DNA of 64,000 nt from Sphaerospermopsis torques-reginae ITEP-024 (GTDB lineage: Bacteria > Cyanobacteriota > Cyanobacteriia > Cyanobacteriales > Nostocaceae): NCBI RefSeq assembly GCF_019598945.1, contig NZ_CP080598.1, positions 4,712,001 through 4,776,000 on the forward strand, read 5' to 3'. The notes below the pieces were generated by a model. That model was not told the origin of the DNA. It worked only from the letters and a program-made list of their open reading frames with translations, and searched no databases. A program made the translations under genes and the position numbers. Shown piece by piece: positions 1-64,000 of this stretch (within the stretch, counting starts at the first letter, position 1; each line of letters begins with the position of its first letter).

Positions 1-1324
1 CGGGTTTAGTAGCAATTGCACCGGGTAAAGGTGTAATCATAATGCCACCTGTTTCCGTTTGCCACCAAGTATCCACAATCGGGCAACGTTCACCACCGAT
101 AACTTTATGATACCAGATCCAAGCTTCGGGGTTGATAGGTTCACCGACAGTACCCAACAACCGCAAGGATGAAAGATTCCGGGATTTAGGATGATGTTCA
201 CCCATTTTAATAAAGGCGCGGATAGCGGTAGGAGCAGTATAAAAAATCGTCACCCCGTATTTTTCAATCACATCCCAGAAACAACCAAGATTAGAAGCAC
301 GGGGCGCACCTTCATACATTACAGTAGTTGCACCGTTGGAAAGGGGACCATAAACAATATAGCTATGTCCCGTAATCCAACCTACATCAGCAGTACACCA
401 ATATACATCTGTTTCCTGTAAATCAAAAATCCATTTTGTGGTAATATGGCTGTATAGGTTATAACCGCCTGTAGTGTGTACTACGCCTTTGGGTTTACCC
501 GTACTACCAGAGGTATAAAGAACAAATAGCATATCCTCGCTGTCCATTGGTTCAGCCGGACAGTCAGCAGATACACCTTGTTGTAAATCATGCCACCAGT
601 GATCTCTTCCTGGTTCAATATGGGTTTTTTGACCGGTGCGTTTAACCACTAAGACATCTGTAACACTGGGTGCGGCGTTATCTGCTAAAGCTTTATCTAC
701 CTGTTCTTTCAGCGGTACAATAGCATCCTTACGCCAACCACCATCAGCAGTAACTACTACTTTAGCTTGAGCATCGTTAAGGCGATCGCGCAAAGCTTCC
801 GCACTAAAACCCCCAAACACAACGCTATGGGGTGCGCCTATTCTCGCACAGGCTAACATAGCAATAGCAGCTTCGGGAATCATAGGCATATAGATCCCCA
901 CGCGATCGCCCTTGTTCACACCCAACTGTTTGAGAACATTAGCAAACTGACAAACTTCACGATGTAACTGAGCATAAGTTAGCGTGCGTGAATCTCCTGG
1001 TTCACCTTCCCAAATTAAAGCCGCTTTGTTTTTACGCCAAGTCGTTAAATGTCTATCAAGACAGTTATAAGAAATATTAATCTTGCCATTGACAAACCAC
1101 TTCGCAAAGGGAGGTTGCCAATCTAGCACTTTATCCCATTTTTCAAACCAATGTAACTCATTTTCCGCTAAATCTGCCCAAAACTTCTCAGGATCAGCCT
1201 TGGCTGCATCATAAAGACGCTGATAATCTTCCAGACTTTTAATTTGAGCTTTTTGGGAAAAATCACTAGCTGGATGAAACAGACGCTTTTCCTGTAGGAT
1301 GGATTCTATAGTCGGTTGCGACAT
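1..1324 (-). CDS. acs: Acetyl-CoA synthetase, C-terminal part outside window
   Basis: AMP-forming acetate-CoA ligase: acetate + ATP + CoA to acetyl-CoA, cytoplasmic. The frame enters from the left edge and runs open to ATG at 1322-1324, giving 441 codons of roughly 650 usual for the family. The N-terminus reads [18 protein letters not shown]. Visible family signatures are [13 protein letters not shown] and the adenylate-forming P-loop [11 protein letters not shown] at about residues 269-279, followed by [12 protein letters not shown]. The C-terminal domain with the acetylatable lysine lies outside the window. The ATG is the only start in reach before stops. It is transcribed away from the 2-9 kb accessory block. 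Identification is firm from motifs; only the 3' boundary is unknown. Confidence 0.95.
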
Positions 1325-2085
1325 GATGACTTATGTAAACAATATTGTGACTGAAAACTATTGTTAGCAAAGTTTTGGCAAATATTGTTTAGATTTTCAT
1401 TAAGCTATATGAATCCAACCGTCTATCACAGAATTATCAAATTGTGTGATATCCTATTTTATTCCTTCTTTGTGTCCTTTGCGTCCTTTGCGGTTCGTTA
1501 AAGAAGGCAGGAGGCAGGAGGCAGGAGGCAGAAGGGAAGAGGTTTTGAGAAATTTTACATTTTTTTACATACCTCGGTTTTGTCTTACCGATTTACTTAT
1601 CCCAGTAACCCAGTTGACAAAAGTCATAAATAAGCAAAAATAAGCCACTGAGGAGATAAAAACTAAAGAAAATATTAAGTATGAGTGAGGAAAAGAAAAA
1701 CAGTACATTTTGTACCTGAAAACAGGATAAGATAGAAAAGTATCAAAAAATAAAAAAGTGCATCCCCAGATGCAGAAAATAAACAACCAGAGTGATAGAG
1801 ACTGACACCAAAAGATAGTATACTAACTACTGTGGCTGTAGGTATTTTGCATCAGCTAACTGGGTAAAACCAGAGTTGTAAAATCCTCAAATTTTGGCGA
1901 ATACAACATTTGTCCAAAAATGTCAATATAATCTTTCTTTAATTAAGCAAATTTTACCAAAATTTTACCAAAAACCAAATTTTAACACCAAACACAACAA
2001 ACTATGAATCATATACATCTGTTCCTAGGTATAAATTGAAAACAAAATGTTTATTTAGTTTAGTGACTAAAAAGTAGGGCGTAGT
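1325..2085. other. Gene-free AT-rich gap with short repeats
   Basis: No credible gene. At 1466-1500 there is one copy of the dispersed TTTGTGTCCTTTGCG / TTTGCGGTTC repeat also found at about 18.5, 20.5, 37.4, 42.2 and 48.0 kb. It is followed at 1505-1535 by four copies of the heptamer GGCAGGA (STRR type). The rest (1540-2085) is AT-rich. Short frames here have no recognisable protein character. Confidence 0.6.
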
Positions 2086-2778
2086 TTGCAAGCAAAAGAG
2101 ATAAAGGATAAACTAAAGTTATTAAGCGAGAAAGCCGCAACAATAGATCCTCAGTTAGCCAAAAGATTAAATGAGATCAATCGTTGGGTTAAATATACTC
2201 GCCCAGGGTCCCTGACTGCTAAACCTTATGTGCTTGCGTTTCTCCTAGAGGTAATTACAGACTCTACAATTTGGCTACTAATTAAATCATTACCTTCCGA
2301 AGCAGCCAGACAAGCAAAATTTGAGCAAATGACAGCCAATGAAAGGTATTGGTATGGTTGTTTATTTCCTAAGTGGATCAACTCAACAGATGCCAAATTT
2401 TATATTTGGAAGAAAAAAGTGATGGCAGGGGAGTTTAATCAGTTGGATGATGATATTATTAAATCAATAGCTCAAGATATTGTACGTCGTGAAGGGAGTG
2501 TTTGGCAGCGTTATATTGCCGACCTTTCTATGGCTACAGATTTAATCGTTAGTAATCATCAACACAAACCACTTTGTATTCAAATTACCAGTGTTAGTAA
2601 AGAATTTCATGGTCAAAAATATGAAAAGTGGCAAAATGCCCTGCAAATGTGGGAAATAGAGCGAGGATTGTTTTTAAGTTACAATCCTGCCGAAAATGAT
2701 TTTATCCACCAGTTAGTAAATGTGGCGCTGTACAACAGTGATCATCTGTCCCAAGGAAAGTATGTCAACTTTTCCTGA
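2086..2778 (+). CDS. Unknown protein, possible PD-(D/E)XK-like fold
   Basis: A 230-residue protein I do not recognise. It starts at TTG (2086-2088) after GTAGGGCG, because no upstream ATG is in frame. The N-terminal half is helical and basic. Near residues 145-175 it reads ADLSMATDLIVSN, then a charged turn, then PLCIQITSVS. An Asp before one beta strand followed by a hydrophobic strand ending QxT resembles the core of some diverged PD-(D/E)XK nucleases, but the usual ExK is absent, so this is a weak inference. It is followed after 76 bp by another unknown gene in the same direction, inside a block rich in nuclease and restriction genes. Confidence 0.6.
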   Translation: MQAKEIKDKLKLLSEKAATIDPQLAKRLNEINRWVKYTRPGSLTAKPYVLAFLLEVITDSTIWLLIKSLPSEAARQAKFEQMTANERYWYGCLFPKWINSTDAKFYIWKKKVMAGEFNQLDDDIIKSIAQDIVRREGSVWQRYIADLSMATDLIVSNHQHKPLCIQITSVSKEFHGQKYEKWQNALQMWEIERGLFLSYNPAENDFIHQLVNVALYNSDHLSQGKYVNFS

Positions 2779-2854
2779 TATCAAATTGTTGATATTGAAC
2801 ACCTGAGTCCTATCCTGAATAGTTACCTGCTTACGACAGCATTTATCAGCATTT

Positions 2855-3277
2855 ATGCTTAACCAAAAAGAAATGAACAGCATTACTCAAGTAGATGAAT
2901 TTGCTGAAATTTTAGCAGCAGCCCGCAGAATGCAACAAGACTGGTTAGAATATGGAGTAAATTATGTACATCTTTATGTTGAAGATGCCGATGGAGATTG
3001 GTTAGAAAAATGGGATGATGATGAAATATTGAATCATTCTTTATTAGATACTATTAAAGAATTTTTAGTAAGTAATGATGATATAGCAGTAAAAATTAGG
3101 TATCGTTTACGAGATAGGCCACTGTTTGATTTAGCTGTAGATTTAGAGGAATGTTTGGGGATTTCTAGGGAAGATCAAAAAATATTAGCTATTAGCGATA
3201 TTCTAGCGCGTTATCTTCATATTTGTGATCTTGATTTACTGGATTTAGCAAATAATTTGCTGGATAAGTTGCTGTAA
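2855..3277 (+). CDS. Unknown acidic protein
   Basis: A 140-residue, strongly acidic, Leu/Asp-rich protein with no family I recognise. It has no signal peptide and no membrane segment. A second in-frame ATG at residue 7 (MNSITQ) is an alternative start. It lies 76 bp downstream of the 2086 gene, probably co-transcribed, and base composition matches its neighbours. The acidic character and neighbourhood would fit an immunity or inhibitor protein for a nearby nuclease, but nothing in the sequence shows that. Confidence 0.55.
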   Translation: MLNQKEMNSITQVDEFAEILAAARRMQQDWLEYGVNYVHLYVEDADGDWLEKWDDDEILNHSLLDTIKEFLVSNDDIAVKIRYRLRDRPLFDLAVDLEECLGISREDQKILAISDILARYLHICDLDLLDLANNLLDKLL

Positions 3278-3370
3278 TTTTCCCAGAGCATATTTTAACA
3301 GTAGGGGTTTAGCAATGCTAAACCCTCACAGCAGTAAGTAGATAATGAAAAAATTTCACCCCTGTTATTG

Positions 3371-3402
3371 TGAAATGCAGCAGGAGTCAGGAGTCAGGAG
3401 TA
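3371..3402. repeat. STRR array, GGAGTCA units
   Basis: About three copies of the heptamer GGAGTCA in the gap before the Uma2 gene. The same unit recurs at 10733 and at 25943-25966. Confidence 0.7.
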
Positions 3403-3523
3403 AAACCCTATTTATGTCTAGGTTTCAAGTTAAATTCTGTACTAGATTGATCTACTTAATTGATCTGCAATCTGCTGTATTGCTATAGAGTATAATGGAT
3501 TAAAAATAATAGCGGTTTTTTCT

Positions 3524-4114
3524 ATGACAGTTCCACTTGTAGAACAGGAAACAGAAAAACTGATAACTGTACCTGGTGTTTCTTGGCAACAGTTTAAAAC
3601 TATTGAAGTGCAGTTAGCAGAAAATCATGCTGTAAAATTGGCATATTTAGCAGGGGTTCTAGAAATAATGTCTCCTATTGGTGATAAACATGAATATGTG
3701 AAAAAAACCCTTTCTTATTTATTAGAAGCATACATGAGATACAAGGGGATTCGGTTTTATGGTAGGGGTGGTTTTACTTTAGAAGCAGCGGGTTATGCTT
3801 CGGGAACACCGGATGAATCTTATTGTATTGGTACTAATAAAGAAGTACCTGATATTGTGATTGAAATTATCGTTAGTAGTGGTTCAATTAATAGAACTGA
3901 ATTATATAAACCTAAGCGAGTTCCTGAAGTTTGGTTTTGGAGAAATAATAAAATCCAAATTTTTAGTTTAAATGCTGTTTTGGAATATGAGGAAGTTAAC
4001 CGTAGTCGGTTTTTTACAGATTTGGATCAGGAGTTATTATTGCAGTTTTTAGCTATTCCTGATCAATATGATGCGGTATCGCAATTTATTGAGTTTATTA
4101 AGGAGAAATATTAA
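3524..4114 (+). CDS. Uma2-family (DUF820) putative restriction endonuclease
   Basis: A 196-residue protein of the Uma2 family, PD-(D/E)XK-fold nucleases greatly expanded in cyanobacteria. Seen in order: the early strand/Glu motif VLEIMSP (about 46-52), the PDESY segment (about 97), the catalytic-type core VPDIVIEI followed by VSSG (about 109-122), and the conserved tail YKPKRVPEVWFW. In the family the Asp of PD, the Glu of IEI and a downstream Lys form the active site; all have candidates here. Full-length, start ATG. Two other Uma2 loci occur at 17.3-18.3 kb and a third orphan tail at 42.3 kb. Biological role of the family is poorly known. Confidence 0.85.
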   Translation: MTVPLVEQETEKLITVPGVSWQQFKTIEVQLAENHAVKLAYLAGVLEIMSPIGDKHEYVKKTLSYLLEAYMRYKGIRFYGRGGFTLEAAGYASGTPDESYCIGTNKEVPDIVIEIIVSSGSINRTELYKPKRVPEVWFWRNNKIQIFSLNAVLEYEEVNRSRFFTDLDQELLLQFLAIPDQYDAVSQFIEFIKEKY

Positions 4115-4282
4115 GTATTCAGCTATCAGTAATCAGCTTTTAGTTATTTTTTGCAATAATTCTTTACTTATTTTCTCTTGTCTTTGCATCAAAAATCACA
4201 TACAATTATTATAATTAAACGCAGATGAACGCCGATTAACGCAGATAGAAAAACAGGTTAATTAGTCAGCATTTAGTAATTT

Positions 4283-7200
4283 ATGTCTAGATTATTAGTC
4301 ACCCAATATCAAGCGGAAGTCCAAAAAATCATCCAGTTTGGTGGTTCAAGAAAGGAAACTTTTATCCGTTTCGCTTTTCAAAATCTGTTAAATGAATATT
4401 GCAAACGTCGTGATTTTTTACTTATTCCCGAATTAGATTTTAAATTACCAAATGGTAAATTGGTTTATCCCGATGGTACGGTGAAAGATGCTTTGCGGTT
4501 AGATTGGGGTTACTGGGAAAGTAAGGACGAATATGATAATTTAGATCAGGAAATTGAGAAGAAGTTAAATAAGGGTTATCCTGATAGTAATATTTTATTT
4601 GAAGATTCCCAAACTGCGGTTTTAATTCAAAGTGGTACAGAAACTATGCGCGTATCTATGCAAGATGCAGACGCGCTAGATGGTATTATTAATAACTTTA
4701 TAAATTTTGTTCGTCCTGAAGTACAGGACTTTCGAGAAGCGATAGAAATATTTAAACAAGATATTCCCATTATATTAGATTCTCTCAGAAAGTTGATTGA
4801 TTGTCAAGAGGGAAATAATCAATCTTTTAAAAGTGCAAGAAATAAGTTTTGGGAACTTTGTAAAAAGTCTATTAACCCGGAAATTACATTATTAGATATT
4901 CGGGAAATGATGATTCAACATATTTTAACTGAGGATATTTTTATTAATATTTTTAGTGAGTCGCAGTTTCATCAAGAAAATAATGTTGCGAGGGAGTTAC
5001 AAGGGGTAATTTCGACGTTTTTTACGGGAAGTTTAAAGCGGAATACTTTGGGAAGTATTGAAAGATATTATGCGGTAATTAAAAGAACTGCTGCTAATAT
5101 TGTTAATCATCAAGAAAAACAGAAGTTTCTCAAAGCATTATACGAGAATTTTTATAAAGCATATAATCCTAAAGCTGCGGATAGGTTGGGTATTGTGTAT
5201 ACCCCTAATGAAATTGTTAGGTTTATGATTGAAAGTGTGGATTTTTTAGTACATAAGCATTTTGGTAAGTTGTTAGCGGATAAAGATGTAGAAATTTTAG
5301 ATCCTGCGACGGGTACGGGTACGTTTATTACTGAGTTGATTGATTATTTACCTCCCCATTGTTTACAGCATAAATATAAACAGGAGATTCATTGTAATGA
5401 GGTGGCAATTTTACCTTATTATATAGCGAATTTGAATATTGAATATACTTATAAACAGAAGATGGGGGTGTATGAGGAGTTTGAAAATATTTGTTTTGTC
5501 GATACTTTAGATAATACATTGTTTGCAGGTAAGCAAATGGATTTGTTTGCGATGACTTTGGAGAATACGGAGAGGATTAAAAGACAGAATGATCGGACTA
5601 TTTCGGTTATTATTGGGAATCCTCCTTATAATGCAAAGCAGGAAAATTTTAATGATAATAATGCAAATCGGAGTTATCAGAATATTGATAAGTTGATTAA
5701 GGAAAGTTATGTAAAATATAGTAAGGCGCAAAATAATATTGTACTTTATGATATGTACACTAGATTTATTAGATGGGCTTCTGATAGACTAGGTAAAAAT
5801 GGGATTATTGCATTTGTTTCCAATAGTTCATTTATAGATTCTTTGACTTATGATGGTTTCAGAAAAGTTGTAGCTAAAGAATTTAGTGAAATTTATATTA
5901 TTGACACTAAAGGTAATGCGAGAACTAGCGGAGAACGAAGAAGAAAAGAAGGAGGTAATGTTTTTAGTAATGAAATTAGAGTAGGTGTAGCTGTTTATTT
6001 TTTAGTCAGGAATGAAAAAGCAGATGGTTTCAAGGTTTATTATAATGCAATTGATGATTATATAGATGCAGAGGAGAAGAAAAAATATTTTAGTTCTCAG
6101 AAATTTAGGGATTTAGGTTTTACTCATATTAAACCAGATGCTAATGGTAATTGGATAAATCAAGCGGATAATGATTTTGATGATCTTTTACCTTTGGTTG
6201 ATAAAGATGTAAAAGCAGGTAAAGCAGAAGCAGCAGTATTTAAGTTATTTTCTAGAGGTATAGAAACAAATCGAGATGAATGGGTTTATGATTTTAACAG
6301 AGCTAGTTTAAAAAATAAAATACTTTTTTTGAGTGTCAAATATAATTATTCTGTAGATAATCAAGAAAAAGACTTATGTATTAAATGGAATTCTTCTTTA
6401 GAACAATTTATGATTTCTAAAGTTAAAAGTAAACTTACTGACTTTAAACTTAATACTATACCTATAATTTGGCTACTTTTTGGTGAAATAAACTGTATAG
6501 CTGGGATTATATTTCTTTATAATTCCCGTCATGAAAATTTAATTATATTCTCTGCATATAGACCATTTTGTAAACTTTATTTATATACAGAAAAAATCTT
6601 TAGTCATAGATTAACTCAAAATCACTATGATATGTTTTCAAATAATTTGAATAGTTTTAATATTGTGATTACCTTTCAGAGTTTTGGTAGTAACCGTCCT
6701 TTCAATACTTTAGCTAGTGATTTACTTCCAGAAGTTCATTTTACGGGTGCTAATCAATGTCTCCCACTCTACCGTTACGACAAAGAAGGAAACCGCATTG
6801 ATAATATAACAGACTGGGGATTAAAACAAATTCAAACCCATTATCAAGATGAAACAATCACCAAAATAGACATCTTCCATTATACTTATGCAGTATTACA
6901 TAACCCAGAATACCGCAAAAAATACGAACTAAATTTAAAACGAGAATTTCCCCGTTTACCCTATTATGAAAACTTCCAAAAATGGGTGAACTGGGGAAAA
7001 CAACTTATGGAATTACATATAAATTATGAAACAGTCACACCTTATAATTTAACCCGTGTTGACATTCCCTTAAAAGACACCCAAAAAACCATTAAAGTCA
7101 AATTGAAAGCAGATAAAAATCAAGGTGTCATTATCTTAGATGATATTACCACATTAACAGGAGTTCCTGAAATAGCTTGGGAATATATGTTAGGAAATCG

Positions 7201-7381
7201 TACTGCATTAGAATGGATATTAGATCAATATAAAGAAAAGAAACCCAAAGATCCCACCATTGCGGAAAAGTTTAATACTTATCGGTTTGCAGATTATAAA
7301 GAACAGGTAATAAAACTGTTGATGAGAGTGTGTACAGTGAGTGTAGAGACGATGAATATTATTAAGGAAATGAGTGTATGA
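4283..7381 (+). CDS. Single-chain nuclease-N6-adenine methyltransferase (type ISP/IIG-like)
   Basis: A 1032-residue restriction-modification polypeptide. The N-terminal 120 residues look like a PD-(D/E)XK nuclease: YPDGTVKD near 62-69, then WESKD near 78-82 (ExK). A helical linker follows. The gamma-class adenine methyltransferase has motif I LDPATGTGTFI (about 340-350) and motif IV GNPPYN (about 445-450). The C-terminal third, with HYTYAVLHNPEYRKKY and LPYYENF, matches the target-recognition region of type ISP enzymes. Classic type ISP proteins such as LlaBIII are about 1,600 residues because a RecA-like helicase sits between nuclease and methylase; I see no Walker A motif here, so the helicase is missing or never present. 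No separate S or R subunit is adjacent. Confidence 0.85.
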   Translation: MSRLLVTQYQAEVQKIIQFGGSRKETFIRFAFQNLLNEYCKRRDFLLIPELDFKLPNGKLVYPDGTVKDALRLDWGYWESKDEYDNLDQEIEKKLNKGYPDSNILFEDSQTAVLIQSGTETMRVSMQDADALDGIINNFINFVRPEVQDFREAIEIFKQDIPIILDSLRKLIDCQEGNNQSFKSARNKFWELCKKSINPEITLLDIREMMIQHILTEDIFINIFSESQFHQENNVARELQGVISTFFTGSLKRNTLGSIERYYAVIKRTAANIVNHQEKQKFLKALYENFYKAYNPKAADRLGIVYTPNEIVRFMIESVDFLVHKHFGKLLADKDVEILDPATGTGTFITELIDYLPPHCLQHKYKQEIHCNEVAILPYYIANLNIEYTYKQKMGVYEEFENICFVDTLDNTLFAGKQMDLFAMTLENTERIKRQNDRTISVIIGNPPYNAKQENFNDNNANRSYQNIDKLIKESYVKYSKAQNNIVLYDMYTRFIRWASDRLGKNGIIAFVSNSSFIDSLTYDGFRKVVAKEFSEIYIIDTKGNARTSGERRRKEGGNVFSNEIRVGVAVYFLVRNEKADGFKVYYNAIDDYIDAEEKKKYFSSQKFRDLGFTHIKPDANGNWINQADNDFDDLLPLVDKDVKAGKAEAAVFKLFSRGIETNRDEWVYDFNRASLKNKILFLSVKYNYSVDNQEKDLCIKWNSSLEQFMISKVKSKLTDFKLNTIPIIWLLFGEINCIAGIIFLYNSRHENLIIFSAYRPFCKLYLYTEKIFSHRLTQNHYDMFSNNLNSFNIVITFQSFGSNRPFNTLASDLLPEVHFTGANQCLPLYRYDKEGNRIDNITDWGLKQIQTHYQDETITKIDIFHYTYAVLHNPEYRKKYELNLKREFPRLPYYENFQKWVNWGKQLMELHINYETVTPYNLTRVDIPLKDTQKTIKVKLKADKNQGVIILDDITTLTGVPEIAWEYMLGNRTALEWILDQYKEKKPKDPTIAEKFNTYRFADYKEQVIKLLMRVCTVSVETMNIIKEMSV

Positions 7382-7391
7382 ATGAAGAAAT

Positions 7392-7540
7392 TACTGTCAC
7401 CTGTCACCTGTCACCTAATTTTGTCTGAATCAGGATAACCAGGATTACAGGATTTACAGGATGGAATAATTTGTAGATCCCCGACTTCTGAGAAAAATTA
7501 CTAATTTATGGAGATGATTAAAAAAAGAAGTCGGGGATCT
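7392..7540. repeat. Composite dispersed repeat, left copy
   Basis: STRR CTGTCAC units (7392-7416) run into a CAGGAT-family element (GAATCAGGATAACCAGGATT, 7428 onward) and then a stem-loop element at 7475-7540 with ends AGATCCCCGACTTCT and AGAAGTCGGGGATCT. The same order recurs at about 9000-9147, so the two copies bracket the toxin-antitoxin and HNH genes. Confidence 0.75.
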
Positions 7541-7613
7541 TGTTTTAATAAAAATAGAAAAAAGTGATAAAATTTGATATAATTAAAAAGTGATAAATTA
7601 GAGGATTGAGAAA

Positions 7614-7862
7614 ATGACAACAATTAAATTACAAATTCCCTTAGAATCATTAATAGAGGCGATCGCATCTTTGAGTTTAGCGGAAAAACAAAAAATCCTA
7701 CAATTCCTAGAAGAAGATTTAATAAATGATGATGAAGATAATTTAATAGAAGAAAATCCGCAAATAATGAAAGAAATTGCAGAAGCGAGAAAAGCTTATC
7801 AAAATGGTGATTATCAAACAATTCAAGAATATATAAAAAATCACAAGCGTCAAATTTCATGA
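7614..7862 (+). CDS. Antitoxin partner of RelE/ParE-type toxin
   Basis: An 82-residue acidic protein whose position makes it the antitoxin: its stop overlaps the start of the following RelE-like gene by 4 bases (ATGA). The N-terminal part, LIEAIASLSLAEKQKILQFL, resembles small cyanobacterial antitoxins paired with RelE. The C-terminal half is helical and would be expected to wrap the toxin. In known RelBE/ParDE systems such proteins also repress their own promoter; no operator is evident here. I do not assign a named family. Confidence 0.7.
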   Translation: MTTIKLQIPLESLIEAIASLSLAEKQKILQFLEEDLINDDEDNLIEENPQIMKEIAEARKAYQNGDYQTIQEYIKNHKRQIS

Positions 7863-8119
7863 CTTACCAAGTTATTATTCCTAAACCAGTTCAGAAACAA
7901 CTGGAAAATTTACCACCAAACATTAACGAGAGAATCTTAGAAAGAATTTTAGCTTTAGTTGAAGATCCTCTTCCATCGGGAGTGAAAAAACTCAAAGGTT
8001 TTGAAAATGAATATAGAATTAGAGTAGGAGATTATAGGGTACGCTATGAAATTGATGATGTAAACTTAACAGTCATAGTTCTGCACTGTTCACACAGGAA
8101 AGATGTGTACAGAAAATAA
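7859..8119 (+). CDS. RelE/ParE superfamily toxin (putative mRNA interferase)
   Basis: An 86-residue toxin of the RelE/ParE fold. Diagnostic elements are the N-terminal strand YQVIIPKPVQKQLENLP, the central KKLKGFENEYRIRVGDYRV stretch, and the C-terminal strand ending VLHCSHRKDVYRK. The basic RVGDYRVRYEI core and the HRKDVY terminus are those of RelE-type ribosome-dependent mRNA interferases, which cut mRNA in the ribosomal A site. Translationally coupled to the upstream antitoxin by a 4-base overlap. Length is normal, so the toxin looks intact. Confidence 0.85.
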   Translation: MTYQVIIPKPVQKQLENLPPNINERILERILALVEDPLPSGVKKLKGFENEYRIRVGDYRVRYEIDDVNLTVIVLHCSHRKDVYRK

Positions 8120-8130
8120 ACTTTGATATT

Positions 8131-8163
8131 TATGGAAATGATTAAAAAAAAGTCGGGGATATT
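8131..8163. repeat. Partial copy of the GTCGGGGAT stem-loop repeat
   Basis: Right half only of the element at 7475-7540: TATGGAAATGATTAAAAAAA followed by AGTCGGGGATATTG. It lies directly after the toxin gene; the left arm is absent. Confidence 0.6.
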
Positions 8164-8230
8164 GTTGTATCTTATAATATAAAGTATAATAAAATCTGAA
8201 TCACATTAATTTTTGAATCAATCTAAAATT

Positions 8231-8572
8231 ATGCCTGAATCAGTGCAGTACATAACTAACACCCAAGGAGAAAGAATTGGTGTGTTGTTAAATATGGAAA
8301 CTTACCAACAGTTAACCAATTTATCGGCAAATTCAGAATTATTAATTGGTTTAACTGAGGATGAATTGCAAGCTTTAGCAGAAACTTCTTTATCTGTTAA
8401 AAGTCAAACTGAATTAGATAATTTATTGATGAAAAATGCTGATCATCAATTATCTGATGAAGAAAGAGAAACGTTAGATAAATTAATAGCGCAGATTGAT
8501 CAATTGAATATCCTCAAAACTAGAGCAAGATATACTTTAAACCAACTGGAAAATAAATCTAAAGTAGCGTGA
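8231..8572 (+). CDS. Small putative antitoxin-like protein coupled to HNH nuclease
   Basis: A 113-residue protein from ATG 8231. A TTG at 8213 would add six residues but has no ribosome-site support. The N-terminus PESVQYITNTQGERIGVLLNMETYQQL resembles the short strand-helix start of Phd/YefM-like and related cyanobacterial antitoxins; the remainder is acidic, Leu-rich helix. Its stop overlaps the GTG start of the HNH gene by 4 bases, so the two are translationally coupled. This pairing suggests an immunity or control partner for the nuclease; that is an inference from context. Confidence 0.6.
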   Translation: MPESVQYITNTQGERIGVLLNMETYQQLTNLSANSELLIGLTEDELQALAETSLSVKSQTELDNLLMKNADHQLSDEERETLDKLIAQIDQLNILKTRARYTLNQLENKSKVA

Positions 8573-8994
8573 GTATTTACATTTCTGTTGAATTACAGAC
8601 GAAAATCCGTCGTTGTTTTGGTGATTGTTGTGCTTACTGTCGTACTGCTGAATATTTAACAGTTAGTACCTTTGAATTTGAACATATCATTCCTCGATCT
8701 GCTGGGGGTGAAACTGTATTTGAAAATCTCTGTCTATCTTGTCCATCTTGTAATCGTTATAAAGCAACTCGTCAAACAGCAATTGATCCGAATACCCAGG
8801 AAGAAGTTAAATTATTTCATCCACAACAACAGAGATGGATAGATCATTTTACTTGGAATGAAGATCATACAGAAATTATAGGATTAACTGCTGTAGGGAG
8901 AAGTACAATTAATGCTTTAAAAATGAATCGTCCACAATTAACTCGTGTGCGGAAAATGTGGGTAAAGATGGGTGAACATCCACCCAATTTGTAA
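8569..8994 (+). CDS. HNH endonuclease
   Basis: A 141-residue HNH nuclease starting at GTG inside the upstream stop (GTGA overlap). Zinc ligands CAYC (C21, C24) and CPSC (C58, C61) flank the catalytic segment EFEHIIPRSAGG with H39, and Asn62 completes the H-N pattern in SCNRYK. The domain fills the first 70 residues; the tail, with KLFHPQQQRWIDHF, is typical of stand-alone cyanobacterial HNH proteins. Not accompanied by a methyltransferase of its own. Function could be restriction, homing or toxin-like; the sequence does not decide. Confidence 0.85.
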   Translation: MSIYISVELQTKIRRCFGDCCAYCRTAEYLTVSTFEFEHIIPRSAGGETVFENLCLSCPSCNRYKATRQTAIDPNTQEEVKLFHPQQQRWIDHFTWNEDHTEIIGLTAVGRSTINALKMNRPQLTRVRKMWVKMGEHPPNL

Positions 8995-8999
8995 TTTTT

Positions 9000-9147
9000 A
9001 ATTTGTCCGAATCAGGATAACCAAGATTAAAGGATTTACACGATATTTAGATCCCTAAATTCTGAGATAATTTAGTAATTTTATTGATGAGATAAAAAAA
9101 GAAGTCGGGGATATTTTTATTTACTGTCAACTGTCAACTGTCACCTA
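9000..9147. repeat. Composite dispersed repeat, right copy
   Basis: Second copy of the CAGGAT element (9004-9045) plus stem-loop element (9049-9112, left arm AGATCCCTAAATTCT, right arm GAAGTCGGGGAT), followed by CTGTCAA/CTGTCAC heptamers. Same orientation as the copy at 7392-7540. The left arm has drifted, so the stem is imperfect. Confidence 0.7.
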
Positions 9148-9257
9148 ATTTGGTCAGAATCATGGTAAACTAGAAAAAGTAGCAATTTATTACAGTAGCT
9201 ATCGTAAAAATATATATTGCTGTTAATTTAAAATTTTCCGTTGTTTGAGAAATTGGA

Positions 9258-9977
9258 ATGCTAGACCAAATATTTGATTACCTACACTTTAATTTCAGCT
9301 TTGAAGCATCTATAGTTCTGCTGATATTGGTTTTTCTAGAAGCGGTGCTATCCGCAGATAACGCGATCGCCCTCGCTGCGATCGCCCAAGGACTAGAAAA
9401 CCAAAAACTAGAACGTCAAGCATTAAACATTGGTTTAGTATTTGCCTATGTATTAAGAATTACTCTACTGCTAACAGCTACCTGGGTACAAAAATTTTGG
9501 CAATTTGAATTATTGGGTGCTGCTTACCTGCTGTGGTTGGTATTTCAGCATTTTACATCCCAGGAAGAAGAAGACCATCACCATCACGGACCCAAATACA
9601 GTTCTCTATGGCAAGTTATACCAGTAATTGCCTTTACAGACTTAGCTTTTTCCTTGGATAGTGTGACGACAGCGATCGCCGTTTCCCAAGAAACCTGGTT
9701 AGTTCTCACCGGTACAACCATCGGTATCGTCACCCTGCGATTTATGGCCGGGTTATTTATTCGCTGGTTAGATGAATATGAAAATTTAGCAGACGCAGGT
9801 TATATCACTGTAGCGTTTGTGGGTTTACGTCTATTAATCAAAGTCATCAACGAAGCTTTAGTACCACCGCAATGGATCATGGTAAGTGCGATCGCCATAG
9901 TTTTAACCTGGGGATTTTCCAAACGCACAGAAGTAGAAATCAAAACCCAAGAACCTGAAAAAACAGAAGTAAAATAG
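9258..9977 (+). CDS. TerC-family integral membrane protein
   Basis: A 239-residue TerC-type membrane protein with about seven hydrophobic segments. Conserved acidic motifs of the family are present: LEAVLSADNAIALAA near 28-42 and FTDLAFSLDSVTTAIA near 126-141. Members are linked to metal ion (often Mn) efflux or tellurium resistance, and plant/cyanobacterial relatives to thylakoid membrane biogenesis; substrate here is unknown. A His-rich cytoplasmic loop (EEEDHHHHGP) after the third segment could bind metal. Upstream 9160-9257 is AT-rich; I see no convincing Mn riboswitch. Confidence 0.9.
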   Translation: MLDQIFDYLHFNFSFEASIVLLILVFLEAVLSADNAIALAAIAQGLENQKLERQALNIGLVFAYVLRITLLLTATWVQKFWQFELLGAAYLLWLVFQHFTSQEEEDHHHHGPKYSSLWQVIPVIAFTDLAFSLDSVTTAIAVSQETWLVLTGTTIGIVTLRFMAGLFIRWLDEYENLADAGYITVAFVGLRLLIKVINEALVPPQWIMVSAIAIVLTWGFSKRTEVEIKTQEPEKTEVK

Positions 9978-9988
9978 GGACTGGTGAT

Positions 9989-10097
9989 TGGGGACTGGGG
10001 ACTGGGGACTGGGGACTGGGAAAATACAAATAATTTCCCCCTGCTCCCTGCTACCCTGCTTATTAACTGTCACCTGTCACCTGTCACCTGTCACCTA
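9989..10097. repeat. STRR arrays between terC-like gene and ndk
   Basis: GGGGACT units (9989-10020) followed by CTGTCAC units (10068-10095), in the gap between two convergent genes. No stem-loop terminator is obvious. Confidence 0.8.
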
Positions 10098-10099
10098 AT

Positions 10100-10567
10100 T
10101 TACTCTTTCAACCAAGGAGCTAAATGAGGAGTCCAGCTAACCAACTCCTCATCCTTAAACCAGAGTTTAATTTCCCGTTGTGCAGTTTCGATCGCATCAG
10201 AACCGTGGATCAAGTTCCGACCAATATTAATCCCAAAATCACCGCGAATAGTACCAGGTTCAGAGGTTAAAGGATTGGTAGCACCAATAATTTTTCTTGC
10301 AGAAGCAACCACACCTTCACCTTGCCAAACCATAGCCACAACGGGACCAGAGGTAATAAATTCTACCAAACTAGCAAAGAAAGGTCTTTCTCTGTGAACA
10401 TCATAATGTTGTTCAGCCAACTCTTTACTGACATTCATAAACTTTAAGCCTACCAGGGTAAAGCCTTTAGTTTCAAAACGACGGATGATTTCACCCACCA
10501 ACCCGCGTTGAACTCCATCAGGTTTGATTGCTAAAAAAGTGCGTTCCAAAGCTGTCTCCAAAAGCAT
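10100..10567 (-). CDS. ndk: Nucleoside diphosphate kinase
   Basis: Transfers the gamma-phosphate of ATP to NDPs through a phospho-histidine. The body starts [17 protein letters not shown] and contains the catalytic histidine segment [10 protein letters not shown], with RERPFF and the C-terminal [14 protein letters not shown] take ATG at 10565-10567, giving 155 residues (family usually about 149). The frame stays open for another 36 codons to 10675, but that extension is encoded by a MITE-like repeat and STRR DNA (10600-10675) and has no family match, so it is unlikely to be translated. Monocistronic, convergent with the TerC gene. Confidence 0.95.
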
Positions 10568-10649
10568 AAAAAAGTTATCTGGGTTAATTGTCAATTGTAT
10601 GTACGTCTTTTGTCTAGTAGCTACAGGAAGAAAGAAGGAGGCAGGAGTC

Positions 10650-10722
10650 GTAGGGGCGAAGCATTCGGAAAACAACCTTGGACAAAAATTAATAATTTAT
10701 CGCTCGAATGCTTCGCCCGTAC
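10650..10722. mobile_element. 73 bp MITE-like element, copy 1
   Basis: Imperfect terminal inverted repeats GTAGGGGCGAAGCATTCG and CGAATGCTTCGCCCGTAC enclose about 37 bp (AAAACAACCTTGGACAAAAA and on). A second copy of identical length lies at 29404-29476 with a few substitutions. It carries no coding capacity and sits immediately upstream of ndk, flanked by STRR-like GGAGTCA units. Confidence 0.75.
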
Positions 10723-10941
10723 AGCAGTTCAGGAGTCAGGAGTTATTTATTTTGGATTTTGGATTTTGGATTGTTTTTGTTATCTAAAATCTAAAATCTA
10801 AAATTTTTTTCCCCAGTCCCCAGTCCCCAATCACTCTTAACTCATTCTTAACCATAAAAAAATCTTTATCAGTGCATATCTGTTAATGAACTAATTTGTT
10901 AAATTGTTAGTTCGTGGGTGATATACAGAGGTCAGGAAGAA

Positions 10942-12984
10942 ATGGGTGTTGAGTCAACTACCGATGAGATGGTGAAAGTGCCTACCAATGGTCATAAATC
11001 AGATAAGTCAGATAAATCAGATAAGTCAGAAGTGAAAAACCAAAAGCACAAGAAACTGTTACCACCTAGCACCACGTCAGGAGATTTATCTCGGACTTGG
11101 AAAATTGAGGATAGTGAGGACTTATACCGCATTGAAGGTTGGGGTAAGCCTTATTTTTCCATCAATGCTGCTGGTCATGTGACAGTTTCTCCCAAAGGCG
11201 ATCGCGGGGGTTCTCTAGATTTATTTGAATTAGTCAATGCTTTAAAGCAGCGAAATTTGGGACTTCCGTTGTTAATTCGCTTTTCCGATATTTTGGAAGA
11301 CCGGATAGAGCGATTAAACGCTTGTTTTGCAAAAGCGATCGCTCGTTACAATTATCCCGGTGTTTATCGTGGTGTTTTCCCCGTCAAATGTAACCAGGAA
11401 CGCCACTTAATTGAAGATTTGGTGCGATTTGGTAAACCTCATCAATTTGGGCTAGAAGCCGGTTCTAAACCAGAATTAATGATTGCTCTAGCTATATTGG
11501 ATACACCAGGAGCATTGTTAGTTTGCAATGGCTACAAAGACCGAGAATACATTGAAACGGCAATGTTAGCCCAAAAACTCGGACAAACACCGATTATCGT
11601 TTTAGAACAAATTGAAGAAGTAGATATAGCCATTGCAGCTAGTCATCAGTTAGGTATTAAACCGATTTTAGGTGTACGGGCAAAATTAAGCACCCAAGGC
11701 ATGGGACGTTGGGGAACATCCACAGGCGATCGCGCTAAGTTTGGTTTAACCATCCCCGAAATTATGGAAGCAGTGGAAAAACTCAAAGAAGCCAATTTAC
11801 TTGATTCTTTGCAGTTGTTACACTTCCATATCGGTTCGCAAATTTCCGCCATCAATGTGATTAAAGATGCCATCCAAGAAGCCAGTCGCATTTATGTAGA
11901 ATTAGCCATGTTAGGCGCAGACATGAAATATCTGGATGTGGGTGGTGGCTTAGGTGTAGATTACGACGGTTCACAAACCAACTTCTACGCCTCCAAAAAC
12001 TACAATATGCAAAACTATGCTAACGATATTGTAGCCGAGTTAAAAGATACCTGTTCAGAACGGCAAATTTCCGTACCTACACTGATTAGTGAAAGTGGGA
12101 GGGCGATCGCTTCTCATCAGTCAGTTCTCATTTTTGACGTTCTTAGTACCAGTGACGTACCCCGCGATACCCCACAAGAACCACAAGAAGGAGAATCACC
12201 AATTATTAGGTATTTGTGGGAAACTTATCAATCCATCAACAAAGAGAACTATCAAGAATTTTACCACGACGCAGCCCAATTCAAAGAAGAAGCCATCAGC
12301 CGTTTTAACCTGGGTATTTTAAGACTCAAAGAACGGGCTAAAGCCGAGCGTTTATACTGGGCTTGTTGCCACAAAATTCTAGAAATTACCAGACAACAAG
12401 AATACGTTCCCGATGAACTGGAAGACCTGGAAAAAATCATGGCTTCCATCTATTATATCAATCTTTCCGTATTTCAATCAGCGCCTGATTGTTGGGCAAT
12501 TGATCAACTATTTCCCATTATGCCCATACATAAGCTAGATCAAGAACCCACCCAAAGGGGAATTTTAGCAGACCTCACCTGTGACAGTGATGGTAAAATT
12601 GACCGATTTATTGATTTACGAGATGTCAAATCAGTTTTAGAACTGCATAAATTCCAACCTAACGAACCCTATTATCTGGGAATGTTCCTCAACGGCGCTT
12701 ACCAAGAAATCATGGGTAACTTACATAACCTCTTTGGTGACACAAACGCCGTTCATATCCAACTCACACCCAAAGGCTACCAAATAGAACACGTTGTCAA
12801 GGGTGATACCATGAGAGAAGTCGTAAGTTACGTACAATACGACTCAGAAGACATGGTAGAAAACATCCGCCAGCGTTGTGAACAAGCCTTAGAAGAAAAC
12901 CGCATTACCCTAGCCGAATCTCAAAGACTGCTACAAACTTACGAGCAAAGTCTCATGAGATATACTTACTTGAATAATAGTTAG
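10942..12984 (+). CDS. speA: Biosynthetic arginine decarboxylase
   Basis: PLP-dependent decarboxylation of arginine to agmatine, first step of polyamine synthesis. The fold III barrel begins near residue 90. The PLP lysine is in FPVKCNQERH (about K149), with HFHIGSQIS, DVGGGLGVDYDG and ISESGRAIASH downstream and the catalytic cysteine region TCDSDGKIDRF near 550. ATG 10942 preceded by AGGAAGAA is the best start (680 residues); GTG 10918 in frame would add eight residues. The N-terminal leader holds a repeated KSDKSDKSDKSE stretch that is not part of the catalytic fold. Length is normal for bacterial SpeA. Confidence 0.95.
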   Translation: MGVESTTDEMVKVPTNGHKSDKSDKSDKSEVKNQKHKKLLPPSTTSGDLSRTWKIEDSEDLYRIEGWGKPYFSINAAGHVTVSPKGDRGGSLDLFELVNALKQRNLGLPLLIRFSDILEDRIERLNACFAKAIARYNYPGVYRGVFPVKCNQERHLIEDLVRFGKPHQFGLEAGSKPELMIALAILDTPGALLVCNGYKDREYIETAMLAQKLGQTPIIVLEQIEEVDIAIAASHQLGIKPILGVRAKLSTQGMGRWGTSTGDRAKFGLTIPEIMEAVEKLKEANLLDSLQLLHFHIGSQISAINVIKDAIQEASRIYVELAMLGADMKYLDVGGGLGVDYDGSQTNFYASKNYNMQNYANDIVAELKDTCSERQISVPTLISESGRAIASHQSVLIFDVLSTSDVPRDTPQEPQEGESPIIRYLWETYQSINKENYQEFYHDAAQFKEEAISRFNLGILRLKERAKAERLYWACCHKILEITRQQEYVPDELEDLEKIMASIYYINLSVFQSAPDCWAIDQLFPIMPIHKLDQEPTQRGILADLTCDSDGKIDRFIDLRDVKSVLELHKFQPNEPYYLGMFLNGAYQEIMGNLHNLFGDTNAVHIQLTPKGYQIEHVVKGDTMREVVSYVQYDSEDMVENIRQRCEQALEENRITLAESQRLLQTYEQSLMRYTYLNNS

Positions 12985-13026
12985 GACGGGGAGGCAGGGG
13001 AAGCAGGGGAAGAAAAATACTTCTTC

Positions 13027-13068
13027 ACTGTCACCTGTCACCTGTCACCTGTCACCTGTCACCTGTTC
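13027..13068. repeat. STRR array, CTGTCAC units
   Basis: Five near-perfect CTGTCAC units in the convergent gap after speA; they run up to the stop codon of the nucleotidyltransferase gene. Confidence 0.8.
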
Positions 13069-13069
13069 C

Positions 13070-14239
13070 CTAAATTATACTTGTCCCTAACAATTCTGCG
13101 ATCGCTTGGTGTTCTAAAGGAATTTGTGAAGGTGGGGTTTGACGTGCATCTGTAATTAACCAGTCTAAAGCGGCTGCTTGCACATCAATAGCTGCACCGG
13201 TCTTATCCACACAATAACGACCAAATACCAGCTTATCAACCAAACGGACTCCCGGACTCAAGCGCGACCATTCAAATATCACACTATTATCTACTGTTGC
13301 ACCACTACAAATCCAGCAATTAGGTCCAATCATCGCCGGTCCAACAATTTTCGCACCGTCTTCAATTCTTGTCATCCCACCAATGTAAACAGGTCCAGTA
13401 ATATCCACCTTATCCCAATTTACGGCTACATTCAAACCAGTATAAATACCAGGAGCGACTTCATAACCAGGAATCTGCACATTTTTAATTTCACCCAATA
13501 GCACACCGCGAATAGCCCGCCAATAATCAGGTACTTTACCAATATCTACCCATTCAAAATCCATCGGAATGGCATAAAAAGGCGCATTGATTTTTACAAG
13601 TTCCGGGAATAATTGACTACCAATATCATACTCAACCCCAGAAGGAATATATTTAAACACCTCTGGTTCAAAAATATAAATACCTGTGTTGATATTTGTA
13701 CTGAGTGCTTCTTCTGTAGAAGGTTTTTCTTGGAAGGCTTTAACGCGGTTATCTTCATCGGTGACAACCACACCATAGCTAGAAACTTCTTCCTTGGGAA
13801 CAGACTTAGTAATAATGGTAGCAATTGAACCTTTAGATTTATGCCACTTTACCGCCGCAGTTAAATCTAAATCAATTAAAGCATCACCACACAAGACCAC
13901 AAACGTATCATCAAAAAAAGGTGAAAAGTCTTGGATACGGCGCATACCCCCAGCCGAACCTATGGCTTCCCCTACCAGTTTACCATCATCATCAATTTTC
14001 CCTTCAAAAGAATAGGCAATCTGCACACCAAACCGCTGACCATCACGGAAATAATTTTCAATTTCCTCCGCTAAATGGCTAACATTCACCATAATCTCGT
14101 TAAAACCATGTTGACGCAATAGCTCTAACAAAAATTCCATCACTGGCTTTTGCAAGATGGGAATCATTGGTTTGGGAATGGTATATGTAATAGGACGTAC
14201 ACGAGTACCTTTACCCGCTGCGAGAATCATCGCTTTCAT
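13070..14239 (-). CDS. NDP-sugar pyrophosphorylase (mannose-1-P guanylyltransferase-like)
   Basis: A 389-residue nucleotidyltransferase with the Rossmann-type signature LAAGKGTRVRPITYTIPKPM at residues 6-25, a catalytic-type VVLCGDALIDLDL segment near 115, and FQEKPS near 173. After residue about 260 it turns into left-handed beta-helix hexapeptides (GPVYIGGMTRIEDGAKIVGP and on). Such proteins join an NTP to a sugar-1-phosphate to make GDP- or other NDP-sugars for polysaccharide synthesis. The exact sugar cannot be read from sequence. No phosphomannomutase domain is fused, unlike longer cyanobacterial relatives. Start ATG, normal length. Confidence 0.88.
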   Translation of the reverse strand: MKAMILAAGKGTRVRPITYTIPKPMIPILQKPVMEFLLELLRQHGFNEIMVNVSHLAEEIENYFRDGQRFGVQIAYSFEGKIDDDGKLVGEAIGSAGGMRRIQDFSPFFDDTFVVLCGDALIDLDLTAAVKWHKSKGSIATIITKSVPKEEVSSYGVVVTDEDNRVKAFQEKPSTEEALSTNINTGIYIFEPEVFKYIPSGVEYDIGSQLFPELVKINAPFYAIPMDFEWVDIGKVPDYWRAIRGVLLGEIKNVQIPGYEVAPGIYTGLNVAVNWDKVDITGPVYIGGMTRIEDGAKIVGPAMIGPNCWICSGATVDNSVIFEWSRLSPGVRLVDKLVFGRYCVDKTGAAIDVQAAALDWLITDARQTPPSQIPLEHQAIAELLGTSII

Positions 14240-14253
14240 AATTTTTTTTTCCT

Positions 14254-14416
14254 CAACTATTCCTCAACTATTCCTCAACCACAAGCCAGTTTACTGTTTT
14301 TATCCCGTGATACTTAATCATCACTAAGTTATATTTATCAATGTACTAGGATTCTGGGTTTTGCTCATGAATAATTTAGTTTATGGTAGTTTATGGTCGT
14401 TTATGGTCGTTTATGG
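14254..14416. repeat. Small tandem repeats upstream of/at scpA 3' end
   Basis: CCTCAACTATT is repeated between 14251 and 14279. A 10-base unit TTTATGGTCG is repeated about four times at 14378-14415, and the last unit supplies the stop codon of scpA (14411-14413). Nothing else is evident in this gap. Confidence 0.65.
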
Positions 14417-15235
14417 GGTTGCACGGTTGGCTGAACTAGGTAAACGGATTGTGATCTCCTGGTAAAATTCTTCCTGATATAGCTCTACTTTAGATTGTGC
14501 AGACAGCAGCAGTAAAGCCCAAAAAACGCTCACCATGTCGCCATTTTCTGATTCATGGTCAGAATCATTTGCATTTGCTGGTTTTTTATCTGCTTGCTTT
14601 GTCTGAGTCCACAAATTTAACAGTTGCTCTAGATTCCAACATTGTTCCTGTACATTTAACTCCCTTGCAGAAAGATGCAGCACCTGTTCTAGTTCTGAAG
14701 CTACTTCTGTTAAATTTTCTTGGTGAGCTAATTCTAACGCCTCCCGCATCGTTTTCATACTCGGCTGACGCTTAGGACGGATAGGTTTGCTGGTTTTCTC
14801 TACCCGTTTTAGCTGGTTAGCCATAATCTGCAATTGCTCAATTAGCTCTTGCAAAGTCACACGACGCTTTGGTGGTGGCATAGCTGCTGGACGACGACGC
14901 AACTGTCGCTCTAATTGCAAACGTTGAACATTGTATAATTCTCCATCCGCGATATCCAGCATTGCATCATCAGACACATTATCTATAATATTATCTACGG
15001 TTGACAATTGCATCAAAGTATTAGCTTTAAATAGTACAAGCATGGATGCTGACAAAAAAGCCTGTCCCGATTGAGATAAATCAGTTTCATAACCTCTAGG
15101 GGTGGTTTGTGGTGACATTAGTTCTAAGTAACGGTCTATTACCTCAATCACCTGCACATCCCAAGGATCTATTTCTCCCTTTTCGGCTTGTTCAATCAGG
15201 TGTGTAATTGTTTCTAATAGTTTTTGGGCATCCAT
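14411..15235 (-). CDS. scpA: Segregation and condensation protein A
   Basis: Kleisin subunit that bridges SMC heads in chromosome condensation. The N-terminal domain starts MDAQKLLETITHLIEQAEKG and contains IDPWDVQVIEVIDRYLELM, typical of ScpA. The C-terminal winged helix ends VFWALLLLSAQSKVELYQEE. I use ATG at 15233-15235 (274 residues). The frame extends 37 codons further to 15346, but that stretch is GGGAACA-type STRR DNA read as repeated SLFPVPCSLFP and is not part of the family. The region about 140-230 is rich in Arg/Pro and helix as in other cyanobacterial ScpA. Confidence 0.88.
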   Translation of the reverse strand: MDAQKLLETITHLIEQAEKGEIDPWDVQVIEVIDRYLELMSPQTTPRGYETDLSQSGQAFLSASMLVLFKANTLMQLSTVDNIIDNVSDDAMLDIADGELYNVQRLQLERQLRRRPAAMPPPKRRVTLQELIEQLQIMANQLKRVEKTSKPIRPKRQPSMKTMREALELAHQENLTEVASELEQVLHLSARELNVQEQCWNLEQLLNLWTQTKQADKKPANANDSDHESENGDMVSVFWALLLLSAQSKVELYQEEFYQEITIRLPSSANRATP

Positions 15236-15241
15236 TAATTT

Positions 15242-15378
15242 GTTAGGGAACAGGGAACAGGGAACAGGGAACAGGGAACAGGAGTCAGGAGGCAGGGGAG
15301 GCAGGGGAAGTAGGGGGAAGTTAATAACCCAATCACCAATTACCAATCACCAATTACCAATTACCAATTACCAATCAC
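15242..15378. repeat. STRR arrays GGGAACA and CAATTAC/CAATCAC
   Basis: About five GGGAACA units at 15246-15282, then GGAGGCAGG variants to 15318, then alternating CAATCAC/CAATTAC units at 15331-15376. The last unit overlaps the stop codon of the permease gene. Confidence 0.85.
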
Positions 15379-16451
15379 TCATCATCAACAACAGCATAAC
15401 TATATACAGAATTTCCATTTTTGTTGTTTTTAATAGCGTCGAAAGTGCCTTTAATAGTACCAGCAATGGGTACAGCAACCAGTGTTCCCAACAAACCAGC
15501 AATTTCAAATCCCATCAAAATCGCTATAAAAATCCATAGGGGATTGAGTCCGATAAAGTTACCCAGTAACTTGGGAGATAGGATATTATCTTTGATTTGC
15601 TGCATAATAATTGCTACCATTGCTACTGGAAATGCTAACCACCAAGTCTGTAAAAACACTAATAATGTTACCAACCCTATCCCTAATGTAGCGCCGATAA
15701 AGGGAATAAGCTCAGAAATACCAATGATAATGGCAAATAATAGGGCAAAAGGTACTCTTAAAAATAAGAAAATCGGTGTCAGGGCTACCACCATAAACAG
15801 TGCCAGTAATAATTGGCTAAGGAAAAAGTTCTGGAAATTTAATTGTAAGGACTTGCTGAAGGGGATACCAATATAAGATGGGAGGAGATTAATTAAACCA
15901 TACCACAGGCGATCGCCATATAGCAGCATATAAAAAGCCAGTACAATTACTAACACTATATTCAGCAATGCTGATAACAAAGTTCCCGCAAATCCCACCG
16001 CACCAGAAGCTATCTGTTGTAGAATATTCTGCACACCAGCATTAATTTGCTCAGTTACTAAACTCAAGTCAAGTTTTATACGTTTTTGCCGCGCTAACAT
16101 TTGCAAATTTTCCAGGTTGTCTTGACTAGAGGCTAACCAATCAGGAATTTTATTTAAAAGTTGGATTGTTTGGTCAATTACCATCGGTACAAGGGTAAAA
16201 CCCAAAATAATCAATAAAGCTAAAGTGATGATTAAAACTATGATCACTGCTTGAGTCCGAGTAATCCTAACTTTTTCTAATAATTTCACCGGGTAATTCA
16301 GCAAAAACGCTAAAATTGCCGCAATACTCAAGATAGTAATTGGATGCTGGAAATAACGAAACAGCAGAGACAGTAGCCAGACATTGAGAGCGATAATCGG
16401 ACCACTCAGACCATAAATTAGCAGAGTTTGTAAAGAGGCTGAACGGCGCAT
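15375..16451 (-). CDS. AI-2E (PerM) family transporter
   Basis: A 358-residue polytopic membrane protein of the AI-2E/PerM family, with about eight hydrophobic segments. Family features seen are IAAILAFLLNYPVKLLEK near 43-60, the long extracytoplasmic helix with LNKIPDWL, and the C-terminal SELIPFIGATLGI plus NPLWIFIAILMGFEIAGLLG. Members export small molecules (autoinducer-2 in a few cases) or act as Na+/H+ antiporters; no substrate can be assigned. It ends in STRR DNA that supplies the TGA stop. It lies 23 bp beyond the longest scpA frame, divergent from pdxH. Confidence 0.88.
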   Translation of the reverse strand: MRRSASLQTLLIYGLSGPIIALNVWLLSLLFRYFQHPITILSIAAILAFLLNYPVKLLEKVRITRTQAVIIVLIITLALLIILGFTLVPMVIDQTIQLLNKIPDWLASSQDNLENLQMLARQKRIKLDLSLVTEQINAGVQNILQQIASGAVGFAGTLLSALLNIVLVIVLAFYMLLYGDRLWYGLINLLPSYIGIPFSKSLQLNFQNFFLSQLLLALFMVVALTPIFLFLRVPFALLFAIIIGISELIPFIGATLGIGLVTLLVFLQTWWLAFPVAMVAIIMQQIKDNILSPKLLGNFIGLNPLWIFIAILMGFEIAGLLGTLVAVPIAGTIKGTFDAIKNNKNGNSVYSYAVVDDE

Positions 16452-16463
16452 TTGATTTAATCT

Positions 16464-16603
16464 TTAGGCAGGAGGCAGGAGGCAGGAGGCAGGAGGCAGG
16501 AGGCAGGAGGCAGAAGGCAGGAGGCAGAAGGCAGGTAATAGGTGATAAATATATGATAATTAATATGATAATTACCAATTACCAATTACCAATTACCCAT
16601 TAC
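16464..16603. repeat. STRR arrays GGCAGGA and CAATTAC
   Basis: Around nine GGCAGGA/GGCAGAA units at 16466-16535, then CAATTAC units at 16566-16602, filling the divergent gap between the permease gene and pdxH. Any promoter for pdxH must lie in or between these repeats. Confidence 0.85.
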
Positions 16604-16605
16604 CA

Positions 16606-17250
16606 ATGGATAAAAATATTGCTGACCTTCGCAAAGACTACACTTTGCAAGATTTGAATGAAAAGGAAGTTAACCCTAATCCTTTTATACAATTTAAATT
16701 ATGGTTTGATCAGGCTCTAGAAGCAAAATTACCCGAACCTAACGCCATGACTCTGGCTACATCTACCCCAGATGGTAAACCTTCAGCCAGAATGGTATTA
16801 TTAAAAGACTTTGATGAAAGGGGCTTTGTTTTATTTACCAATTACAATAGCCACAAAGGACAGGAACTAGCAGCAAATCCTCAAGCTGCATTAGTATTTT
16901 GGTGGGCAGAATTAGAACGTCAAGTGAGAATTGTAGGATGTGTAGAAAAGATTTCTTCTGAAGAATCTGATGGATATTTTGAGGTACGCCCTCATAATAG
17001 TCGTTTGGGTGCTTGGGCTTCTAATCAAAGTGAAGTAATTTCTAGCAGGGAAGTTTTAGAAGCACAATTACAGGATTTCCAGCGTAAATATGAAAATCAG
17101 GAAGTTCCTAGACCTCCTCACTGGGGCGGTTTTCGCGTAATTCCCCAGGAAATAGAGTTTTGGCAAGGACGTTCTAGCCGTTTACATGATCGGTTGCTTT
17201 ATTCTCGGTGGGATGATGGAAGTTGGAAAATAGAACGTTTGTCACCTTAA
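16606..17250 (+). CDS. pdxH: Pyridoxamine 5'-phosphate oxidase
   Basis: FMN enzyme that oxidises pyridoxamine/pyridoxine 5'-phosphate to PLP. The 214-residue length is normal. Motifs: [34 protein letters not shown] region near 45-80 in separate blocks, [13 protein letters not shown] (FMN phosphate site), RQVRIVG, and the C-terminal PLP-binding [13 protein letters not shown]. Start ATG follows directly on an STRR array. Confidence 0.95.
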
Positions 17251-17254
17251 AGAA

Positions 17255-17288
17255 TAGGTGACAGGTGACAGGTGACAGGTGACAGGCA
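17255..17288. repeat. STRR array, GGTGACA units
   Basis: Four GGTGACA units between the convergent pdxH and truncated Uma2 genes. Confidence 0.8.
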
Positions 17289-17295
17289 ATAGTAA

Positions 17296-17688
17296 TTATA
17301 CAATTGTGTTCGGATCAATACCTAGTTCTCGTAACTTAGCTGCTAATAAATCTGCACGTTGACGTTCCTGTTCAGCTTCTCCTTCGAGGTTGGGGGTATA
17401 ACTGCGACGTACCACATCAGCAGCTACAGGATGCACCTGTGGCACATAAAACCAGTCGGGGGCTTTGACGATGATTTTTTTGTTTAAAGTGGCTACCAGC
17501 CCAAAATTAGAGCCAATCAGCATTTGTGGGAGGATGCGTCCTGCTGCACCTAAAGCGTCGGTGAGTGCAGCAGCTAAAGGCGGTTGTTGAATATTTTCCA
17601 CTGGGTCGTCAGGTAAAATAAAATCAGCGGGAAGTGCTTCCCAGGTGACAGTTGGTGTTTTTTGAGTTGGGTGAGTTTGTAGAATCAT
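17296..17688 (-). pseudogene. Uma2-family protein with in-frame internal deletion
   Basis: A 130-residue frame that joins the start of a long-type cyanobacterial Uma2 protein to its C-terminal coiled coil. The first 100 residues (PDWFYVPQVHP, VRRSYTPNLEGE) are the N-terminal part. They jump directly to EAEQERQRADLLAAKLREL, the Arg/Glu-rich tail normally found after the nuclease core. The catalytic segment (PD...IEI...S plus VPEVW/FWIPxL-type strands) is absent. The frame is intact with ATG and stop, so a short protein may still be made, but it cannot be a nuclease. The assignment of both pieces to Uma2 rests on family knowledge. Confidence 0.6.
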
Positions 17689-17764
17689 AGATTTATTTAT
17701 AGGTGATGTGAATTAGGATTTACCAGATTTTCAATGTTGAAATCAGAAACAATTTGGATATTCT

Positions 17765-18328
17765 TTAACTTTCCATTTTTAACCAGCCAAATATTTGATT
17801 AACTGTTAATTGTAAATTGATTTCTTCTAAAATTGGTAATTGTTGATCACCTCTGAATAATTCTAGTTGTTGTTGGGGACGAAAAACCAAAATAGAACGA
17901 TCTTCAGGATCTATTAACCAACCTAACAAACAACCATGATTTAAACAATATAAAATATTATCTATCACCCGATTTGAATTTTGTTCAGGTGAGAGAATTT
18001 CAATAGTCCAATCTGGAGGAATGAAAAAATCATTAGGGACTTCACCTTCAGCAGTAAAGGGAATATTTGACCATTTCAAAACCGCGATATCAGGAACTAC
18101 GGAACGCACTCCAAAACTACAACGCAACTCAGGAAAAGCATAGGCGATTTTTTCAGCTTCGGTGATATCGTTAATAGTATTGCATAGTCTTAATTGTAAG
18201 CGGCTATGTTTTCCTTTGGGCATGGGTTTAGTGATAATTTCCCCGTTGATATATTCTCTCACCGGTTTGGTTTCTGGGAGTTTGAGAAATTCTGTTAAAG
18301 TGAGGGATTGATTAATTATTGTGGTCAT
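17765..18328 (-). CDS. Uma2-family (DUF820) putative restriction endonuclease
   Basis: A 187-residue Uma2 protein. Seen: LTLTEFLKLPETKP start, YINGEIITKPMP (first Glu motif), HSRLQLRL helix, then VPDIAVLKWSNIP (PD motif) at about 77-89, WTIEILSPEQNSNRV (E/S motif) at about 108-122, and GWLIDPEDRSILVFRP. The catalytic Asp, Glu and surrounding strands are present, so it looks complete. It lies 76 bp upstream of the internally deleted Uma2 frame in the same direction, and is flanked on its 5' side by long repeats. Confidence 0.85.
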   Translation of the reverse strand: MTTIINQSLTLTEFLKLPETKPVREYINGEIITKPMPKGKHSRLQLRLCNTINDITEAEKIAYAFPELRCSFGVRSVVPDIAVLKWSNIPFTAEGEVPNDFFIPPDWTIEILSPEQNSNRVIDNILYCLNHGCLLGWLIDPEDRSILVFRPQQQLELFRGDQQLPILEEINLQLTVNQIFGWLKMES

Positions 18329-18370
18329 GATTTCTCAATCCTGTAAATTAGGATATGATTATAGTTTAAC

Positions 18371-18785
18371 TTTTTTTGTCTGAATCAGGATATCCAGGAT
18401 TACAGGATTTTCAGGATGTTATTTGATGATGGTTGGTTATTCTGAAAGGATTTTTTTGTCTGAATCAGGATATCCAGGATTACAGGATTTTCAGGATGTT
18501 ATTTAATGATGGTTGGTTACGCACAAGTCACTAAAGAACGAACCGCAAAGAACGCAAAGGACACGAAGGTAAGAGGTTTCAGAGAGATTTTCTGTTTTCA
18601 TCCTCTACATCTATAAATGTTAGTTGTCCTGATTCTCACTATCTGCGTCTATCTGCGTTTATCTGCGTTCTTATCCTGTACATCCTTAAATCCTGGTTAT
18701 CCTGATTCTGACAAAATACAATTTCTGAAAATTTAGATCAATCTTCAAAAACCATCCTGTACATCCTAAAATCCTGGTTATCCTG
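18371..18785. repeat. Long composite repeat, copy 1, with 80 bp tandem duplication
   Basis: An 80 bp unit (TTTTTTTGTCTGAATCAGGA start) is repeated head to tail at 18371-18450 and 18451-18520. It continues into ACGCACAAGTCACTAAAGAA, the CGCAAAGGACACGAAGG element and TCTGCGTCTATCTGCG units to about 18670. A further CAGGAT element in inverse orientation lies at 18680-18790. The stretch 18451-18660 matches 20398-20610 almost base for base. Confidence 0.8.
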
Positions 18786-18792
18786 ATTCAGA

Positions 18793-20061
18793 CTATTCCA
18801 ACCGCCAGATTTTGATAGTGTTGTCATCACTCCCACTCACTAAAGTTCTACCATCGGGGCTGATGGCTAGGGAACGAACTGAGTCAGAGTGACCAGTCAA
18901 TGTAGATTTTAATTCTCCTGTGGCCAAATTCCAAATTTTAATAGTGTTGTCATCGCTTCCAACTAAAGTGTTACCATCGGAGCTAATAGCTACAGAATTT
19001 ACATCATCATGTGTAGTCAGGGTATTAATTAAAATTGCTGAAGTTTTGGGGGTGACTGGGGGTGTAACTGGACTAACTATATCTGGTTGCAATATAAATC
19101 CTACCAGTATTGATAAGCAAATTATTATCAAAACCACAATTCTATTTATTCCATATTTTGGTTGTGTTTGTGGTTTAACTGGAGGTTTTACAAATTCTAA
19201 AACTTCCCCTGCTGACTGATAACGGTTTTGATATTCTACCTCTAATAATTTATCTAAAATATTTCCCAATTCTACACTCACAGATTGCTGTAAATGCTTA
19301 CGCCATTCTTTCACCCAACTGTAACCTTGTCTACTCCACAAATCACCAGGATAAACCCCTGTCATTAAATAAAAACAAGTTGCACCTAAACTAAATAAAT
19401 CACTAGCAGGATAAACCTCTCTATCTTCCATTTGCTCCAAAGCTGCGTAACCGTAAGTACCGATTTGTGTACCTGGTTTCATTGTTCCCTGGAGTTGTTT
19501 AGAAGCACCAAAATCAATTAAAAATAATTTCCCATCACTGCGACGACGCATAATATTTTCTGGTTTGATGTCGCGGTGAATGATATTATTACTATGGACT
19601 ATTTGCAAAACTGGTAATAAATCAAGTAACAAATCCCGGATTTTTTGTTCGTCAAAAGTTCCTTGATTTGCTAACTCAATCAATAAATTTTCACCTTCAA
19701 TAAAATCTTGAATTAAATATAAACAATCATCCTCATCAAAATAAGCTTGTAATTGGGGAATTTGAGGATGTTTCAGGTCTTTTAGTTGTATTGCTTCTTG
19801 CTCAAATAACTCCTTGGCTTTTTTTAAAGCGTAGGTATTTTGAGTTTGAGGTGCAAATTGTTTAATAACACACTTCTCATTTAATTTATCAACATCTTCA
19901 GCTAAATAAGTCTTCCCAAAACCACCACCACCCAAAGGTTTAACAGGACGATAACGGTTTCTCAGGACAACCAAAGGAACACCACAATTAGGACAAAACT
20001 TTGTCGTATCTGGTACGGGTGGATTATGACAGTCTGGGTTCAGACAACATATCTGATTCAT
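18793..20061 (-). CDS. Membrane Ser/Thr protein kinase with Zn-ribbon and two WD40 repeats
   Basis: A 422-residue Hanks-type kinase. It has an N-terminal zinc ribbon (CCLNPDCHNPP ... CPNCG, residues 5-27), glycine loop GGGGFGKTY (about 44-52), VIK lysine, HRDIKPENIM (about 163), IDFGASK and GTYGYAALEQM. A membrane helix IVVLIIICLSILVGFIL lies at about 308-325. The C-terminus holds only two WD40 units, ending DDNTIKIWNL and DDNTIKIWRL. Kinase-WD40 fusions of this type usually carry a full propeller of about seven blades, so this C-terminus is short. Long direct repeats lie on both sides. Start ATG, no partner gene adjacent. Confidence 0.9.
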   Translation of the reverse strand: MNQICCLNPDCHNPPVPDTTKFCPNCGVPLVVLRNRYRPVKPLGGGGFGKTYLAEDVDKLNEKCVIKQFAPQTQNTYALKKAKELFEQEAIQLKDLKHPQIPQLQAYFDEDDCLYLIQDFIEGENLLIELANQGTFDEQKIRDLLLDLLPVLQIVHSNNIIHRDIKPENIMRRRSDGKLFLIDFGASKQLQGTMKPGTQIGTYGYAALEQMEDREVYPASDLFSLGATCFYLMTGVYPGDLWSRQGYSWVKEWRKHLQQSVSVELGNILDKLLEVEYQNRYQSAGEVLEFVKPPVKPQTQPKYGINRIVVLIIICLSILVGFILQPDIVSPVTPPVTPKTSAILINTLTTHDDVNSVAISSDGNTLVGSDDNTIKIWNLATGELKSTLTGHSDSVRSLAISPDGRTLVSGSDDNTIKIWRLE

Positions 20062-20899
20062 TGTTTGGGGTAGATACTTTGATATTTATAATATATACAA
20101 TAATATACTCGCTAATTTCATAACACTGATGTTTTATTTCTTAGCGTCTTAACGTCAGCACCTTAACAATTCTTAACTTAAAAATCCCAAAAAAGTTTCA
20201 ACACCGTTTTTTAGCCCAAAATTATTGACAATGGTTGCGAATGACTAACGTATTTTCAAGGGTCTTGACTTCTGAGAGGGTTGTGTTATGATAGTCTTGA
20301 GAATAATCCAAAGGAGTTGTATTTTCTAAATCACAATATCCGGGATTTGAGGATTTTCAGGATGTTATTTAATGATGGTTAGTTATTCTTGAAGGATTTT
20401 TTTGTCTGAATCAGGATATCCAAGATTACAGGATTTACAGGATGTTATTTGATGATTGTTGGTTACGCACAAGTCACTAAAGAACGAACCGCAAAGAACG
20501 CAAAGGACACGAAGGTAAGAGGTTTCAGAGAGATTTTCTGTTTTCATCCTCTACATCCATAAATGTTAGTTGTCCTGATTCTCACCATCTGCGTCTATCT
20601 GCGTTCATCCGCGTTCCGAAAATCTCAACCCAGGCTATTAAAAACCCTATATATATTGCGCCCACAGATTTCCACTCATAACATAAGTTTACAACCAACT
20701 TCGCAGCTTGTCAAGTCGAAAACTAAAAAAATATGCCATTGCCTACATCCTATACATCCTAAAATCCTGGATATCCTGATTCAGACAAAATTTATCTATT
20801 TCCTCACGCAAAGACGCAAAGGCGCAAAGCAAAGACGCAAAGGCGCAAAGCAAAGAAGCAAAGAAAAAATCCGCGTTCATCTGTGTTCATCTGCGTTTT
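20062..20899. other. Gene-free repeat-rich region, copy 2 of long composite repeat
   Basis: 20340-20640 is the second copy of the composite repeat at 18371-18670, same orientation: CAGGAT elements, ACGCACAAGTCACTAAAGAA, CGCAAAGGACACGAAGG and TCTGCGTCTATCTGCG. An inverse CAGGAT element lies at 20740-20785. A tandem repeat built from CAAAGACGCAAAGGCG occupies 20813-20864, and a CTGTGTTCATCTGCG unit follows to 20897. No gene is visible. Confidence 0.8.
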
Positions 20900-21757
20900 T
20901 TATTCTGAAAATCCTGATTCTAATAATGTATATCGCACATAATAACCACCCCAAACAAACAGGATTATTATTAATGTACCAATACCCAGGAAGTTAGGAG
21001 TCCAAAACACGACTTCTATATGATTTAACTCACCTGGTTTGAGTTTCCATACCATTTGTTTACCTTTCTTTTCTGGTTGGAGAATATTTTCAGTTTGTTG
21101 AATATTCTTAACTCCCCAAGGTGTCTGTAAGCTAAAATCTAAATCAATAATTGAATCTGTAACTTTGAAGCTGTTTCCTTTACTGGTAAGTGCAGCAAGA
21201 GAACGCAAATCTAAATCATAGATTAAGTGGTTTCTTGATACAAGTAAGAAGTTATTATCCTGTACAATTAAGTTAGATGCTATATTTGGTAATTCATCTG
21301 TTTCAACTTTATCAAGTTTTTGAGTAGTGGGATAGTTGAAAAAAACGCTAAATTTTTCTTGTAGTTCCTTTCCATTGGTAAAGGGTATTTTGACAATAAT
21401 TTCTTCTGGGGAAATGCGTTTTACTGAACCTGATAGTTTTCTAGCACGACGTTCTAAGCTTTGCAACCATTCGGAAACATAATCACCGCTAAAACTGATG
21501 ACTGTTTCTGGTAATTTAATATGTTGTACTAATTCGCCGTTGTTGGTATGATTAAAGTTAATTACTAAATCATATTGTACACATCCAGATAATGTTAAAG
21601 ATGCCAAAATTAGGAAACCTGAAATTAGTTTTTTTGAGGTTTTTAAGTTGATGATGTTTTTAAAAACTAATTTCGCTGTTTTTATTAATATTAAATGAAA
21701 TCCGGTTTTTGGCAAATTATCTATATTCATAATATTCAGAAGATGCAAAATATTCAT
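20900..21757 (-). CDS. DUF3153 lipoprotein
   Basis: A 285-residue cyanobacterial protein of the DUF3153 family. A hydrophobic stretch LISGFLILASLTLSGC ends in a lipobox, so the mature protein probably starts at Cys59 as a lipoprotein. A second hydrophobic segment near the C-terminus (FLGIGTLIIILFVWGGYYV) suggests a membrane anchor on the far side. The central beta-rich domain includes QTPWGV and FWTPN. The N-terminus is uncertain: ATG 21757 and the in-frame ATG at 21730 both leave an unusually long n-region before the signal helix. Function unknown. Confidence 0.75.
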   Translation of the reverse strand: MNILHLLNIMNIDNLPKTGFHLILIKTAKLVFKNIINLKTSKKLISGFLILASLTLSGCVQYDLVINFNHTNNGELVQHIKLPETVISFSGDYVSEWLQSLERRARKLSGSVKRISPEEIIVKIPFTNGKELQEKFSVFFNYPTTQKLDKVETDELPNIASNLIVQDNNFLLVSRNHLIYDLDLRSLAALTSKGNSFKVTDSIIDLDFSLQTPWGVKNIQQTENILQPEKKGKQMVWKLKPGELNHIEVVFWTPNFLGIGTLIIILFVWGGYYVRYTLLESGFSE

Positions 21758-21782
21758 AAACTTGTTTTTTCTAAATTTACCT

Positions 21783-21842
21783 TTTTACTGTCACCTGTCA
21801 CCTGTCACCTGTCACCTATTCACTCACCTGTCCCCAGTCCCC
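21783..21842. repeat. STRR array CTGTCAC and GTCCCCA
   Basis: Four CTGTCAC units followed by GTCCCCA units between two minus-strand genes. Confidence 0.75.
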
Positions 21843-21845
21843 AAC

Positions 21846-22364
21846 TCATACACTTAACCAAACTAAATAGGAAATTGTTAAAGCGACTGCAATTAAAGCT
21901 ACCCAAATAAAACGATTATCTTTTGTATTGACTTGACTGAGATCAATGTATTCTGGTTCTGGGGTTTTTTGTTTTGTGGTTTTTTTGGGTTTTGCGGTGA
22001 TGACTGTTTTAGCTTCGTTTTCCCCAATATTACCAAAATCGGGAATTTCTGTCATCCATTCTTTTGGGCGTTTGAGTTTGGGTGCTTTTAAAATATATAC
22101 TAATCTTTTTGCTTGTGATCTGGTTTCATAATGGGGATGACGGGTGAGTTGTTGACAAAGTGCGATCGCATCTTCTGAACGTCCCGCAGCTTCATAAGCA
22201 TTCACCAACCAAATGTCTACTTCACCTCCAAAGCGTGTATTCTTTGCTAATAAGGAACTAGCTTTTTCTAAGTTTTCTACAGACTCCCGATATTGTCCAT
22301 TTTCAAAAGCTACTTTTCCAGCAATGTAACGATTTTTCGCAATTTCTAAACTTTCTGTAGTCAT
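21846..22364 (-). CDS. TPR protein with C-terminal membrane anchor
   Basis: A 172-residue protein. Residues 7-85 form about two tetratricopeptide-like helical hairpins (KVAFENGQYRESVENLEKA, then YEAAGRSEDAIALCQQL). A basic, proline-containing linker (KPKKTTKQKTPEPEYIDL) leads to a single C-terminal membrane helix, FIWVALIAVALTISYLVWL. This architecture is that of a tail-anchored scaffold. No enzyme motif. It lies between argB and the DUF3153 gene on the same strand; whether they are co-transcribed is unclear because long STRR arrays separate it from argB. Confidence 0.75.
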   Translation of the reverse strand: MTTESLEIAKNRYIAGKVAFENGQYRESVENLEKASSLLAKNTRFGGEVDIWLVNAYEAAGRSEDAIALCQQLTRHPHYETRSQAKRLVYILKAPKLKRPKEWMTEIPDFGNIGENEAKTVITAKPKKTTKQKTPEPEYIDLSQVNTKDNRFIWVALIAVALTISYLVWLSV

Positions 22365-22371
22365 TTTTCAT

Positions 22372-22535
22372 TTGTCATCTGTCATTTGTTATTTGTCATT
22401 AGTTATTGGTCATTAGTTATCAGTAATTAGTTATTAGTTAATTCTCCCAATCACCAATCACCAATCACCAATCACCAATCACCAATCACCAATCACCAAT
22501 CACCAATCATCAATCACCAATCACCAATCACCAAT
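22372..22535. repeat. Long STRR region, CAATCAC x about 12
   Basis: Degenerate TTGTCATTTGT/ATTAGTT units (22372-22440) lead into about a dozen CAATCAC units at 22448-22532, one of the longest heptamer arrays in the window. Confidence 0.9.
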
Positions 22536-22538
22536 TTA

Positions 22539-23429
22539 TCATTTAACTTGAGAACCTAAAATCATTGTACCAATTCCCACATCTGTAAAAATTTCTAACA
22601 ATAATGCGTGAGGAATGCGACCATCAATGATATGTGCAGCTTTGACTCCTTGAGCGAGCGATCGCACACAACAAGTTACTTTAGGAATCATCCCTCCACT
22701 AACTATACCATCGTTAATCAATTGACGCGCTTCTGGAATATCTACTTTAGGAATCAAGGTAGATTGGTCCTTGTAATCTGTTAAAATACCCCGTGTATCT
22801 GTGAGTAAAATTAACTTTTCTGCTCCTAAAGCAGCTGCTATTTCTCCCGCTACGGTATCAGCATTAATATTATAAGCTTGTCCGTTATCATCAGCAGCAA
22901 CGCTAGAAACTACTGGAATATAACCATTACTGGCGAGAGTTTCTAAAATCTTGATGTTAACATTACTGACTTCCCCCACAAAACCAATACCTTCATCACC
23001 TTGAGGACGAGCAGTAATTAAATTACCATCTTTACCGCACAGTCCCACGGCCATACCCCCAGCTTGGTTAATCAAAGCGACAATTTCTTTATTGACTCGG
23101 CCGACTAACACCATTTCTACCACATCCATTGTTGGTGCATCGGTGACACGCAACCCATTTTTAAACTGAGCTTCAATTCCTAGTTTACCCAACCAACTGT
23201 TAATTTCTGGTCCACCACCATGTACTAAAATTGGTCGCAAGCCTACACAGGATAAAAATACAATGTCACGGATAACTTTATCTTTGAGGGTGCTATCTTT
23301 CATGGCCGCACCTCCGTATTTCACAACCACGGTACGACCTGAGAATTTTTGAATGTAGGGTAGTGCTTCGCTGAGAACTTCTACGCGATTAGCTTCCGCT
23401 TGCCTGATATACTCGGTATCGTTAATCAT
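22539..23429 (-). CDS. argB: Acetylglutamate kinase
   Basis: Phosphorylates N-acetylglutamate, the committed step of arginine synthesis; in cyanobacteria the enzyme is the PII (GlnB) target that relieves arginine inhibition. The 296-residue length is normal. Motifs: VVKYGGAAM at 36-44, [10 protein letters not shown] near 68-77, [25 protein letters not shown] near 188-212 in parts, and SGGMIPKV near 245. The N-terminal helix preceding the kinase fold, needed for arginine sensitivity, is present. Start ATG 23429. Confidence 0.95.
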
Positions 23430-23521
23430 TTTGAGAATTTGCTAATTTTCAATTTTTGGGATGCAGGATTTTTACATGATCAAAACATGAAAATACCCTA
23501 GCATCACAAAATATCCTCAGA

Positions 23522-24076
23522 TCAATTTTGATGTTGAACATCTTGAGTTTTGAGAACACTAGGTATTGCTGCTAGTATGCTTGCCACAATTTGTTCTGGG
23601 GTTTGCTCCTGGGTGATGGTAATATGTAAGTCAGCTTGGGAGTAAAGCGGTTGACGTTGTTCAAGGAGCGATCGCAATTTACTTTCAGGATTAGAATCTT
23701 GTAAAAGTGGTCTTGTAGTGTCTTCTAACAACCTGTGAAAAATTGTTTCCACGCTGCAATCTAACCAAACTATCAACCCATGATGTAGATAACTCCAGTT
23801 TTCTTGTCGCAGGACAATACCCCCACCAGTAGCTATAGTTAATTTAGTATAAGCACAAACCTGAGCTAACACATCACTTTCCAACTGCCGAAACGCCGCT
23901 TCACCTTCATCAGTAAATATATCATTAATGGACTTACCAGCAGCTTTAACTATGACATCATCAGTATCTATAAAACCATAACCCAATTCCTGAGCCAGTA
24001 ACCGCCCAACTGTGGTTTTACCAACACCCATCATCCCAATTAAATACAGGTTGACTCCTCTTAATAAATTACTCAT
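23522..24076 (-). CDS. aroK: Shikimate kinase
   Basis: Phosphorylates shikimate at O3 in aromatic amino acid synthesis. Walker A is MMGVGKTT at 15-22, the shikimate-binding DTDD at about 37-40, GGGI at about 84-87, and the lid region TTRPLL near 122. 184 residues, standard length; the last ten residues (VLKTQDVQHQN) are a non-conserved tail. It lies 92 bp upstream of argB in the same direction. Confidence 0.93.
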   Translation of the reverse strand: MSNLLRGVNLYLIGMMGVGKTTVGRLLAQELGYGFIDTDDVIVKAAGKSINDIFTDEGEAAFRQLESDVLAQVCAYTKLTIATGGGIVLRQENWSYLHHGLIVWLDCSVETIFHRLLEDTTRPLLQDSNPESKLRSLLEQRQPLYSQADLHITITQEQTPEQIVASILAAIPSVLKTQDVQHQN

Positions 24077-24513
24077 AACTTACTCACCAGTCTCTTGACT
24101 CCAATTAATAACTTTTACATTTTATAGGAAAGAGGCGGAAACCCCTACAGACTAAACCCTACCTCCTCTACCCCTTTCATTTTCTTGGATATATAAGACT
24201 CCTATTTGATGATTGAACAAAACCCAGTACATACCGAAACTCTTCTTACCTGTTCCCTGTTCCCTGTTCCCTGTTCCCTCTCCCAAATATAAAATGTATT
24301 TTGCACTACTACTTAAATATGGTTGTTGAAATAGCTTTTAAAACACAATAAAAGCTTAACTTTTTGCGTTCATAATTTTGTTTTCGACTGTTACGTGGTC
24401 GTTAAAAGCATAAGTTTTAATTGACCGTTTATGTCATTTAATTATGCTACTTTTTGAAATACGGAATCTGGCTTAAAGCAGACCGAATCACAAATTTCTG
24501 TGTCATAAACTTA
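24077..24513. other. Gap with one STRR array
   Basis: GTTCCCT units at 24250-24282; the rest is AT-rich with no gene or clear terminator. Confidence 0.6.
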
Positions 24514-25173
24514 CTAGCGAGGGCGTTCATTGTTATCATCAAAATCTTCCTCTTCATCTTCAAAAAAACCCCAATCATCATCACTTTGATCAGTAGTTGG
24601 GGGTTGATAAGGAGGGATAATTACTCGGTAATCAGCATCATAAATTGATTCGGTTTTTCCTACACCAGTATTTTTCGGTGATTGAGAACTGTAGGAGTAA
24701 ACAGAATCAGACTGAGATACATTTTTCCGAGCTTGCTGATTTGGGTAGGTTTTCGGCCTTGGTGTCTGTGCTGGTTCTGCAAAATCCCAATCATCACCTT
24801 GATTGGGATCTGTTTCCCAATCATCAAATTCGTTACTGGTAGTGTAATCTGTTTCATCAACTGACCTGCGTGGACTGCTAGGTTGTGGTATAGTTTCTTC
24901 CCTGGCACTGGTTTTAACACGGGGTGCTGTTGTCGTTGATTTGGATGCCGATGCCTGTGGAGTAAAATAATTAGTAAATTTAAACAAGGTGGTAATTAAG
25001 AAAGATGTTACACCACCAGCAGCAATGCTAAATAAAATCCATAAAGCCAGTGGTAATGGTTGAGTCCGCATCCCCAAAAATACTAAGGGGAGGGCAGGAG
25101 AAAAATTTTGAACTAACAATAGTGTTAGTCCCCCCAGCACCACTACCAATAAAATTACACGAGTTCCAGCCAT
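24514..25173 (-). CDS. LapA-domain-like membrane protein
   Basis: A 219-residue protein with two N-terminal membrane helices, VILLVVVLGGLTLLLVQNF (about 6-24) and LALWILFSIAAGGVTSFLI (about 41-60). The first carries the VQN motif characteristic of LapA/YciS-type (DUF1049) proteins. The remaining 150 residues are a cytoplasmic, low-complexity, acidic and Ser/Pro-rich tail containing repeated DDW motifs (FDDWETD, DDWDFAE, DDDWGFFEDEEEDFDD). The DDW segments resemble short acidic interaction motifs. No catalytic motif. It is followed by ubiX upstream on the same strand. Confidence 0.75.
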   Translation of the reverse strand: MAGTRVILLVVVLGGLTLLLVQNFSPALPLVFLGMRTQPLPLALWILFSIAAGGVTSFLITTLFKFTNYFTPQASASKSTTTAPRVKTSAREETIPQPSSPRRSVDETDYTTSNEFDDWETDPNQGDDWDFAEPAQTPRPKTYPNQQARKNVSQSDSVYSYSSQSPKNTGVGKTESIYDADYRVIIPPYQPPTTDQSDDDWGFFEDEEEDFDDNNERPR

Positions 25174-25175
25174 TT

Positions 25176-25287
25176 TTGTTATTAGTTATTAGTTATTAGT
25201 TATTAGTCATTAGTCATTAGTTATTAGTTATTAGTCATTTTTATCCAATCACTAGTCCCCAGTCACCAGTCCCCAATCCCCAGTCCC
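25176..25287. repeat. STRR arrays TTATTAG and GTCCCCA/GTCACCA
   Basis: About eight TTATTAG/TCATTAG units at 25178-25240, then CAGTCCCC-type units at 25254-25286. Confidence 0.8.
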
Positions 25288-25288
25288 C

Positions 25289-25933
25289 TTAAAGATGACC
25301 TTCCCAGCGTTGAATGGGAATACAATCAATATCTAGTTGATCTAAAGCACGGGCTACGACAAAATCAACTAAATCTTCAACTGTTTGGGGGTTGTGATAC
25401 CAGGCGGGAATGGCGGGAACAACTCTCACTCCTGTTTCTGCCAAGGTTGTTAAGTTCCGCAGGTGAATCAGGCTAAAAGGCGTTTCTCTGGGAACAATCA
25501 CCAGTTTACGCCCTTCTTTGATCTGTACATCTGCTGCCCGTTCTAGTAAGTCTGAACTTAAACCCACTGCTAGTTTAGCTACTGTACTCATGCTACAGGG
25601 GATAATGATCATCCCCAAAGTTTTGAACGAACCACTAGCAATACCAGCGCCAACATCACTCCAAGGATGACAGCGTAGTTGACCAGATAGGGTTACTCCG
25701 GCTTGATTTCGCCAAAATTGCTCTTGTGCTTCGGGATCTGCTGGCATTCGGATATTTTGCTCTGCTTGCCAAACCATGTAAGTTGATTTGGATGCAACAA
25801 GTTCAATTTTATACTCAGCTTCTAAAAGAAATTTAAGAGCGCGAATGGCGTAAATCAGTCCGGATGCACCTGATACGCCTAAAATAAGTGGTTTACTGTT
25901 ATTGGACACGAAAATACCCAGAAAATTTACCAA
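25289..25933 (-). CDS. ubiX: Flavin prenyltransferase UbiX
   Basis: Makes prenylated FMN, the cofactor of UbiD-type decarboxylases. A 214-residue protein with the FMN-binding start LGVSGASGLIYAIRALKFLL, the SGSFKT and PCSMSTVAKLAVGLSSDLLERAADV segments (in parts), RKLVIVPRETPFSLIHLRNL (20 residues) and the C-terminal IPAWYHNPQTVEDLVDF. The first ten residues before VSNNSKP are not conserved and an internal start is possible. No ubiD is present in the window. Confidence 0.92.
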   Translation of the reverse strand: MVNFLGIFVSNNSKPLILGVSGASGLIYAIRALKFLLEAEYKIELVASKSTYMVWQAEQNIRMPADPEAQEQFWRNQAGVTLSGQLRCHPWSDVGAGIASGSFKTLGMIIIPCSMSTVAKLAVGLSSDLLERAADVQIKEGRKLVIVPRETPFSLIHLRNLTTLAETGVRVVPAIPAWYHNPQTVEDLVDFVVARALDQLDIDCIPIQRWEGHL

Positions 25934-25974
25934 AGAAGAATTCAGGAGTCAGGAGTCAGGAGTCAGAATGAATT

Positions 25975-26108
25975 CTGTGTAACTGGTGGATGAATCGGGG
26001 TTTAAAGCCCCCGGATTTATCCGTGAAGAAAAGAAAAAATTGTCGCGCGGTTGTTACCCCTGACTATGCCTACGGCACATCTACGACGAACAGGCATGGG
26101 GTATTCTG
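25975..26108. mobile_element. Possible IS200/IS605-derived non-autonomous element
   Basis: Two compact hairpin blocks with no coding capacity. The first has GGGGTTTAAAGCCCC and CGGATTTATCCG (25996-26026). The second is a longer hairpin with arms ACCCCTGACTATGCC and GGCATGGGGT (26055-26102). Paired subterminal hairpins are how IS200/IS605 ends look, and similar sequences end cyanobacterial tnpB elements. Preceded by GGAGTCA STRR units (25943-25966). No target motif or guide can be fixed from one copy, so this is tentative. Confidence 0.35.
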
Positions 26109-26116
26109 ACTTCTCT

Positions 26117-28471
26117 TCATTCATCTTCACTGTAGGGATCTAAATCAAAAGATTTGATGTGATTTGGTAAGTAAATATCTGTGCCATCTTCATTAGCCAC
26201 ACTTATTCCTGATCCTTTGACCATACCATCAGCGCCAACTGTGACTAAATCAATTTGTTGACGGTAGTAGTCTACACTTTTGACTTGTACGGAGACGCGA
26301 TCGCCTAATCTATAGGAAGCGCGATTTTTTCGCCCAAATAGTGCTTGTTGTCTAGCTCGATATTCATACCAATCATCTTTCAGTGAACTGACGTGAACTA
26401 ATCCTTCTACCCGCAAAGGTGTACTCAGTTGAGAGCCTATTTCTGACTCTGTAGCTGGAACTTCGATTTCTACAAAGAAACCGTAGGATTGAACGCCTGT
26501 AATCACACCGGGAAAAACTTGACCGATGCGCTGTTTCATCAGTTGGGCTTTTTGTAGTCCAGCTAAATCGGCTTCAGCTTCTTGAACTTCTTTTTCTCGG
26601 TCATTAATCTGGACAAGGACTCTATTTAAATCGCTTTGTAGTTCTTGTTGTAGTTCTGGTGGGAGAACGTTCCAGTTAATTTCCAAATGAGAAGAAGAGT
26701 GACGCAGGTTAACACGCTCTTTAACACGGGTGTTGCGGCGATCGCGCCCATATTCCAATAAGGCATGATATACCCTTTGCATGAGTAAGTCTGGGTAACG
26801 CCGCAAGGGTGAGCTTATGTGAATATACTGTGGTAGTGCTAAACCAAAGTGAGATCCTTTGGTGGTGCTGTACATAGCAGGTTTGAGAGTATCTTGCAGC
26901 AGGTAGGTGAGAACTTGCTCAGATGGTGATTCAGCGAAAATACCGGTTAATTGCTGATAATCTAGGGGTTGAATTTCTAACTCTGGATCAAGAGTTAATT
27001 CCACACCTAAATTAATTGCCAGTTTCAGCATTTCTTGGACATCTTCTGAATCCGGTGTACCTTGAACTCGCCAAATAGCGGGAACTCCCAAGGCGCTGAG
27101 GTGATCTGCCATTAGTTCATTTACCATCAGTACAAACTCTGTTAAGAGCGATCGCACTGATGAGTCATGAGGTACTACCGCCCCCATATTACCTTCATCA
27201 TGATAAGGATTTTGACTAGGTGGTAGATTCAACTGCAAGCTACCGCGAGATAACCGAGCTTGTTTGACTGCTCTGGCTAAAATTGCCAAATCACGTAATA
27301 TCTCTCTACTTTCAACAGATGCTTTTGTTGATTCACCATTGAGTATTGCTTCCGCTTGCTCTTTGCTTACAGCCGTATCGACATTGATCACACTCGGTTG
27401 AATTTCCCACTCGATCACTTCTCCCAACTGGGGATCAATGGTGATGACAAAGGAGAGAGCTAGGCGATCGCTGTCCGGTATTAATGAACAACATTCCCGT
27501 ACCGCATCAGGTAACATCGGCAAAATTAAATCTCCGAGATACACTGACCTGCCCCGCTTGAGTGCTTCTCGGTCTAATATCTCGTCAGCCTGAATAAAGT
27601 CAGATAAATCAGTGATATGAACAATTAACCGCCAGGCTTCACCAGGGTTTTTCTCCAAGCTAAAAGCATTTTCTACTACTCTATCGTCACCGTTTACCCC
27701 TTCTATCGTCAGAGTAAACAAATCCCGTAAATCTACGCGATCTTTTAAATCTGCTTTCAACAGCTTTTTAGGTAATTTAGCGGCTGCATCCAAGACATTT
27801 TCTGTAAAAGTCCGAGACAAATCGTGTTTGCACGTTACCAAGTCTATATCAGCAGCGGCTTCAGCATCGCTCCCCAGAATTTGTACCACCCGCCCCAAGG
27901 GTGGATACTGAGCTAAGGGATAACGCAGGACTTCCACATGAGCTAGGTGGTCGATAGCTGCTTCTAAGTTAATGCCATTGGTGAGCAGTTTCAATTCAAA
28001 CAGCAAACGATCATCCAAAGGTACAGCACGGAAACCCCCTTCTACTTGCTTAATCCGTGCTAGTAAAGTGTGATTAGAACGCTCCAGAATCAACTTTACC
28101 TCACCTTCAGGAGAACGGCGACGACTACCTTCTTTTAGGACTCTCACCAAAACGCGATCGCCATTCCAGGCATTACTGAGATGGCTTTCCCGGATATAAA
28201 TATCCTCTGAGGCTTCCACATCCTGAATTGCAAAACAAAACCCCTTACTAGAACAGCGGAGTTTCGCTTCAATTAGCCCCTCTTCTGATACACGACGATA
28301 CTTACCCCGTTCTTTGACTAACAATCCAATTTTTTCCAGCACCTCCAAGGCAATGTGAAGTTTTTCCAAACTATCTTCATTTTCACAACCTAGTTTTTTT
28401 TCCAAAACCTTCCGAGCTACCAATTTATCATCAGTAAAATTGGCAAGAAGTGTAGCGATTGAAAATTCCAT
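26117..28471 (-). CDS. RNB-domain ribonuclease R family protein (Zam-like), altered active site
   Basis: A 784-residue member of the RNase II/R (VacB) family of 3'-5' exoribonucleases. It has an N-terminal winged helix (1-65), cold-shock-type RNA-binding region (about 70-200), RNB domain (about 240-590) and a C-terminal S1 domain (about 650-735, QVFPGVITGVQSYGFFVEI). RNB landmarks include HITDLSDFI, RGRSVYLGDLILPMLPDA and ISSPLRRYPDLLMQRVYHAL. The segment aligned with the catalytic cluster of E. coli RNase II (TLDSASTEDMDDALFA) reads TIEGVNGDDRVVENAFSLE at about 251-269, so the paired DD is lost. A Zam-type regulatory paralogue is plausible. Start ATG 28471. Confidence 0.88.
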   Translation of the reverse strand: MEFSIATLLANFTDDKLVARKVLEKKLGCENEDSLEKLHIALEVLEKIGLLVKERGKYRRVSEEGLIEAKLRCSSKGFCFAIQDVEASEDIYIRESHLSNAWNGDRVLVRVLKEGSRRRSPEGEVKLILERSNHTLLARIKQVEGGFRAVPLDDRLLFELKLLTNGINLEAAIDHLAHVEVLRYPLAQYPPLGRVVQILGSDAEAAADIDLVTCKHDLSRTFTENVLDAAAKLPKKLLKADLKDRVDLRDLFTLTIEGVNGDDRVVENAFSLEKNPGEAWRLIVHITDLSDFIQADEILDREALKRGRSVYLGDLILPMLPDAVRECCSLIPDSDRLALSFVITIDPQLGEVIEWEIQPSVINVDTAVSKEQAEAILNGESTKASVESREILRDLAILARAVKQARLSRGSLQLNLPPSQNPYHDEGNMGAVVPHDSSVRSLLTEFVLMVNELMADHLSALGVPAIWRVQGTPDSEDVQEMLKLAINLGVELTLDPELEIQPLDYQQLTGIFAESPSEQVLTYLLQDTLKPAMYSTTKGSHFGLALPQYIHISSPLRRYPDLLMQRVYHALLEYGRDRRNTRVKERVNLRHSSSHLEINWNVLPPELQQELQSDLNRVLVQINDREKEVQEAEADLAGLQKAQLMKQRIGQVFPGVITGVQSYGFFVEIEVPATESEIGSQLSTPLRVEGLVHVSSLKDDWYEYRARQQALFGRKNRASYRLGDRVSVQVKSVDYYRQQIDLVTVGADGMVKGSGISVANEDGTDIYLPNHIKSFDLDPYSEDE

Positions 28472-28569
28472 GCAGTGAACCGACCTTTGGTCAAAACATC
28501 ATTTTTCGTGTAATCTGGTTCTTCCGCTTTACTAAACTTACTCAAATCTACCTAAAGATTTGCAGTTAG

Positions 28570-28617
28570 CTTCCTGCTTCACTTGAAGAGTGACGGCACT
28601 TACTTAATCCACAGGCT
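28570..28617 (-). mobile_element. Orphan TnpB 3' tail / omega-RNA scaffold-like remnant
   Basis: Read on the minus strand, this block starts AGCCTGTGGATTAAGTAAGT and ends GTGAAGCAGGAAG. It aligns with 55159-55205 at the end of the intact tnpB (AGCCTGTGGACTAGATAGTG ... GTGAAACAGGAAG), about 38 of 48 positions alike. In frame it reads ACGLSKCRHSSSEAGS then stop, against ACGLDSADTARVKQEE in the intact protein. No other tnpB coding sequence is present upstream of it. It ends about 100 bp before the start of the RNB gene on the same strand. Confidence 0.6.
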
Positions 28618-29403
28618 TTCGGTTTGGACAAAGCTTGCCCTACCTTAGAATTTTAGGATTTTCCGGCTTGGTTATCGCCTAAAAGGTATTTTAGATGAAC
28701 TAATTTACCTTTTTCAAAACCTTTTTTACTTAAATTTGAGTAAATTCAAGTATACTTAGGTAAAATTTTGAGTTCAGTTGTTAGCTCTGTATCTCCTCAC
28801 AGCCAACAGACACTTGTTGCCAACGAATTACCCTAGAGTGGTCTCTCGTAGATAAGACAAGGCAGCACAAGTTCCTTTCAGAGCGAGGCTCTGCTCGGAA
28901 TTCTCACTGCACGACCAGAATTCACTTGGGTTCAACCTTCTTCACCTAACCAATCTTACACAGCACTCCTGATACTCGATTTCCACCTGATAATTACGCA
29001 AGGGAATTTTGAGAGATTTGGTTTACAGAACTCTTCAATTTCCACTAGCTGATACAAAAGGCAAGTAACAGATGTTTGATTGTCTAGATTTCAACAGGTA
29101 CTACCATGAGAATCTGAGTTTTAACTAGGAGACACAGCCGATTAACCTAATTTTCCCTTCTGTAGAATCGGTAACAATCAGGTAAACAGCTGAACAAGCA
29201 ATGAGGGCGAACCTTATCTTTACTTTATTATTGTAGATTTAGAGCGCACTTCCAGAAAATACTTTTAGATATCTAGTTGGGTGATTAGTATAGCATTGAA
29301 AGGAAGACACCTGATTCAGTCAGCAGTAGCTCAAATTTTCTGCAAATTATGCACAAATTAGTTGCTGCTACAATCGTGACTGATGATCATAGCGCAAAAA
29401 GTC

Positions 29404-29476
29404 GTAGGGGCGAAGCATTGGGAAAACAACCTTGGACAAAAATTGATAATTTATCGCCCGAATGCTTCGCCCGTAC
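29404..29476. mobile_element. 73 bp MITE-like element, copy 2
   Basis: Same length and ends as the element at 10650-10722: GTAGGGGCGAAGCATTGG left arm and CGAATGCTTCGCCCGTAC right arm, with AAAACAACCTTGGACAAAAA inside. Followed by GGAGTCA-like STRR remnants. Confidence 0.75.
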
Positions 29477-29600
29477 AGGAGTCAAGATTCAAGAGTCAGG
29501 AGTATGGCTTCGCCACGCTTGGCTATCAGGAATTACCAAGTAGTTAAATATCTATATAAAATCAAACAAATCTACAAAGTATAAATAAAGTAAAACAGAC

Positions 29601-29692
29601 AGGACTTACGCAAAAGGGAACGAAAGTAGGGGTAATTCATGAATTACCCCTACGCAAGAATAAGGTTTTCAGTTACATCTTGCGTAAGTCCT
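29601..29692. mobile_element. 92 bp MITE with perfect 13 bp terminal inverted repeats
   Basis: Ends are AGGACTTACGCAA (29601-29613) and its exact reverse complement (29680-29692). Inside, 29626-29653 is a perfect 28 bp palindrome centred on ATTCATGAAT with arms GTAGGGGTAATTC. Non-coding. Ends of the form ACTTACGCA are frequent in small cyanobacterial transposon derivatives; no parent transposase is in the window. Confidence 0.8.
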
Positions 29693-29804
29693 AACAGATT
29701 GAGATGGGTGTAAATATGATTTTGGCTCAGTTATCGAGATTGTATCCTCATGGAAGTATTATTTCTGAAGTAACACTATAAGTTAAAACCCTTATTCTAG
29801 CGTT

Positions 29805-29985
29805 ATTCTCGGTTCTCTCACAGTCACTTCGATGGTAAGTTGAGAGAAAAATGAGAGAAAAAAATAGCAGTGCTGATAGCAGTCAACTTGGTAAGTGATA
29901 CAGAATTTATATAGTAGATACGTACTAATTGTTCTCTCAAAATAATAATGTTACAGTGATACTTGAGAGAAAACCGAGAGAATAT
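29805..29985. promoter_or_regulatory. Cluster of TGAGAGAA-type motifs upstream of RND gene
   Basis: ATTCTCGGTTCTCTCA at 29805-29820, TTGAGAGAAAAATGAGAGAA at 29839-29858, TTGTTCTCTCAA at 29929-29940 and TTGAGAGAAAACCGAGAGAA at 29963-29982. The first and last are near-inverted copies. Their arrangement 60-240 bp before the efflux gene suggests binding sites for a transcription factor; no regulator gene is adjacent. Confidence 0.45.
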
Positions 29986-30043
29986 GACACTAACTAGGTT
30001 GAGTGAATATCACGAAAGTTAGACAGTGTAAGGATTATAGAAA

Positions 30044-32842
30044 GTGCATAGTGTTAATAACTCAAAATCCGCACGCGAAATTTTGAATATCTCCAGATGG
30101 GCAATTAAATTTTCGTGGTTGACGGTGTGTTTTTGGATCGGGGTGACAGTAGCGGGTATTTTAGCTTTCAGTTCCCTCAAATACGCCCTATTCCCTGATA
30201 TAACTTTTCCCGTGGTGGTGATAAATGCTCAAGCACCACTAACTTCGGCTTTAGATACAGAAGAAAAGTTAACTAAACCAATAGAAGAAAGCCTCAAATC
30301 CTTGGCAGGTCTGGAAAATATCCGTTCTTCCAGCTATCCGGGGCAAACTGCTGTAAGCTTGCTGTTTACAGTGGGTACAAATTTAGAAACTTCTACGGAA
30401 AATACTACAACTGCACTCAAGGGTTTAAAATTGCCGGCAGGAGCTAATTATAAGATTATTCCTTTAAACCTGAATGAGTCATCAGTCATTAGTTATGCTA
30501 TTGAAAGCGAGTCCAGAAGTTTGGATGATTTGCAGAAATTGGCAGATGAGAAAATTGTACCTGCGATCGCCAAATTACCAGGAGTTCTCAAAGTCTCACT
30601 GCTCGGCGCTCCACCAAAATCACCTCCTCTCAATGCTACCAATGCCACTGCGGCTTTACCTCAAGGAGCAGGAAATTTAGTTAGATTTAATGGTCAAGAT
30701 GTACTAGCTTTTCAAGTCGTTAAACGTGGTGATGCTAACACTTTAGAAGTTGTCAGTCGTGTAGAACAGGAAATACAAAACCTGCGCTCTACTTTAAAAG
30801 ATGTCAAACTCACCCTAGCTGCTACCCAAGCAGAATATATCCGCCAAGCTACCAAGTCAACTATAGATGCGTTGATAGAAGCGATCATTTTGGCAATTGT
30901 CGTCATTTTCCCATTTTTATGGAGTTGGCGAGCGACTTTAATTTCTGCTTTGGCTATTCCCACATCTTTGTTAGCAACGTTTATTGTCATGGCCTTTTTT
31001 GGCTTTAACCTGGAAACTATTACGTTGTTAGCTTTGGCTTTGGTTATTGGTAGTGTGATTGATGATGCCATTATTGATGTGGAAAACATTTTACGGCACA
31101 TTGAAGACGGGCAAAGTCCCCGTGAAGCTGCACACTCAGCTACCGATGAAATTGGTTTAACAGTAGTTGCTACTACTGCTACTGCTGTGGCGGTTTTCTT
31201 ACCTATTGGTTTGATGGGTGGAGTCGTTGGGCAGTTTTTCAAGCCTTTTGGGATTACTGTTTCGGCTTCTTATATTGCTTCTACATTGGTGGCGCGAACT
31301 TTATCACCAGTTTTATCTATTTATTGGCTCAAACCAGTTAAGAAAAATTCCCATAACAAAGAATTGAACCACGAAGGGCGCAAAGAACACGAAGAAAAGA
31401 AGGTTTCAGAGGGTTCTTGGGTGGGTTTAGCAAATATTGGGGTTTATTTTACTCAAGCTTATCGCAATTTATTAGCTTGGTCTTTGAATCACCGAAAAAT
31501 AGTTATTGCTTTAGCTGTTCTCAGTTTTGTTGCTGGTATTGCGCTGACTCCATTTATTCCCAAGGGTTTTATTCCTAAGTTAGATCGGGGTGAATTTAAT
31601 ATTACTTATACTGCACCTTTGCCGAAAATCCATGATTTAGAAGCGTTACAGCAGTTAAGAAGCAGGGGAGCAGGACAGCAAGGGGGAAATAATTTCCCAG
31701 TCCCCAGTCCCCAGTCTCCAGTCCCCAGTCCCCAGTCCCCAATACCTATTCCTAACCCTCTCAATGATTCTTTGGAGGTGGCGAAAAAACTGGAAGCGGA
31801 GGTGAGAAAATACCCAGATGTGGAAACTGTGTTTACTACGGTTGGTTCTCGTGGAGGTGAACCAAATAAGGGTACTCTCTATGTGAAACTGAAAAAAGAC
31901 CGCACAATTAAAACCGCAGAATTACAAGATCAGTTGCGGCAAAGTTTGCCTAAACTTCCTGGTGTGTCTACCAGTGTGGAAGATATTCAATTTGTGGATA
32001 CTGGTGGAGAAAAACCTTTACAAATAGCACTTCGCGGTAATGATCTGAAAACTCTCCATGAAGCGGCTGAAAAAATTAAGGACCGCATTACTAAAATTCC
32101 TGGTTTTGCAGATGTGACGGTGACAGGTGAAAATAATACTCCAGGTCAGGTTTTGCAAATTGAACGACTGAACCAAGAACGGGTAGCTTATATCAGTGCT
32201 AACTTGGGTCAGGATTTAACTTTGGGTAATGCTACAGATAAAATTGTGGCGGAAGCTCAAGATATTTTACCTGCTGGTGTGACTATAGATTTAGGTGGAG
32301 ATTCTGCTCGACAAAATGAAGTTTTAAATAGTTTTATTTCGACTTTGATTTTATCGGCGTTGTGTATTATCGTCGTGTTGATGTTACTGTTCAAAAGTTG
32401 GGTAGATCCTTTGGTGATTGGTGCTTCTTTACCTTTAGCTGTGGTGGGAGCAATGTTAGCTTTACTCTTGACTAAGAGTGATTTTGGCATGATTTCTTTG
32501 ATTGGTTTTGTATTTTTGTTAGGACTTGCTAATAAAAATGCCATTTTGTTGGTAGATTACATTAATCAATTACGTCTCTCAGGTTTGGAACGCACGGAAG
32601 CTATTCTTAAAGCTGGTCCTGTGAGACTCAGACCGATTATGATTACTACTGTTTCTACTCTGTTGGGGATGTTACCTATCGCTTTAGGTTTTGGTGCGGG
32701 TTCTGAGTTGCGATCGCCTATGGCCGTTGCTATTGCTGGTGGTTTGATAACTTCTACTATTCTCAGTTTAATTGTTGTTCCTGTTGTCTATGCTATTTTA
32801 GATGATTGGTTTCCCAGAAAGAAGTTTGCAGTAAATAGGTGA
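30044..32842 (+). CDS. RND (AcrB/HAE1-type) efflux transporter
   Basis: A 932-residue inner-membrane RND pump. Start is GTG 30044; no closer ATG precedes the first helix. The layout is typical: TM1 at about 22-42, a large periplasmic loop, TM2-6, a central cytoplasmic linker, TM7 (IVIALAVLSFVAGIALT), a second loop, and TM8-12. Proton-relay residues are kept: the aspartate pair in IGSVIDDAIIDVEN (about 338-339) and the lysine in GLANKNAILLVDY (about 831). The closest relatives are HAE1 pumps of about 1,040 residues, so both porter loops are short. Two repeat-derived in-frame insertions occur at about residues 440-457 and 540-567. No membrane-fusion protein or TolC gene is adjacent. Confidence 0.88.
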   Translation: MHSVNNSKSAREILNISRWAIKFSWLTVCFWIGVTVAGILAFSSLKYALFPDITFPVVVINAQAPLTSALDTEEKLTKPIEESLKSLAGLENIRSSSYPGQTAVSLLFTVGTNLETSTENTTTALKGLKLPAGANYKIIPLNLNESSVISYAIESESRSLDDLQKLADEKIVPAIAKLPGVLKVSLLGAPPKSPPLNATNATAALPQGAGNLVRFNGQDVLAFQVVKRGDANTLEVVSRVEQEIQNLRSTLKDVKLTLAATQAEYIRQATKSTIDALIEAIILAIVVIFPFLWSWRATLISALAIPTSLLATFIVMAFFGFNLETITLLALALVIGSVIDDAIIDVENILRHIEDGQSPREAAHSATDEIGLTVVATTATAVAVFLPIGLMGGVVGQFFKPFGITVSASYIASTLVARTLSPVLSIYWLKPVKKNSHNKELNHEGRKEHEEKKVSEGSWVGLANIGVYFTQAYRNLLAWSLNHRKIVIALAVLSFVAGIALTPFIPKGFIPKLDRGEFNITYTAPLPKIHDLEALQQLRSRGAGQQGGNNFPVPSPQSPVPSPQSPIPIPNPLNDSLEVAKKLEAEVRKYPDVETVFTTVGSRGGEPNKGTLYVKLKKDRTIKTAELQDQLRQSLPKLPGVSTSVEDIQFVDTGGEKPLQIALRGNDLKTLHEAAEKIKDRITKIPGFADVTVTGENNTPGQVLQIERLNQERVAYISANLGQDLTLGNATDKIVAEAQDILPAGVTIDLGGDSARQNEVLNSFISTLILSALCIIVVLMLLFKSWVDPLVIGASLPLAVVGAMLALLLTKSDFGMISLIGFVFLLGLANKNAILLVDYINQLRLSGLERTEAILKAGPVRLRPIMITTVSTLLGMLPIALGFGAGSELRSPMAVAIAGGLITSTILSLIVVPVVYAILDDWFPRKKFAVNR

Positions 32843-32924
32843 CAGGTTACAGGTGACAGGTGACAGGTGACAGGTTACAGGTTACAGTGTTAGATCCTCG
32901 ATTTTTTCAAGAAGTCGGGGATCT
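32839..32924. repeat. STRR array plus AGATCC/GTCGGGGATCT stem-loop
   Basis: Six to seven GGTGACA/GGTTACA units (32840-32886) after the efflux stop, then a short stem-loop at 32892-32924 (AGATCCTCGATT ... AAGAAGTCGGGGATCT) of the family at 7475 and 61614. The hairpin could act as a terminator but lacks a clean T-run. Confidence 0.7.
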
Positions 32925-32930
32925 AATATG

Positions 32931-33258
32931 TGTTATGATTTTTATTGTCTGATAGCGTAGCGTGGCGTTAGCCATATCAGGATGTCCAGGATTTTAGGAT
33001 TTACAAGATTTACAGGATTTTAGTCGTTGCAATTTCTCAGGACATCTAAAGATTAAAAAAAATTCAAAATTAGAAAAAAAAATTCGATTTTTTGGGGTTC
33101 ACCCCGTTGACTTTTTCGCCTAGACTTGATATTCTGATAATGGGAATGCCTGCATTCAAAAAAATTTTGCTTACACTCCATTATATTAATATGACTATCT
33201 TACCACATCTGCCCCGCCCCGAACCCTAAAAAAAAGAAATTTTTTTCAAAAAAACTTA
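32931..33258. repeat. Long direct repeat flanking MmeI-like gene, copy A
   Basis: Non-coding block that recurs at 36956-37249 in the same orientation with only scattered changes. Shared landmarks in order: CAGGATGTCCAGGATTT, GCAATTTCTCAGGACATCTA, a short inverted repeat, TTGACT, TATTCTGATAATGGGAATGC, TTCAAAAAAATTTTGCTTAC, TCCATTATATTAATA, GACTATCTTACCACATCTGC and CCCCGCCCCGAACCCT. Copy A has an extra 24 bp small palindrome (TAGCGTAGCGTGGCGTTAGC and on, 32953-32976) that interrupts the CAGGAT element. Confidence 0.85.
33094..33135 (+). promoter_or_regulatory. Putative sigma70-type promoter with upstream inverted repeat (copy A)
   Basis: TTGACT at 33107-33112 and TATTCT at 33130-33135 with 17 bp between. 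The inverted repeat GGGGTTCACCCC (33094-33105) sits directly before the -35 box. In copy B the hexamers and the 17 bp spacing are identical although the spacer bases differ. It points at the MmeI-like gene and would give a leader of about 290 nt. Confidence 0.6.
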
Positions 33259-33429
33259 TAGATTTTCAAAATCTAAATAACTTAAACTTATGATTTGTGT
33301 AAAACCTAAGTTTTTTGCTACATCCTGTAAATCTTAAAATCCTGTAAATCTTAAAATCCTGGACATCCTGATGCAGACAAAAATCTTGTAAAATATTGAT
33401 TTTCATAACAATTAATATACCATTTTGCC

Positions 33430-36400
33430 ATGAAAAATGAAGATCGTCAACGAGTAGAAATATTCCTCAGAAAGTGGAAAGGTTCGCAGGGTAACGAAAG
33501 AGCAAATTATCAGAGTTTCTTTTTAGAACTTTGTGATGCTCTGACGGTAGAACGTCCAGCACCTAAAGGAAGTATACCAGGCGATCGCTATTGTTTTGAC
33601 AAAGACATCAAGATATTTAACAAAGATGGAGAAACTACCAACTTTGCAGACTTCTACAAAGAAGGACATTTTTTAATAGAAGCTAAACAAGGGGGAAATG
33701 CAAATAAACGGGGTACTGCTAAACGCGGAACAAAAACCTATGATATAGCGATGGAAAAAGCGTTTTATCAAGCTCAAAGTTATACACCTTTTCTACCAAG
33801 TAAACCACCCTTTTTAATTACCTGTGATATTGGTTCACATTTTGAAATTTGGATGAGTTTTAGTGGTAATTATGGTGGTTATGGTGCGCGGGAAAAAATT
33901 AATCTTGATCAGCTTTTAGATGAGAAAGTATTTAATCGTTTTGTTGCTATATTTAATGATCCGCAAAGTTTAAACCCGGAAAAATATCGAGCGCGGGTAA
34001 CAAGAGAAGTTGCGGATACCTTAGCTAAATTAGCGAAATGGTTAGAACAACAAGGACACCAACCGCAAGAAGTCGCAAATTTCCTGATGCGCTGCATTTT
34101 TACCATGTTTGCAGAAGATGTGAAATTATTGAAAGGGGATGTTTTTACTAAAGCTTTAAAAGAACGTTGGTTGGTTGAACCCAAGACATTTAAAACCCAG
34201 ATTGAAAGACTGTGGAAAGTCATGAATACTGGGGGAGAATTTAACTTTGATGAAATCCCCCAATTTAATGGTAGCTTTTTTGCTGATGCGACAGCTTTTG
34301 ATTTACCAAAAGAGCAATTAGAGGTTTTATATGAAGCTGCAAATAAAGATTGGACAGAGGTAGAACCGGCGATTTTTGGGACATTATTAGAAAGAGCTTT
34401 AGATAGTAAAGAACGTAAAAGTTTAGGAGCGCATTACACACCCCGATCCTATGTTGAACGGTTGGTGCGTCCGGTGGTAATAGAACCTTTAAGAGAAGAA
34501 TGGTTATTAGTTGAATCTGAGGTTGATCGGTTTTTAACGCTCAAGGAAAAACAGCAAAAACCGACAAAAGCACAAATAGAAAAAGCTGAAAAAGAGATTA
34601 GGTCATTTTTAGAGAAATTACAACAAATTCGCATTCTTGATCCTGCTTGTGGTTCGGGTAACTTTTTGTATGTGACGTTAGACTTGCTGAAAACATTGGA
34701 ACAAGAAGTACAGATGCGGTTGCTGGATGTTTTGGGAAAGGTGACAACGAATTTATTAGAGGAATTTGATCCGCGTTTAGCAGGAAGAAAACAGGTAAAC
34801 CCCTCACAATTTTTAGGGATTGAAATTAATCCTAGAGCGGCCGCTATTGCAGAGTTAGTAATTTGGATTGGTTATTTACAATGGCATTTTAAACGCTATG
34901 GAAGTACACCACCACCAGAACCGATTTTACAGGATTTTCATAATATTGAATTTCGGGATGCGGTGTTAGATTATGATGGGAAGGAGTTAGATATTGATAC
35001 TAAAACGGGTAAGGTGAAAACTCGTTGGGGTGGAAAAATGATCAAGCATCCTGTGACGGGTGAAGATGTTCCAGATGCGAGTGATCAAATTCCTATTTAT
35101 CGTTATCTTAATCCTCGTCCTGCTATATGGCCAGATGCAGATTATATTGTTTCTAATCCTCCTTTTATTGGTAAATTATATATGATTGAAAATTTAGGAG
35201 AAGGTTATGTAAAAACTATGCGTAATACTTATAAAAATGAAGTTCCAGATAGCTGTGATTATGTTATGTATTGGTGGTATAAGGCTGCAAAATTAACCGC
35301 TACCCAAAAAATTAACAGATTTGGTTTTGTTACCACTAATAGTATTACACAAACATTCAATCGGAGAGTAATTAGTGATGCTCTTACCTCAACACAACCA
35401 ATTCATTTAATATTTGCAATTCCAGATCATCCTTGGGTTGATACTCAAGATTCTGCATCTGTAAGAATTGCAATGACATCAGCAGCTTCAGGAAATGGAA
35501 TTGGCAAATTATCTTTAGTAACATTAGAGAAAATTAACCCGATGGATGGTATAGCTGAAATTGAAACTATTACCAGTCATGGTTTAATTCAATCAGATAT
35601 AAGAATTGGTATAGATATTGTTGGAGCTTTTTCATTAAAGTCTAACTATGGCCTTGCGGGGATGGGTGTCATGTTAGGAAATCGGGGGTTTTTAGTTGAT
35701 GATAGTTCTGAATTAGAAAATAATCACCCATGCTTACGCTCTATAATTAATGGCAATGATGTACTCAAAATTCCTCGAAATTTACAAGTCATAGACTTTT
35801 TTAATCTCAGTATAGCTGAAGCACAAAAGCAAGCTCCTAAAGCTTTTCAACAAATATTGTTAAAAGTCAAACCAGAACGAGATACGAATAATCGTAAAAC
35901 AAGAAAAGATAATTGGTGGTTGTTTGGGGAAAATATGCCTAAAACTCGTCAAGCTATAGCAGGTTTAGACCGTTATATTGTAACTGTAGAAACTTCAAAA
36001 CATCGTGTTTTTATTTTTGTAGATAGTCAGGTTTTAGCAGAACATAAGTTAGTTGTCATTGGATTAAGTGATGCTTATTATTTGGGTGTTTTATCTAGCT
36101 ATATTCATGTAATTTGGGCTTTAGCGTCTGGTTCTCAGCGTGGAGTAACTCCTGTTTATCCAAAATCTATTTGCTTTGATAAATTCCCTTTCCCAAATCC
36201 TACACCAGAACAGAAACAGAAAATCCGAGAATTAGGAGAAAGATTAGACTCCCACCGTAAACGAGTACAAACACAACATCCCGAAATCACAATTACCGGA
36301 ATGTATAACCTGCTAGAAAAACTCCGCAAAGGTGAAACATTTACCGCAGCAGATAAAGCATATAACAATAAAGCCTTAGTTTCCACCCTCAAACAAATTC

Positions 36401-36876
36401 ATGATGAATTAGATAACGCGGTTTTTGATGCTTATGGATGGCAAGATTTAAAAGATAATCAAAAAACAAAAGCCGAAATTGAAGAAATAATTTTAGAAAG
36501 GTTAGTTGCGCTCAATGCTGAACGTGCAGAAGAAGAACGTCATGGTATAATTCGCTGGTTGCGTCCTGAATATCAAGCACCAAAGGAAGTTACTCAACAG
36601 GTACTAACGGAAGTTATGGAAACAGAAGAAACTGTGATTATTCCCAGCGAACAAAAAACATTTCCCAAACAACCAAAAGACCAACTTGCAACTATCCGCG
36701 ACTTACTCCGCACCAATACCAGCGAGTGGACAGTGGAACAAATTGCTGCTCAATTTAAAAATGGTGGAAAATACAAAAATGCCATTGCTGAAAATGTGGA
36801 AAGATTAGAATGGTTTGGGATTTTAATCTGTAGAGAAACCGGAGCAACCAAACGCTGGCAATATGTGGAAATATAG
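33430..36876 (+). CDS. MmeI-like single-chain restriction-modification enzyme
   Basis: A 1148-residue type IIL/IIG-like enzyme. The N-terminus FLRKWKGSQGNERANYQSF matches MmeI-family starts. A PD-(D/E)XK nuclease site is seen as FADFYKEGHFLIEAKQG (D74, E84, K86). A helical spacer follows (to about 390). The gamma-class N6-adenine methyltransferase has motif I LDPACGSGNF (about 402-411) and motif IV VSNPPF (about 574-579). The target-recognition domain lies at about 680-920, with FDKFPFP just after. The C-terminal 80 residues (DLLRTNTSEWTVEQIAAQF) form an extra winged-helix-like module. Cleavage and single-strand methylation by one chain is usual for this family. Isolated gene, ATG start, flanked by direct repeats. 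Confidence 0.88.
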   Translation: MKNEDRQRVEIFLRKWKGSQGNERANYQSFFLELCDALTVERPAPKGSIPGDRYCFDKDIKIFNKDGETTNFADFYKEGHFLIEAKQGGNANKRGTAKRGTKTYDIAMEKAFYQAQSYTPFLPSKPPFLITCDIGSHFEIWMSFSGNYGGYGAREKINLDQLLDEKVFNRFVAIFNDPQSLNPEKYRARVTREVADTLAKLAKWLEQQGHQPQEVANFLMRCIFTMFAEDVKLLKGDVFTKALKERWLVEPKTFKTQIERLWKVMNTGGEFNFDEIPQFNGSFFADATAFDLPKEQLEVLYEAANKDWTEVEPAIFGTLLERALDSKERKSLGAHYTPRSYVERLVRPVVIEPLREEWLLVESEVDRFLTLKEKQQKPTKAQIEKAEKEIRSFLEKLQQIRILDPACGSGNFLYVTLDLLKTLEQEVQMRLLDVLGKVTTNLLEEFDPRLAGRKQVNPSQFLGIEINPRAAAIAELVIWIGYLQWHFKRYGSTPPPEPILQDFHNIEFRDAVLDYDGKELDIDTKTGKVKTRWGGKMIKHPVTGEDVPDASDQIPIYRYLNPRPAIWPDADYIVSNPPFIGKLYMIENLGEGYVKTMRNTYKNEVPDSCDYVMYWWYKAAKLTATQKINRFGFVTTNSITQTFNRRVISDALTSTQPIHLIFAIPDHPWVDTQDSASVRIAMTSAASGNGIGKLSLVTLEKINPMDGIAEIETITSHGLIQSDIRIGIDIVGAFSLKSNYGLAGMGVMLGNRGFLVDDSSELENNHPCLRSIINGNDVLKIPRNLQVIDFFNLSIAEAQKQAPKAFQQILLKVKPERDTNNRKTRKDNWWLFGENMPKTRQAIAGLDRYIVTVETSKHRVFIFVDSQVLAEHKLVVIGLSDAYYLGVLSSYIHVIWALASGSQRGVTPVYPKSICFDKFPFPNPTPEQKQKIRELGERLDSHRKRVQTQHPEITITGMYNLLEKLRKGETFTAADKAYNNKALVSTLKQIHDELDNAVFDAYGWQDLKDNQKTKAEIEEIILERLVALNAERAEEERHGIIRWLRPEYQAPKEVTQQVLTEVMETEETVIIPSEQKTFPKQPKDQLATIRDLLRTNTSEWTVEQIAAQFKNGGKYKNAIAENVERLEWFGILICRETGATKRWQYVEI

Positions 36877-36881
36877 GAAAA

Positions 36882-37249
36882 TGTCTGATAGCGTAGCGTG
36901 GCGTTAGCCATATCAGGATTTCCAGGATTTAAGGATTTACAGGCTGGTTGGTTTGTGGTATGATTTTATTGTCAGAATCAGGATGTCCAGGATTTAAGGA
37001 TTTACAGGATTTTAGTCGCTGCAATTTCTCAGGACATCTAAAGATTAAAAAAAAATTAAAAAATTAAAAAAAATTCGTTTTTTGGGATCTAAACCCGTTG
37101 ACTTTTTTTTCTAGACCTGATATTCTGATAATGGGAATGCGTGCCTTCAAAAAAATTTTGCTTACATTCCATTATATTAATAAGACTATCTTACCACATC
37201 TGCCCCGCCCCGAACCCTGAAAAAACAAAATTTTTTTCAATTTTTCTTA
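36882..37249. repeat. Long direct repeat flanking MmeI-like gene, copy B
   Basis: Begins six bases after the enzyme's stop codon. 36882-36940 is a CAGGAT element carrying the same 24 bp small palindrome as copy A (TAGCGTAGCGTGGCGTTAGC and on). 36956-37249 is the long repeat itself, here with an uninterrupted CAGGAT element (TGTCAGAATCAGGATGTCCA). Thus the small palindrome is inserted at different places in the two copies. Confidence 0.85.
37084..37126 (+). promoter_or_regulatory. Putative sigma70-type promoter (copy B)
   Basis: TTGACT at 37098-37103 and TATTCT at 37121-37126, 17 bp apart. The preceding inverted repeat is GGGATCTAAACCC (37084-37096), a different sequence from copy A but still able to pair. 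It points at hpnA, 450 bp downstream. Confidence 0.55.
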
Positions 37250-37353
37250 TCAAAAATCAAGAATCAATAAACTAAACTTATTAAATATAGAAAGTGCCTG
37301 TATTTTTTGAGGATAAATCCTGTAAATTTGGGAGATTCCAATTTTGCATAAAG

Positions 37354-37534
37354 AAACGCAGCCACACCAAAAACTTTCTGAAACCCTCTTACCTTTGTGT
37401 CCTTTGCACGCCAGTTGCTACAAGTCGGCAGAGCCGCCCAACGCACTGGCTCGCCTTTGCGGTTCAATCATATCAATCCTTGGATCATTTTATTTCCCCA
37501 GATAAAAACAAATTTACACATTTGGGATGCTCCC
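37354..37534. repeat. About 138 bp dispersed repeat with nested 46 bp insertion
   Basis: First of three copies (others 42158-42295, 47925-48060), all plus orientation. Landmarks: ACGCAGCCACACCAAAAACT, CTCTTACCTTTGTGTCCTTT, GCGGTTCAATCATATCA, ATTTACACATTTGGGATGCT. Here the core is split at about 37408-37453 by an insert whose ends GCCAGT and ACTGGC are inverted. Confidence 0.75.
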
Positions 37535-37578
37535 CTGAAAATCCTGATTCTGACAATATTAAAATAGCATATTGAGGA

Positions 37579-38577
37579 GTGAGAGGTTATTTAATGCGGG
37601 CTTTTGTGACTGGTGGTACAGGATTTGTAGGTTCTCATGTGGTGCGATCGCTGTTACAAGAAGGATATAAAGTTACAGCATTAGTACGTGGAAGTAGCAA
37701 CCTGGGAAATCTGCGAGGATTAGAAATAGATATAGTCAAAGGTGATTTAAATGACCCGCATATCTGGAAACAGATGCAAGGTTGTAATTATCTTTTTCAT
37801 GTAGCTGCCCATTATTCCCTATGGCAAAAAGATCGGGATTTACTGTATCGTCATAATGTGGAAGGTACACGGAATATTTTAACAGCAGCGCAAAAAGCCG
37901 GAATTGAACGTACAGTTTATACCAGTTCTGTAGCAGCTATAGGAGTAGGAAAATCTGGTCAAGTTGTGGATGAAACTCATCAGAGTCCTGTAGAGAAATT
38001 AGTGGGAGACTATAAAAAGTCTAAATTTTTGGCTGAACAAGAAGCAAAGGAAGCTGCAAAACAAGGTCAAGATATAGTGATAGTTAATCCTAGCAGTCCT
38101 ATTGGACCATTGGATATCAAACCCACACCCACCGGTGATATTATTCTGCGGTTTTTGCGGCGACAAATGCCGGCTTATGTGGATACAGGTTTAAACTTTA
38201 TTGATGTGCGAGATGTAGCGAGAGGACATTTACTAGCTTTGGAAAAAGGAAAAAGGGGCGATCGCTATATCTTAGGAAATCAAAATCTCAGTCTCAAACA
38301 ACTGCTAGAAATACTATCCGACATCACAGGATTAAAAGCACCGCAAATATCAGTTCCCGCTTTTTTACCATTGAGTGTTGCTTGGATAGAAGAGAAAATT
38401 CTTGCACTGATAGGGAAAACACCCACAGTTCCTATAGATGGTGTTCGCATGGCACAGCAACCAATGTATTATGATGCTTCCAAGGCCATCCGCGAACTTA
38501 GTCTACCTCAGTCTTCTTTGAAGGTAGCACTCAAAGACGCTGTTGATTGGTTTGTTTCTAATGGTTATGTCAAATAA
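37579..38577 (+). CDS. hpnA: Hopanoid-associated sugar epimerase
   Basis: NAD(P)-dependent short-chain/extended sugar epimerase of the HpnA family. Rossmann start RAFVTGGTGFVGSHVVRSLL (20), catalytic region YTSSVAAIG followed by DYKKSKFLAE (YxxxK), NPSSPIGP and the C-terminal LPQSSLKVALKDAVDW. GTG 37579 (332 residues, preceded by GAGGAG) and ATG 37594 (preceded by GAGAGG) are both possible; the protein proper begins at the ATG. In hopanoid producers this gene lies next to hpnH, as here (67 bp away), and is thought to act in side-chain maturation of hopanoids. Exact substrate unknown. Confidence 0.88.
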   Translation: MRGYLMRAFVTGGTGFVGSHVVRSLLQEGYKVTALVRGSSNLGNLRGLEIDIVKGDLNDPHIWKQMQGCNYLFHVAAHYSLWQKDRDLLYRHNVEGTRNILTAAQKAGIERTVYTSSVAAIGVGKSGQVVDETHQSPVEKLVGDYKKSKFLAEQEAKEAAKQGQDIVIVNPSSPIGPLDIKPTPTGDIILRFLRRQMPAYVDTGLNFIDVRDVARGHLLALEKGKRGDRYILGNQNLSLKQLLEILSDITGLKAPQISVPAFLPLSVAWIEEKILALIGKTPTVPIDGVRMAQQPMYYDASKAIRELSLPQSSLKVALKDAVDWFVSNGYVK

Positions 38578-38581
38578 GTTC

Positions 38582-38607
38582 GTAGTCAGCACTTAAGTGC
38601 TGACTAC
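38582..38607. repeat. 26 bp perfect palindrome between hpnA and hpnH
   Basis: Arms GTAGTCAGCACTT meet at TTAA to form a perfect palindrome five bases after the hpnA stop. There is no T-run, so it may be an attenuator, an mRNA-processing hairpin or a REP-like dispersed palindrome. Confidence 0.7.
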
Positions 38608-38644
38608 AAACGATGTGGTGTTATTAAGAGAGGAGAATAATTAA

Positions 38645-39661
38645 ATGGCGATTAATGTACAACAAGCTATAGACATCGGTAAATATTTAGTTACACAACG
38701 TCTGTTAGGACGTAAACGCTTCCCTCTGGTTTTAATGTTAGAACCTCTTTTTCGTTGTAACTTAGCTTGTTCTGGTTGTGGAAAAATCCAACATCCTACA
38801 GAAGTTCTCAAACAAAATTTGACTCCAGAACAGTGTTTTGCAGCAGTAGAAGAATGTGGCGCACCTGTGGTTTCTATTCCTGGAGGAGAACCATTATTAC
38901 ATCCACAAATTGATGAAATTGTTAAAGGTTTAGTAGAACGCAAGAAATATGTTTACTTGTGTACCAATGGTTTGTTATTAGAAAAGAGTCTCCATAAATT
39001 TCAACCTTCTCCTTATCTAACCTTCAGTGTTCATCTTGATGGAATGCGGGAATGGCATGATAAATGTGTAGACAGAAAAGGAGTTTTTGATGTTGCTGTC
39101 CAAGCGATTCGTGCTGCTAAAGCCAAAGGTTTTCGTGTCACTACTAACTCGACTATTTTTGAAGGTTGTGATGTCAAAGAAATGCAGGAGTTTTTTGATT
39201 TTCTCGATACTTTAAAAGTTGATGGGATGATGATTTCTCCTGGTTACAGTTATGAATGGGCACCAGATCAAGATCATTTTCTGCAAAGAGAACAAACCCG
39301 CGCTTTATTTAGAGAAATTCTTGCACCTTACACTTCTGGGAAAAAGAACTGGAACTTTAATCACAACCCCTTATTTTTAGATTTTCTCATTGGTGAGAAA
39401 GACTATGAATGTACTCCTTGGGGTAGTCCTAGTTATAGTGTTTTAGGTTGGCAAAAACCTTGTTATTTGTTGAATGAAGGTTATTATCAAACTTTCCAAG
39501 AATTGTTAGATGAAACTGACTGGAGTAAATACGGACGCGCTAGTGGTAATCCTAAATGTGCTGATTGTATGGTGCATTGTGGTTATGAACCAACCGCAGC
39601 GATGGATGCTATGCAACCGCAAAATATAGCTCGTTCTTTGACTACTGTTTTTGGTAGATGA
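38645..39661 (+). CDS. hpnH: Adenosyl-hopene transferase HpnH (radical SAM)
   Basis: Radical SAM enzyme that attaches a 5'-deoxyadenosyl group to diploptene, the first step of extended (C35) hopanoids. The [4Fe-4S] motif is CNLACSGC (C38, C42, C45). Family segments include [34 protein letters not shown] and [12 protein letters not shown]. The C-terminus has further cysteines ([15 protein letters not shown]). 338 residues, normal. ATG 38645 preceded by GAGAGGAG. No squalene-hopene cyclase gene is in the window. Confidence 0.93.
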
Positions 39662-39672
39662 TAAGTTGAGAA

Positions 39673-39776
39673 TGTCAGAATCAGGATTACCAGGATTATA
39701 GGATTTACAGAATTAAGGATGAATTTATTACTGAATCTTGTAAATCTTTAAATCTAGGAAATCCTGATTTTGATTC
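39673..39776. repeat. Inverted pair of CAGGAT elements at a convergent junction
   Basis: A plus-oriented element (GTCAGAATCAGGATTACCAG, 39675 on) and a minus-oriented one ending AAATCCTGATTTTGAT (39760-39775) face each other, able to form a long imperfect stem between hpnH and the minus-strand P-loop gene. It could terminate transcription from both sides. Confidence 0.55.
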
Positions 39777-39816
39777 ATCTGCTATCTATAAATAATAGCT
39801 AAGAAGAAAAACAAAT

Positions 39817-40368
39817 TTATTCACATACATCTTGAGTAACTAAACCTTCAACAAAACTGTATATGTTTTCTTCACTTTCACTAACGTTGCACATTAGATA
39901 GGGAATGTTTAATTTATCTCTGATGTACTGGGAGTAATAAATTTCCTGTTCCTGAAAAGAGCGCAGCAAAGCTAAATCATGTTTAATACTATCTCTTAAA
40001 TTTAAACGATTATAAATATTTTTGGGTTCGTCAATCAACAGAAGAATAGCACTTGGGCAAATACCTTGATATGTTGAGTAGGGAATTTTAGTTATTTCAT
40101 TTTTCGTATTTAATAAACCAAAATGTCCATCAAGCAAATACCATTTTTCACTCTGAAAATATTTGTTGATTGCTGTGACTAGATAATCCTGGTTTTCAGC
40201 AACATTTTCAACTTGTTTATTACAAAGATGTTCCTCAACCTTTTCTTTAGCAATTAGATTGCTTGCCGAAAAATGTTCGATATTATATCTTGATTCTATC
40301 TTTTTACAAAGAGTTGTTTTACCAACACCATGAATTCCACCGACAAAAATGATTTTACGGTTTTCCAT
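39817..40368 (-). CDS. P-loop ATPase/kinase-like protein
   Basis: A 183-residue single-domain P-loop protein. Walker A is GGIHGVGKTT (10-19). The following KIESRYNIEHFSASNLIAKE and WYLLDGHFGLL (Walker B-like Asp) resemble nucleotide/nucleoside kinases and small AAA-type proteins. LLIDEPKNIYNRLNLRD with Arg residues could be the lid. The substrate is unknown. It is the last gene of a three-gene minus-strand run with an ASCH protein (94 bp upstream) and a small unknown protein. No known kinase name is assigned because substrate-binding motifs are not diagnostic. Confidence 0.7.
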   Translation of the reverse strand: MENRKIIFVGGIHGVGKTTLCKKIESRYNIEHFSASNLIAKEKVEEHLCNKQVENVAENQDYLVTAINKYFQSEKWYLLDGHFGLLNTKNEITKIPYSTYQGICPSAILLLIDEPKNIYNRLNLRDSIKHDLALLRSFQEQEIYYSQYIRDKLNIPYLMCNVSESEENIYSFVEGLVTQDVCE

Positions 40369-40462
40369 ATTGTTTATCTCATTTTTTACAACTAAGGTTG
40401 TTTTTCATTGAGTTTATTTTATTTACCACCAAGAATTTAATAATATTAATCAAATCTATCTA

Positions 40463-40957
40463 CTAAGCAAATAAACTCAATTGTTCACCTAGTCTGCCTT
40501 GCTCCATTAACTGATGCCTTCCCTTATTAAGTGCATCAATCCATTCTGAATGAACATACCAATTATTACGCCAATTGATGGTGGCTTGTGGTGGAATAAA
40601 ATTAGGGCAAAGTTCGTTTATTTCTTTCAGAGAAATTGAGGGGAAAGAAAAACTCTGATATATAAAAGTACCATAAGCCAATTCACATTTGTCAAAATAT
40701 ATATCATAAAAATCTTTGTCTACTCCTAGAATGTGGTGATATTTACTCCACATTTGAGCAACAGGTAAACATAAAGTTTTATCCGCAATAAAGCCTCCCT
40801 TTATCATAGAATATGGTGTAGTTTCGTACAAAAGAATTAAATCACCTAATTCAAGACCAATTGAACGTTTTCGTAACTCGATTTTTTTACTGCCGTCAAT
40901 AATAAGTTCAGCATAAATTCGCTTAATACTTAATGCTTTGATATATTTAGCCTGCAT
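40463..40957 (-). CDS. ASCH-domain protein
   Basis: A 164-residue protein whose N-terminal half fits the ASCH fold (PUA-like, RNA- or modified-nucleotide-binding). It begins with the strand/helix ALSIKRIYAELIIDGSKKIE, then LRKRSIGLELGDLILLYETT, the strand that lines the putative ligand cleft. ASCH proteins are linked to RNA metabolism and some have RNase or amidohydrolase activity. The C-terminal helical region ends EQGRLGEQLSLFA. Its start overlaps the end of the small gene upstream by 11 bases, so the two are co-translated. Confidence 0.75.
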   Translation of the reverse strand: MQAKYIKALSIKRIYAELIIDGSKKIELRKRSIGLELGDLILLYETTPYSMIKGGFIADKTLCLPVAQMWSKYHHILGVDKDFYDIYFDKCELAYGTFIYQSFSFPSISLKEINELCPNFIPPQATINWRNNWYVHSEWIDALNKGRHQLMEQGRLGEQLSLFA

Positions 40958-41225
40958 AAATACCTCCTATTTCAACAGCTTTTTTGTAATTTTCTAAAGA
41001 AAGGCGGTGCATTGTTTGTGGTGGTCCTTTCAGAATATCATTAATGCGTAAGTCATTGAGATTAACTGCTTGACGAAGTGGCATTAAGAAATCGAACTCA
41101 ATTGCGTGTCGTTCTTGTTTTTCAGTACCAATTTCTTCCAAGGTGAGAATACCCTTCATACCTAATTTTCCATAGCTTAGACCCAAAAAAATATTACTAA
41201 TTATACAGCTAATAAATGATATCAT
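40947..41225 (-). CDS. Small unknown protein, first gene of ASCH operon (N-terminus uncertain)
   Basis: A 92-residue frame from ATG 41225. The first 22 residues (MISFISCIISNIFLGLSYGK) are unlike the rest and look like non-coding DNA. A later in-frame ATG (MKGILTLEEIGTEKQERHA, residue 23) may be the real start. The C-terminal half, RINDILKGPPQTMHRLSLEN, is regular helix. No family recognised. The frame is open upstream to about 41270 without a good start, so a 5'-truncated gene is also possible. Overlap with the ASCH start supports expression. Confidence 0.45.
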   Translation of the reverse strand: MISFISCIISNIFLGLSYGKLGMKGILTLEEIGTEKQERHAIEFDFLMPLRQAVNLNDLRINDILKGPPQTMHRLSLENYKKAVEIGGIYAG

Positions 41226-41462
41226 AGAATCTCTAACCGTTTCACCCTTCCTTTTTGATAGCGTACTTTGTCACGCCTTGATGATCATCTATTGTTGCTT
41301 TTCTGATGGTAATATTTGACGGGTTCATTTTTTCAATGTGATTGGATATTTAGGAAATTCAAATTTACAACCTAGACTATAGTAATAATACATGGTATCA
41401 TAAAATAATTCCATTAATTTTATGTACATATATATATCTGAGAAGCAAAACAATCTAAAAAC

Positions 41463-41834
41463 ATGACAGAAGCTAAAAACGTACTCGGTACAAAACTAGA
41501 ACTTTGCTGCACATCTCCCATGACTGGGTATTACCGCGATGGTTTTTGTAACACAGGAGGGCAAGATTTTGGGATGCACGTTGTTTGCGCTCAAGTAACA
41601 GCAGAATTTTTAGAATATACAAAATCCCAAGGCAATGATTTAAGCACACCTGTACCTTATTTTAATTTTCCTGGTTTAAAACCTGGAGATTGTTGGTGTT
41701 TATGTGCAGCGAGATGGCAAGAAGCTTTAGAAGCGGGTGTTGCTCCTCCAGTAGTTTTGGAAGCTACCCACTCTAGAGCTTTGGAAGTTTGTAATTTAGA
41801 CGATTTACAAAAACATCGGGTAATTCGGAATTAG
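41463..41834 (+). CDS. DUF2237 family protein
   Basis: A 123-residue Cys-rich protein of the widespread DUF2237 family. Conserved pieces are NVLGTKLELCC, SPMTGYYRDGFCNTGGQD, GLKPGDCWCLCAARWQEA, APPVVLEATHSRAL and the C-terminal LQKHRVI. At least six conserved cysteines suggest metal binding or disulfides. Function unknown. Complete, ATG start, monocistronic with a hairpin just after its stop. Confidence 0.9.
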   Translation: MTEAKNVLGTKLELCCTSPMTGYYRDGFCNTGGQDFGMHVVCAQVTAEFLEYTKSQGNDLSTPVPYFNFPGLKPGDCWCLCAARWQEALEAGVAPPVVLEATHSRALEVCNLDDLQKHRVIRN

Positions 41835-41855
41835 CTTTTTTTCCATTCAATTAAA

Positions 41856-41876
41856 AAGCCTCTGATTAAGAGGCTT
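41856..41876 (+). terminator. Probable terminator after DUF2237 gene
   Basis: Stem AAGCCTCT / AGAGGCTT with loop GATTA, 22 bp after the stop. The 3' tail is AATTAATAATT rather than a pure T-run, so strength is uncertain; on the minus strand it is followed by TTTTAATTG. Confidence 0.6.
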
Positions 41877-41967
41877 AATTAATAATTATTACAGCGATTT
41901 TCAGGTAAATGAATAAGATTTTTTCTCACGCAGAAGCGCAGAGGCACAGAGAGAAATCAATTTGAAT

Positions 41968-42146
41968 TTAAACAAATAAATTGAGTGTAATTACTGCTAA
42001 AACTCCAGCTACTACTGATGCAACTAGGGAGACGAAAGCGGCGTTAAATAACCACCAAGCTGCATCAGCAATGGCTTTTTTACTGTCAATTGTTTATTTT
42101 TTTGCATTTGCTCTAATTTTTCGTCATAAATGAGTTCTCTCCAATG
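41968..42146 (-). pseudogene. Remnant of a small membrane protein gene (frameshifted)
   Basis: On the minus strand 42146 onward reads HWRELIYDEKLEQMQKN, then a frameshift at an A-rich run, then DSKKAIADAAWWLFNAAF and a hydrophobic helix VASVVAGVLAVITLNLFV ending in TAA at 41968-41970. The two parts are in different frames and there is no start codon; the 5' side stops at the dispersed repeat 42158-42295. A soluble segment followed by a C-terminal helix suggests the end of a membrane protein. Family unknown. Confidence 0.45.
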
Positions 42147-42157
42147 TTAAAAAAATC

Positions 42158-42295
42158 AATGCAGCTACACTAAAAACTCCCTACAACTCTCTTACCTTTG
42201 TGTCCTTTGCGCCCTTTGCGGTTCAATCATATCCAGTTCCTTGGATCATTTTATTTCGTTAGATAAAAATAAATTTACACATTCCGGATGCTCCC
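42158..42295. repeat. About 138 bp dispersed repeat, uninterrupted copy
   Basis: Second copy of the element at 37354-37534: TGCAGCTACACTAAAAACTC, CTCTTACCTTTGTGTCCTTT, GCGGTTCAATCATATCCAG, AAATTTACACATTCCGGATG. It lies exactly between two truncated genes, on the minus and plus strands. Confidence 0.75.
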
Positions 42296-42302
42296 TTAAA
42301 AC

Positions 42303-42404
42303 ACAGTTAACACTTACCCAGCACCAGTAGTAGAACAAACAACACAAAAAGCTGAACGTTTAGCGGCCAAACTGCGAGAATTGAATATTGATGCAGACAG
42401 TTGA
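42303..42404 (+). pseudogene. Orphan C-terminal tail of a Uma2-family gene
   Basis: Thirty-three codons ending in TGA 42402-42404 read TVNTYPAPVVEQTTQKAERL then AAKLRELNIDADS. This is the coiled-coil tail seen at the end of long Uma2 proteins (compare ADLLAAKLRELGIDPNTIV at 17.3 kb). The rest of the gene is absent; a dispersed repeat lies immediately upstream. Confidence 0.5.
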
Positions 42405-42433
42405 TCAAAACTCGATTCTCAAATTACAAAATT

Positions 42434-43165
42434 ATGGCTGAACTCCCCAAAACCCTAGAAGATGCGATCGCTCAATCTCGTGAAGCGGTAAAATCGGCTT
42501 TAGCTGATGGTATCACTCGCATTCAAGTTGAGTTACTGTTCCCAGAACTCAAATTTATGCCAGTTGCAGAACAATTTATCCCCGTATTCGCTGAATATGA
42601 ATCCCGTCTCAAAGTCTTCTTTGCAGATGCTGGTGCAGCCGCTTTAGCCCGTCGAGATTGGGCAGATGTACCATTTAAAATTTTAGATATCGGTACAGGA
42701 AGAACTGCTTCCCTACAAGCAAAAATTCAACCAGAAGATGAAATTTTCCTGTTTATCGCCCCTACTTCCGTAGAAGTACCCCAACTAGAAAAACTTTGTG
42801 AATTAATTGGTGAACGCCCCTTTGTCATGTTAAACCCCCGTCTGGAAGACTCCGGTACAGTGGGTATAGGTTATGCAGCGCGAGAAACCCGCAAACGTTT
42901 CATTAGTACCATTGAATCTTGCTATTATTTGCGTCCTGTCGATGATGAAAGCGCCCTCATGCGCTGCTATCCTGGAGATTGGGAAGTGTGGTTAGAAACC
43001 GCAGGCGAATATCAAAAAATAGCTGAATTACCCAAAAAACCATCAGGTGATGAAATAGACATGATCCTGATGAAAGGACAACCACAAACCACCGACGGAA
43101 CACCGGCCAAAAAACCCAGTGTGTTTAAGAGTTTGCAGCGGTTTATCAAGGCGTTGAGTAGTTAG
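42434..43165 (+). CDS. DUF1995 family protein
   Basis: A 243-residue protein of the DUF1995 family, found in cyanobacteria and plastids (plant relatives include LPA3, involved in photosystem II assembly). Conserved: LPKTLEDAIAQSREAVKSAL, RIQVELLFPELKFMP, and FIAPTSVEVPQLEKLCE with ARETRKRFISTIESCYYLRP. ATG 42434 begins the conserved MAELPKTL; the frame extends 33 bases upstream to TTG 42401, which overlaps the Uma2 remnant and is unlikely. The last 30 residues are a Lys/Pro tail. Function here is inferred only from relatives. Confidence 0.85.
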   Translation: MAELPKTLEDAIAQSREAVKSALADGITRIQVELLFPELKFMPVAEQFIPVFAEYESRLKVFFADAGAAALARRDWADVPFKILDIGTGRTASLQAKIQPEDEIFLFIAPTSVEVPQLEKLCELIGERPFVMLNPRLEDSGTVGIGYAARETRKRFISTIESCYYLRPVDDESALMRCYPGDWEVWLETAGEYQKIAELPKKPSGDEIDMILMKGQPQTTDGTPAKKPSVFKSLQRFIKALSS

Positions 43166-43187
43166 GTTTGCGCCAATTTACAACTTA

Positions 43188-43341
43188 CCCTTCAATAATG
43201 GACAATTGACAATTACCTCTCCCTGGAAGGGAGAGGATTGAAAAAGCGGAATTTTTGGCTTTTTTGCCCCTTGAAAGGGGAGGTTTTAAACCTTGAATGA
43301 AACAATTGTCAATTATCAATTGTCAATTATCAATTATATAA
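43188..43341. repeat. CAATTGTC / GGGAGAGG dispersed repeat, copy 1
   Basis: Order: ACAATTGACAATTACCTCTC, the short palindrome CTCCCTGGAAGGGAG, GCCCCTTGAAAGGGGAGG, CCTTGAATGAAACAATTGTC and AATTATCAATTGTC units. Copies at 45620-45897 (same orientation) and 47330-47456 (inverted). Followed at 43478-43511 by TAACTGA STRR units. Confidence 0.75.
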
Positions 43342-43560
43342 CTATTTACACTGCAAAAATATGATATGAAGCTACCAAAAAACAATTAAAAAACCATTGA
43401 CAAATTATCAAAAATATTCTAATATTTATCTTAATAATGGAAATCTGTGCGCCCATATATAACCCTTTTTTTTATTCCTACTGATAACTGATAACTGATA
43501 ACTAATAACTAATTAAATATTGGGGCTGAATTTGGACAAAATGCTATCTTCCCCTCAGCC

Positions 43561-45456
43561 ATGCAAATTTGCCAAAATCCCAATTGTTCAAATCCCTTCA
43601 ACCCTAACTACAGTAAATTCTGCATTGTTTGTGGACATGATAAATTTGGTGAAATCCTCAGAAACCGTTACCGTGTTTTGCGGTTATTAGGTGAAGGTGG
43701 GTTTAGCAAAACTTACGCAGCAGAAGATGTAGACAGACTAGACGCACCTTGCGTTATTAAGCAATTTTTCCCCCAAGTGCAGGGAACAGGACAACGTGCA
43801 AAAGCCGCAGAATTTTTCAAAGAGGAGGCTTTTCGGTTGTATGAACTAGGAGAAAACCATCCGCAAATTCCTCGTTTATTAGCTTACTTTGAACAAGGTT
43901 CAAGTTTGTATTTAGTGCAGGAATTTATTATTGGGAAAACACTCCTAGAAGAAGTACAAGAAAAGGCGTATACTGAAACAGAAGTGCGTCAACTGCTAAT
44001 AGACTTATTACCAGTTCTTGATTTTATTCACAAAAAAAACGTCATTCATCGGGATATTAAACCAGAGAATATTATTCGTAGAAATGCAGACCAAAAACCT
44101 GTATTAATTGACTTTGGTGGTGCAAAACAAGTTACCCAAACAAGTATAGCTAGACAAGCAACAGCTATTTATACATTAGGTTATGCACCCACAGAACAAA
44201 TGGCAGGTTTTGCTTGTCATGGAAGTGACTTATATGCTTTGGGTGTAACTTGTGTGCGGTTATTAACTCAAGATTTACCCATGCAACATACCTATGGATT
44301 GAAAGATCCTCTGTATGATCCGATGAATGCAAAATGGTTATGGAAAGAACGTTTACAAGAAAAAGGCATTAATATTAGTGAAGAATTAACATACATTTTA
44401 GATCATTTACTACAACATTTTCCTAGTGATAGATATCAGTCAGCAATAGAAGTGTTACATGATTTAAAACATGATTTCCCAAATCATTTCCCAAATAATT
44501 TCCCAAATAATTTCCCAAATTATTTAAACATCGAATCATCAACACCGATAGAGTTAAAATTTGCCCCTATTATCGAAACACCTACAAAACAACAAAAAAT
44601 TATTGTTACTGTTCCAGATTTAGAAACATTTGATTTTGAGATTATTACTGTAGATACAGGAGGGAGAGAAGTTTATCGAGACAGAGGAAGCGCCCAATTT
44701 TTTGCAGAAGAATTGAATAGAAACGTCACTTTAGAAATGGTATCAATTCCTGGTGGCAATTTTTTAATGGGTTCACCAGAATTTGAAGGTAATGCTGATG
44801 AACATCCCCAACATCCAGTGAAAATAGAACCTTTTTATATGGGGAAATATCCCATTACTCAAGCACAATGGAAAGCGGTAGCAGCATTACCCAAAGTTAC
44901 ACAAGATTTAAATCCCAACCCAGCAAAATTTAAAGGTGCAAATTTACCGATAGAAAACGTTTCTTGGTATGAAGCAATAGAATTTTGTTTGCGGTTGTCG
45001 CTGAAAACAGGAAGAAATTATCGTTTACCGAGTGAAGCAGAATGGGAGTATGCTTGTCGTGCAGGAACTAAGACTGCTTTTCATTTTGGGGAAACAGTAA
45101 CTTCTGATTTAATTAATTGTAATGGTAGTGAAATTTATGCAATTGAACCCAAAATTAATTTCTACAACAAAATAACAGATGTCGGCAGTTTGGATATAGC
45201 AAATGCCTTTGGGTTGTATGATATGCACGGGTTAGTTTGGGAATGGTGTGCAGATCCTTGGCATAATAATTATCATGGCGCACCTGTTGATGGTAGTGTG
45301 TGGGATGTTGGTGGTGATATCCATCGTCGGGTTTTGCGTGGTGGTGCTTGGAATTTCAGCGCGGAACTTTGTCGCAGTGCTAGTCGCAGTTGGAACGAAG
45401 CGGAAAGTGGTTTAAGAATGTCAGGTTTGCGGGTGGTGTTTTCCGCTGAGGTGTAA
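43561..45456 (+). CDS. Ser/Thr protein kinase fused to FGE-sulfatase domain
   Basis: A 631-residue protein. N-terminal zinc ribbon CQNPNCSNPFNP ... CIVCG (4-24), kinase with GEGGFSKTY (about 44-52), VIKQF, VIHRDIKPENII (about 162-173) and LIDFGGAK. A linker holds the repeated FPNHFPNNFPNNFPNY (about 306-321), encoded by a tandem 12 bp unit. The C-terminal domain (about 395-630) is of the formylglycine-generating-enzyme/SUMF1 type: GGNFLMGSPE, YPITQAQWKAV, ENVSWYEAIEFC, RLPSEAEWEYACRAG, GLVWEWCADPW, VLRGGAWNF. Such domains in kinases are usually binding modules rather than proven FGEs. No membrane helix seen. ATG start; repeats on both sides. Confidence 0.92.
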   Translation: MQICQNPNCSNPFNPNYSKFCIVCGHDKFGEILRNRYRVLRLLGEGGFSKTYAAEDVDRLDAPCVIKQFFPQVQGTGQRAKAAEFFKEEAFRLYELGENHPQIPRLLAYFEQGSSLYLVQEFIIGKTLLEEVQEKAYTETEVRQLLIDLLPVLDFIHKKNVIHRDIKPENIIRRNADQKPVLIDFGGAKQVTQTSIARQATAIYTLGYAPTEQMAGFACHGSDLYALGVTCVRLLTQDLPMQHTYGLKDPLYDPMNAKWLWKERLQEKGINISEELTYILDHLLQHFPSDRYQSAIEVLHDLKHDFPNHFPNNFPNNFPNYLNIESSTPIELKFAPIIETPTKQQKIIVTVPDLETFDFEIITVDTGGREVYRDRGSAQFFAEELNRNVTLEMVSIPGGNFLMGSPEFEGNADEHPQHPVKIEPFYMGKYPITQAQWKAVAALPKVTQDLNPNPAKFKGANLPIENVSWYEAIEFCLRLSLKTGRNYRLPSEAEWEYACRAGTKTAFHFGETVTSDLINCNGSEIYAIEPKINFYNKITDVGSLDIANAFGLYDMHGLVWEWCADPWHNNYHGAPVDGSVWDVGGDIHRRVLRGGAWNFSAELCRSASRSWNEAESGLRMSGLRVVFSAEV

Positions 45457-45619
45457 ATGTCTGAATCAGTATTTACAAGATTTCAGAACTTACAGGATTT
45501 GATTAAATAGGGGATGCTGAATAAACCAAAAAGCTTCATAAATCAAAGGTTTGAGGCTGATAAAAAAGACTGTAGGTGCTTTCGTTATAGCGTCTTGAGT
45601 CTGAAAACAGATAAACGCA

Positions 45620-45897
45620 GTTCAATAACAGACAATTAACAATTAACAATTGACAATTACAGCACTTTCCGGTGTAATGAGGTACACTATGGGCGGGCAA
45701 GATGCCCACCCCACAAGAGTTTTATTATTATGATTTGTACCTCATAGCAATTAAATCTGCTGTATCTCTCTCTTAAAGGGAGAGGATTGAAAGCGCAGAA
45801 TTTTTTAATTTTGCCCCTTCAAAGGAGAGGTTTTAAACCTTAAATGAAACAATTGTCAATTATCAATTGTCAATTATCAATTGATAATAATGAGATA
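45620..45897. repeat. CAATTGTC / GGGAGAGG dispersed repeat, copy 2, with nested 69 bp element
   Basis: Same element as 43188-43341 but split by a small MITE-like insert at 45677-45745. Its terminal inverted repeats are ATGAGGTACA and TGTACCTCAT, and it contains GGGCGGGCAAGATGCCCACC. Downstream the host repeat resumes with TTAAAGGGAGAGGATTGAAA and ends in CAATTGTCAATTATC units. Confidence 0.75.
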
Positions 45898-45903
45898 AGT
45901 TGA

Positions 45904-46863
45904 CTAAACCAACCTCAAATCAGGATATTCTGCTAACAAATCATCAGAAGTCAAAGTATCACCTTCTGCTTGGGGAGTCCACAACACTTCAATAGCTAAA
46001 ACTTGCTCACCGGGAAGACTACCAACTTGTCGCAAAGCTTGACGTAAGTCGTTAGTGCTATTAATTTGGGGAAAGTCCCATTTACCAAGGGTTGCAGCTA
46101 ATAAGGTGACAATGATATATTCTCCTGGACCTTCACTAATGAAACGGGTAGGGTTATCTATATCACCTGGTAATTCTTTGGCCAAAACAGATTTTAACTG
46201 ATTGTTGACATTAGAAAGAGTTTCTTCGCTAAATTTGCTACGTTCAGCCAAAGATAAACGGTTAAATTGAGATTCAGCCGCGTTTAACTTAGCTTGTTGT
46301 GTACCACCACCAGCATAAACCCAATATTCAGGATGACGCAGTAAAGCTAAACTTGCTTCTTGTAAAATTTCTGCTCTTCCTTGTGGAGTGTTGGTATCAG
46401 CTTTTTCAGCTATTTGGTTAAGTTCGCTTTGTAAACCTCTAGCTTGTGCTAATAAACCAACTTGTAACCGAGTGATAGAAACATTCGGGTTACTGCCATA
46501 AGTCACCTCTTGAGTATCTCCACTGGTGACACGGCGGAAAGTTTGGACTAAAAAGTTAGCGATCGCAAAGAAAATCAAAATTGTGAACAGTCCACCAAAA
46601 CCACCGCCAATACCCCAAAAAGGAATCAGGAACGGAAAACCAAAACCACCACCAGGATAGTATCCCCCACCACCAGGAGGTGCGTAGGTACGAGGTGTAT
46701 AAGTCCTGCTTGATGGCATTCTAAACGAACCGCCGCCAATACGTCCACCACTGCGTGCAGCTAAAGCACCATCAGCATTACTTAATGCTAAAGCCAAAAC
46801 CAGACCCAGGACAAAAGAAATTTTTAACAGGGGTTTGAGGATTCGTTGTAATTTTTTTTGCAT
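45904..46863 (-). CDS. DUF1517 membrane protein
   Basis: A 319-residue DUF1517 protein from ATG 46861-46863 (MQKKLQRILKPLLKISFVLG), which gives a classic signal peptide cut near ALAARSGG. The frame is open 61 codons upstream to 47046, but that part lacks family similarity. After the signal come Gly/Tyr/Pro-rich low-complexity sequence (RSGGRIGGGSF, PGGGGYYPGGGFGFP), a membrane helix (GLFTILIFFAIANFLV) and the conserved C-terminal domain with VQLGLLA-like VGLLAQARGLQ, YWVYAGGG and LLAEYPDLRLV. Plant and cyanobacterial relatives are thylakoid- or envelope-associated. Role unknown. Confidence 0.85.
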   Translation of the reverse strand: MQKKLQRILKPLLKISFVLGLVLALALSNADGALAARSGGRIGGGSFRMPSSRTYTPRTYAPPGGGGYYPGGGFGFPFLIPFWGIGGGFGGLFTILIFFAIANFLVQTFRRVTSGDTQEVTYGSNPNVSITRLQVGLLAQARGLQSELNQIAEKADTNTPQGRAEILQEASLALLRHPEYWVYAGGGTQQAKLNAAESQFNRLSLAERSKFSEETLSNVNNQLKSVLAKELPGDIDNPTRFISEGPGEYIIVTLLAATLGKWDFPQINSTNDLRQALRQVGSLPGEQVLAIEVLWTPQAEGDTLTSDDLLAEYPDLRLV

Positions 46864-47046
46864 AAACAAGCTACCAAAAAACAATATTTTTAAGATTTTT
46901 CTCCTATTGCTAGGATTCAAACAAGGTAGAACATAATCACCACAATCTGCCGCAGGGATTGTCAGCCATATCTTTAATCTACCGCGAATGCACACTACTT
47001 GGCAGGGAAGACAGCGAAGATTCCTTGGTTGATAACCGTACCGCAA

Positions 47047-48227
47047 AATATCTGTACCAGTGCAAAACTTTGGAATAAATTAATTATTACCTTTTCTGGA
47101 GCATGACATACTTAACAGCAATAATTTTGACTTAGGTATGACAACCTCTGGGTTAAATTATTTCTGATAGTGAATAAATTTTTTCCGGATCAAGAACCTA
47201 TGTTCAGCACATATTGGCAAGGAGGTTTAAGTAATCAGTTATCAGTAATTAGCTATCAGTAATCAGCTATTACCTTGAGAAAGCTTGGTAAAATTACACC
47301 AGTGTTAATCCAAGCAAATGACAACCTATTTATCAATTGATAATTGACAATTGATAATTGACAATTGTTTCATTCAAGGTTTATAACCTCCCCTTTTAAG
47401 GGAGAGGTCATTGTCAATTTTTAATTGTTAATTGTCCATTATTGAATGATAGTTTTTCGTTTTAATAATTGTAATCTATCCAACACAATAAATAATAGTA
47501 TTAACTATGAGAAATTATAAAATATGATGGGATGTAAATCATCCTTTTGATAGAAAAAGCATGATTCAAAGTATCATTTATTCAGGACTTTTTGGCATTT
47601 TGGCATGAATTTTGGCAAAATTCATGCTAATCTACTACGTATCAGCTAGATTTAATTTTTCCAGCAGTCGCTATACAATTACTGGAGCATATCAACGATC
47701 AACTCTAGCTTTATTTAATCATGTCAAAATAATCATATTAAAAATCCTCCTTTGGTAAGGAATTGGCACATAAGAAACAAATGTTTGATACAAATTTGAT
47801 ACCAATTTTTTGAGCAAATGGGGATCATCAATATTGGTTAAAAATTCTGGCATGAATATATTGAACCAAGTTGTGTAGCTACAATTTGTAAAATCAATCA
47901 AGAGCATCCCAATTTTGACAAAATGAACGTAGCAACACTAAAAAATCTCTCACAATCTCTTACCTTTGTGTCCTTTGCGTCCTTTGCGGTTCAATCATAT
48001 CAAGTCTTGGAGCATTTTATTTCCCTAGATAAAAATAAATTTACACATTTGGGATGCTGCCAATCAATCTCTAAACACGATCAAGTTTACTTTACAGATT
48101 GATGAGGCTATTTTCCTACTTCTTAAAGTTTAAATACATTATTTAATTAGATGCTTTTAACCTTGTTCCCTGTTAAAAGTTCCCTGCTGTAGTGTAAAAA
48201 TTTGCAGTTTATTTATCAACCTGAATT
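47047..48227. other. 1.18 kb gene-free region with repeats
   Basis: Contains CAGTTATCAGTAAT units (47233-47268), an inverted, shortened copy of the CAATTGTC/GGGAGAGG repeat (47330-47456), a hairpin with arms GCATGAATTTT (47603-47627), and the third copy of the 138 bp repeat (47925-48060: ACGTAGCAACACTAAAAAAT ... TTTACACATTTGGGATGCTG). A minus-strand frame at 47719-47907 has no recognisable protein features. The upstream region of the glycosyltransferase is AT-rich without a clear promoter. Confidence 0.65.
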
Positions 48228-49493
48228 ATGGAACATATTTCACAACTAGGAACACAAATTAGGGAGAAAACCGCTTGTCCAGATATTTTAGTTATCTCCC
48301 GCATATTTCATCCCCAAGAAGCTGTCATTGGAGAATATGTTTATAATCGTTGTTTACAAGATCCAGAGAGAGTAATTGTACTGGCTGCTGGTTGCTGTGG
48401 AGATAAAATATTTGATAAATCACAACAGTTTCCTGTTTATCGTTGGACTAACTTGAGTCTTTGGCTGAGTTTATTTGGTGGTAATTTTTTGAGCATTATA
48501 ATCAAGGCATTATTCAATTTTTTTAACGTTATTTGCTCATTTTTCCTAGCCATAAGATTATATTTTCGCTATCATTACCGTTACATAGAATGGTGTCACG
48601 GCTACGATTTTCCAGCTTTGTTATTACTCAGTTATATCTTACCAATTCGGTTTTTCATCTACCTCCACGGTAATGATTTGGTTGATATTTATCGTCATCC
48701 TTTATGGCGATTTTTATTAAAAATTACCCTGAAAAGAGCCGAAGGAATTGTTTGTAATAGTTCCCATATTAGAGATACATTAAGAAATACTTTTCGCCTA
48801 GATACTCCTACTCATGTCATTAACCCAATAGTAAGACCAGAAAAGTTTGGAAATCCCAGCAGTCTTAGTCATCTGGAAGATTTACGCATCCGCTTACGTC
48901 AAACTTACAACATTTCTGAAACAGCAATTGTCATTCTTTCTGTCGGTAAATTAATTAAAAATAAAAACTTTGACAAAGTAATAGATAACATTCCTTTACT
49001 ATTAACGATTGGTGTAGATGTTCATTACATAATTTGCGGAATAGGACCTTGTGAACAACAACTAAAATCCCAATGTCAGCGTTTGCGGGTGGATAAAAGA
49101 GTGCATTTTGCTGGTGATGTACCAGAACGGGAATTAGTTGGTTATTATGCAGCCAGTGACATTTTCGCCATGCTGACTTTAGAAGAAGACAAAGCTCAAG
49201 CCATAGATAATTTTGATAATTTTGAAATAGTCCATTTAGAAGCAGAATACTTTGGTAAACCTATCATTGCCTCTCGCTTAGGGAGTATTTTGGATGCAGT
49301 CCACCATGAAGAAAATGGCCTGTTGGTAAATCCCGAATCTGGTTATGAAGTTTTACAAGCTTTTAAACGATTATGTCAAGACCAACAACTGCGGGAACAA
49401 CTCGGTCGTCAAGGACAAGAATTAGCTAAACGCAAAACCTATCACCGCTGGTTATATAATCCTGAATCTCGTTATTCTTGTCTATTAAATTAG
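48228..49493 (+). CDS. Glycosyltransferase family 4-type protein
   Basis: A 421-residue GT-B glycosyltransferase. The N-terminal Rossmann domain opens DILVISRIFHPQEAVIGEYV and contains a hydrophobic, likely membrane-associated segment FFNVICSFFLAIRLYF and FIYLHGNDLVDIYRH. The C-terminal nucleotide-sugar domain (GT4) shows VILSVGKLIKNKNFDKVI, YIICGIGPCEQQLKSQ, RVHFAGDVPERELVGYYAAS and the EAEYFGKPIIASRLGSILDA segment with the ExxxGxP pattern. It would transfer a sugar to a lipid- or polysaccharide acceptor at the membrane face. No other glycan genes adjoin. Start ATG. Confidence 0.88.
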   Translation: MEHISQLGTQIREKTACPDILVISRIFHPQEAVIGEYVYNRCLQDPERVIVLAAGCCGDKIFDKSQQFPVYRWTNLSLWLSLFGGNFLSIIIKALFNFFNVICSFFLAIRLYFRYHYRYIEWCHGYDFPALLLLSYILPIRFFIYLHGNDLVDIYRHPLWRFLLKITLKRAEGIVCNSSHIRDTLRNTFRLDTPTHVINPIVRPEKFGNPSSLSHLEDLRIRLRQTYNISETAIVILSVGKLIKNKNFDKVIDNIPLLLTIGVDVHYIICGIGPCEQQLKSQCQRLRVDKRVHFAGDVPERELVGYYAASDIFAMLTLEEDKAQAIDNFDNFEIVHLEAEYFGKPIIASRLGSILDAVHHEENGLLVNPESGYEVLQAFKRLCQDQQLREQLGRQGQELAKRKTYHRWLYNPESRYSCLLN

Positions 49494-49619
49494 GTAATTG
49501 GTAATTGGTAATTGGTAATTGGTAATTGGTAATTGGTGACTGGGAAAAATCTTTTCCTCTCCATCTCCCCATCTCCCCTGCCTCTTTGCTGTCACCTGTC
49601 ACCTGTCACCTGTAACCTC
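49494..49619. repeat. STRR arrays GGTAATT and CTGTCAC
   Basis: GGTAATT x6 at 49494-49537, then CTCCCCATCTCC units and CTGTCAC x3 (49590-49613) between the convergent glycosyltransferase and thiS. Confidence 0.85.
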
Positions 49620-49621
49620 TT

Positions 49622-49831
49622 CTATCCTCCACCGACGATGGTAACAACTTCTAGGCGATCGCCATCTTTAATTTGAGTCTCTGTCCAAAACTGACGGTGT
49701 AAAATTTCACCATTATATTCCACCGCCACCAAACGAGGATTAAAACCCAACTGCTGAAGTAATTCTGGTAAAGGCGTTTGGGATAAACAACTGCGTGTTT
49801 CTCCGTTCACTTGTAATGTAATTTGATTCAT
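49622..49831 (-). CDS. thiS: Sulfur carrier protein ThiS
   Basis: A 69-residue ubiquitin-like sulfur carrier for thiazole synthesis. It begins MNQITLQVNGETRSC, contains LPELLQQLGFNPRLVAVEYNG in family position, and ends DRLEVVTIVGGG with the C-terminal Gly-Gly that is thiocarboxylated (one extra Gly). ATG at 49829-49831 is chosen. The frame is open 37 codons further upstream but there it reads STRR DNA (NYPLPITYYLLPI-like repeats). Same strand as thiE, 182 bp downstream of it. Confidence 0.9.
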   Translation of the reverse strand: MNQITLQVNGETRSCLSQTPLPELLQQLGFNPRLVAVEYNGEILHRQFWTETQIKDGDRLEVVTIVGGG

Positions 49832-50012
49832 AATAGGTAATAGGTAATAGGTAATAGGTAATGGGTAATTGGTAATTGGTAATTGGTGATACAATTTTGG
49901 ATTTTGGATTTTGGATTTTGGATTGTATTTCATGAACTCCAATCTAAAATCTAAAATCTAAAATCTAAAATCTTGTCCCAGTCCCCAGTCCCCAGTCCCC
50001 AGTCCACAGTCC
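49832..50012. repeat. Four successive STRR arrays between thiE and thiS
   Basis: GGTAATA/GGTAATT units (49834-49890), GGATTTT units (49895-49925), CTAAAAT units (49941-49971) and CAGTCCC units (49977-50012). The whole intergene is repeats; the heptamer changes from one family to the next. Confidence 0.88.
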
Positions 50013-50013
50013 C

Positions 50014-51057
50014 CTACTTCCTATAAAGCTGAGAAATAAAATATTGTGTGACTAAAGTTGGTTGTTCAGCTTGCATGAGCGATCGCACCACAGCTACCCG
50101 TTGCGCTCCCGCATCCATGACATCATTAATATTACTGGCATCTATTCCCCCAATGGCAAACCAAGGAATTTGACAATTTTTAGCCGCATACCTCACATAA
50201 TCTAAACCTGCTGCGGCTTTACCTGCTTTAGTCGGCGTTTCATATACAGGACCTACACCGATATAATCTGCACCTTCAGCAATTGCCCCTTGCATTTCTT
50301 TTTGATTTGTGGTAGAGCGACCGATCAACCGCTGGGGACCCAACAACTGACGAGCTACAGCAATAGGTAAATCTTGTTGTCCCAAATGTACGCCATCCGC
50401 ATCTACAGCCAAAGCCAAATCTATACGGTCATTAATGATAAATAAAGCGCCATAATCGTGACATAGCTGCCGTAGTTTTCTAGCTCTATCTAAACGAATC
50501 ACATCATCAGCAGATTTTTCTCGATACTGTAGCAAAGTTAACCCGCCTTTGAGACAAGCTTCCACAGTTTCCAACAAATTATCTACCGGGGATGTTACCA
50601 GATACAAACGCGATCGCCAAAGTAACTGATGACGTTGATAACCCATCAAAGTGCTTTCCAGGGTGTAAACCTGATAGCGCATTTGCTTAAAAGTCTTCCC
50701 CATTTCGGCATCATGAAGCTTGCCATATTCCTCCAACACCCGCAAAGCTTCTTGGATACGGCAAAAATTAGCCTGTAACAAAGATGTAATAGAACTTCTT
50801 TGTTCCTCTTGGGGATGGGTTAAATCAGTACCAGTATCACCTGGTGTATCTCGTGCTGCCCTGATTTGTGCAGTATGCCACTTAGAGACCTCTTGACGGA
50901 GGTGCTTACAGCTTTCAGCTAACTGGGCATCATTTAAACCAAAACGACACCATTCCTCAATAATTCGCAACCCTTCGCGGGCGCGATCCAAATTTGCGTC
51001 TAAAATGCGATAAACCACTTGTTGTATTTGTTGTGTTTGGCTGTGGGCTTCGACCAT
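50014..51057 (-). CDS. thiE: Thiamine phosphate synthase with cyanobacterial N-terminal domain
   Basis: Condenses HMP-diphosphate with thiazole phosphate. The C-terminal 200 residues are ThiE: LYLVTSP, GLTLLQYREKSA, ALFIINDRIDLALAVDADGVHLGQQDLP region in parts, GRSTTNQKEM, GADYIGVGPVYETPTK and FAIGGIDASN. The N-terminal 140 residues are an extra helical domain found in cyanobacterial ThiE. It contains an apparent duplication: DANLDRAREGLRIIEEWCRF (about 19-38) and QANFCRIQEALRVLEEYGKL (about 94-113). Function of this domain is unknown. ATG 51057; upstream of thiS, same strand, suggesting a small thi unit despite intervening repeats. Confidence 0.92.
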   Translation of the reverse strand: MVEAHSQTQQIQQVVYRILDANLDRAREGLRIIEEWCRFGLNDAQLAESCKHLRQEVSKWHTAQIRAARDTPGDTGTDLTHPQEEQRSSITSLLQANFCRIQEALRVLEEYGKLHDAEMGKTFKQMRYQVYTLESTLMGYQRHQLLWRSRLYLVTSPVDNLLETVEACLKGGLTLLQYREKSADDVIRLDRARKLRQLCHDYGALFIINDRIDLALAVDADGVHLGQQDLPIAVARQLLGPQRLIGRSTTNQKEMQGAIAEGADYIGVGPVYETPTKAGKAAAGLDYVRYAAKNCQIPWFAIGGIDASNINDVMDAGAQRVAVVRSLMQAEQPTLVTQYFISQLYRK

Positions 51058-51182
51058 TAAAATAACCCTGCTTGTAGTCTCACAGAAACATCCAGCCTCT
51101 TAAATAATATCTGCATCTTTGCGGTTTTTTGTGAAAAATTGACTAAATTTACCCGGATCAAAAACAGGCACTGGGTGAAAAT

Positions 51183-52940
51183 ATGAGAATATTATGGACA
51201 CGACTGGTTGAGCGGATAAAAATCATTTGTGTGTTTTTCAGGAGTTATATAAAGTTTATGCCTCCCCTTCAACAGTTTCATAAGCGTCTACTAAATATCC
51301 TTTTACAAAAGCGGACTTGTTCCTACCTACTTAAACCTTCAGTTCTGCCCACCTCAATATTAAGTGTGAGCATTGCTTTAGGAATAGGAAGTATAGCACT
51401 TTTAGACACAAATTTTAGCAGTGCCATTGCTCAGATTACCATCAGATCAGAACAGAAACCCAATAATGAGAAAACAATTTCTCAAGTTAACCTGCTGTTC
51501 GTCAACCCAAGCATCGGCAATGATCAAAATGGGAATGGTAGTCAAAATGCTCCTTTTCAGACAATTACTCAAGCTTTGCAACTAGCACAATCAAATACTG
51601 TGATTATGCTGGCTACTGGTACATACAGCGCCAACACAGGAGAAGTATTTCCCTTAATCATCAAACCAGGTGTAACTATTCAAGGAAATATTGGTAACAA
51701 AGGCAAAGGAGTAAATATTGTCGGTGGTGGTGACTATCTCAGTCGCAGCTTTGGCCGTCAAAATGTGGGCATTGTAGGTGCAAATCAAGCCAGTTTAAGC
51801 GGTGTGACTGTTACCAACTCTAACAGCCGTGGTTATGGTTTATGGATTGAATCTGCTAATACAGTAGTTGAGGAAAACACCTTTACCAGCAATACCCAAG
51901 ATGGAATTTCCATCACTGGTAATGCTACTCCCAGCATTCGCAAAAATTATTTTCAGGGTAATGGTGCTAATGGAATTACAATTTCTGGTGATGCCCGTCC
52001 TGAAATTCGGGAAAATCTCTTTCAAAGAACAGGTTTTGGGATTAACATTGCCCAAAATGCGGCTCCTGTAGTGGTTGGAAATCAAATTTTAGATAATAGA
52101 TCAGGGATTGTAGTTCAAGCCAATACTAGCCCAGTTTTGCGGAATAATCTCATTCAAGGCAGTCAAGAAGATGGTTTAGTAGTAATTGCCCAAGCTATAC
52201 CAGATTTAGGTAATAGCAGAGAACCAGGTGGTAATGAATTTAGAAATAATCGTCGTTATGATATTAACGCTAAAGCAGCCAAACAAGTAATTTATGCTGC
52301 TGGCAATAACCTCAATAAAAATCGTATCAGCGGTAATGTAGATACTAGCGGCAGAACAGCACCAATAGTCATAAATTCTCCACCTACTTCTGTACCTGTA
52401 GAGGAAATAGCTACAGCACCAGAAATAGTTTTTGCTGCTCCCAACATTCCCAAAACTTTTAACCCTTCACCAATGATACTCTCCAGTAGCAGAAGTACAT
52501 CCCCAGGTAATCAAGTACCAAAAATGCCAGCTACTACTGTGCAAGGTTCTTTAGGGACCAATAATTCCCAGAACACAGCCCAATTAAATTATGTACAGGT
52601 TGAACCGGGGGTCATTGAATTTGTTGCACCTCAACTCAGTAGGAATGAATCACCCTATAACCCAACAATTATTAGTAATTTTAGTAATTCTAGAATAGCT
52701 ACAGCACCCAGAAGCTATACAAATACTCGTCCGGGTGTACGTTATCGGGTTTTAGTGCCGATTATCAGTGACTCACAACAGGAATTAGTGCGTTCAATAG
52801 TTCCTGATGCTTTTTCTAGAGTCTTACAAGGTCGCAGAGTCATGCAAGTGGGCGTTTTTAGCAGTCAAGATAGTGCTAATCAAATGCTTCAAAGTTTGAG
52901 TAGCATGGGTTTGAGAGGCATTATTCAGCCTTTTAATTAA
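51183..52940 (+). CDS. Exported right-handed beta-helix protein with C-terminal SPOR-like domain
   Basis: A 585-residue cell-envelope protein. An unusually long N-terminus precedes a hydrophobic segment ILSVSIALGIGSIALL (about 59-75) with cleavage possible near SSAIAQ; an internal ATG (MPPLQQF, residue 26) could be the true start. The DUF1565-type start VNPSIGNDQNGNGSQNAPFQ leads into parallel beta-helix rungs with repeated N-x-x-x-G-I-x-I patterns (NTQDGISITGNA, NGANGITISGDA, RTGFGINIAQNA, DNRSGIVVQANT) to about 400. A Ser/Pro/Asn-rich linker follows, then a SPOR-like end: YRVLVPIISDSQ ... VMQVGVFSSQDSANQMLQSL. SPOR domains bind septal peptidoglycan, so envelope targeting is likely. Confidence 0.8.
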   Translation: MRILWTRLVERIKIICVFFRSYIKFMPPLQQFHKRLLNILLQKRTCSYLLKPSVLPTSILSVSIALGIGSIALLDTNFSSAIAQITIRSEQKPNNEKTISQVNLLFVNPSIGNDQNGNGSQNAPFQTITQALQLAQSNTVIMLATGTYSANTGEVFPLIIKPGVTIQGNIGNKGKGVNIVGGGDYLSRSFGRQNVGIVGANQASLSGVTVTNSNSRGYGLWIESANTVVEENTFTSNTQDGISITGNATPSIRKNYFQGNGANGITISGDARPEIRENLFQRTGFGINIAQNAAPVVVGNQILDNRSGIVVQANTSPVLRNNLIQGSQEDGLVVIAQAIPDLGNSREPGGNEFRNNRRYDINAKAAKQVIYAAGNNLNKNRISGNVDTSGRTAPIVINSPPTSVPVEEIATAPEIVFAAPNIPKTFNPSPMILSSSRSTSPGNQVPKMPATTVQGSLGTNNSQNTAQLNYVQVEPGVIEFVAPQLSRNESPYNPTIISNFSNSRIATAPRSYTNTRPGVRYRVLVPIISDSQQELVRSIVPDAFSRVLQGRRVMQVGVFSSQDSANQMLQSLSSMGLRGIIQPFN

Positions 52941-52942
52941 TT

Positions 52943-53028
52943 GGGCATGGGGCATTAGGCATTGGGCATTGGGTTATTAATCTCCCACTGCTTCCCCTGT
53001 TCCCTGTTCCCTGTTCCCTGTTCCCTAA
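52943..53028. repeat. STRR arrays GGCATTG and GTTCCCT
   Basis: GGGCATTGGGCATT-type units (52944-52974) and four GTTCCCT units (52998-53026) in a convergent gap. Confidence 0.8.
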
Positions 53029-53714
53029 ATAGCAAACTCAGGTTGTTCGCTAGTCATGGCTTTGAGTTTAGATGTAAAGGAATCAGAGCGATCGCTCCTT
53101 TGGGGAGTAAACTGTCCGATTGGGGGATTATTGGCATTTGCTGGCATTAATTGGGGTAGTTCCTTCGGTATTGATAAACTCCCCTGAGTCATGAGCTTTT
53201 GACTCACAGATGCGGCTAACTGTCTCTTGCTGGTATCCGCAGCAACTTTAAACGAGGGGGTTGTTAACGCTCGAACTTGTTGTTCTTGATCTGCTAGATA
53301 TTCTGATGCAGTGTGACTCTCCATGTAATAATTACTAGATGGAGCAGGTAATTTTGAGGTCTTGTTGGCAGGCTGCATTGGTTTTGCTTGTGGTATTGCT
53401 GGTAAAACTGGTGCAGATGTTTTGGTTAGGCTTTCTGGAAATTTGCTACAAATCATCCGTTCAAATTCCATGTTGAAATGATAAGACACCTGGCCACGCC
53501 TTTGCCAAAAGGTTAATATTTGTTGTACTGATATCGCTTTATAGCGTCCTTGATACAGAGCTTCTATAACTGCTAAATGTAGCCAATCAAGCGGGTAGTC
53601 TTTTCGCCAATGGTTAATTAACTCACTGGCACTATACCCATTGAGGTCAAAACTATAATGGACTAATAAGTTGGTGGCCAATTCGGCGCTGGTGTTTGGT
53701 GGTGTTGTTAGCAT
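53025..53714 (-). CDS. Unknown cyanobacterial protein
   Basis: A 229-residue protein with a folded N-terminal domain of about 95 residues (LLVHYSFDLNGYSASELINH, WLHLAVIEALYQGRYKAISV, QQILTFWQRRGQVSYHFNMEFE) followed by a long Pro/Ser/Ala/Gln-rich disordered tail containing MESHTASEYLADQEQQVRAL. The first domain, with its regular helices and RYKAISV strand, resembles a small DNA- or protein-binding helical domain, but I cannot name a family. No signal peptide. ATG 53714. Confidence 0.7.
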   Translation of the reverse strand: MLTTPPNTSAELATNLLVHYSFDLNGYSASELINHWRKDYPLDWLHLAVIEALYQGRYKAISVQQILTFWQRRGQVSYHFNMEFERMICSKFPESLTKTSAPVLPAIPQAKPMQPANKTSKLPAPSSNYYMESHTASEYLADQEQQVRALTTPSFKVAADTSKRQLAASVSQKLMTQGSLSIPKELPQLMPANANNPPIGQFTPQRSDRSDSFTSKLKAMTSEQPEFAI

Positions 53715-54040
53715 GGGCTGTTATTTCCAGGCAATAGGTATAAATGTTTCACCCATCGCATCTAGCCTAACGTCTTTTTAGCTACATGATTTTTTTTCCA
53801 CAAGCCGCCAATTTGTTAGTTAGTGTTTTTCATTCTACTTGTCAATCGCTATTATGCAAAATGATATAGTAGAACTTAACCTCTGGACAAAATTACCATT
53901 AAATGCTGGGAATAGGGAAAAATAATTAAAGGTTAGTAGCAGTCTACTGTTTTCTTAACTAATACTCACAAATACTCACATTTGCTGAAAACTTCCTGTC
54001 ATCTTTTCGCTTTGTGACAGAATTACAGTAAAATCACTGT
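53715..54040. other. Gap upstream of tnpB
   Basis: AT-rich, no gene. It must contain the left end of the tnpB element; I cannot place it. There is a near-tandem AATACTCACAAATACTCACA at 53961-53980. Confidence 0.4.
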
Positions 54041-55225
54041 ATGCTACTAGGATTCAAAACCCAACTCAAGGTTAACAAGCAACAACGACTACTACTGGCA
54101 CAACACGCAGGAGTAGCTAGACACGCTTGGAATCAAGGTTTAGCACTTTGTCAACAGGTATTATTACATAACAAACTTAATTCTCAAGACAAAATCAAAT
54201 TTCCTACAGCCATAGATTTACATAAATGGTTAGTAGCAGCCATTAAATCTACCCATCCTTGGTATTATGAAGTGTCTAAATGCGCCCCTCAATACGCATT
54301 AAGATATCTCTCAGATGCCTTTAAAGCTTTCTTTAAAAAAAGTAAAGGATTTCCTAAGTTTAAGAAAAAAGGGAGACATGATTCTTTTACCTTAGATGGG
54401 TCAATAAAAATTGACTACAGAAAGGTAAAAGTTCCTGTCATTGGTTGGCTGAAAACTTATGAAATTCTCCCGACAGGATATAAACCTAAATCTGTCACCA
54501 TAAGTAAACAGGCTGATAAATGGTTTATCTCTTGGAAACTGGAGGTGAGAACGACTCAAACCGAGAAAAATCAAGAGTTTGTAGGAGTAGATTTAGGCAT
54601 AAATCATCTAGCAATATTATCAACAGGAGAAATATTCAATGGTGTAAAAAGCTATAAAAAGTATCAAGATAAACTAGCAAGAATGCAATATTTGAACCGT
54701 CATAAACAAGTATGTTCAAATAACTATAGAAAAGCACAAATCAAAATAGCGAGATTACACCAAAAAATAGCCAACATCAGAAAAGATACATTACACAAAA
54801 TCACCACCTATATTAGCAAAAACCACGCAATTATAGGCATAGAAGACTTGAATGTATCAGGAATGTTAGCAAATGGGAAATTATCAAAAGCTATTGCGGA
54901 TATGGGCTTTTATGAATTTAGAAGGCAGCTAGAATACAAAACACAACTGTATGGCAGTAAGTTAGTAATTGTGGATAGATTTTATCCCAGTAGTAAGACT
55001 TGCTCAAATTGTGGAGAGAAAAAATCATCACTGTCATTATCTCAAAGAGTGTTTAAATGTGATAGTTGTGGCTTTGAGATTGACAGAGATTTAAACGCTG
55101 CGATGAATTTAAAACAAGAAGCGGTCAGATTGACCGTGCCTGTCCGCCGTGGCGGGTTAGCCTGTGGACTAGATAGTGCCGACACTGCTAGGGTGAAACA
55201 GGAAGAAAAAGCAAACGTTTGTTAG
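54041..55225 (+). CDS. tnpB: TnpB-family RNA-guided endonuclease (IS200/IS605 type)
   Basis: A 394-residue TnpB. The N-terminal helix-turn-helix reads LLGFKTQLKVNKQQRLLLAQ ... HAWNQGLALC. The RuvC residues are present: D184 in GVDLGINHLA, E268 in GIEDLNVSGM and D350 in DRDLNAAMN. The zinc finger is CSNCG (C321, C324) and CDSCG (C340, C343). All catalytic positions are kept, so it is probably active. TnpB proteins cut DNA guided by an omega RNA made from the 3' end of the gene and right end of the element. No tnpA transposase is adjacent, so movement would need one in trans. A truncated second tnpB follows directly. Confidence 0.93.
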   Translation: MLLGFKTQLKVNKQQRLLLAQHAGVARHAWNQGLALCQQVLLHNKLNSQDKIKFPTAIDLHKWLVAAIKSTHPWYYEVSKCAPQYALRYLSDAFKAFFKKSKGFPKFKKKGRHDSFTLDGSIKIDYRKVKVPVIGWLKTYEILPTGYKPKSVTISKQADKWFISWKLEVRTTQTEKNQEFVGVDLGINHLAILSTGEIFNGVKSYKKYQDKLARMQYLNRHKQVCSNNYRKAQIKIARLHQKIANIRKDTLHKITTYISKNHAIIGIEDLNVSGMLANGKLSKAIADMGFYEFRRQLEYKTQLYGSKLVIVDRFYPSSKTCSNCGEKKSSLSLSQRVFKCDSCGFEIDRDLNAAMNLKQEAVRLTVPVRRGGLACGLDSADTARVKQEEKANVC

Positions 55226-55240
55226 CATTAGTTAGCTTTT
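55130..55240 (+). ncRNA. Putative omega RNA scaffold at tnpB 3' end
   Basis: TnpB guide RNAs are transcribed from the 3' part of tnpB through the right end of the element. Here 55140-55205 contains short potential stems (CCGCCGTGGCGG at 55145-55156; AGTGCCGACACT at 55175-55186) and a block shared with the orphan tail at 28570-28617. The guide start and right end are not determined. Confidence 0.4.
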
Positions 55241-55693
55241 TTGTATCGGAAGCAAGAGTCTCTTTATTTAGTAAAGTGTGGGATTGGGACTTTAGTAATA
55301 GGTCAAAATCCATTGTGGAAACAGAATGCAAATTTGGGCAGCAGAAATAATCAAAACTTTGTTTGTATTCCCCATACTCGATTTGTACAGCAATTGAGTT
55401 ATAAAGCGAAATTAGTAGGGATAAAGGTGTTAGTTGCGGAGGAGTCCTACACTTCTATAGCTTCTTTTTTAGACCAAGATCCTATTCCTACTTATGGCAA
55501 AGCTGACTCGAAAGAAGTGAAATTTAGTGGTCGCAGAATTAGAACTAAACTCTACAGAGCAGGTCATGATTTATTGATTCATGCTGATGTCAATGGTAGT
55601 TTGAATATTTTACGTAAAGTAGTCCCGACAGCTTTTAGTCTAGGGATAGAGGGCGTTGTAGTTCGCCCCGTCGGAGTTATTCCCGGCAAATGA
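55241..55693 (+). pseudogene. 5'-truncated second tnpB-type gene
   Basis: An open frame of 150 codons that is the C-terminal part of a different TnpB lineage: IGTLVIGQNPLWKQNANLGS, NQNFVCIPHTRFVQQLSYKA, EESYTSIASFLDQDPIPTYG, GRRIRTKLYRAGHDLLIHAD then VNGSLNILRKVVP. The N-terminal half with the first RuvC aspartate is absent and is not found upstream of the intact tnpB either. The start codon used by the frame lies in the junction with the first element. Its end overlaps the 3' end of the receptor-kinase gene by 17 bases. Confidence 0.8.
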
Positions 55694-58052
55694 AAGGCAT
55701 GAGATATTTGTCTATGTTTTTTGGAACTATAAATACAAAACGACTGGAATGACAATTAGGTTGTAGTTTCACCATTGTGATTTTCCCATTGTTGGGTTCG
55801 CTGCCAACAAAACGCACCACTCCAGTCGCACCTGCAACGGAAAAGTTGGAGCTAGTCAACACTTGCTGAATACCCTTCCGCGTAGGGTTTTGCTCTAAAG
55901 CTTTACTTAATACCAACACAGCATCATAGCTATTGACACTGCGCCAAGTAATCTCTGTGTTGGTGGGGAAATTAGTGATTTTCCACAGAGTTTGAGCTTG
56001 CTGTGCAAACGGGGAGTTAATTTCGTTCATGGGATGCCAAGGTATTGCCCAAACTGTGCGTTTAATTCCTGGTGAAGATGTAATCTGATATGATGTTAAT
56101 AAATCAGGATTGTAGAGACTATTACCTGCAATTATCCAAGATTGGTTGACGTTTGATTGAATGACTTCTAAGGCTTTTTGAATGCTATCACGCAATCCCA
56201 CCCCAGCATCAGGAATCAGGACAATTGCCGTTGCTTTTTGCCTTTGGGCTTGATTTAATGCTATTTTGGCATCAAATTTATTGCTGGCGAGATTAAAAGC
56301 TGGTTGGTGGTCAATCACATGACCAGATAACGACTTTGCTGATGCTCGGAACTGACTTGCTAGAGATTCAGCATACTCACTACCTTCACTATAAAAAACC
56401 GCTGCTTTGCGTTGTTTTAGTTCGGAAAATACATAAGTTGCCATTCTTGATCCGGCAACGGCAGTACTAGAGACGGTCCGGAAAAAAAAGGGACCTTTGA
56501 GATTATGGGAGGTTGCAGTAGGAGAAACTAACACTAATTTTGCTTTGCTATAAATAGGCAAGGTTTGTTTAGTGGTGTCGCTGGTATAGTGACCAACAAC
56601 AGCTAGTAAATCACGATACTTTACCAAACGCTGGGCAACTTTGCGGGCAGTATTGACGATTTTACTTTTACTATTTTGACGATTACTATCATCAGCAATG
56701 ATAATTCGCAGAGGCTGACCTTTTTCTAGTGCCTCAGTTTGAGCTTGAGCCACACCCCTGAGTATTTGTAGACCCATAGCAGTAGAACGTTCTAGGGAAA
56801 CTGCAACGGCAATTGTATAAATCTTATTGGCTGGGAATTGGATTTGAATTTTGGTATTATTGAGGTAGATTAAAGTTTCTGCATCTGCTTCTTGATTGAA
56901 AGCGTCTTGAAATAAAATCACAGCCTTCGCAAAATTTTGCTGGCGATATTTTTCAATAGCTAATTGTTTGGCTGGTGGAGGCTGACCATTTCCCCAAAAA
57001 CTACTAGGAATCAGACTTTCTTCGCCGCAACTGAGATGATCGTATAGTATTTGGTCACAAGTGCGAGGCATAGTAATTTCTTGATATATTTGTTTACCAC
57101 CAATTAGCAGCAAAACACCACAAGTTGTTGTTAATAATAATTTTTGCCATTGCAGGTGGGGATGTTTTTCAAGCTGCGTGATTTGCTCAAGAATAACTTG
57201 CGCGTTTTTTGGGCGTTGCTTATAGTCAGCAACGGTCATTGTTTGAATTAGGGTAATTAATTTTCTCGGAGTTTTTGGGTCTGTGATATATTTAGACCAA
57301 TTACGTAAATCTTGATAGTTATCGCTGGCTGGATCAATACCAGTCAGTAAATAAATCAAAGTCCGACCCAGTGCATAAAAATCTGATTGTAAAACAGCGT
57401 AACCGTCACGTTGTTCTGGAGCAGTGTAACCAATGGAATGAATAACTGTCACCTGCTTACCGTTAACAATAGTTTGGGTTAATTTCCGTGCAGTCCCAAA
57501 ATCAATTAACACTAATTTGCCATCAGGACGAAGCATAATATTTGCAGGTTTAATATCCCGATGGAACAACTTCTGCTCATGAACGAATTGCAAAATCTCC
57601 GTTATTTGGATCAGCCAATTTAATGCTATTTTATAAGATGTTAAATATTTATTTTTAGATAGCCAAGTTTGTAAATCTTGTCCTGGTATTTTCTCCATGA
57701 CAAAACAGCGTAATTGGCGATTTGTATTTAAAACAAGCGGAAATATCACTTCACCAACAGGTAACCCAGGATGTCGTAAACTGATCAGAATTGATGCTTC
57801 TTGCTCAAAGAGTCGCTCTAGTTCTGGTGAGACTTCCTTGAGAGACTTGAGAACTTTAAGCTGATCTGGGTTAAGTAAATCTTGAATTTCAAATACTTCT
57901 GTATACCTTGTATAGTTATCTTGTTCAGCTTGCAAGGGATGTTTAATTAAATAGCGATTTTGTAGTATCAGCGGCGTTTGACAGTTTTGACATACGGCAC
58001 AATTATCAGGATTTTTGCGCCGTGAACAATCGGGATTGATGCAATAAGCCAT
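55677..58052 (-). CDS. Receptor-like Ser/Thr kinase with periplasmic ligand-binding domain
   Basis: A 791-residue membrane receptor. Zinc ribbon CINPDCSRRKNP ... CQNCQ (4-24). The kinase domain (about 32-300) keeps LFHRDIKPANIML, LVLIDFGTARKL and GYTAPEQ, but has no GxGxxG loop: the segment is HPLQAEQDNYTRYTEVFEIQ before the LKVLKSLK lysine. One membrane helix LLLTTTCGVLLLIGG lies at about 315-329. The outside part has a short TPR-like helix pair and a type I periplasmic-binding (Peripla_BP_6) domain from about 420: YTIAVAVSLERSTAMGLQIL, LLAVVGHYTSDTTKQTLPIY, KLVLVSPTATSHNL, PFFFRTVSS. It ends with about 12 residues (IDKYLMPFICRE) that run into tnpB-derived DNA. Confidence 0.9.
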   Translation of the reverse strand: MAYCINPDCSRRKNPDNCAVCQNCQTPLILQNRYLIKHPLQAEQDNYTRYTEVFEIQDLLNPDQLKVLKSLKEVSPELERLFEQEASILISLRHPGLPVGEVIFPLVLNTNRQLRCFVMEKIPGQDLQTWLSKNKYLTSYKIALNWLIQITEILQFVHEQKLFHRDIKPANIMLRPDGKLVLIDFGTARKLTQTIVNGKQVTVIHSIGYTAPEQRDGYAVLQSDFYALGRTLIYLLTGIDPASDNYQDLRNWSKYITDPKTPRKLITLIQTMTVADYKQRPKNAQVILEQITQLEKHPHLQWQKLLLTTTCGVLLLIGGKQIYQEITMPRTCDQILYDHLSCGEESLIPSSFWGNGQPPPAKQLAIEKYRQQNFAKAVILFQDAFNQEADAETLIYLNNTKIQIQFPANKIYTIAVAVSLERSTAMGLQILRGVAQAQTEALEKGQPLRIIIADDSNRQNSKSKIVNTARKVAQRLVKYRDLLAVVGHYTSDTTKQTLPIYSKAKLVLVSPTATSHNLKGPFFFRTVSSTAVAGSRMATYVFSELKQRKAAVFYSEGSEYAESLASQFRASAKSLSGHVIDHQPAFNLASNKFDAKIALNQAQRQKATAIVLIPDAGVGLRDSIQKALEVIQSNVNQSWIIAGNSLYNPDLLTSYQITSSPGIKRTVWAIPWHPMNEINSPFAQQAQTLWKITNFPTNTEITWRSVNSYDAVLVLSKALEQNPTRKGIQQVLTSSNFSVAGATGVVRFVGSEPNNGKITMVKLQPNCHSSRFVFIVPKNIDKYLMPFICRE

Positions 58053-58308
58053 AAACTCAGGACGATAACCAAATAATTAAGCAAATAATTAAGCAAATAA
58101 TACAGATATTTTAAATGGAATTACGCAAAAGTACCAAAAAGCTTACGTACCGTAACGAAATCATGTCATCCTTGGCGCTCAATAATGGCTAATCAATAAT
58201 TTGTCAAGCTCACTTTTATATTAGTGACTGAGTGAGCCAAAACTGGACTAGCGCACACCAACTAATTCAGCGAAATTACTAATATACCTCAGCATTAAGA
58301 AGAAATCC

Positions 58309-58761
58309 ATGAAGCGTTTTATCTCAACTGCTGCTGCTACGGTTACGTTAGTCCTTTCGTTGTCTACACAAGCGATATCTGCTGTGGGAAAAGCCCACGA
58401 TCAGATTAAAGCTTCTCCTAGTACGGCTTTAGACAGACAATCATCCATCATCATGGAGTTGAACTCTGAGCAAGATGAGGAAACATACCTCAATCTAGGT
58501 GTTTTCTGCTTGCTATTCGGAAACTGGCAAGGGGCAATTGAGAATTTCGACCAAGCTATACGTATTAATCCTAACGTTGCTGAAGCTTACGGCATCAGAG
58601 GTATTGCCCGTTTGCAATTAGGAGACGTGAAAGGTGCTACTGAGGATTTACAGAAAGCGGCTGATATCTTTCAACACAAAGGGAAAATAGCCGAGTACCA
58701 AGAGGTAATGAACATAATTAAAGAAATTAACAATAAATCAACTGATGCTGTCATCAGTTAG
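58309..58761 (+). CDS. Exported TPR protein
   Basis: A 150-residue protein with a signal peptide (MKRFISTAAATVTLVLSLST, cleavage near AISA) and one and a half tetratricopeptide repeats: YLNLGVFCLLFGNWQGAIEN then AIRINPNVAEAYGIRGIARL and QLGDVKGATEDLQKAADIF. Likely periplasmic or lumenal scaffold. ATG preceded by AAGAAGAAAT. Function unknown. Confidence 0.8.
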   Translation: MKRFISTAAATVTLVLSLSTQAISAVGKAHDQIKASPSTALDRQSSIIMELNSEQDEETYLNLGVFCLLFGNWQGAIENFDQAIRINPNVAEAYGIRGIARLQLGDVKGATEDLQKAADIFQHKGKIAEYQEVMNIIKEINNKSTDAVIS

Positions 58762-58800
58762 AGATTAAGACAATCAATCATTTGTCAAATATTAATAGTG

Positions 58801-59057
58801 ATGAAAATCATGAGTAAATCCAAAGGTTTTATTTTCTTGAAGCAATTTCCTTTATCATTGCAAATTGCGATCGCTCTCATTCTAGCCACCTTCCTGGGAA
58901 TTTTACTTCGGTAGGTTTGCCAACTCAATATATTGCTTTATTGATTACGGTTGATTGGTTTCTTGATCGTTGTCGCACTGCAATTAATCTGATGGGTGAT
59001 ATGACTATTAGTTGTTTGTTGGATGGTCAAAAACAGCAAATTAAAATTGGTAAATAA
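58801..59057 (+). pseudogene. Remnant of a dicarboxylate/amino acid:cation symporter gene
   Basis: An ATG frame of 37 codons ([20 protein letters not shown] ... [11 protein letters not shown]) stops at TAG 58912. In the +1 frame, from 58911, come 48 codons reading [38 protein letters not shown], stop 59055. These are the extreme N-terminus and the C-terminus of an SDF (DctA/GltP-type) symporter, where DRxRTxxNVxGD is diagnostic. About 330 internal codons are missing. A clear decayed gene. Confidence 0.8.
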
Positions 59058-59149
59058 TTCTGAATATGTTCCGTATTTGGGAGATGATTTATCTCACGCA
59101 GAGGCGCAAAGACGCAGAGAGAATGAGAGTTTTTAAATGCAGGGGTAAA

Positions 59150-59791
59150 ATGAATCGCATTATTTCTGGATATTTATTGAATGTGACGCGCTACCAACAA
59201 ACTTACTGGCTTGTAGCTGGGGCAATTATCGGATATGTTGGCTTTGTGTTGATATTGGGAACGACTCGGTTAGTGATTGCTGTTGGTGGTGCGATCGCAT
59301 TAGGAATGATAGCGGTTTGGTTTTGGAATGTGAACCAAGCTTTGCCAAAATCAACACACAATCTATTAGAACGCGACACTTTTCTGGCGCATTTGAAAAA
59401 ACTTGAAACCCAGATAGATAAAAGTTCTCAAACAACTTGGCGACAAGCTTATCAATGGGCAGAAGCAACTCAACAATTCGCTACTCAAATTGCACAGCTA
59501 GAACCTAGTTTAATTCCCGAATTATTAGAGGCTTTGTATACCGTAATCTCTCTGACGCAGCAGGTAGTTTTCGCTTTAGTAACAGTTAATCAAGTGCAAT
59601 CTTCCACCTATCGTCCCTTAGCCCAGCAACAGTTACAAATTAGTTGCGATCGCCTCCAACAAACACACGACGAATTACAACAATTACAGGATCAAATCCT
59701 ACTCTCCCACCTCAATCAGACTCATCCTAATATCAATCTCCCCAAAACTTTGCAATTGATAATTACAGCAAATAAAACCGCCCTCCACTAA
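59150..59791 (+). CDS. Membrane protein with coiled-coil tail, upstream of VWA gene
   Basis: A 213-residue protein from ATG 59150 (MNRIISGYLLNVTRY; AGGGG six bases upstream). Two adjacent membrane helices: YWLVAGAIIGYVGFVLILG and LVIAVGGAIALGMIAVWFW. The rest is cytoplasmic helix/coiled coil (LERDTFLAHLKKLETQIDKS, SCDRLQQTHDELQQLQDQIL). The frame is open 28 codons upstream to 59066, but that part (LTQRRKDAER) is the CGCAGAGGCGCAAAGACGCA dispersed repeat, so it is unlikely to be coding. It precedes the VWA lipoprotein by 48 bp, same strand; in other cyanobacteria similar pairs accompany TelA-type genes. Confidence 0.75.
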   Translation: MNRIISGYLLNVTRYQQTYWLVAGAIIGYVGFVLILGTTRLVIAVGGAIALGMIAVWFWNVNQALPKSTHNLLERDTFLAHLKKLETQIDKSSQTTWRQAYQWAEATQQFATQIAQLEPSLIPELLEALYTVISLTQQVVFALVTVNQVQSSTYRPLAQQQLQISCDRLQQTHDELQQLQDQILLSHLNQTHPNINLPKTLQLIITANKTALH

Positions 59792-59839
59792 ACATATTCT
59801 CATCTTTGCGTGTTAAAATTCCATCATCTAAAAATAGCC

Positions 59840-61585
59840 ATGAAAATTTTTAGAAAACTCCGAAAACACATCTTTGTCTGGTTTTTGTGCGGTTTAATTA
59901 GCACATCAATATTCTCCTGTACCACCCCTGAAGTAGATTCTTTTGAAAGTGCTTACCGGGTTGTACAAGAATCTTTATTACCTCAAATTAGCATCGAAAA
60001 AGCTACAATTTCTGATGCAGTTGCCCAAGGTTACAGTATTAAAAAATTAGCAGAACCTTTACCAAATCTGGAAGATTTTCCTCTCTATGGTGCCAAGCCA
60101 TCAACTGATAGCAATATTGCTTACATTGAAATTTTTGGTTCGGCGGAAAAATCTAATGCTCAAAAGCAAGATGAACGTTGGCTGGTGGATGTTGCAGAAG
60201 CCTTTAATGCCAAAAAAATTACTAATAGTTCTGGGCAAATTCTTCAGGTAGGAATTCGCAATATTCCCTCTGGTACTGCCACAAGAATTTTAGCTGCTAA
60301 AAAAGCACGTCCGGCTGGGTTTTCCCCTTCTAATCAGCTAGTGTTAAAACTTTTGGCATCTCAAGGAGTCACAACTGCAATTATTACTCCCAAATTAGTA
60401 TCTGACTTTGTTGGTTTTGTGGTGGATGGGAAAGCTCATCAAGAACTAGCAAAAAACGGTGATGTCACCTTTGAAAAACTACTAGATGCCATTTTATCGG
60501 GTAAAATCACCGTTGGCTATCCCAATCCTTACAGTAGCAGTACATCTTTAAATTTACTGTACACTTTATTTTGGCGGAGTGCAGGACATGATCAAGATGG
60601 TAAACCTCTCACTACCTCTGAATTACAATCACCACAGGTAAATTCGGTATTTGATAAATTTCAAAATCAGGTGTTAATTACAACGCTGACAACTCTTGAA
60701 TTGAAAGATATTTTTATCCGCGACAACCAAAAACTACAAGCGTTTCCTCTACAGTATCAAAGTTACCAAACTTTGAAGAAACTGCCAGGATTTGAAGATG
60801 TGGTGTTTATCCCCTTTGGAGTAGCTAATGATAATCCTTTGGTGGGGTTTAGTTGGAATACTGCGTCCCAAAATGAAGGTTTACGGCGATTTAGTGAATT
60901 TGCTTTATCTCCAGAAATGCAGCAGTTAGCCAAAGCACAAGGCTTTAATGCGGATGAACAGTTCAAAAGTCGGGTTTTACCACCCATTCCTAATGGTGCA
61001 GTTCTGCAAGCGGCGCAGTCTTATTGGAAACAGCGTAAAGACGGCGGACGGACAGTTAACTTGATGATGGTTATTGATACCAGTGGTTCAATGGAAGGCG
61101 ATCGCCTACAAGCGGTCAAAAACAGTCTGCGAATTGCTGCACAGTCAATTAATCCTGGTAACTATGTGGGACTAGTTGCATTTAGCGATCGCCCTCAACA
61201 AATACTTCCCCTTGCTCCTTTTGATACGCAACAACACAAACGTTTGTTGGCGGCGGCTGATTCTCTTATCGCCGATGGTGGAACCGCTATGTACGACGGG
61301 ATGATTGTTGGTTTATCAGAACTAATGGAACGTCAAAAAACTGATCCTCATGGACGATTTTATTTGCTACTGCTGAGTGATGGTGAAGTGAATACAGGAT
61401 TGCGGTTTAACGAAATCACAAACGTTCTCAAATATAGCGGTGTGCGCTTCTATCCCATTGGTTATGGAGAAGTTAATCAAAATGAATTACAGGAAATTGC
61501 GAAGTTGCGAGAAACTACTGTGAAATCCAGCGATCCGCAAAAACTACAAACACTATTCACCGAACTGTTGCAAACCAACTTGTAA
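59840..61585 (+). CDS. VWA-domain lipoprotein with solute-binding-like domain
   Basis: A 581-residue envelope protein. ATG 59840 opens MKIFRKLRKHIFVWFLCGLI and a lipobox ending SIFSC, so the protein is probably a lipoprotein (GTG 59810 would add ten residues). Residues about 70-400 resemble an ABC-type extracellular solute-binding protein: AEAFNAKKI, GYPNPYSSSTSLNLLYTLFW, LEDVVFIPFG-like FEDVVFIPFGVANDNPLVGF, LSPEMQQLAKAQGF. The C-terminal von Willebrand A domain has the MIDAS motif DTSGSM (near 420), TAMYDG and LLLSDGEVNTG. The VWA part would bind a partner via metal. Genes of this kind are widespread in cyanobacteria; function is not established. Confidence 0.85.
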   Translation: MKIFRKLRKHIFVWFLCGLISTSIFSCTTPEVDSFESAYRVVQESLLPQISIEKATISDAVAQGYSIKKLAEPLPNLEDFPLYGAKPSTDSNIAYIEIFGSAEKSNAQKQDERWLVDVAEAFNAKKITNSSGQILQVGIRNIPSGTATRILAAKKARPAGFSPSNQLVLKLLASQGVTTAIITPKLVSDFVGFVVDGKAHQELAKNGDVTFEKLLDAILSGKITVGYPNPYSSSTSLNLLYTLFWRSAGHDQDGKPLTTSELQSPQVNSVFDKFQNQVLITTLTTLELKDIFIRDNQKLQAFPLQYQSYQTLKKLPGFEDVVFIPFGVANDNPLVGFSWNTASQNEGLRRFSEFALSPEMQQLAKAQGFNADEQFKSRVLPPIPNGAVLQAAQSYWKQRKDGGRTVNLMMVIDTSGSMEGDRLQAVKNSLRIAAQSINPGNYVGLVAFSDRPQQILPLAPFDTQQHKRLLAAADSLIADGGTAMYDGMIVGLSELMERQKTDPHGRFYLLLLSDGEVNTGLRFNEITNVLKYSGVRFYPIGYGEVNQNELQEIAKLRETTVKSSDPQKLQTLFTELLQTNL

Positions 61586-61613
61586 GGATTCAGGTGGTTT
61601 AATCAATAAGGTC

Positions 61614-61677
61614 GATCCCCGACTTCTTCTTTTGATAAGTCCAATAAATTATGACTAATGGACAGAAGTCGGGGATC
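61614..61677. repeat. GATCCCCGACTTCT stem-loop repeat
   Basis: Arms GATCCCCGACTTCT (61614-61627) and AGAAGTCGGGGATC (61663-61677) enclose about 35 bases. Full-length member of the family at 7475-7540. It lies 29 bp after the VWA stop and may act as a terminator or processing site. Confidence 0.75.
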
Positions 61678-61727
61678 TGATTTCTTCAGAGAATACTTAC
61701 ACCAACTTGTGAATAATTTGTAAATGT

Positions 61728-62081
61728 ATGAATCGTTCTTTGTTCAAAATTTTAGGATGGGGTTGGGGATTATTTTTGATTGCGGGAGTGGCGATCGCAC
61801 AAATTTCTCCACGTGCAATTTTACTCATTGATAAAAGTTACTGTCCTCCTGAACAATGGCAGAAAGTAGCACAAACCTACGCTCAAAAATATCAAACTTC
61901 CCAATTACATACAGTAATTTTATTTGATGATTTGAGCCAAGAAAAATTCTCACTTCCACCACAACCATCAGTAATTAGCCAGTTATCCACCTACGGTCGC
62001 CCAAATTTAAAACGACAATCTCAGCTACAGAAAACTTATCCAAAAGCTCAATTATTGAGTTGTCGTTTGATTAACAATTAA
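61728..62081 (+). CDS. Small exported protein of unknown function
   Basis: A 117-residue protein with a signal peptide (LFKILGWGWGLFLIAGVAIA, cleavage near IAQ). The mature part reads ISPRAILLIDKSYCPPEQWQ, then KVAQTYAQKYQTSQLHTVIL, with FDDLSQEKFSLPPQPSVISQ. It has a Rossmann-like alternation but no motif I recognise. ATG preceded by no clear ribosome site. Its last 11 bases overlap the 3' end of the convergent NB-ARC gene. The VWA gene is 142 bp upstream, so it may belong to the same unit. Confidence 0.65.
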   Translation: MNRSLFKILGWGWGLFLIAGVAIAQISPRAILLIDKSYCPPEQWQKVAQTYAQKYQTSQLHTVILFDDLSQEKFSLPPQPSVISQLSTYGRPNLKRQSQLQKTYPKAQLLSCRLINN

Positions 62082-63267
62082 ATAATCGCTGTACGCATTT
62101 AAGAATCACGGGTTGTAGATAAAATCTTTCCATTTCTTCATCTTTGATTCTTTCTATCAACGCTCGTCGTTTTAAAGATAAGAGTGCTGCTAAAATATCG
62201 CCATTGGCAGCATTATTTTTGAGGTTTAAGAGTATTTCTTGACGAGTGAATCCTTGTAATTTAGTGGCTAAAAACTCCATAATCATTTTTTCTAAAGGAG
62301 AAATTTGTTCTAGCCATCGTGTTACCAGGGGAGCAAATTCACCAGAGACTAATGTTCCAGAAGCAAGAAACTCTCCCACATCTCCAGCAAATAATTCATG
62401 GATGAAATTGGCGGCCATATTCAGAAATAAGGGATTACCACCATATTGATTAACTAGAGTAATCCACTGTTGAGCATCAAAGGTAAGTTGATGATGCTGC
62501 AAAAGTTCAATTGCACCTTCCATAAGTCCACCCAGGGGAAAAATCACCGCACCCGCAGCACTTAAAAGATTTAGTCCCTCTGGTTCTTCGCGGCTAGTGA
62601 TCATCACACAACTATCATGAGACGTTTGGACAACTGTGCGGAGAAAGTCTGCATATATTTCATATCCTGCACGATATTGTCCCCCACGGTTACCGCCTAA
62701 AATTGCATCCCAACCATCAAAAATTAGTAGGGTTTGCGGTGCTAAATCTGGTGGTTTATCTGTTGCTGGTGGGTTGTGGTGAAAGGAAAACCACAGAGTT
62801 TGTTGAAAATGCGATCGCCTATTTTCTGCTAATTTTACAGCTAAAGCTGTTTTCCCAATACCTCCTATTCCTGTAATGACAATCAGGGGTGTTCTTTGTT
62901 CTATTGCTTGGCTAAGTGTCGCTAGTTCGTAACGTCTGCCAAAGAATAAGGTAATATAGGGGATTTGGGTTGTATTAGCTATGGAAGAATTGAGAGGACG
63001 TTCCACTAAGTCTTGCCAATTTAAACCCAAAACCTGACAAAATGCTTTAAATGCTGAGGCATCAATGGCATCACCTTTAAGGAAGCGTTTCCATGTCGCT
63101 AAAGATACCCCTGCTGCAAATACTTCGGCATTTTCCCAGTTACAGTTAGGTTCAATAATTTGACTGGCTTGTTCTAACCAAAGCGGATTATCAATTGTCC
63201 AACCTTTTTCTTTACGAGCTTGTTTAGTAATTTGCAATCCAGTCTGAGAAAGTTTTAAGCTAGGCAT
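62071..63267 (-). CDS. NB-ARC type STAND ATPase with N-terminal HTH-like domain
   Basis: A 398-residue STAND ATPase from ATG 63265-63267 (MPSLKLSQTGLQITKQARKE); a longer frame to 63372 adds 35 residues of poor character. The N-terminal domain (1-95, ending FCQVLGLNWQDLVERP) is the HTH-like module found before NB-ARC in many cyanobacterial proteins. The ATPase has YITLFFGRRYELATLSQAIE, Walker A GIGGIGKTAL (about 132-141), Walker B LLIFDGWD (about 185-192), sensor VMITSREEP and GGNPLFLNMAANFI. The protein stops after the winged helix (YLQPVILKCVQRLFNC). The usual TPR or WD40 sensor repeats are absent. STAND proteins act as switches in signalling or defence. Confidence 0.85.
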   Translation of the reverse strand: MPSLKLSQTGLQITKQARKEKGWTIDNPLWLEQASQIIEPNCNWENAEVFAAGVSLATWKRFLKGDAIDASAFKAFCQVLGLNWQDLVERPLNSSIANTTQIPYITLFFGRRYELATLSQAIEQRTPLIVITGIGGIGKTALAVKLAENRRSHFQQTLWFSFHHNPPATDKPPDLAPQTLLIFDGWDAILGGNRGGQYRAGYEIYADFLRTVVQTSHDSCVMITSREEPEGLNLLSAAGAVIFPLGGLMEGAIELLQHHQLTFDAQQWITLVNQYGGNPLFLNMAANFIHELFAGDVGEFLASGTLVSGEFAPLVTRWLEQISPLEKMIMEFLATKLQGFTRQEILLNLKNNAANGDILAALLSLKRRALIERIKDEEMERFYLQPVILKCVQRLFNC

Positions 63268-63372
63268 TACACTAAGTTGGTGAGTGTTAAAAAGTGTCGT
63301 TATGACAAGGCAACAAGCAAGAGGGCAAGAGTTGATGAATTTTACCCTGTTCCTATTCCCTGTTCCTAACAA

Positions 63373-64000
63373 CTAAATAGCTTTAACCCGTTTAATTGCC
63401 ACTAATGCTTGATAAAGCATAGCTGCAACTTCAGCCCGTGTAGCTTCTCTGGTAGGTGTAAGTAGTTTGGGGTCTGGATAATTAATAATAATATTTTGTT
63501 GGATGGCAGTTGCGATCGCTGTTTTGGCATATTCAGGTATAGAGTTTCTATCTGTGTAGGAAATTAGTAAATCGTTATTAGCTGGTGGTAGTCCCAGTCC
63601 GTTGACTAGGGAAACAATCACTTGTAACCTTTGCACATTTTGATCTGGGCGAAAAGTGCGATCGCTAAACCCGCCTACAAAACCACCTCTAGCTGCCACT
63701 TGAATGGCTTTAGCTGCCCAAAAATCGGCGGGAACATCTGTAAATTCAGTTGCTGGACGTTTGGGTGTGGGGTTAAAAGCAGCGGCGATTAAAGCCGTAT
63801 ATTGGGCGCGAGTCATGGGTTTATCTGGTTGGTAGCTACCATCAGCAAAACCTTGAGTTAAATTCATACTCACTAAAGCTCGAATATATGCTTCTGCCCA
63901 ATGTCCTACCAAATCAGAAAATGAGGGAATTTCTGTATCTGGTTTGACAATGTAGGGAGAAGAAATAACTTGTGCCTCACCTCTGGAAACTAAAGCTTGA
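63373..64000 (-). CDS. S-layer homology (SLH) domain protein, N-terminal part outside window
   Basis: The frame is open to the right edge, so this is the C-terminal 209 codons of a longer protein. Three SLH repeats are visible: SFSDLVGHWAEAYIRALVSM ... DGSYQPDKPMTRAQYTALI; EFTDVPADFWAAKAIQVAAR ... SDRTFRPDQNVQRLQVIVSL; and SYTDRNSIPEYAKTAIATAI ... TREATRAEVAAMLYQALVA. SLH triplets anchor proteins to peptidoglycan-linked polymers; in cyanobacteria they are usual in outer-membrane porins and envelope proteins. The upstream 29 codons visible here include SPYIVKPDTEIP, a linker. What precedes the SLH triplet lies outside the window. Confidence 0.85.
   Translation of the reverse strand, partial: QALVSRGEAQVISSPYIVKPDTEIPSFSDLVGHWAEAYIRALVSMNLTQGFADGSYQPDKPMTRAQYTALIAAAFNPTPKRPATEFTDVPADFWAAKAIQVAARGGFVGGFSDRTFRPDQNVQRLQVIVSLVNGLGLPPANNDLLISYTDRNSIPEYAKTAIATAIQQNIIINYPDPKLLTPTREATRAEVAAMLYQALVAIKRVKAI

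Follow-up and report, generated by a model that had tools for sequence, protein, structure and literature searches.

We propose that EL, a repeat with a conserved core of ~230 bp, is probably a self-contained regulatory element, and that recombination between its direct copies probably adds, removes or exchanges the gene lying between them. Two copies stand on either side of a predicted MmeI-like restriction-modification gene in the window, that is, the whole 64,000-nucleotide stretch of Sphaerospermopsis torques-reginae ITEP-024 DNA analysed here, in the order RND-EL-MmeI-EL-hpnA. Judged from the sequence and from the states of comparable sites in relatives, the repeat appears to serve at once as a conserved control element and as a spot at which genes arrive and leave.

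The two copies and the gene between them

The site is flanked on the left by a putative RND-type efflux gene (30044-32842, forward strand; family F4, common to relatives) and on the right by hpnA (37594-38577, forward strand), which is matched in 76 of 99 genomes of the family. Both genes are taken from the list of open reading frames, where the hpnA frame starts at an upstream GTG (37579), and the names RND, hpnA, hpnH, PhoH and UvrB are putative, from a reading of the sequence. The enzyme gene is an open frame of 1148 aa (33430-36876, forward strand) with Pfam MmeI_N, MmeI_hel and MmeI_Mtase above cut-off, MmeI_TRD at 25.6 bits, just under the cut-off of 27, and the PADLOC model REase_MTase_IIG at 1360.5 bits. 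The predicted enzyme thus has the domains expected of an MmeI-like type IIG protein (N-terminal, spacer, methyltransferase and target-recognition in one chain), and its EAK, DPACGSGNF and NPPF are presumably the corresponding motifs.

An earlier note on this DNA described two repeat copies in the same orientation, both with TTGACT-N17-TATTCT, and on both points it was right: 272 of 321 aligned columns are identical (84.7%; 32976-33290 vs. 36970-37280), and the putative forward-strand promoter is kept at 33107-33135 in copy A and at 37098-37126 in copy B. EL copy A spans 33053-33285 on the forward strand (nhmmer 192 bits over 33053-33269, extended to the repeat boundary) and copy B spans 37045-37275 on the same strand (190 bits over 37045-37272). 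With B as query, a search of the own genome returns A (E 3.4e-94) and, elsewhere, a third copy, 79% identical and with TTTACT as its -35, for a total of three. The A/B match as drawn earlier extends too far, however, since its left ~60 bases are a separate dispersed repeat (DR), and 91 of 94 own-genome matches to B cover only the left part of the query. Forward DR copies, of a repeat dispersed in the genome, lie at 32945-33022 (CAGGATTTACAGGATT type), at 36882-36941 past the gene (97% to 32946-33005) and at 36969-37014 preceding B; a reverse copy lies at 33321-33380, and a remnant of another reverse copy precedes hpnA (37534-37560). The claim that the repeats run right up to the gene fails on distance, because EL-A ends ~145 bp ahead of the start codon and EL-B begins ~170 bp past the stop, with DR copies in between. 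Each EL copy is adjoined by a forward-strand linker, GTCGTTGCAATTTCTCAGGACATCTAAAGA at 33023-33052 for A and, as at copy A, GTCGCTGCAATTTCTCAGGACATCTAAAGA at 37015-37044 for B.

Anatomy and conservation of EL

Conservation, covariation and the opposing -10 were assessed in 32 chosen full-length copies, a set that left out the uvrB-type, the array-type and most tandem duplicates. Among 39 full-length copies, 36 keep TTGACT-N17-TANNNT on the top strand. On the opposite strand, the extended -10 TGNTANNNT occurs in all 32 aligned copies, and TGGTANNNT in 30 of them, whereas the latter appears anywhere in 10% of mononucleotide-shuffled copies. This opposing extended -10, read from sequence, is new here; the earlier note had overlooked the opposing promoter. 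Its presence in every aligned copy indicates that EL consists of two putative face-to-face promoters around a palindrome of ~48 bp. In copy A the palindrome, ATAATGGG...CCATTAT, lies at 33137-33184 and the facing bottom-strand extended -10, TGGTAAGAT, at 33197-33205; in copy B the palindrome lies at 37128-37175 and the same bottom-strand TGGTAAGAT at 37188-37196, the palindromes being assigned no strand. Since the copies are homologous and 20 of them served to build the EL profile, the copy counts are not independent events.

Majority fractions across the 32 copies are high in TACCAC (0.99), the -35 (0.98), AACCC (0.95) and the -10 (0.88) and lower in the spacer (0.72), the inverted repeat before the -35 (0.66), the 5' A/T tract (0.65) and the C-rich stretch (0.63). 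The 3' A/T tract (0.88) and the middle of the palindrome (0.87) vary about as little as its arms do (0.88 and 0.85), and conservation is therefore not confined to promoter boxes. Palindrome covariation exceeds shuffles (1/500 on two measures) and slid controls, and 6 of 13 pairs are of a single form in 29 or more of the 32 copies; from sequence, a protein site would give the same pattern as these invariant pairs. Over most of its length EL is also partly complementary to itself, and for many copies nhmmer reports a match on the opposite strand too.

The C-rich downstream stretch that the earlier note held to be conserved is indeed common to A and B but varies in relatives, although AACCC is kept; CCCCGCCCCGAACCCT occupies 33212-33227 in A and 37203-37218 in B. 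Likewise, the short inverted repeat before the -35 is present in both copies (GGGGTTCACCCC at 33094-33105 and GGGATCTAAACCC at 37084-37096, forward strand) but is not universal in relatives (in the 32 copies 66.9% of cells are paired), and its register is uncertain as it scored better with the partner slid by one column. In two relatives (G001, G307) it is the hetP-type core GGGGTCTAACCCC. HetR-bound promoters require GGGnnnnnCCC upstream, according to the excerpt of PMC4192349; a HetR operator was rejected, the motif standing at the -35 column in only 9 of 32 copies, with A having it and B lacking it.

In cyanobacteria, NsiR1 is an example of short units, each with a promoter, repeated directly in tandem. 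EL is alike in this respect, by description rather than by sequence, and could be a family of small-RNA genes in tandem arrays that work as NsiR1 does and whose top promoter makes an RNA of ~100 nt, ending in the 3' A/T tract and acting on mRNAs; we regard this as a minority possibility. The exact promoter, with each unit carrying its own predicted one (36 of 39 copies), the arrays (12 copies, one partial, in G283, and a run of 13 weak matches in Oscillatoria PCC 10802) and the lack of a fixed direction relative to distinct next genes all fit it. A structured RNA is unsupported, however: the RNAalifold consensus has 0 pairs, RNA folding is no better than shuffles (z -0.21 and -0.57), folding as DNA gives z -1.45 with 17 of 200 shuffles as good, Rfam yields no match up to E 1, and the stretch past the palindrome is variable except for the opposing -10 and AACCC. 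EL further differs from NsiR1 in its opposing promoter, its central palindrome, its many sites, its reach into genera such as Microcystis and Oscillatoria and its want of a conserved RNA structure. Hence, of the earlier suggestion of selection for a regulated transcript or small RNA, the part concerning the promoter stands (36 of 39 copies; -35 at 0.98 vs. spacer at 0.72) and the structured small RNA does not.

Facing promoters over a short interval are also found in type I toxin-antitoxin loci such as fst RNAI-RNAII and BsrG-SR4, as described in PMC3874152, and EL might on these grounds encode a short peptide mRNA (a frame of 29 codons from 33140 and 37131) with an antisense RNA. This is very improbable. 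The facing promoters, as predicted, and an ATG at the frame's column in 30 of 32 copies agree with it, and at least 20 codons are open in 18 of 32; the other 14 are not open to 20 codons, 13 of them stopping within 5 codons or fewer, there is no codon-position signal (0.853, 0.853, 0.832), and the ATG lies 4 bases past the -10, which leaves no room for a ribosome site. A small peptide from EL is thus unsupported, and EL differs from these loci in having no conserved peptide.

Occupied and empty sites in relatives

The association of the gene with the unit holds up: a full EL lies directly upstream of 8 of 11 close MmeI-like genes, and a remnant upstream of 2 more (G400, G112), two contigs of G257 with MmeI parts being counted as one gene. 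The RND-hpnA gap itself occurs in several states. In G182 and G364 it holds a single EL and lacks any frame of 80 codons; it holds EL-EL in G385, and one EL with GmrSD/HEPN genes in G001 and G307. In G316 and G405 there is no EL, the genes are ~50 bp apart or abutting, and hpnA is 80-81% identical; G310 (hpnA 93%) has no EL at hpnA and a P450 gene in the gap. With a different left neighbour, EL-MmeI-EL-EL lies beside hpnA in G334 and G442, and EL with GmrSD/HEPN in G443. The expectation that relatives lacking the enzyme keep one copy is thus borne out by G182 and G364 but not by G316, G405 and G310, which show the repeat-free sites that the earlier note named as counter-evidence.

Insertion of a restriction-modification gene with a long target duplication (Nobusato 2000, as cited in the excerpt of PMC3031569) leaves the gene between long direct repeats where the gene-free site has one copy, as here. 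That the EL pair arose in this manner is unlikely, in our view. The single EL at the gene-free sites of G182 and G364 and the linker common to both window copies speak for it; yet EL forms a dispersed family, carries putative promoters of its own and occurs without MmeI at other sites and in arrays without a gene, A and B are 15% apart, in G169, G334 and G442 the EL before MmeI and the EL after it have unlike left flanks, and G316, G405 and G310 have no EL at the site. Of 37 EL copies examined, the linker adjoins 10, each from the RND|hpnA lineage, and its presence at both window copies argues for a local origin of the pair, although the single copy in G182 is without it. The same excerpt also tells of restriction-modification genes flanked by direct copies of an IS, which unequal crossing-over can amplify. 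EL is similar in placing direct copies of a dispersed repeat on both sides of a gene, and different in being ~230 bp long and without a transposase gene.

The preferred reading, recombination between EL copies, may account for these states as follows. The copies are direct repeats of 200-300 bp, and homologous recombination between them could therefore duplicate the unit into arrays, join new flanks, and insert or remove a gene lying between two copies. Loss of MmeI by A-B recombination would leave the single-EL state, as in two relatives, a state that could equally precede insertion. We infer recombination from the end states at the sites; exchange between A and B is not recent, given their difference of 15%. 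Flanks switch at EL elsewhere, ExbB genes lying beside EL/MmeI and hpnA in G379, G287 and G337, and the gene beside EL has only one EL in G001, G307, G443, G379 and G143. As for control, the top putative promoter TTGACT-N17-TANNNT and the bottom extended -10 TGGTANNNT face each other, the ~48-bp palindrome ATAATGGGAAT...CCATTAT lies between them, and A/T tracts lie at both ends; both promoters would fire, the palindrome would be a regulator site overlapping both start regions, and short opposing transcripts would result.

The genes involved are of several kinds. A sulfatase and FGE pair lies between two ELs in G247, and a weakly matched RHH-antitoxin-like gene lies inside the array of G283. 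PADLOC assigns the GmrSD gene as NsnA-like and the F2 ATPase as PbeC/DndD, and returned nothing for HEPN, ParE, ParD, DUF29, sulfatase, FGE, RHH and one 157-aa protein. The earlier expectation that the repeat occurs singly at empty sites or paired around defence genes is therefore correct for single copies and for pairs around different genes but not for defence alone; a defence-only platform was rejected in view of the sulfatase-FGE pair and ordinary neighbours (QueC, ExbB and methyltransferase genes). EL's direction does not predict that of the next gene: counted by distinct gene, 17 share it and 20 oppose it. Counted by copy, the next gene shares it in 42 of 68 cases and opposes it in 26, and 27 of those 42 are inherited uvrB, hpnA and MmeI sites, where EL may still serve as a promoter.

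Spread across cyanobacteria

Of 388 genomes of the order, 45 have EL matches, some of them short. At most 2 candidates were scored per genome for this count, and several of the 45 are included for matches of 22-60 bases, which could be due to chance or to the A/T tract alone; the same holds for several of the 33 genomes in a further search. A strict palindrome pattern finds 17 stretches in 84,980 genomes, all titled cyanobacterial, and none in viral contigs, and EL has no match in phage and plasmid records at E 1e-5. Among the open-licence papers listed in literature searches, no title or abstract opening names such an element. The EL tree (one duplicate row dropped) is poorly resolved, with 9 of 36 inner branches starred; its 5 uvrB-site copies form one clade (100/100).

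Dispersal of this kind recalls the 147 complete or partial type II MITEs of Anabaena sp. 90, a related cyanobacterium, which are likewise short and mostly intergenic repeats according to the excerpted text of PMC3542288. EL as a MITE-like non-autonomous element, with transposase supplied in trans, seems improbable to us. It is dispersed, intergenic and partly self-complementary, and the RND-hpnA gap lacks it in G316 and G405. On the other hand, compared by description with those MITEs, EL has no terminal inverted repeats that we could see; the compared flanks reveal no clear terminal repeats or target duplications (the RND|hpnA flanks being too diverged for junctions), the uvrB clade points to inheritance, and copies per genome are few (3 in the own genome). 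At the window site EL lies between inverted DR copies, an arrangement missing from most other sites tested.

Beyond the regulatory repeat with recombining copies favored above, a broader and more doubtful proposal from the same comparisons is that EL may be a cyanobacterium-specific portable unit, phylum-wide and forming tandem arrays, with both promoters on one palindromic operator, one common regulator, and single-gene cassettes exchanged between copies. The cassettes would include the restriction enzyme, the sulfatase with its activator and toxin-antitoxin genes. EL is sharply defined (TTGACT-N17-TANNNT, ATAATGGGAAT...CCATTAT and opposite-strand TGGTANNNT) and directly testable in start-site maps. 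If right, the model would bear on two matters: the exchange of small defence genes at fixed positions in the chromosome when they bring no transposase or integrase themselves, and the purpose of a face-to-face promoter pair retained across families of cyanobacteria.

The repeat pair and its conserved core

The two direct repeat copies flanking the MmeI-like gene (A and B), which an earlier note described as ~300 bp long, are a genuine pair, sharing 84.7% identity over 321 columns with an E value of 3.4e-94 in the own-genome search, i.e., far beyond chance, and the promoter boxes, their spacing and their coordinates agree with that description. The extent of the repeat, however, has to be redrawn: A and B have a ~230-bp core in common (hereafter EL), and the left end of the copies as noted is a separate dispersed repeat (DR), with 91 of 94 own-genome matches being confined to this part of the query. 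A third EL copy lies elsewhere in the genome, beside a gene read from its sequence as PhoH-like. Between the stop of the efflux-type (RND) gene at 32842 and hpnA (from 37594), the order is DR (32945-33022), a linker, EL-A (33053-33285), a reverse DR (33321-33380), the MmeI-like gene (33430-36876), two DRs (36882-36941 and 36969-37014), the linker again between the latter DR and EL-B (37045-37275), and a remnant of reverse DR (up to 37560). Judged by domain content, the MmeI-like enzyme is a predicted type IIG restriction-modification protein.

DR, which is of the CAGGATTTACAGGATT type, has ~90 matches in the genome, often arranged as inverted pairs with a few hundred bases between them, and it looks like a repeat family of its own. 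About 200 bp of other sequence (37330-37530) separates two reverse-DR remnants before hpnA. A palindromic repeat, GATCCTCGATTTTTTCAAGAAGTCGGGGATCTAA, lies 3' of the RND gene (32893-32926), and related stretches are present in the same gap of relatives (G001, G182, G364 and others).

Putative facing promoters, direction and spread

TTGACT-17 bases-TANNNT is kept in 36 of 39 full-length EL copies, the other three having TTGATT or TTTACT as -35. Majority fractions over 32 aligned copies were 0.99 for TACCAC, 0.98 for the -35, 0.95 for AACCC, 0.88 for the -10 and the 3' A/T tract, 0.88 and 0.85 for the palindrome arms, 0.87 for the palindrome middle, 0.72 for the spacer and 0.63 for the C-rich stretch. 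On the opposite strand, TACCAC is a piece of an extended -10, present as TGNTANNNT in 32/32 copies and as TGGTANNNT in 30/32, the latter string being shown by 10% of shuffled copies. Together with the top-strand promoter, this arrangement makes EL two putative promoters facing each other across a ~48-bp palindrome. The same plan is visible by eye in some copies from other families, and loci L098 and L088 have TTGAC on either side, both pointing inward. RNA folding lends no support to a structured RNA, and the short frame in EL carries no codon signal.

The next gene runs in the EL direction for 42 of 68 copies and opposite for 26; the uvrB, hpnA and MmeI sites account for 27 of the 42, and the tally by distinct next gene is 17 same vs. 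20 opposite. Hence, EL is not simply the promoter of its neighbor, a role that it may nonetheless play at those three sites. In 10 genomes (L049, L058, L064, L066, L067, L069, L070, L168, L169, L173), a variant of EL lies upstream of uvrB and always points at it, its end being about 55-70 bp from the gene; in the seven loci aligned, the stretch from there to the start codon is largely conserved, and the variant is a possible uvrB promoter. In several genera, a PbeC/DndD-like ATPase gene is also preceded by an EL core or palindrome, at a distance of about 290-420 bases (L080, L094, L096).

EL matches were found in 45/388 genomes of the order (E ≤ 0.001) and 33/99 of the family (E ≤ 0.01), the weakest in both counts being short; in the genus to which G169 belongs, 16/16 genomes had one (E ≤ 1e-6). 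A strict palindrome pattern matched 17 stretches in 84,980 genomes, every title cyanobacterial (Oscillatoria, Microcystis, Hyella, Anabaena, Aphanizomenon, Tolypothrix and others); the viral contigs searched with this pattern, and the phage and plasmid records searched for EL, gave no match.

EL also occurs in rows, with 12 copies in G283 (mostly ~494-bp units, an RHH-antitoxin-like gene inside the row scoring 21.4 bits, below the family cut-off), three in G202 (~325-bp spacing) and 13 weak matches in Oscillatoria PCC 10802 (about 235-320 bp apart). The small G283 genome holds long rows of about 490-510-bp units (L075 6112-12980; L074 8463-10869). G247 has EL, sulfatase, FGE and EL in order. 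Six ELs have the right part only (L141 9490-9570; L144 3445-3507; L164 7760-7864; L171 5099-5217 and 7557-7651; L174 8096-8180), starting within profile positions 124-163, the palindrome right arm or beyond; breakpoints may favor this region, detection bias being possible.

The MmeI-like gene among other occupants

Among 11 close relatives of the MmeI-like gene, the window's own included (76-80% identity to the window gene where full; G257 and G287 hold parts), a full EL lies directly upstream in eight (window, G334, G169, G379, G143, G442, G444, G257), a right-end remnant in two (G400, G112) and none in one (G287, gene broken). Directly downstream, EL is present in six (window, G334, G169, G442, G257, G287) and absent in four; G444 ends at a contig edge there. 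No EL lies within about 1.5 kb of ~60% identical relatives in five genomes. In G287 (L053 9335-10708), the MmeI-like gene is in pieces beside its EL; these match the window protein for the most part at 89-99% identity, with one stretch at 46%.

The RND-hpnA gap lacks EL in G316, G405 and G310 (the last with a P450 gene inside), and holds a single EL in G182 and G364 (no 80-codon frame), G241 (with a 175-aa frame) and G001 and G307 (with GmrSD and HEPN genes), EL-EL in G385, and EL-MmeI-EL in the window. G169 has RND-EL-MmeI-EL with a right neighbor other than hpnA; with a left neighbor other than RND, hpnA is adjoined by EL-MmeI-EL-EL in G334 and G442 and by EL with GmrSD/HEPN in G443. Between ExbB genes and hpnA lie EL, MmeI and P450 in G379, a broken MmeI and EL in G287, and EL and a DUF4114 gene in G337.

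The linker is directly left of EL in 10 of 37 copies tested, all of the RND-hpnA lineage (both window copies, G001, G307, G364, two in G385, G169, G400, G287; those of G307, G364 and G385 counted only with 3-4 differences), and is missing from other copies of this lineage, including that of G182, and from copies at other sites. Its presence at both window copies, and solely in this lineage, indicates that the window pair derives from the local unit, either through duplication or because one copy was overwritten by the other. The ELs on either side of MmeI differ in left flank in G169, G334 and G442, which points to more than a single history for such pairs.

EL, with its putative promoters and palindrome, is to all appearances a conserved regulatory unit, neither debris nor bound to a single gene. 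Direct EL copies would make their sites prone to duplication, loss and exchange, and the MmeI-like gene is one among several genes occupying such spots.
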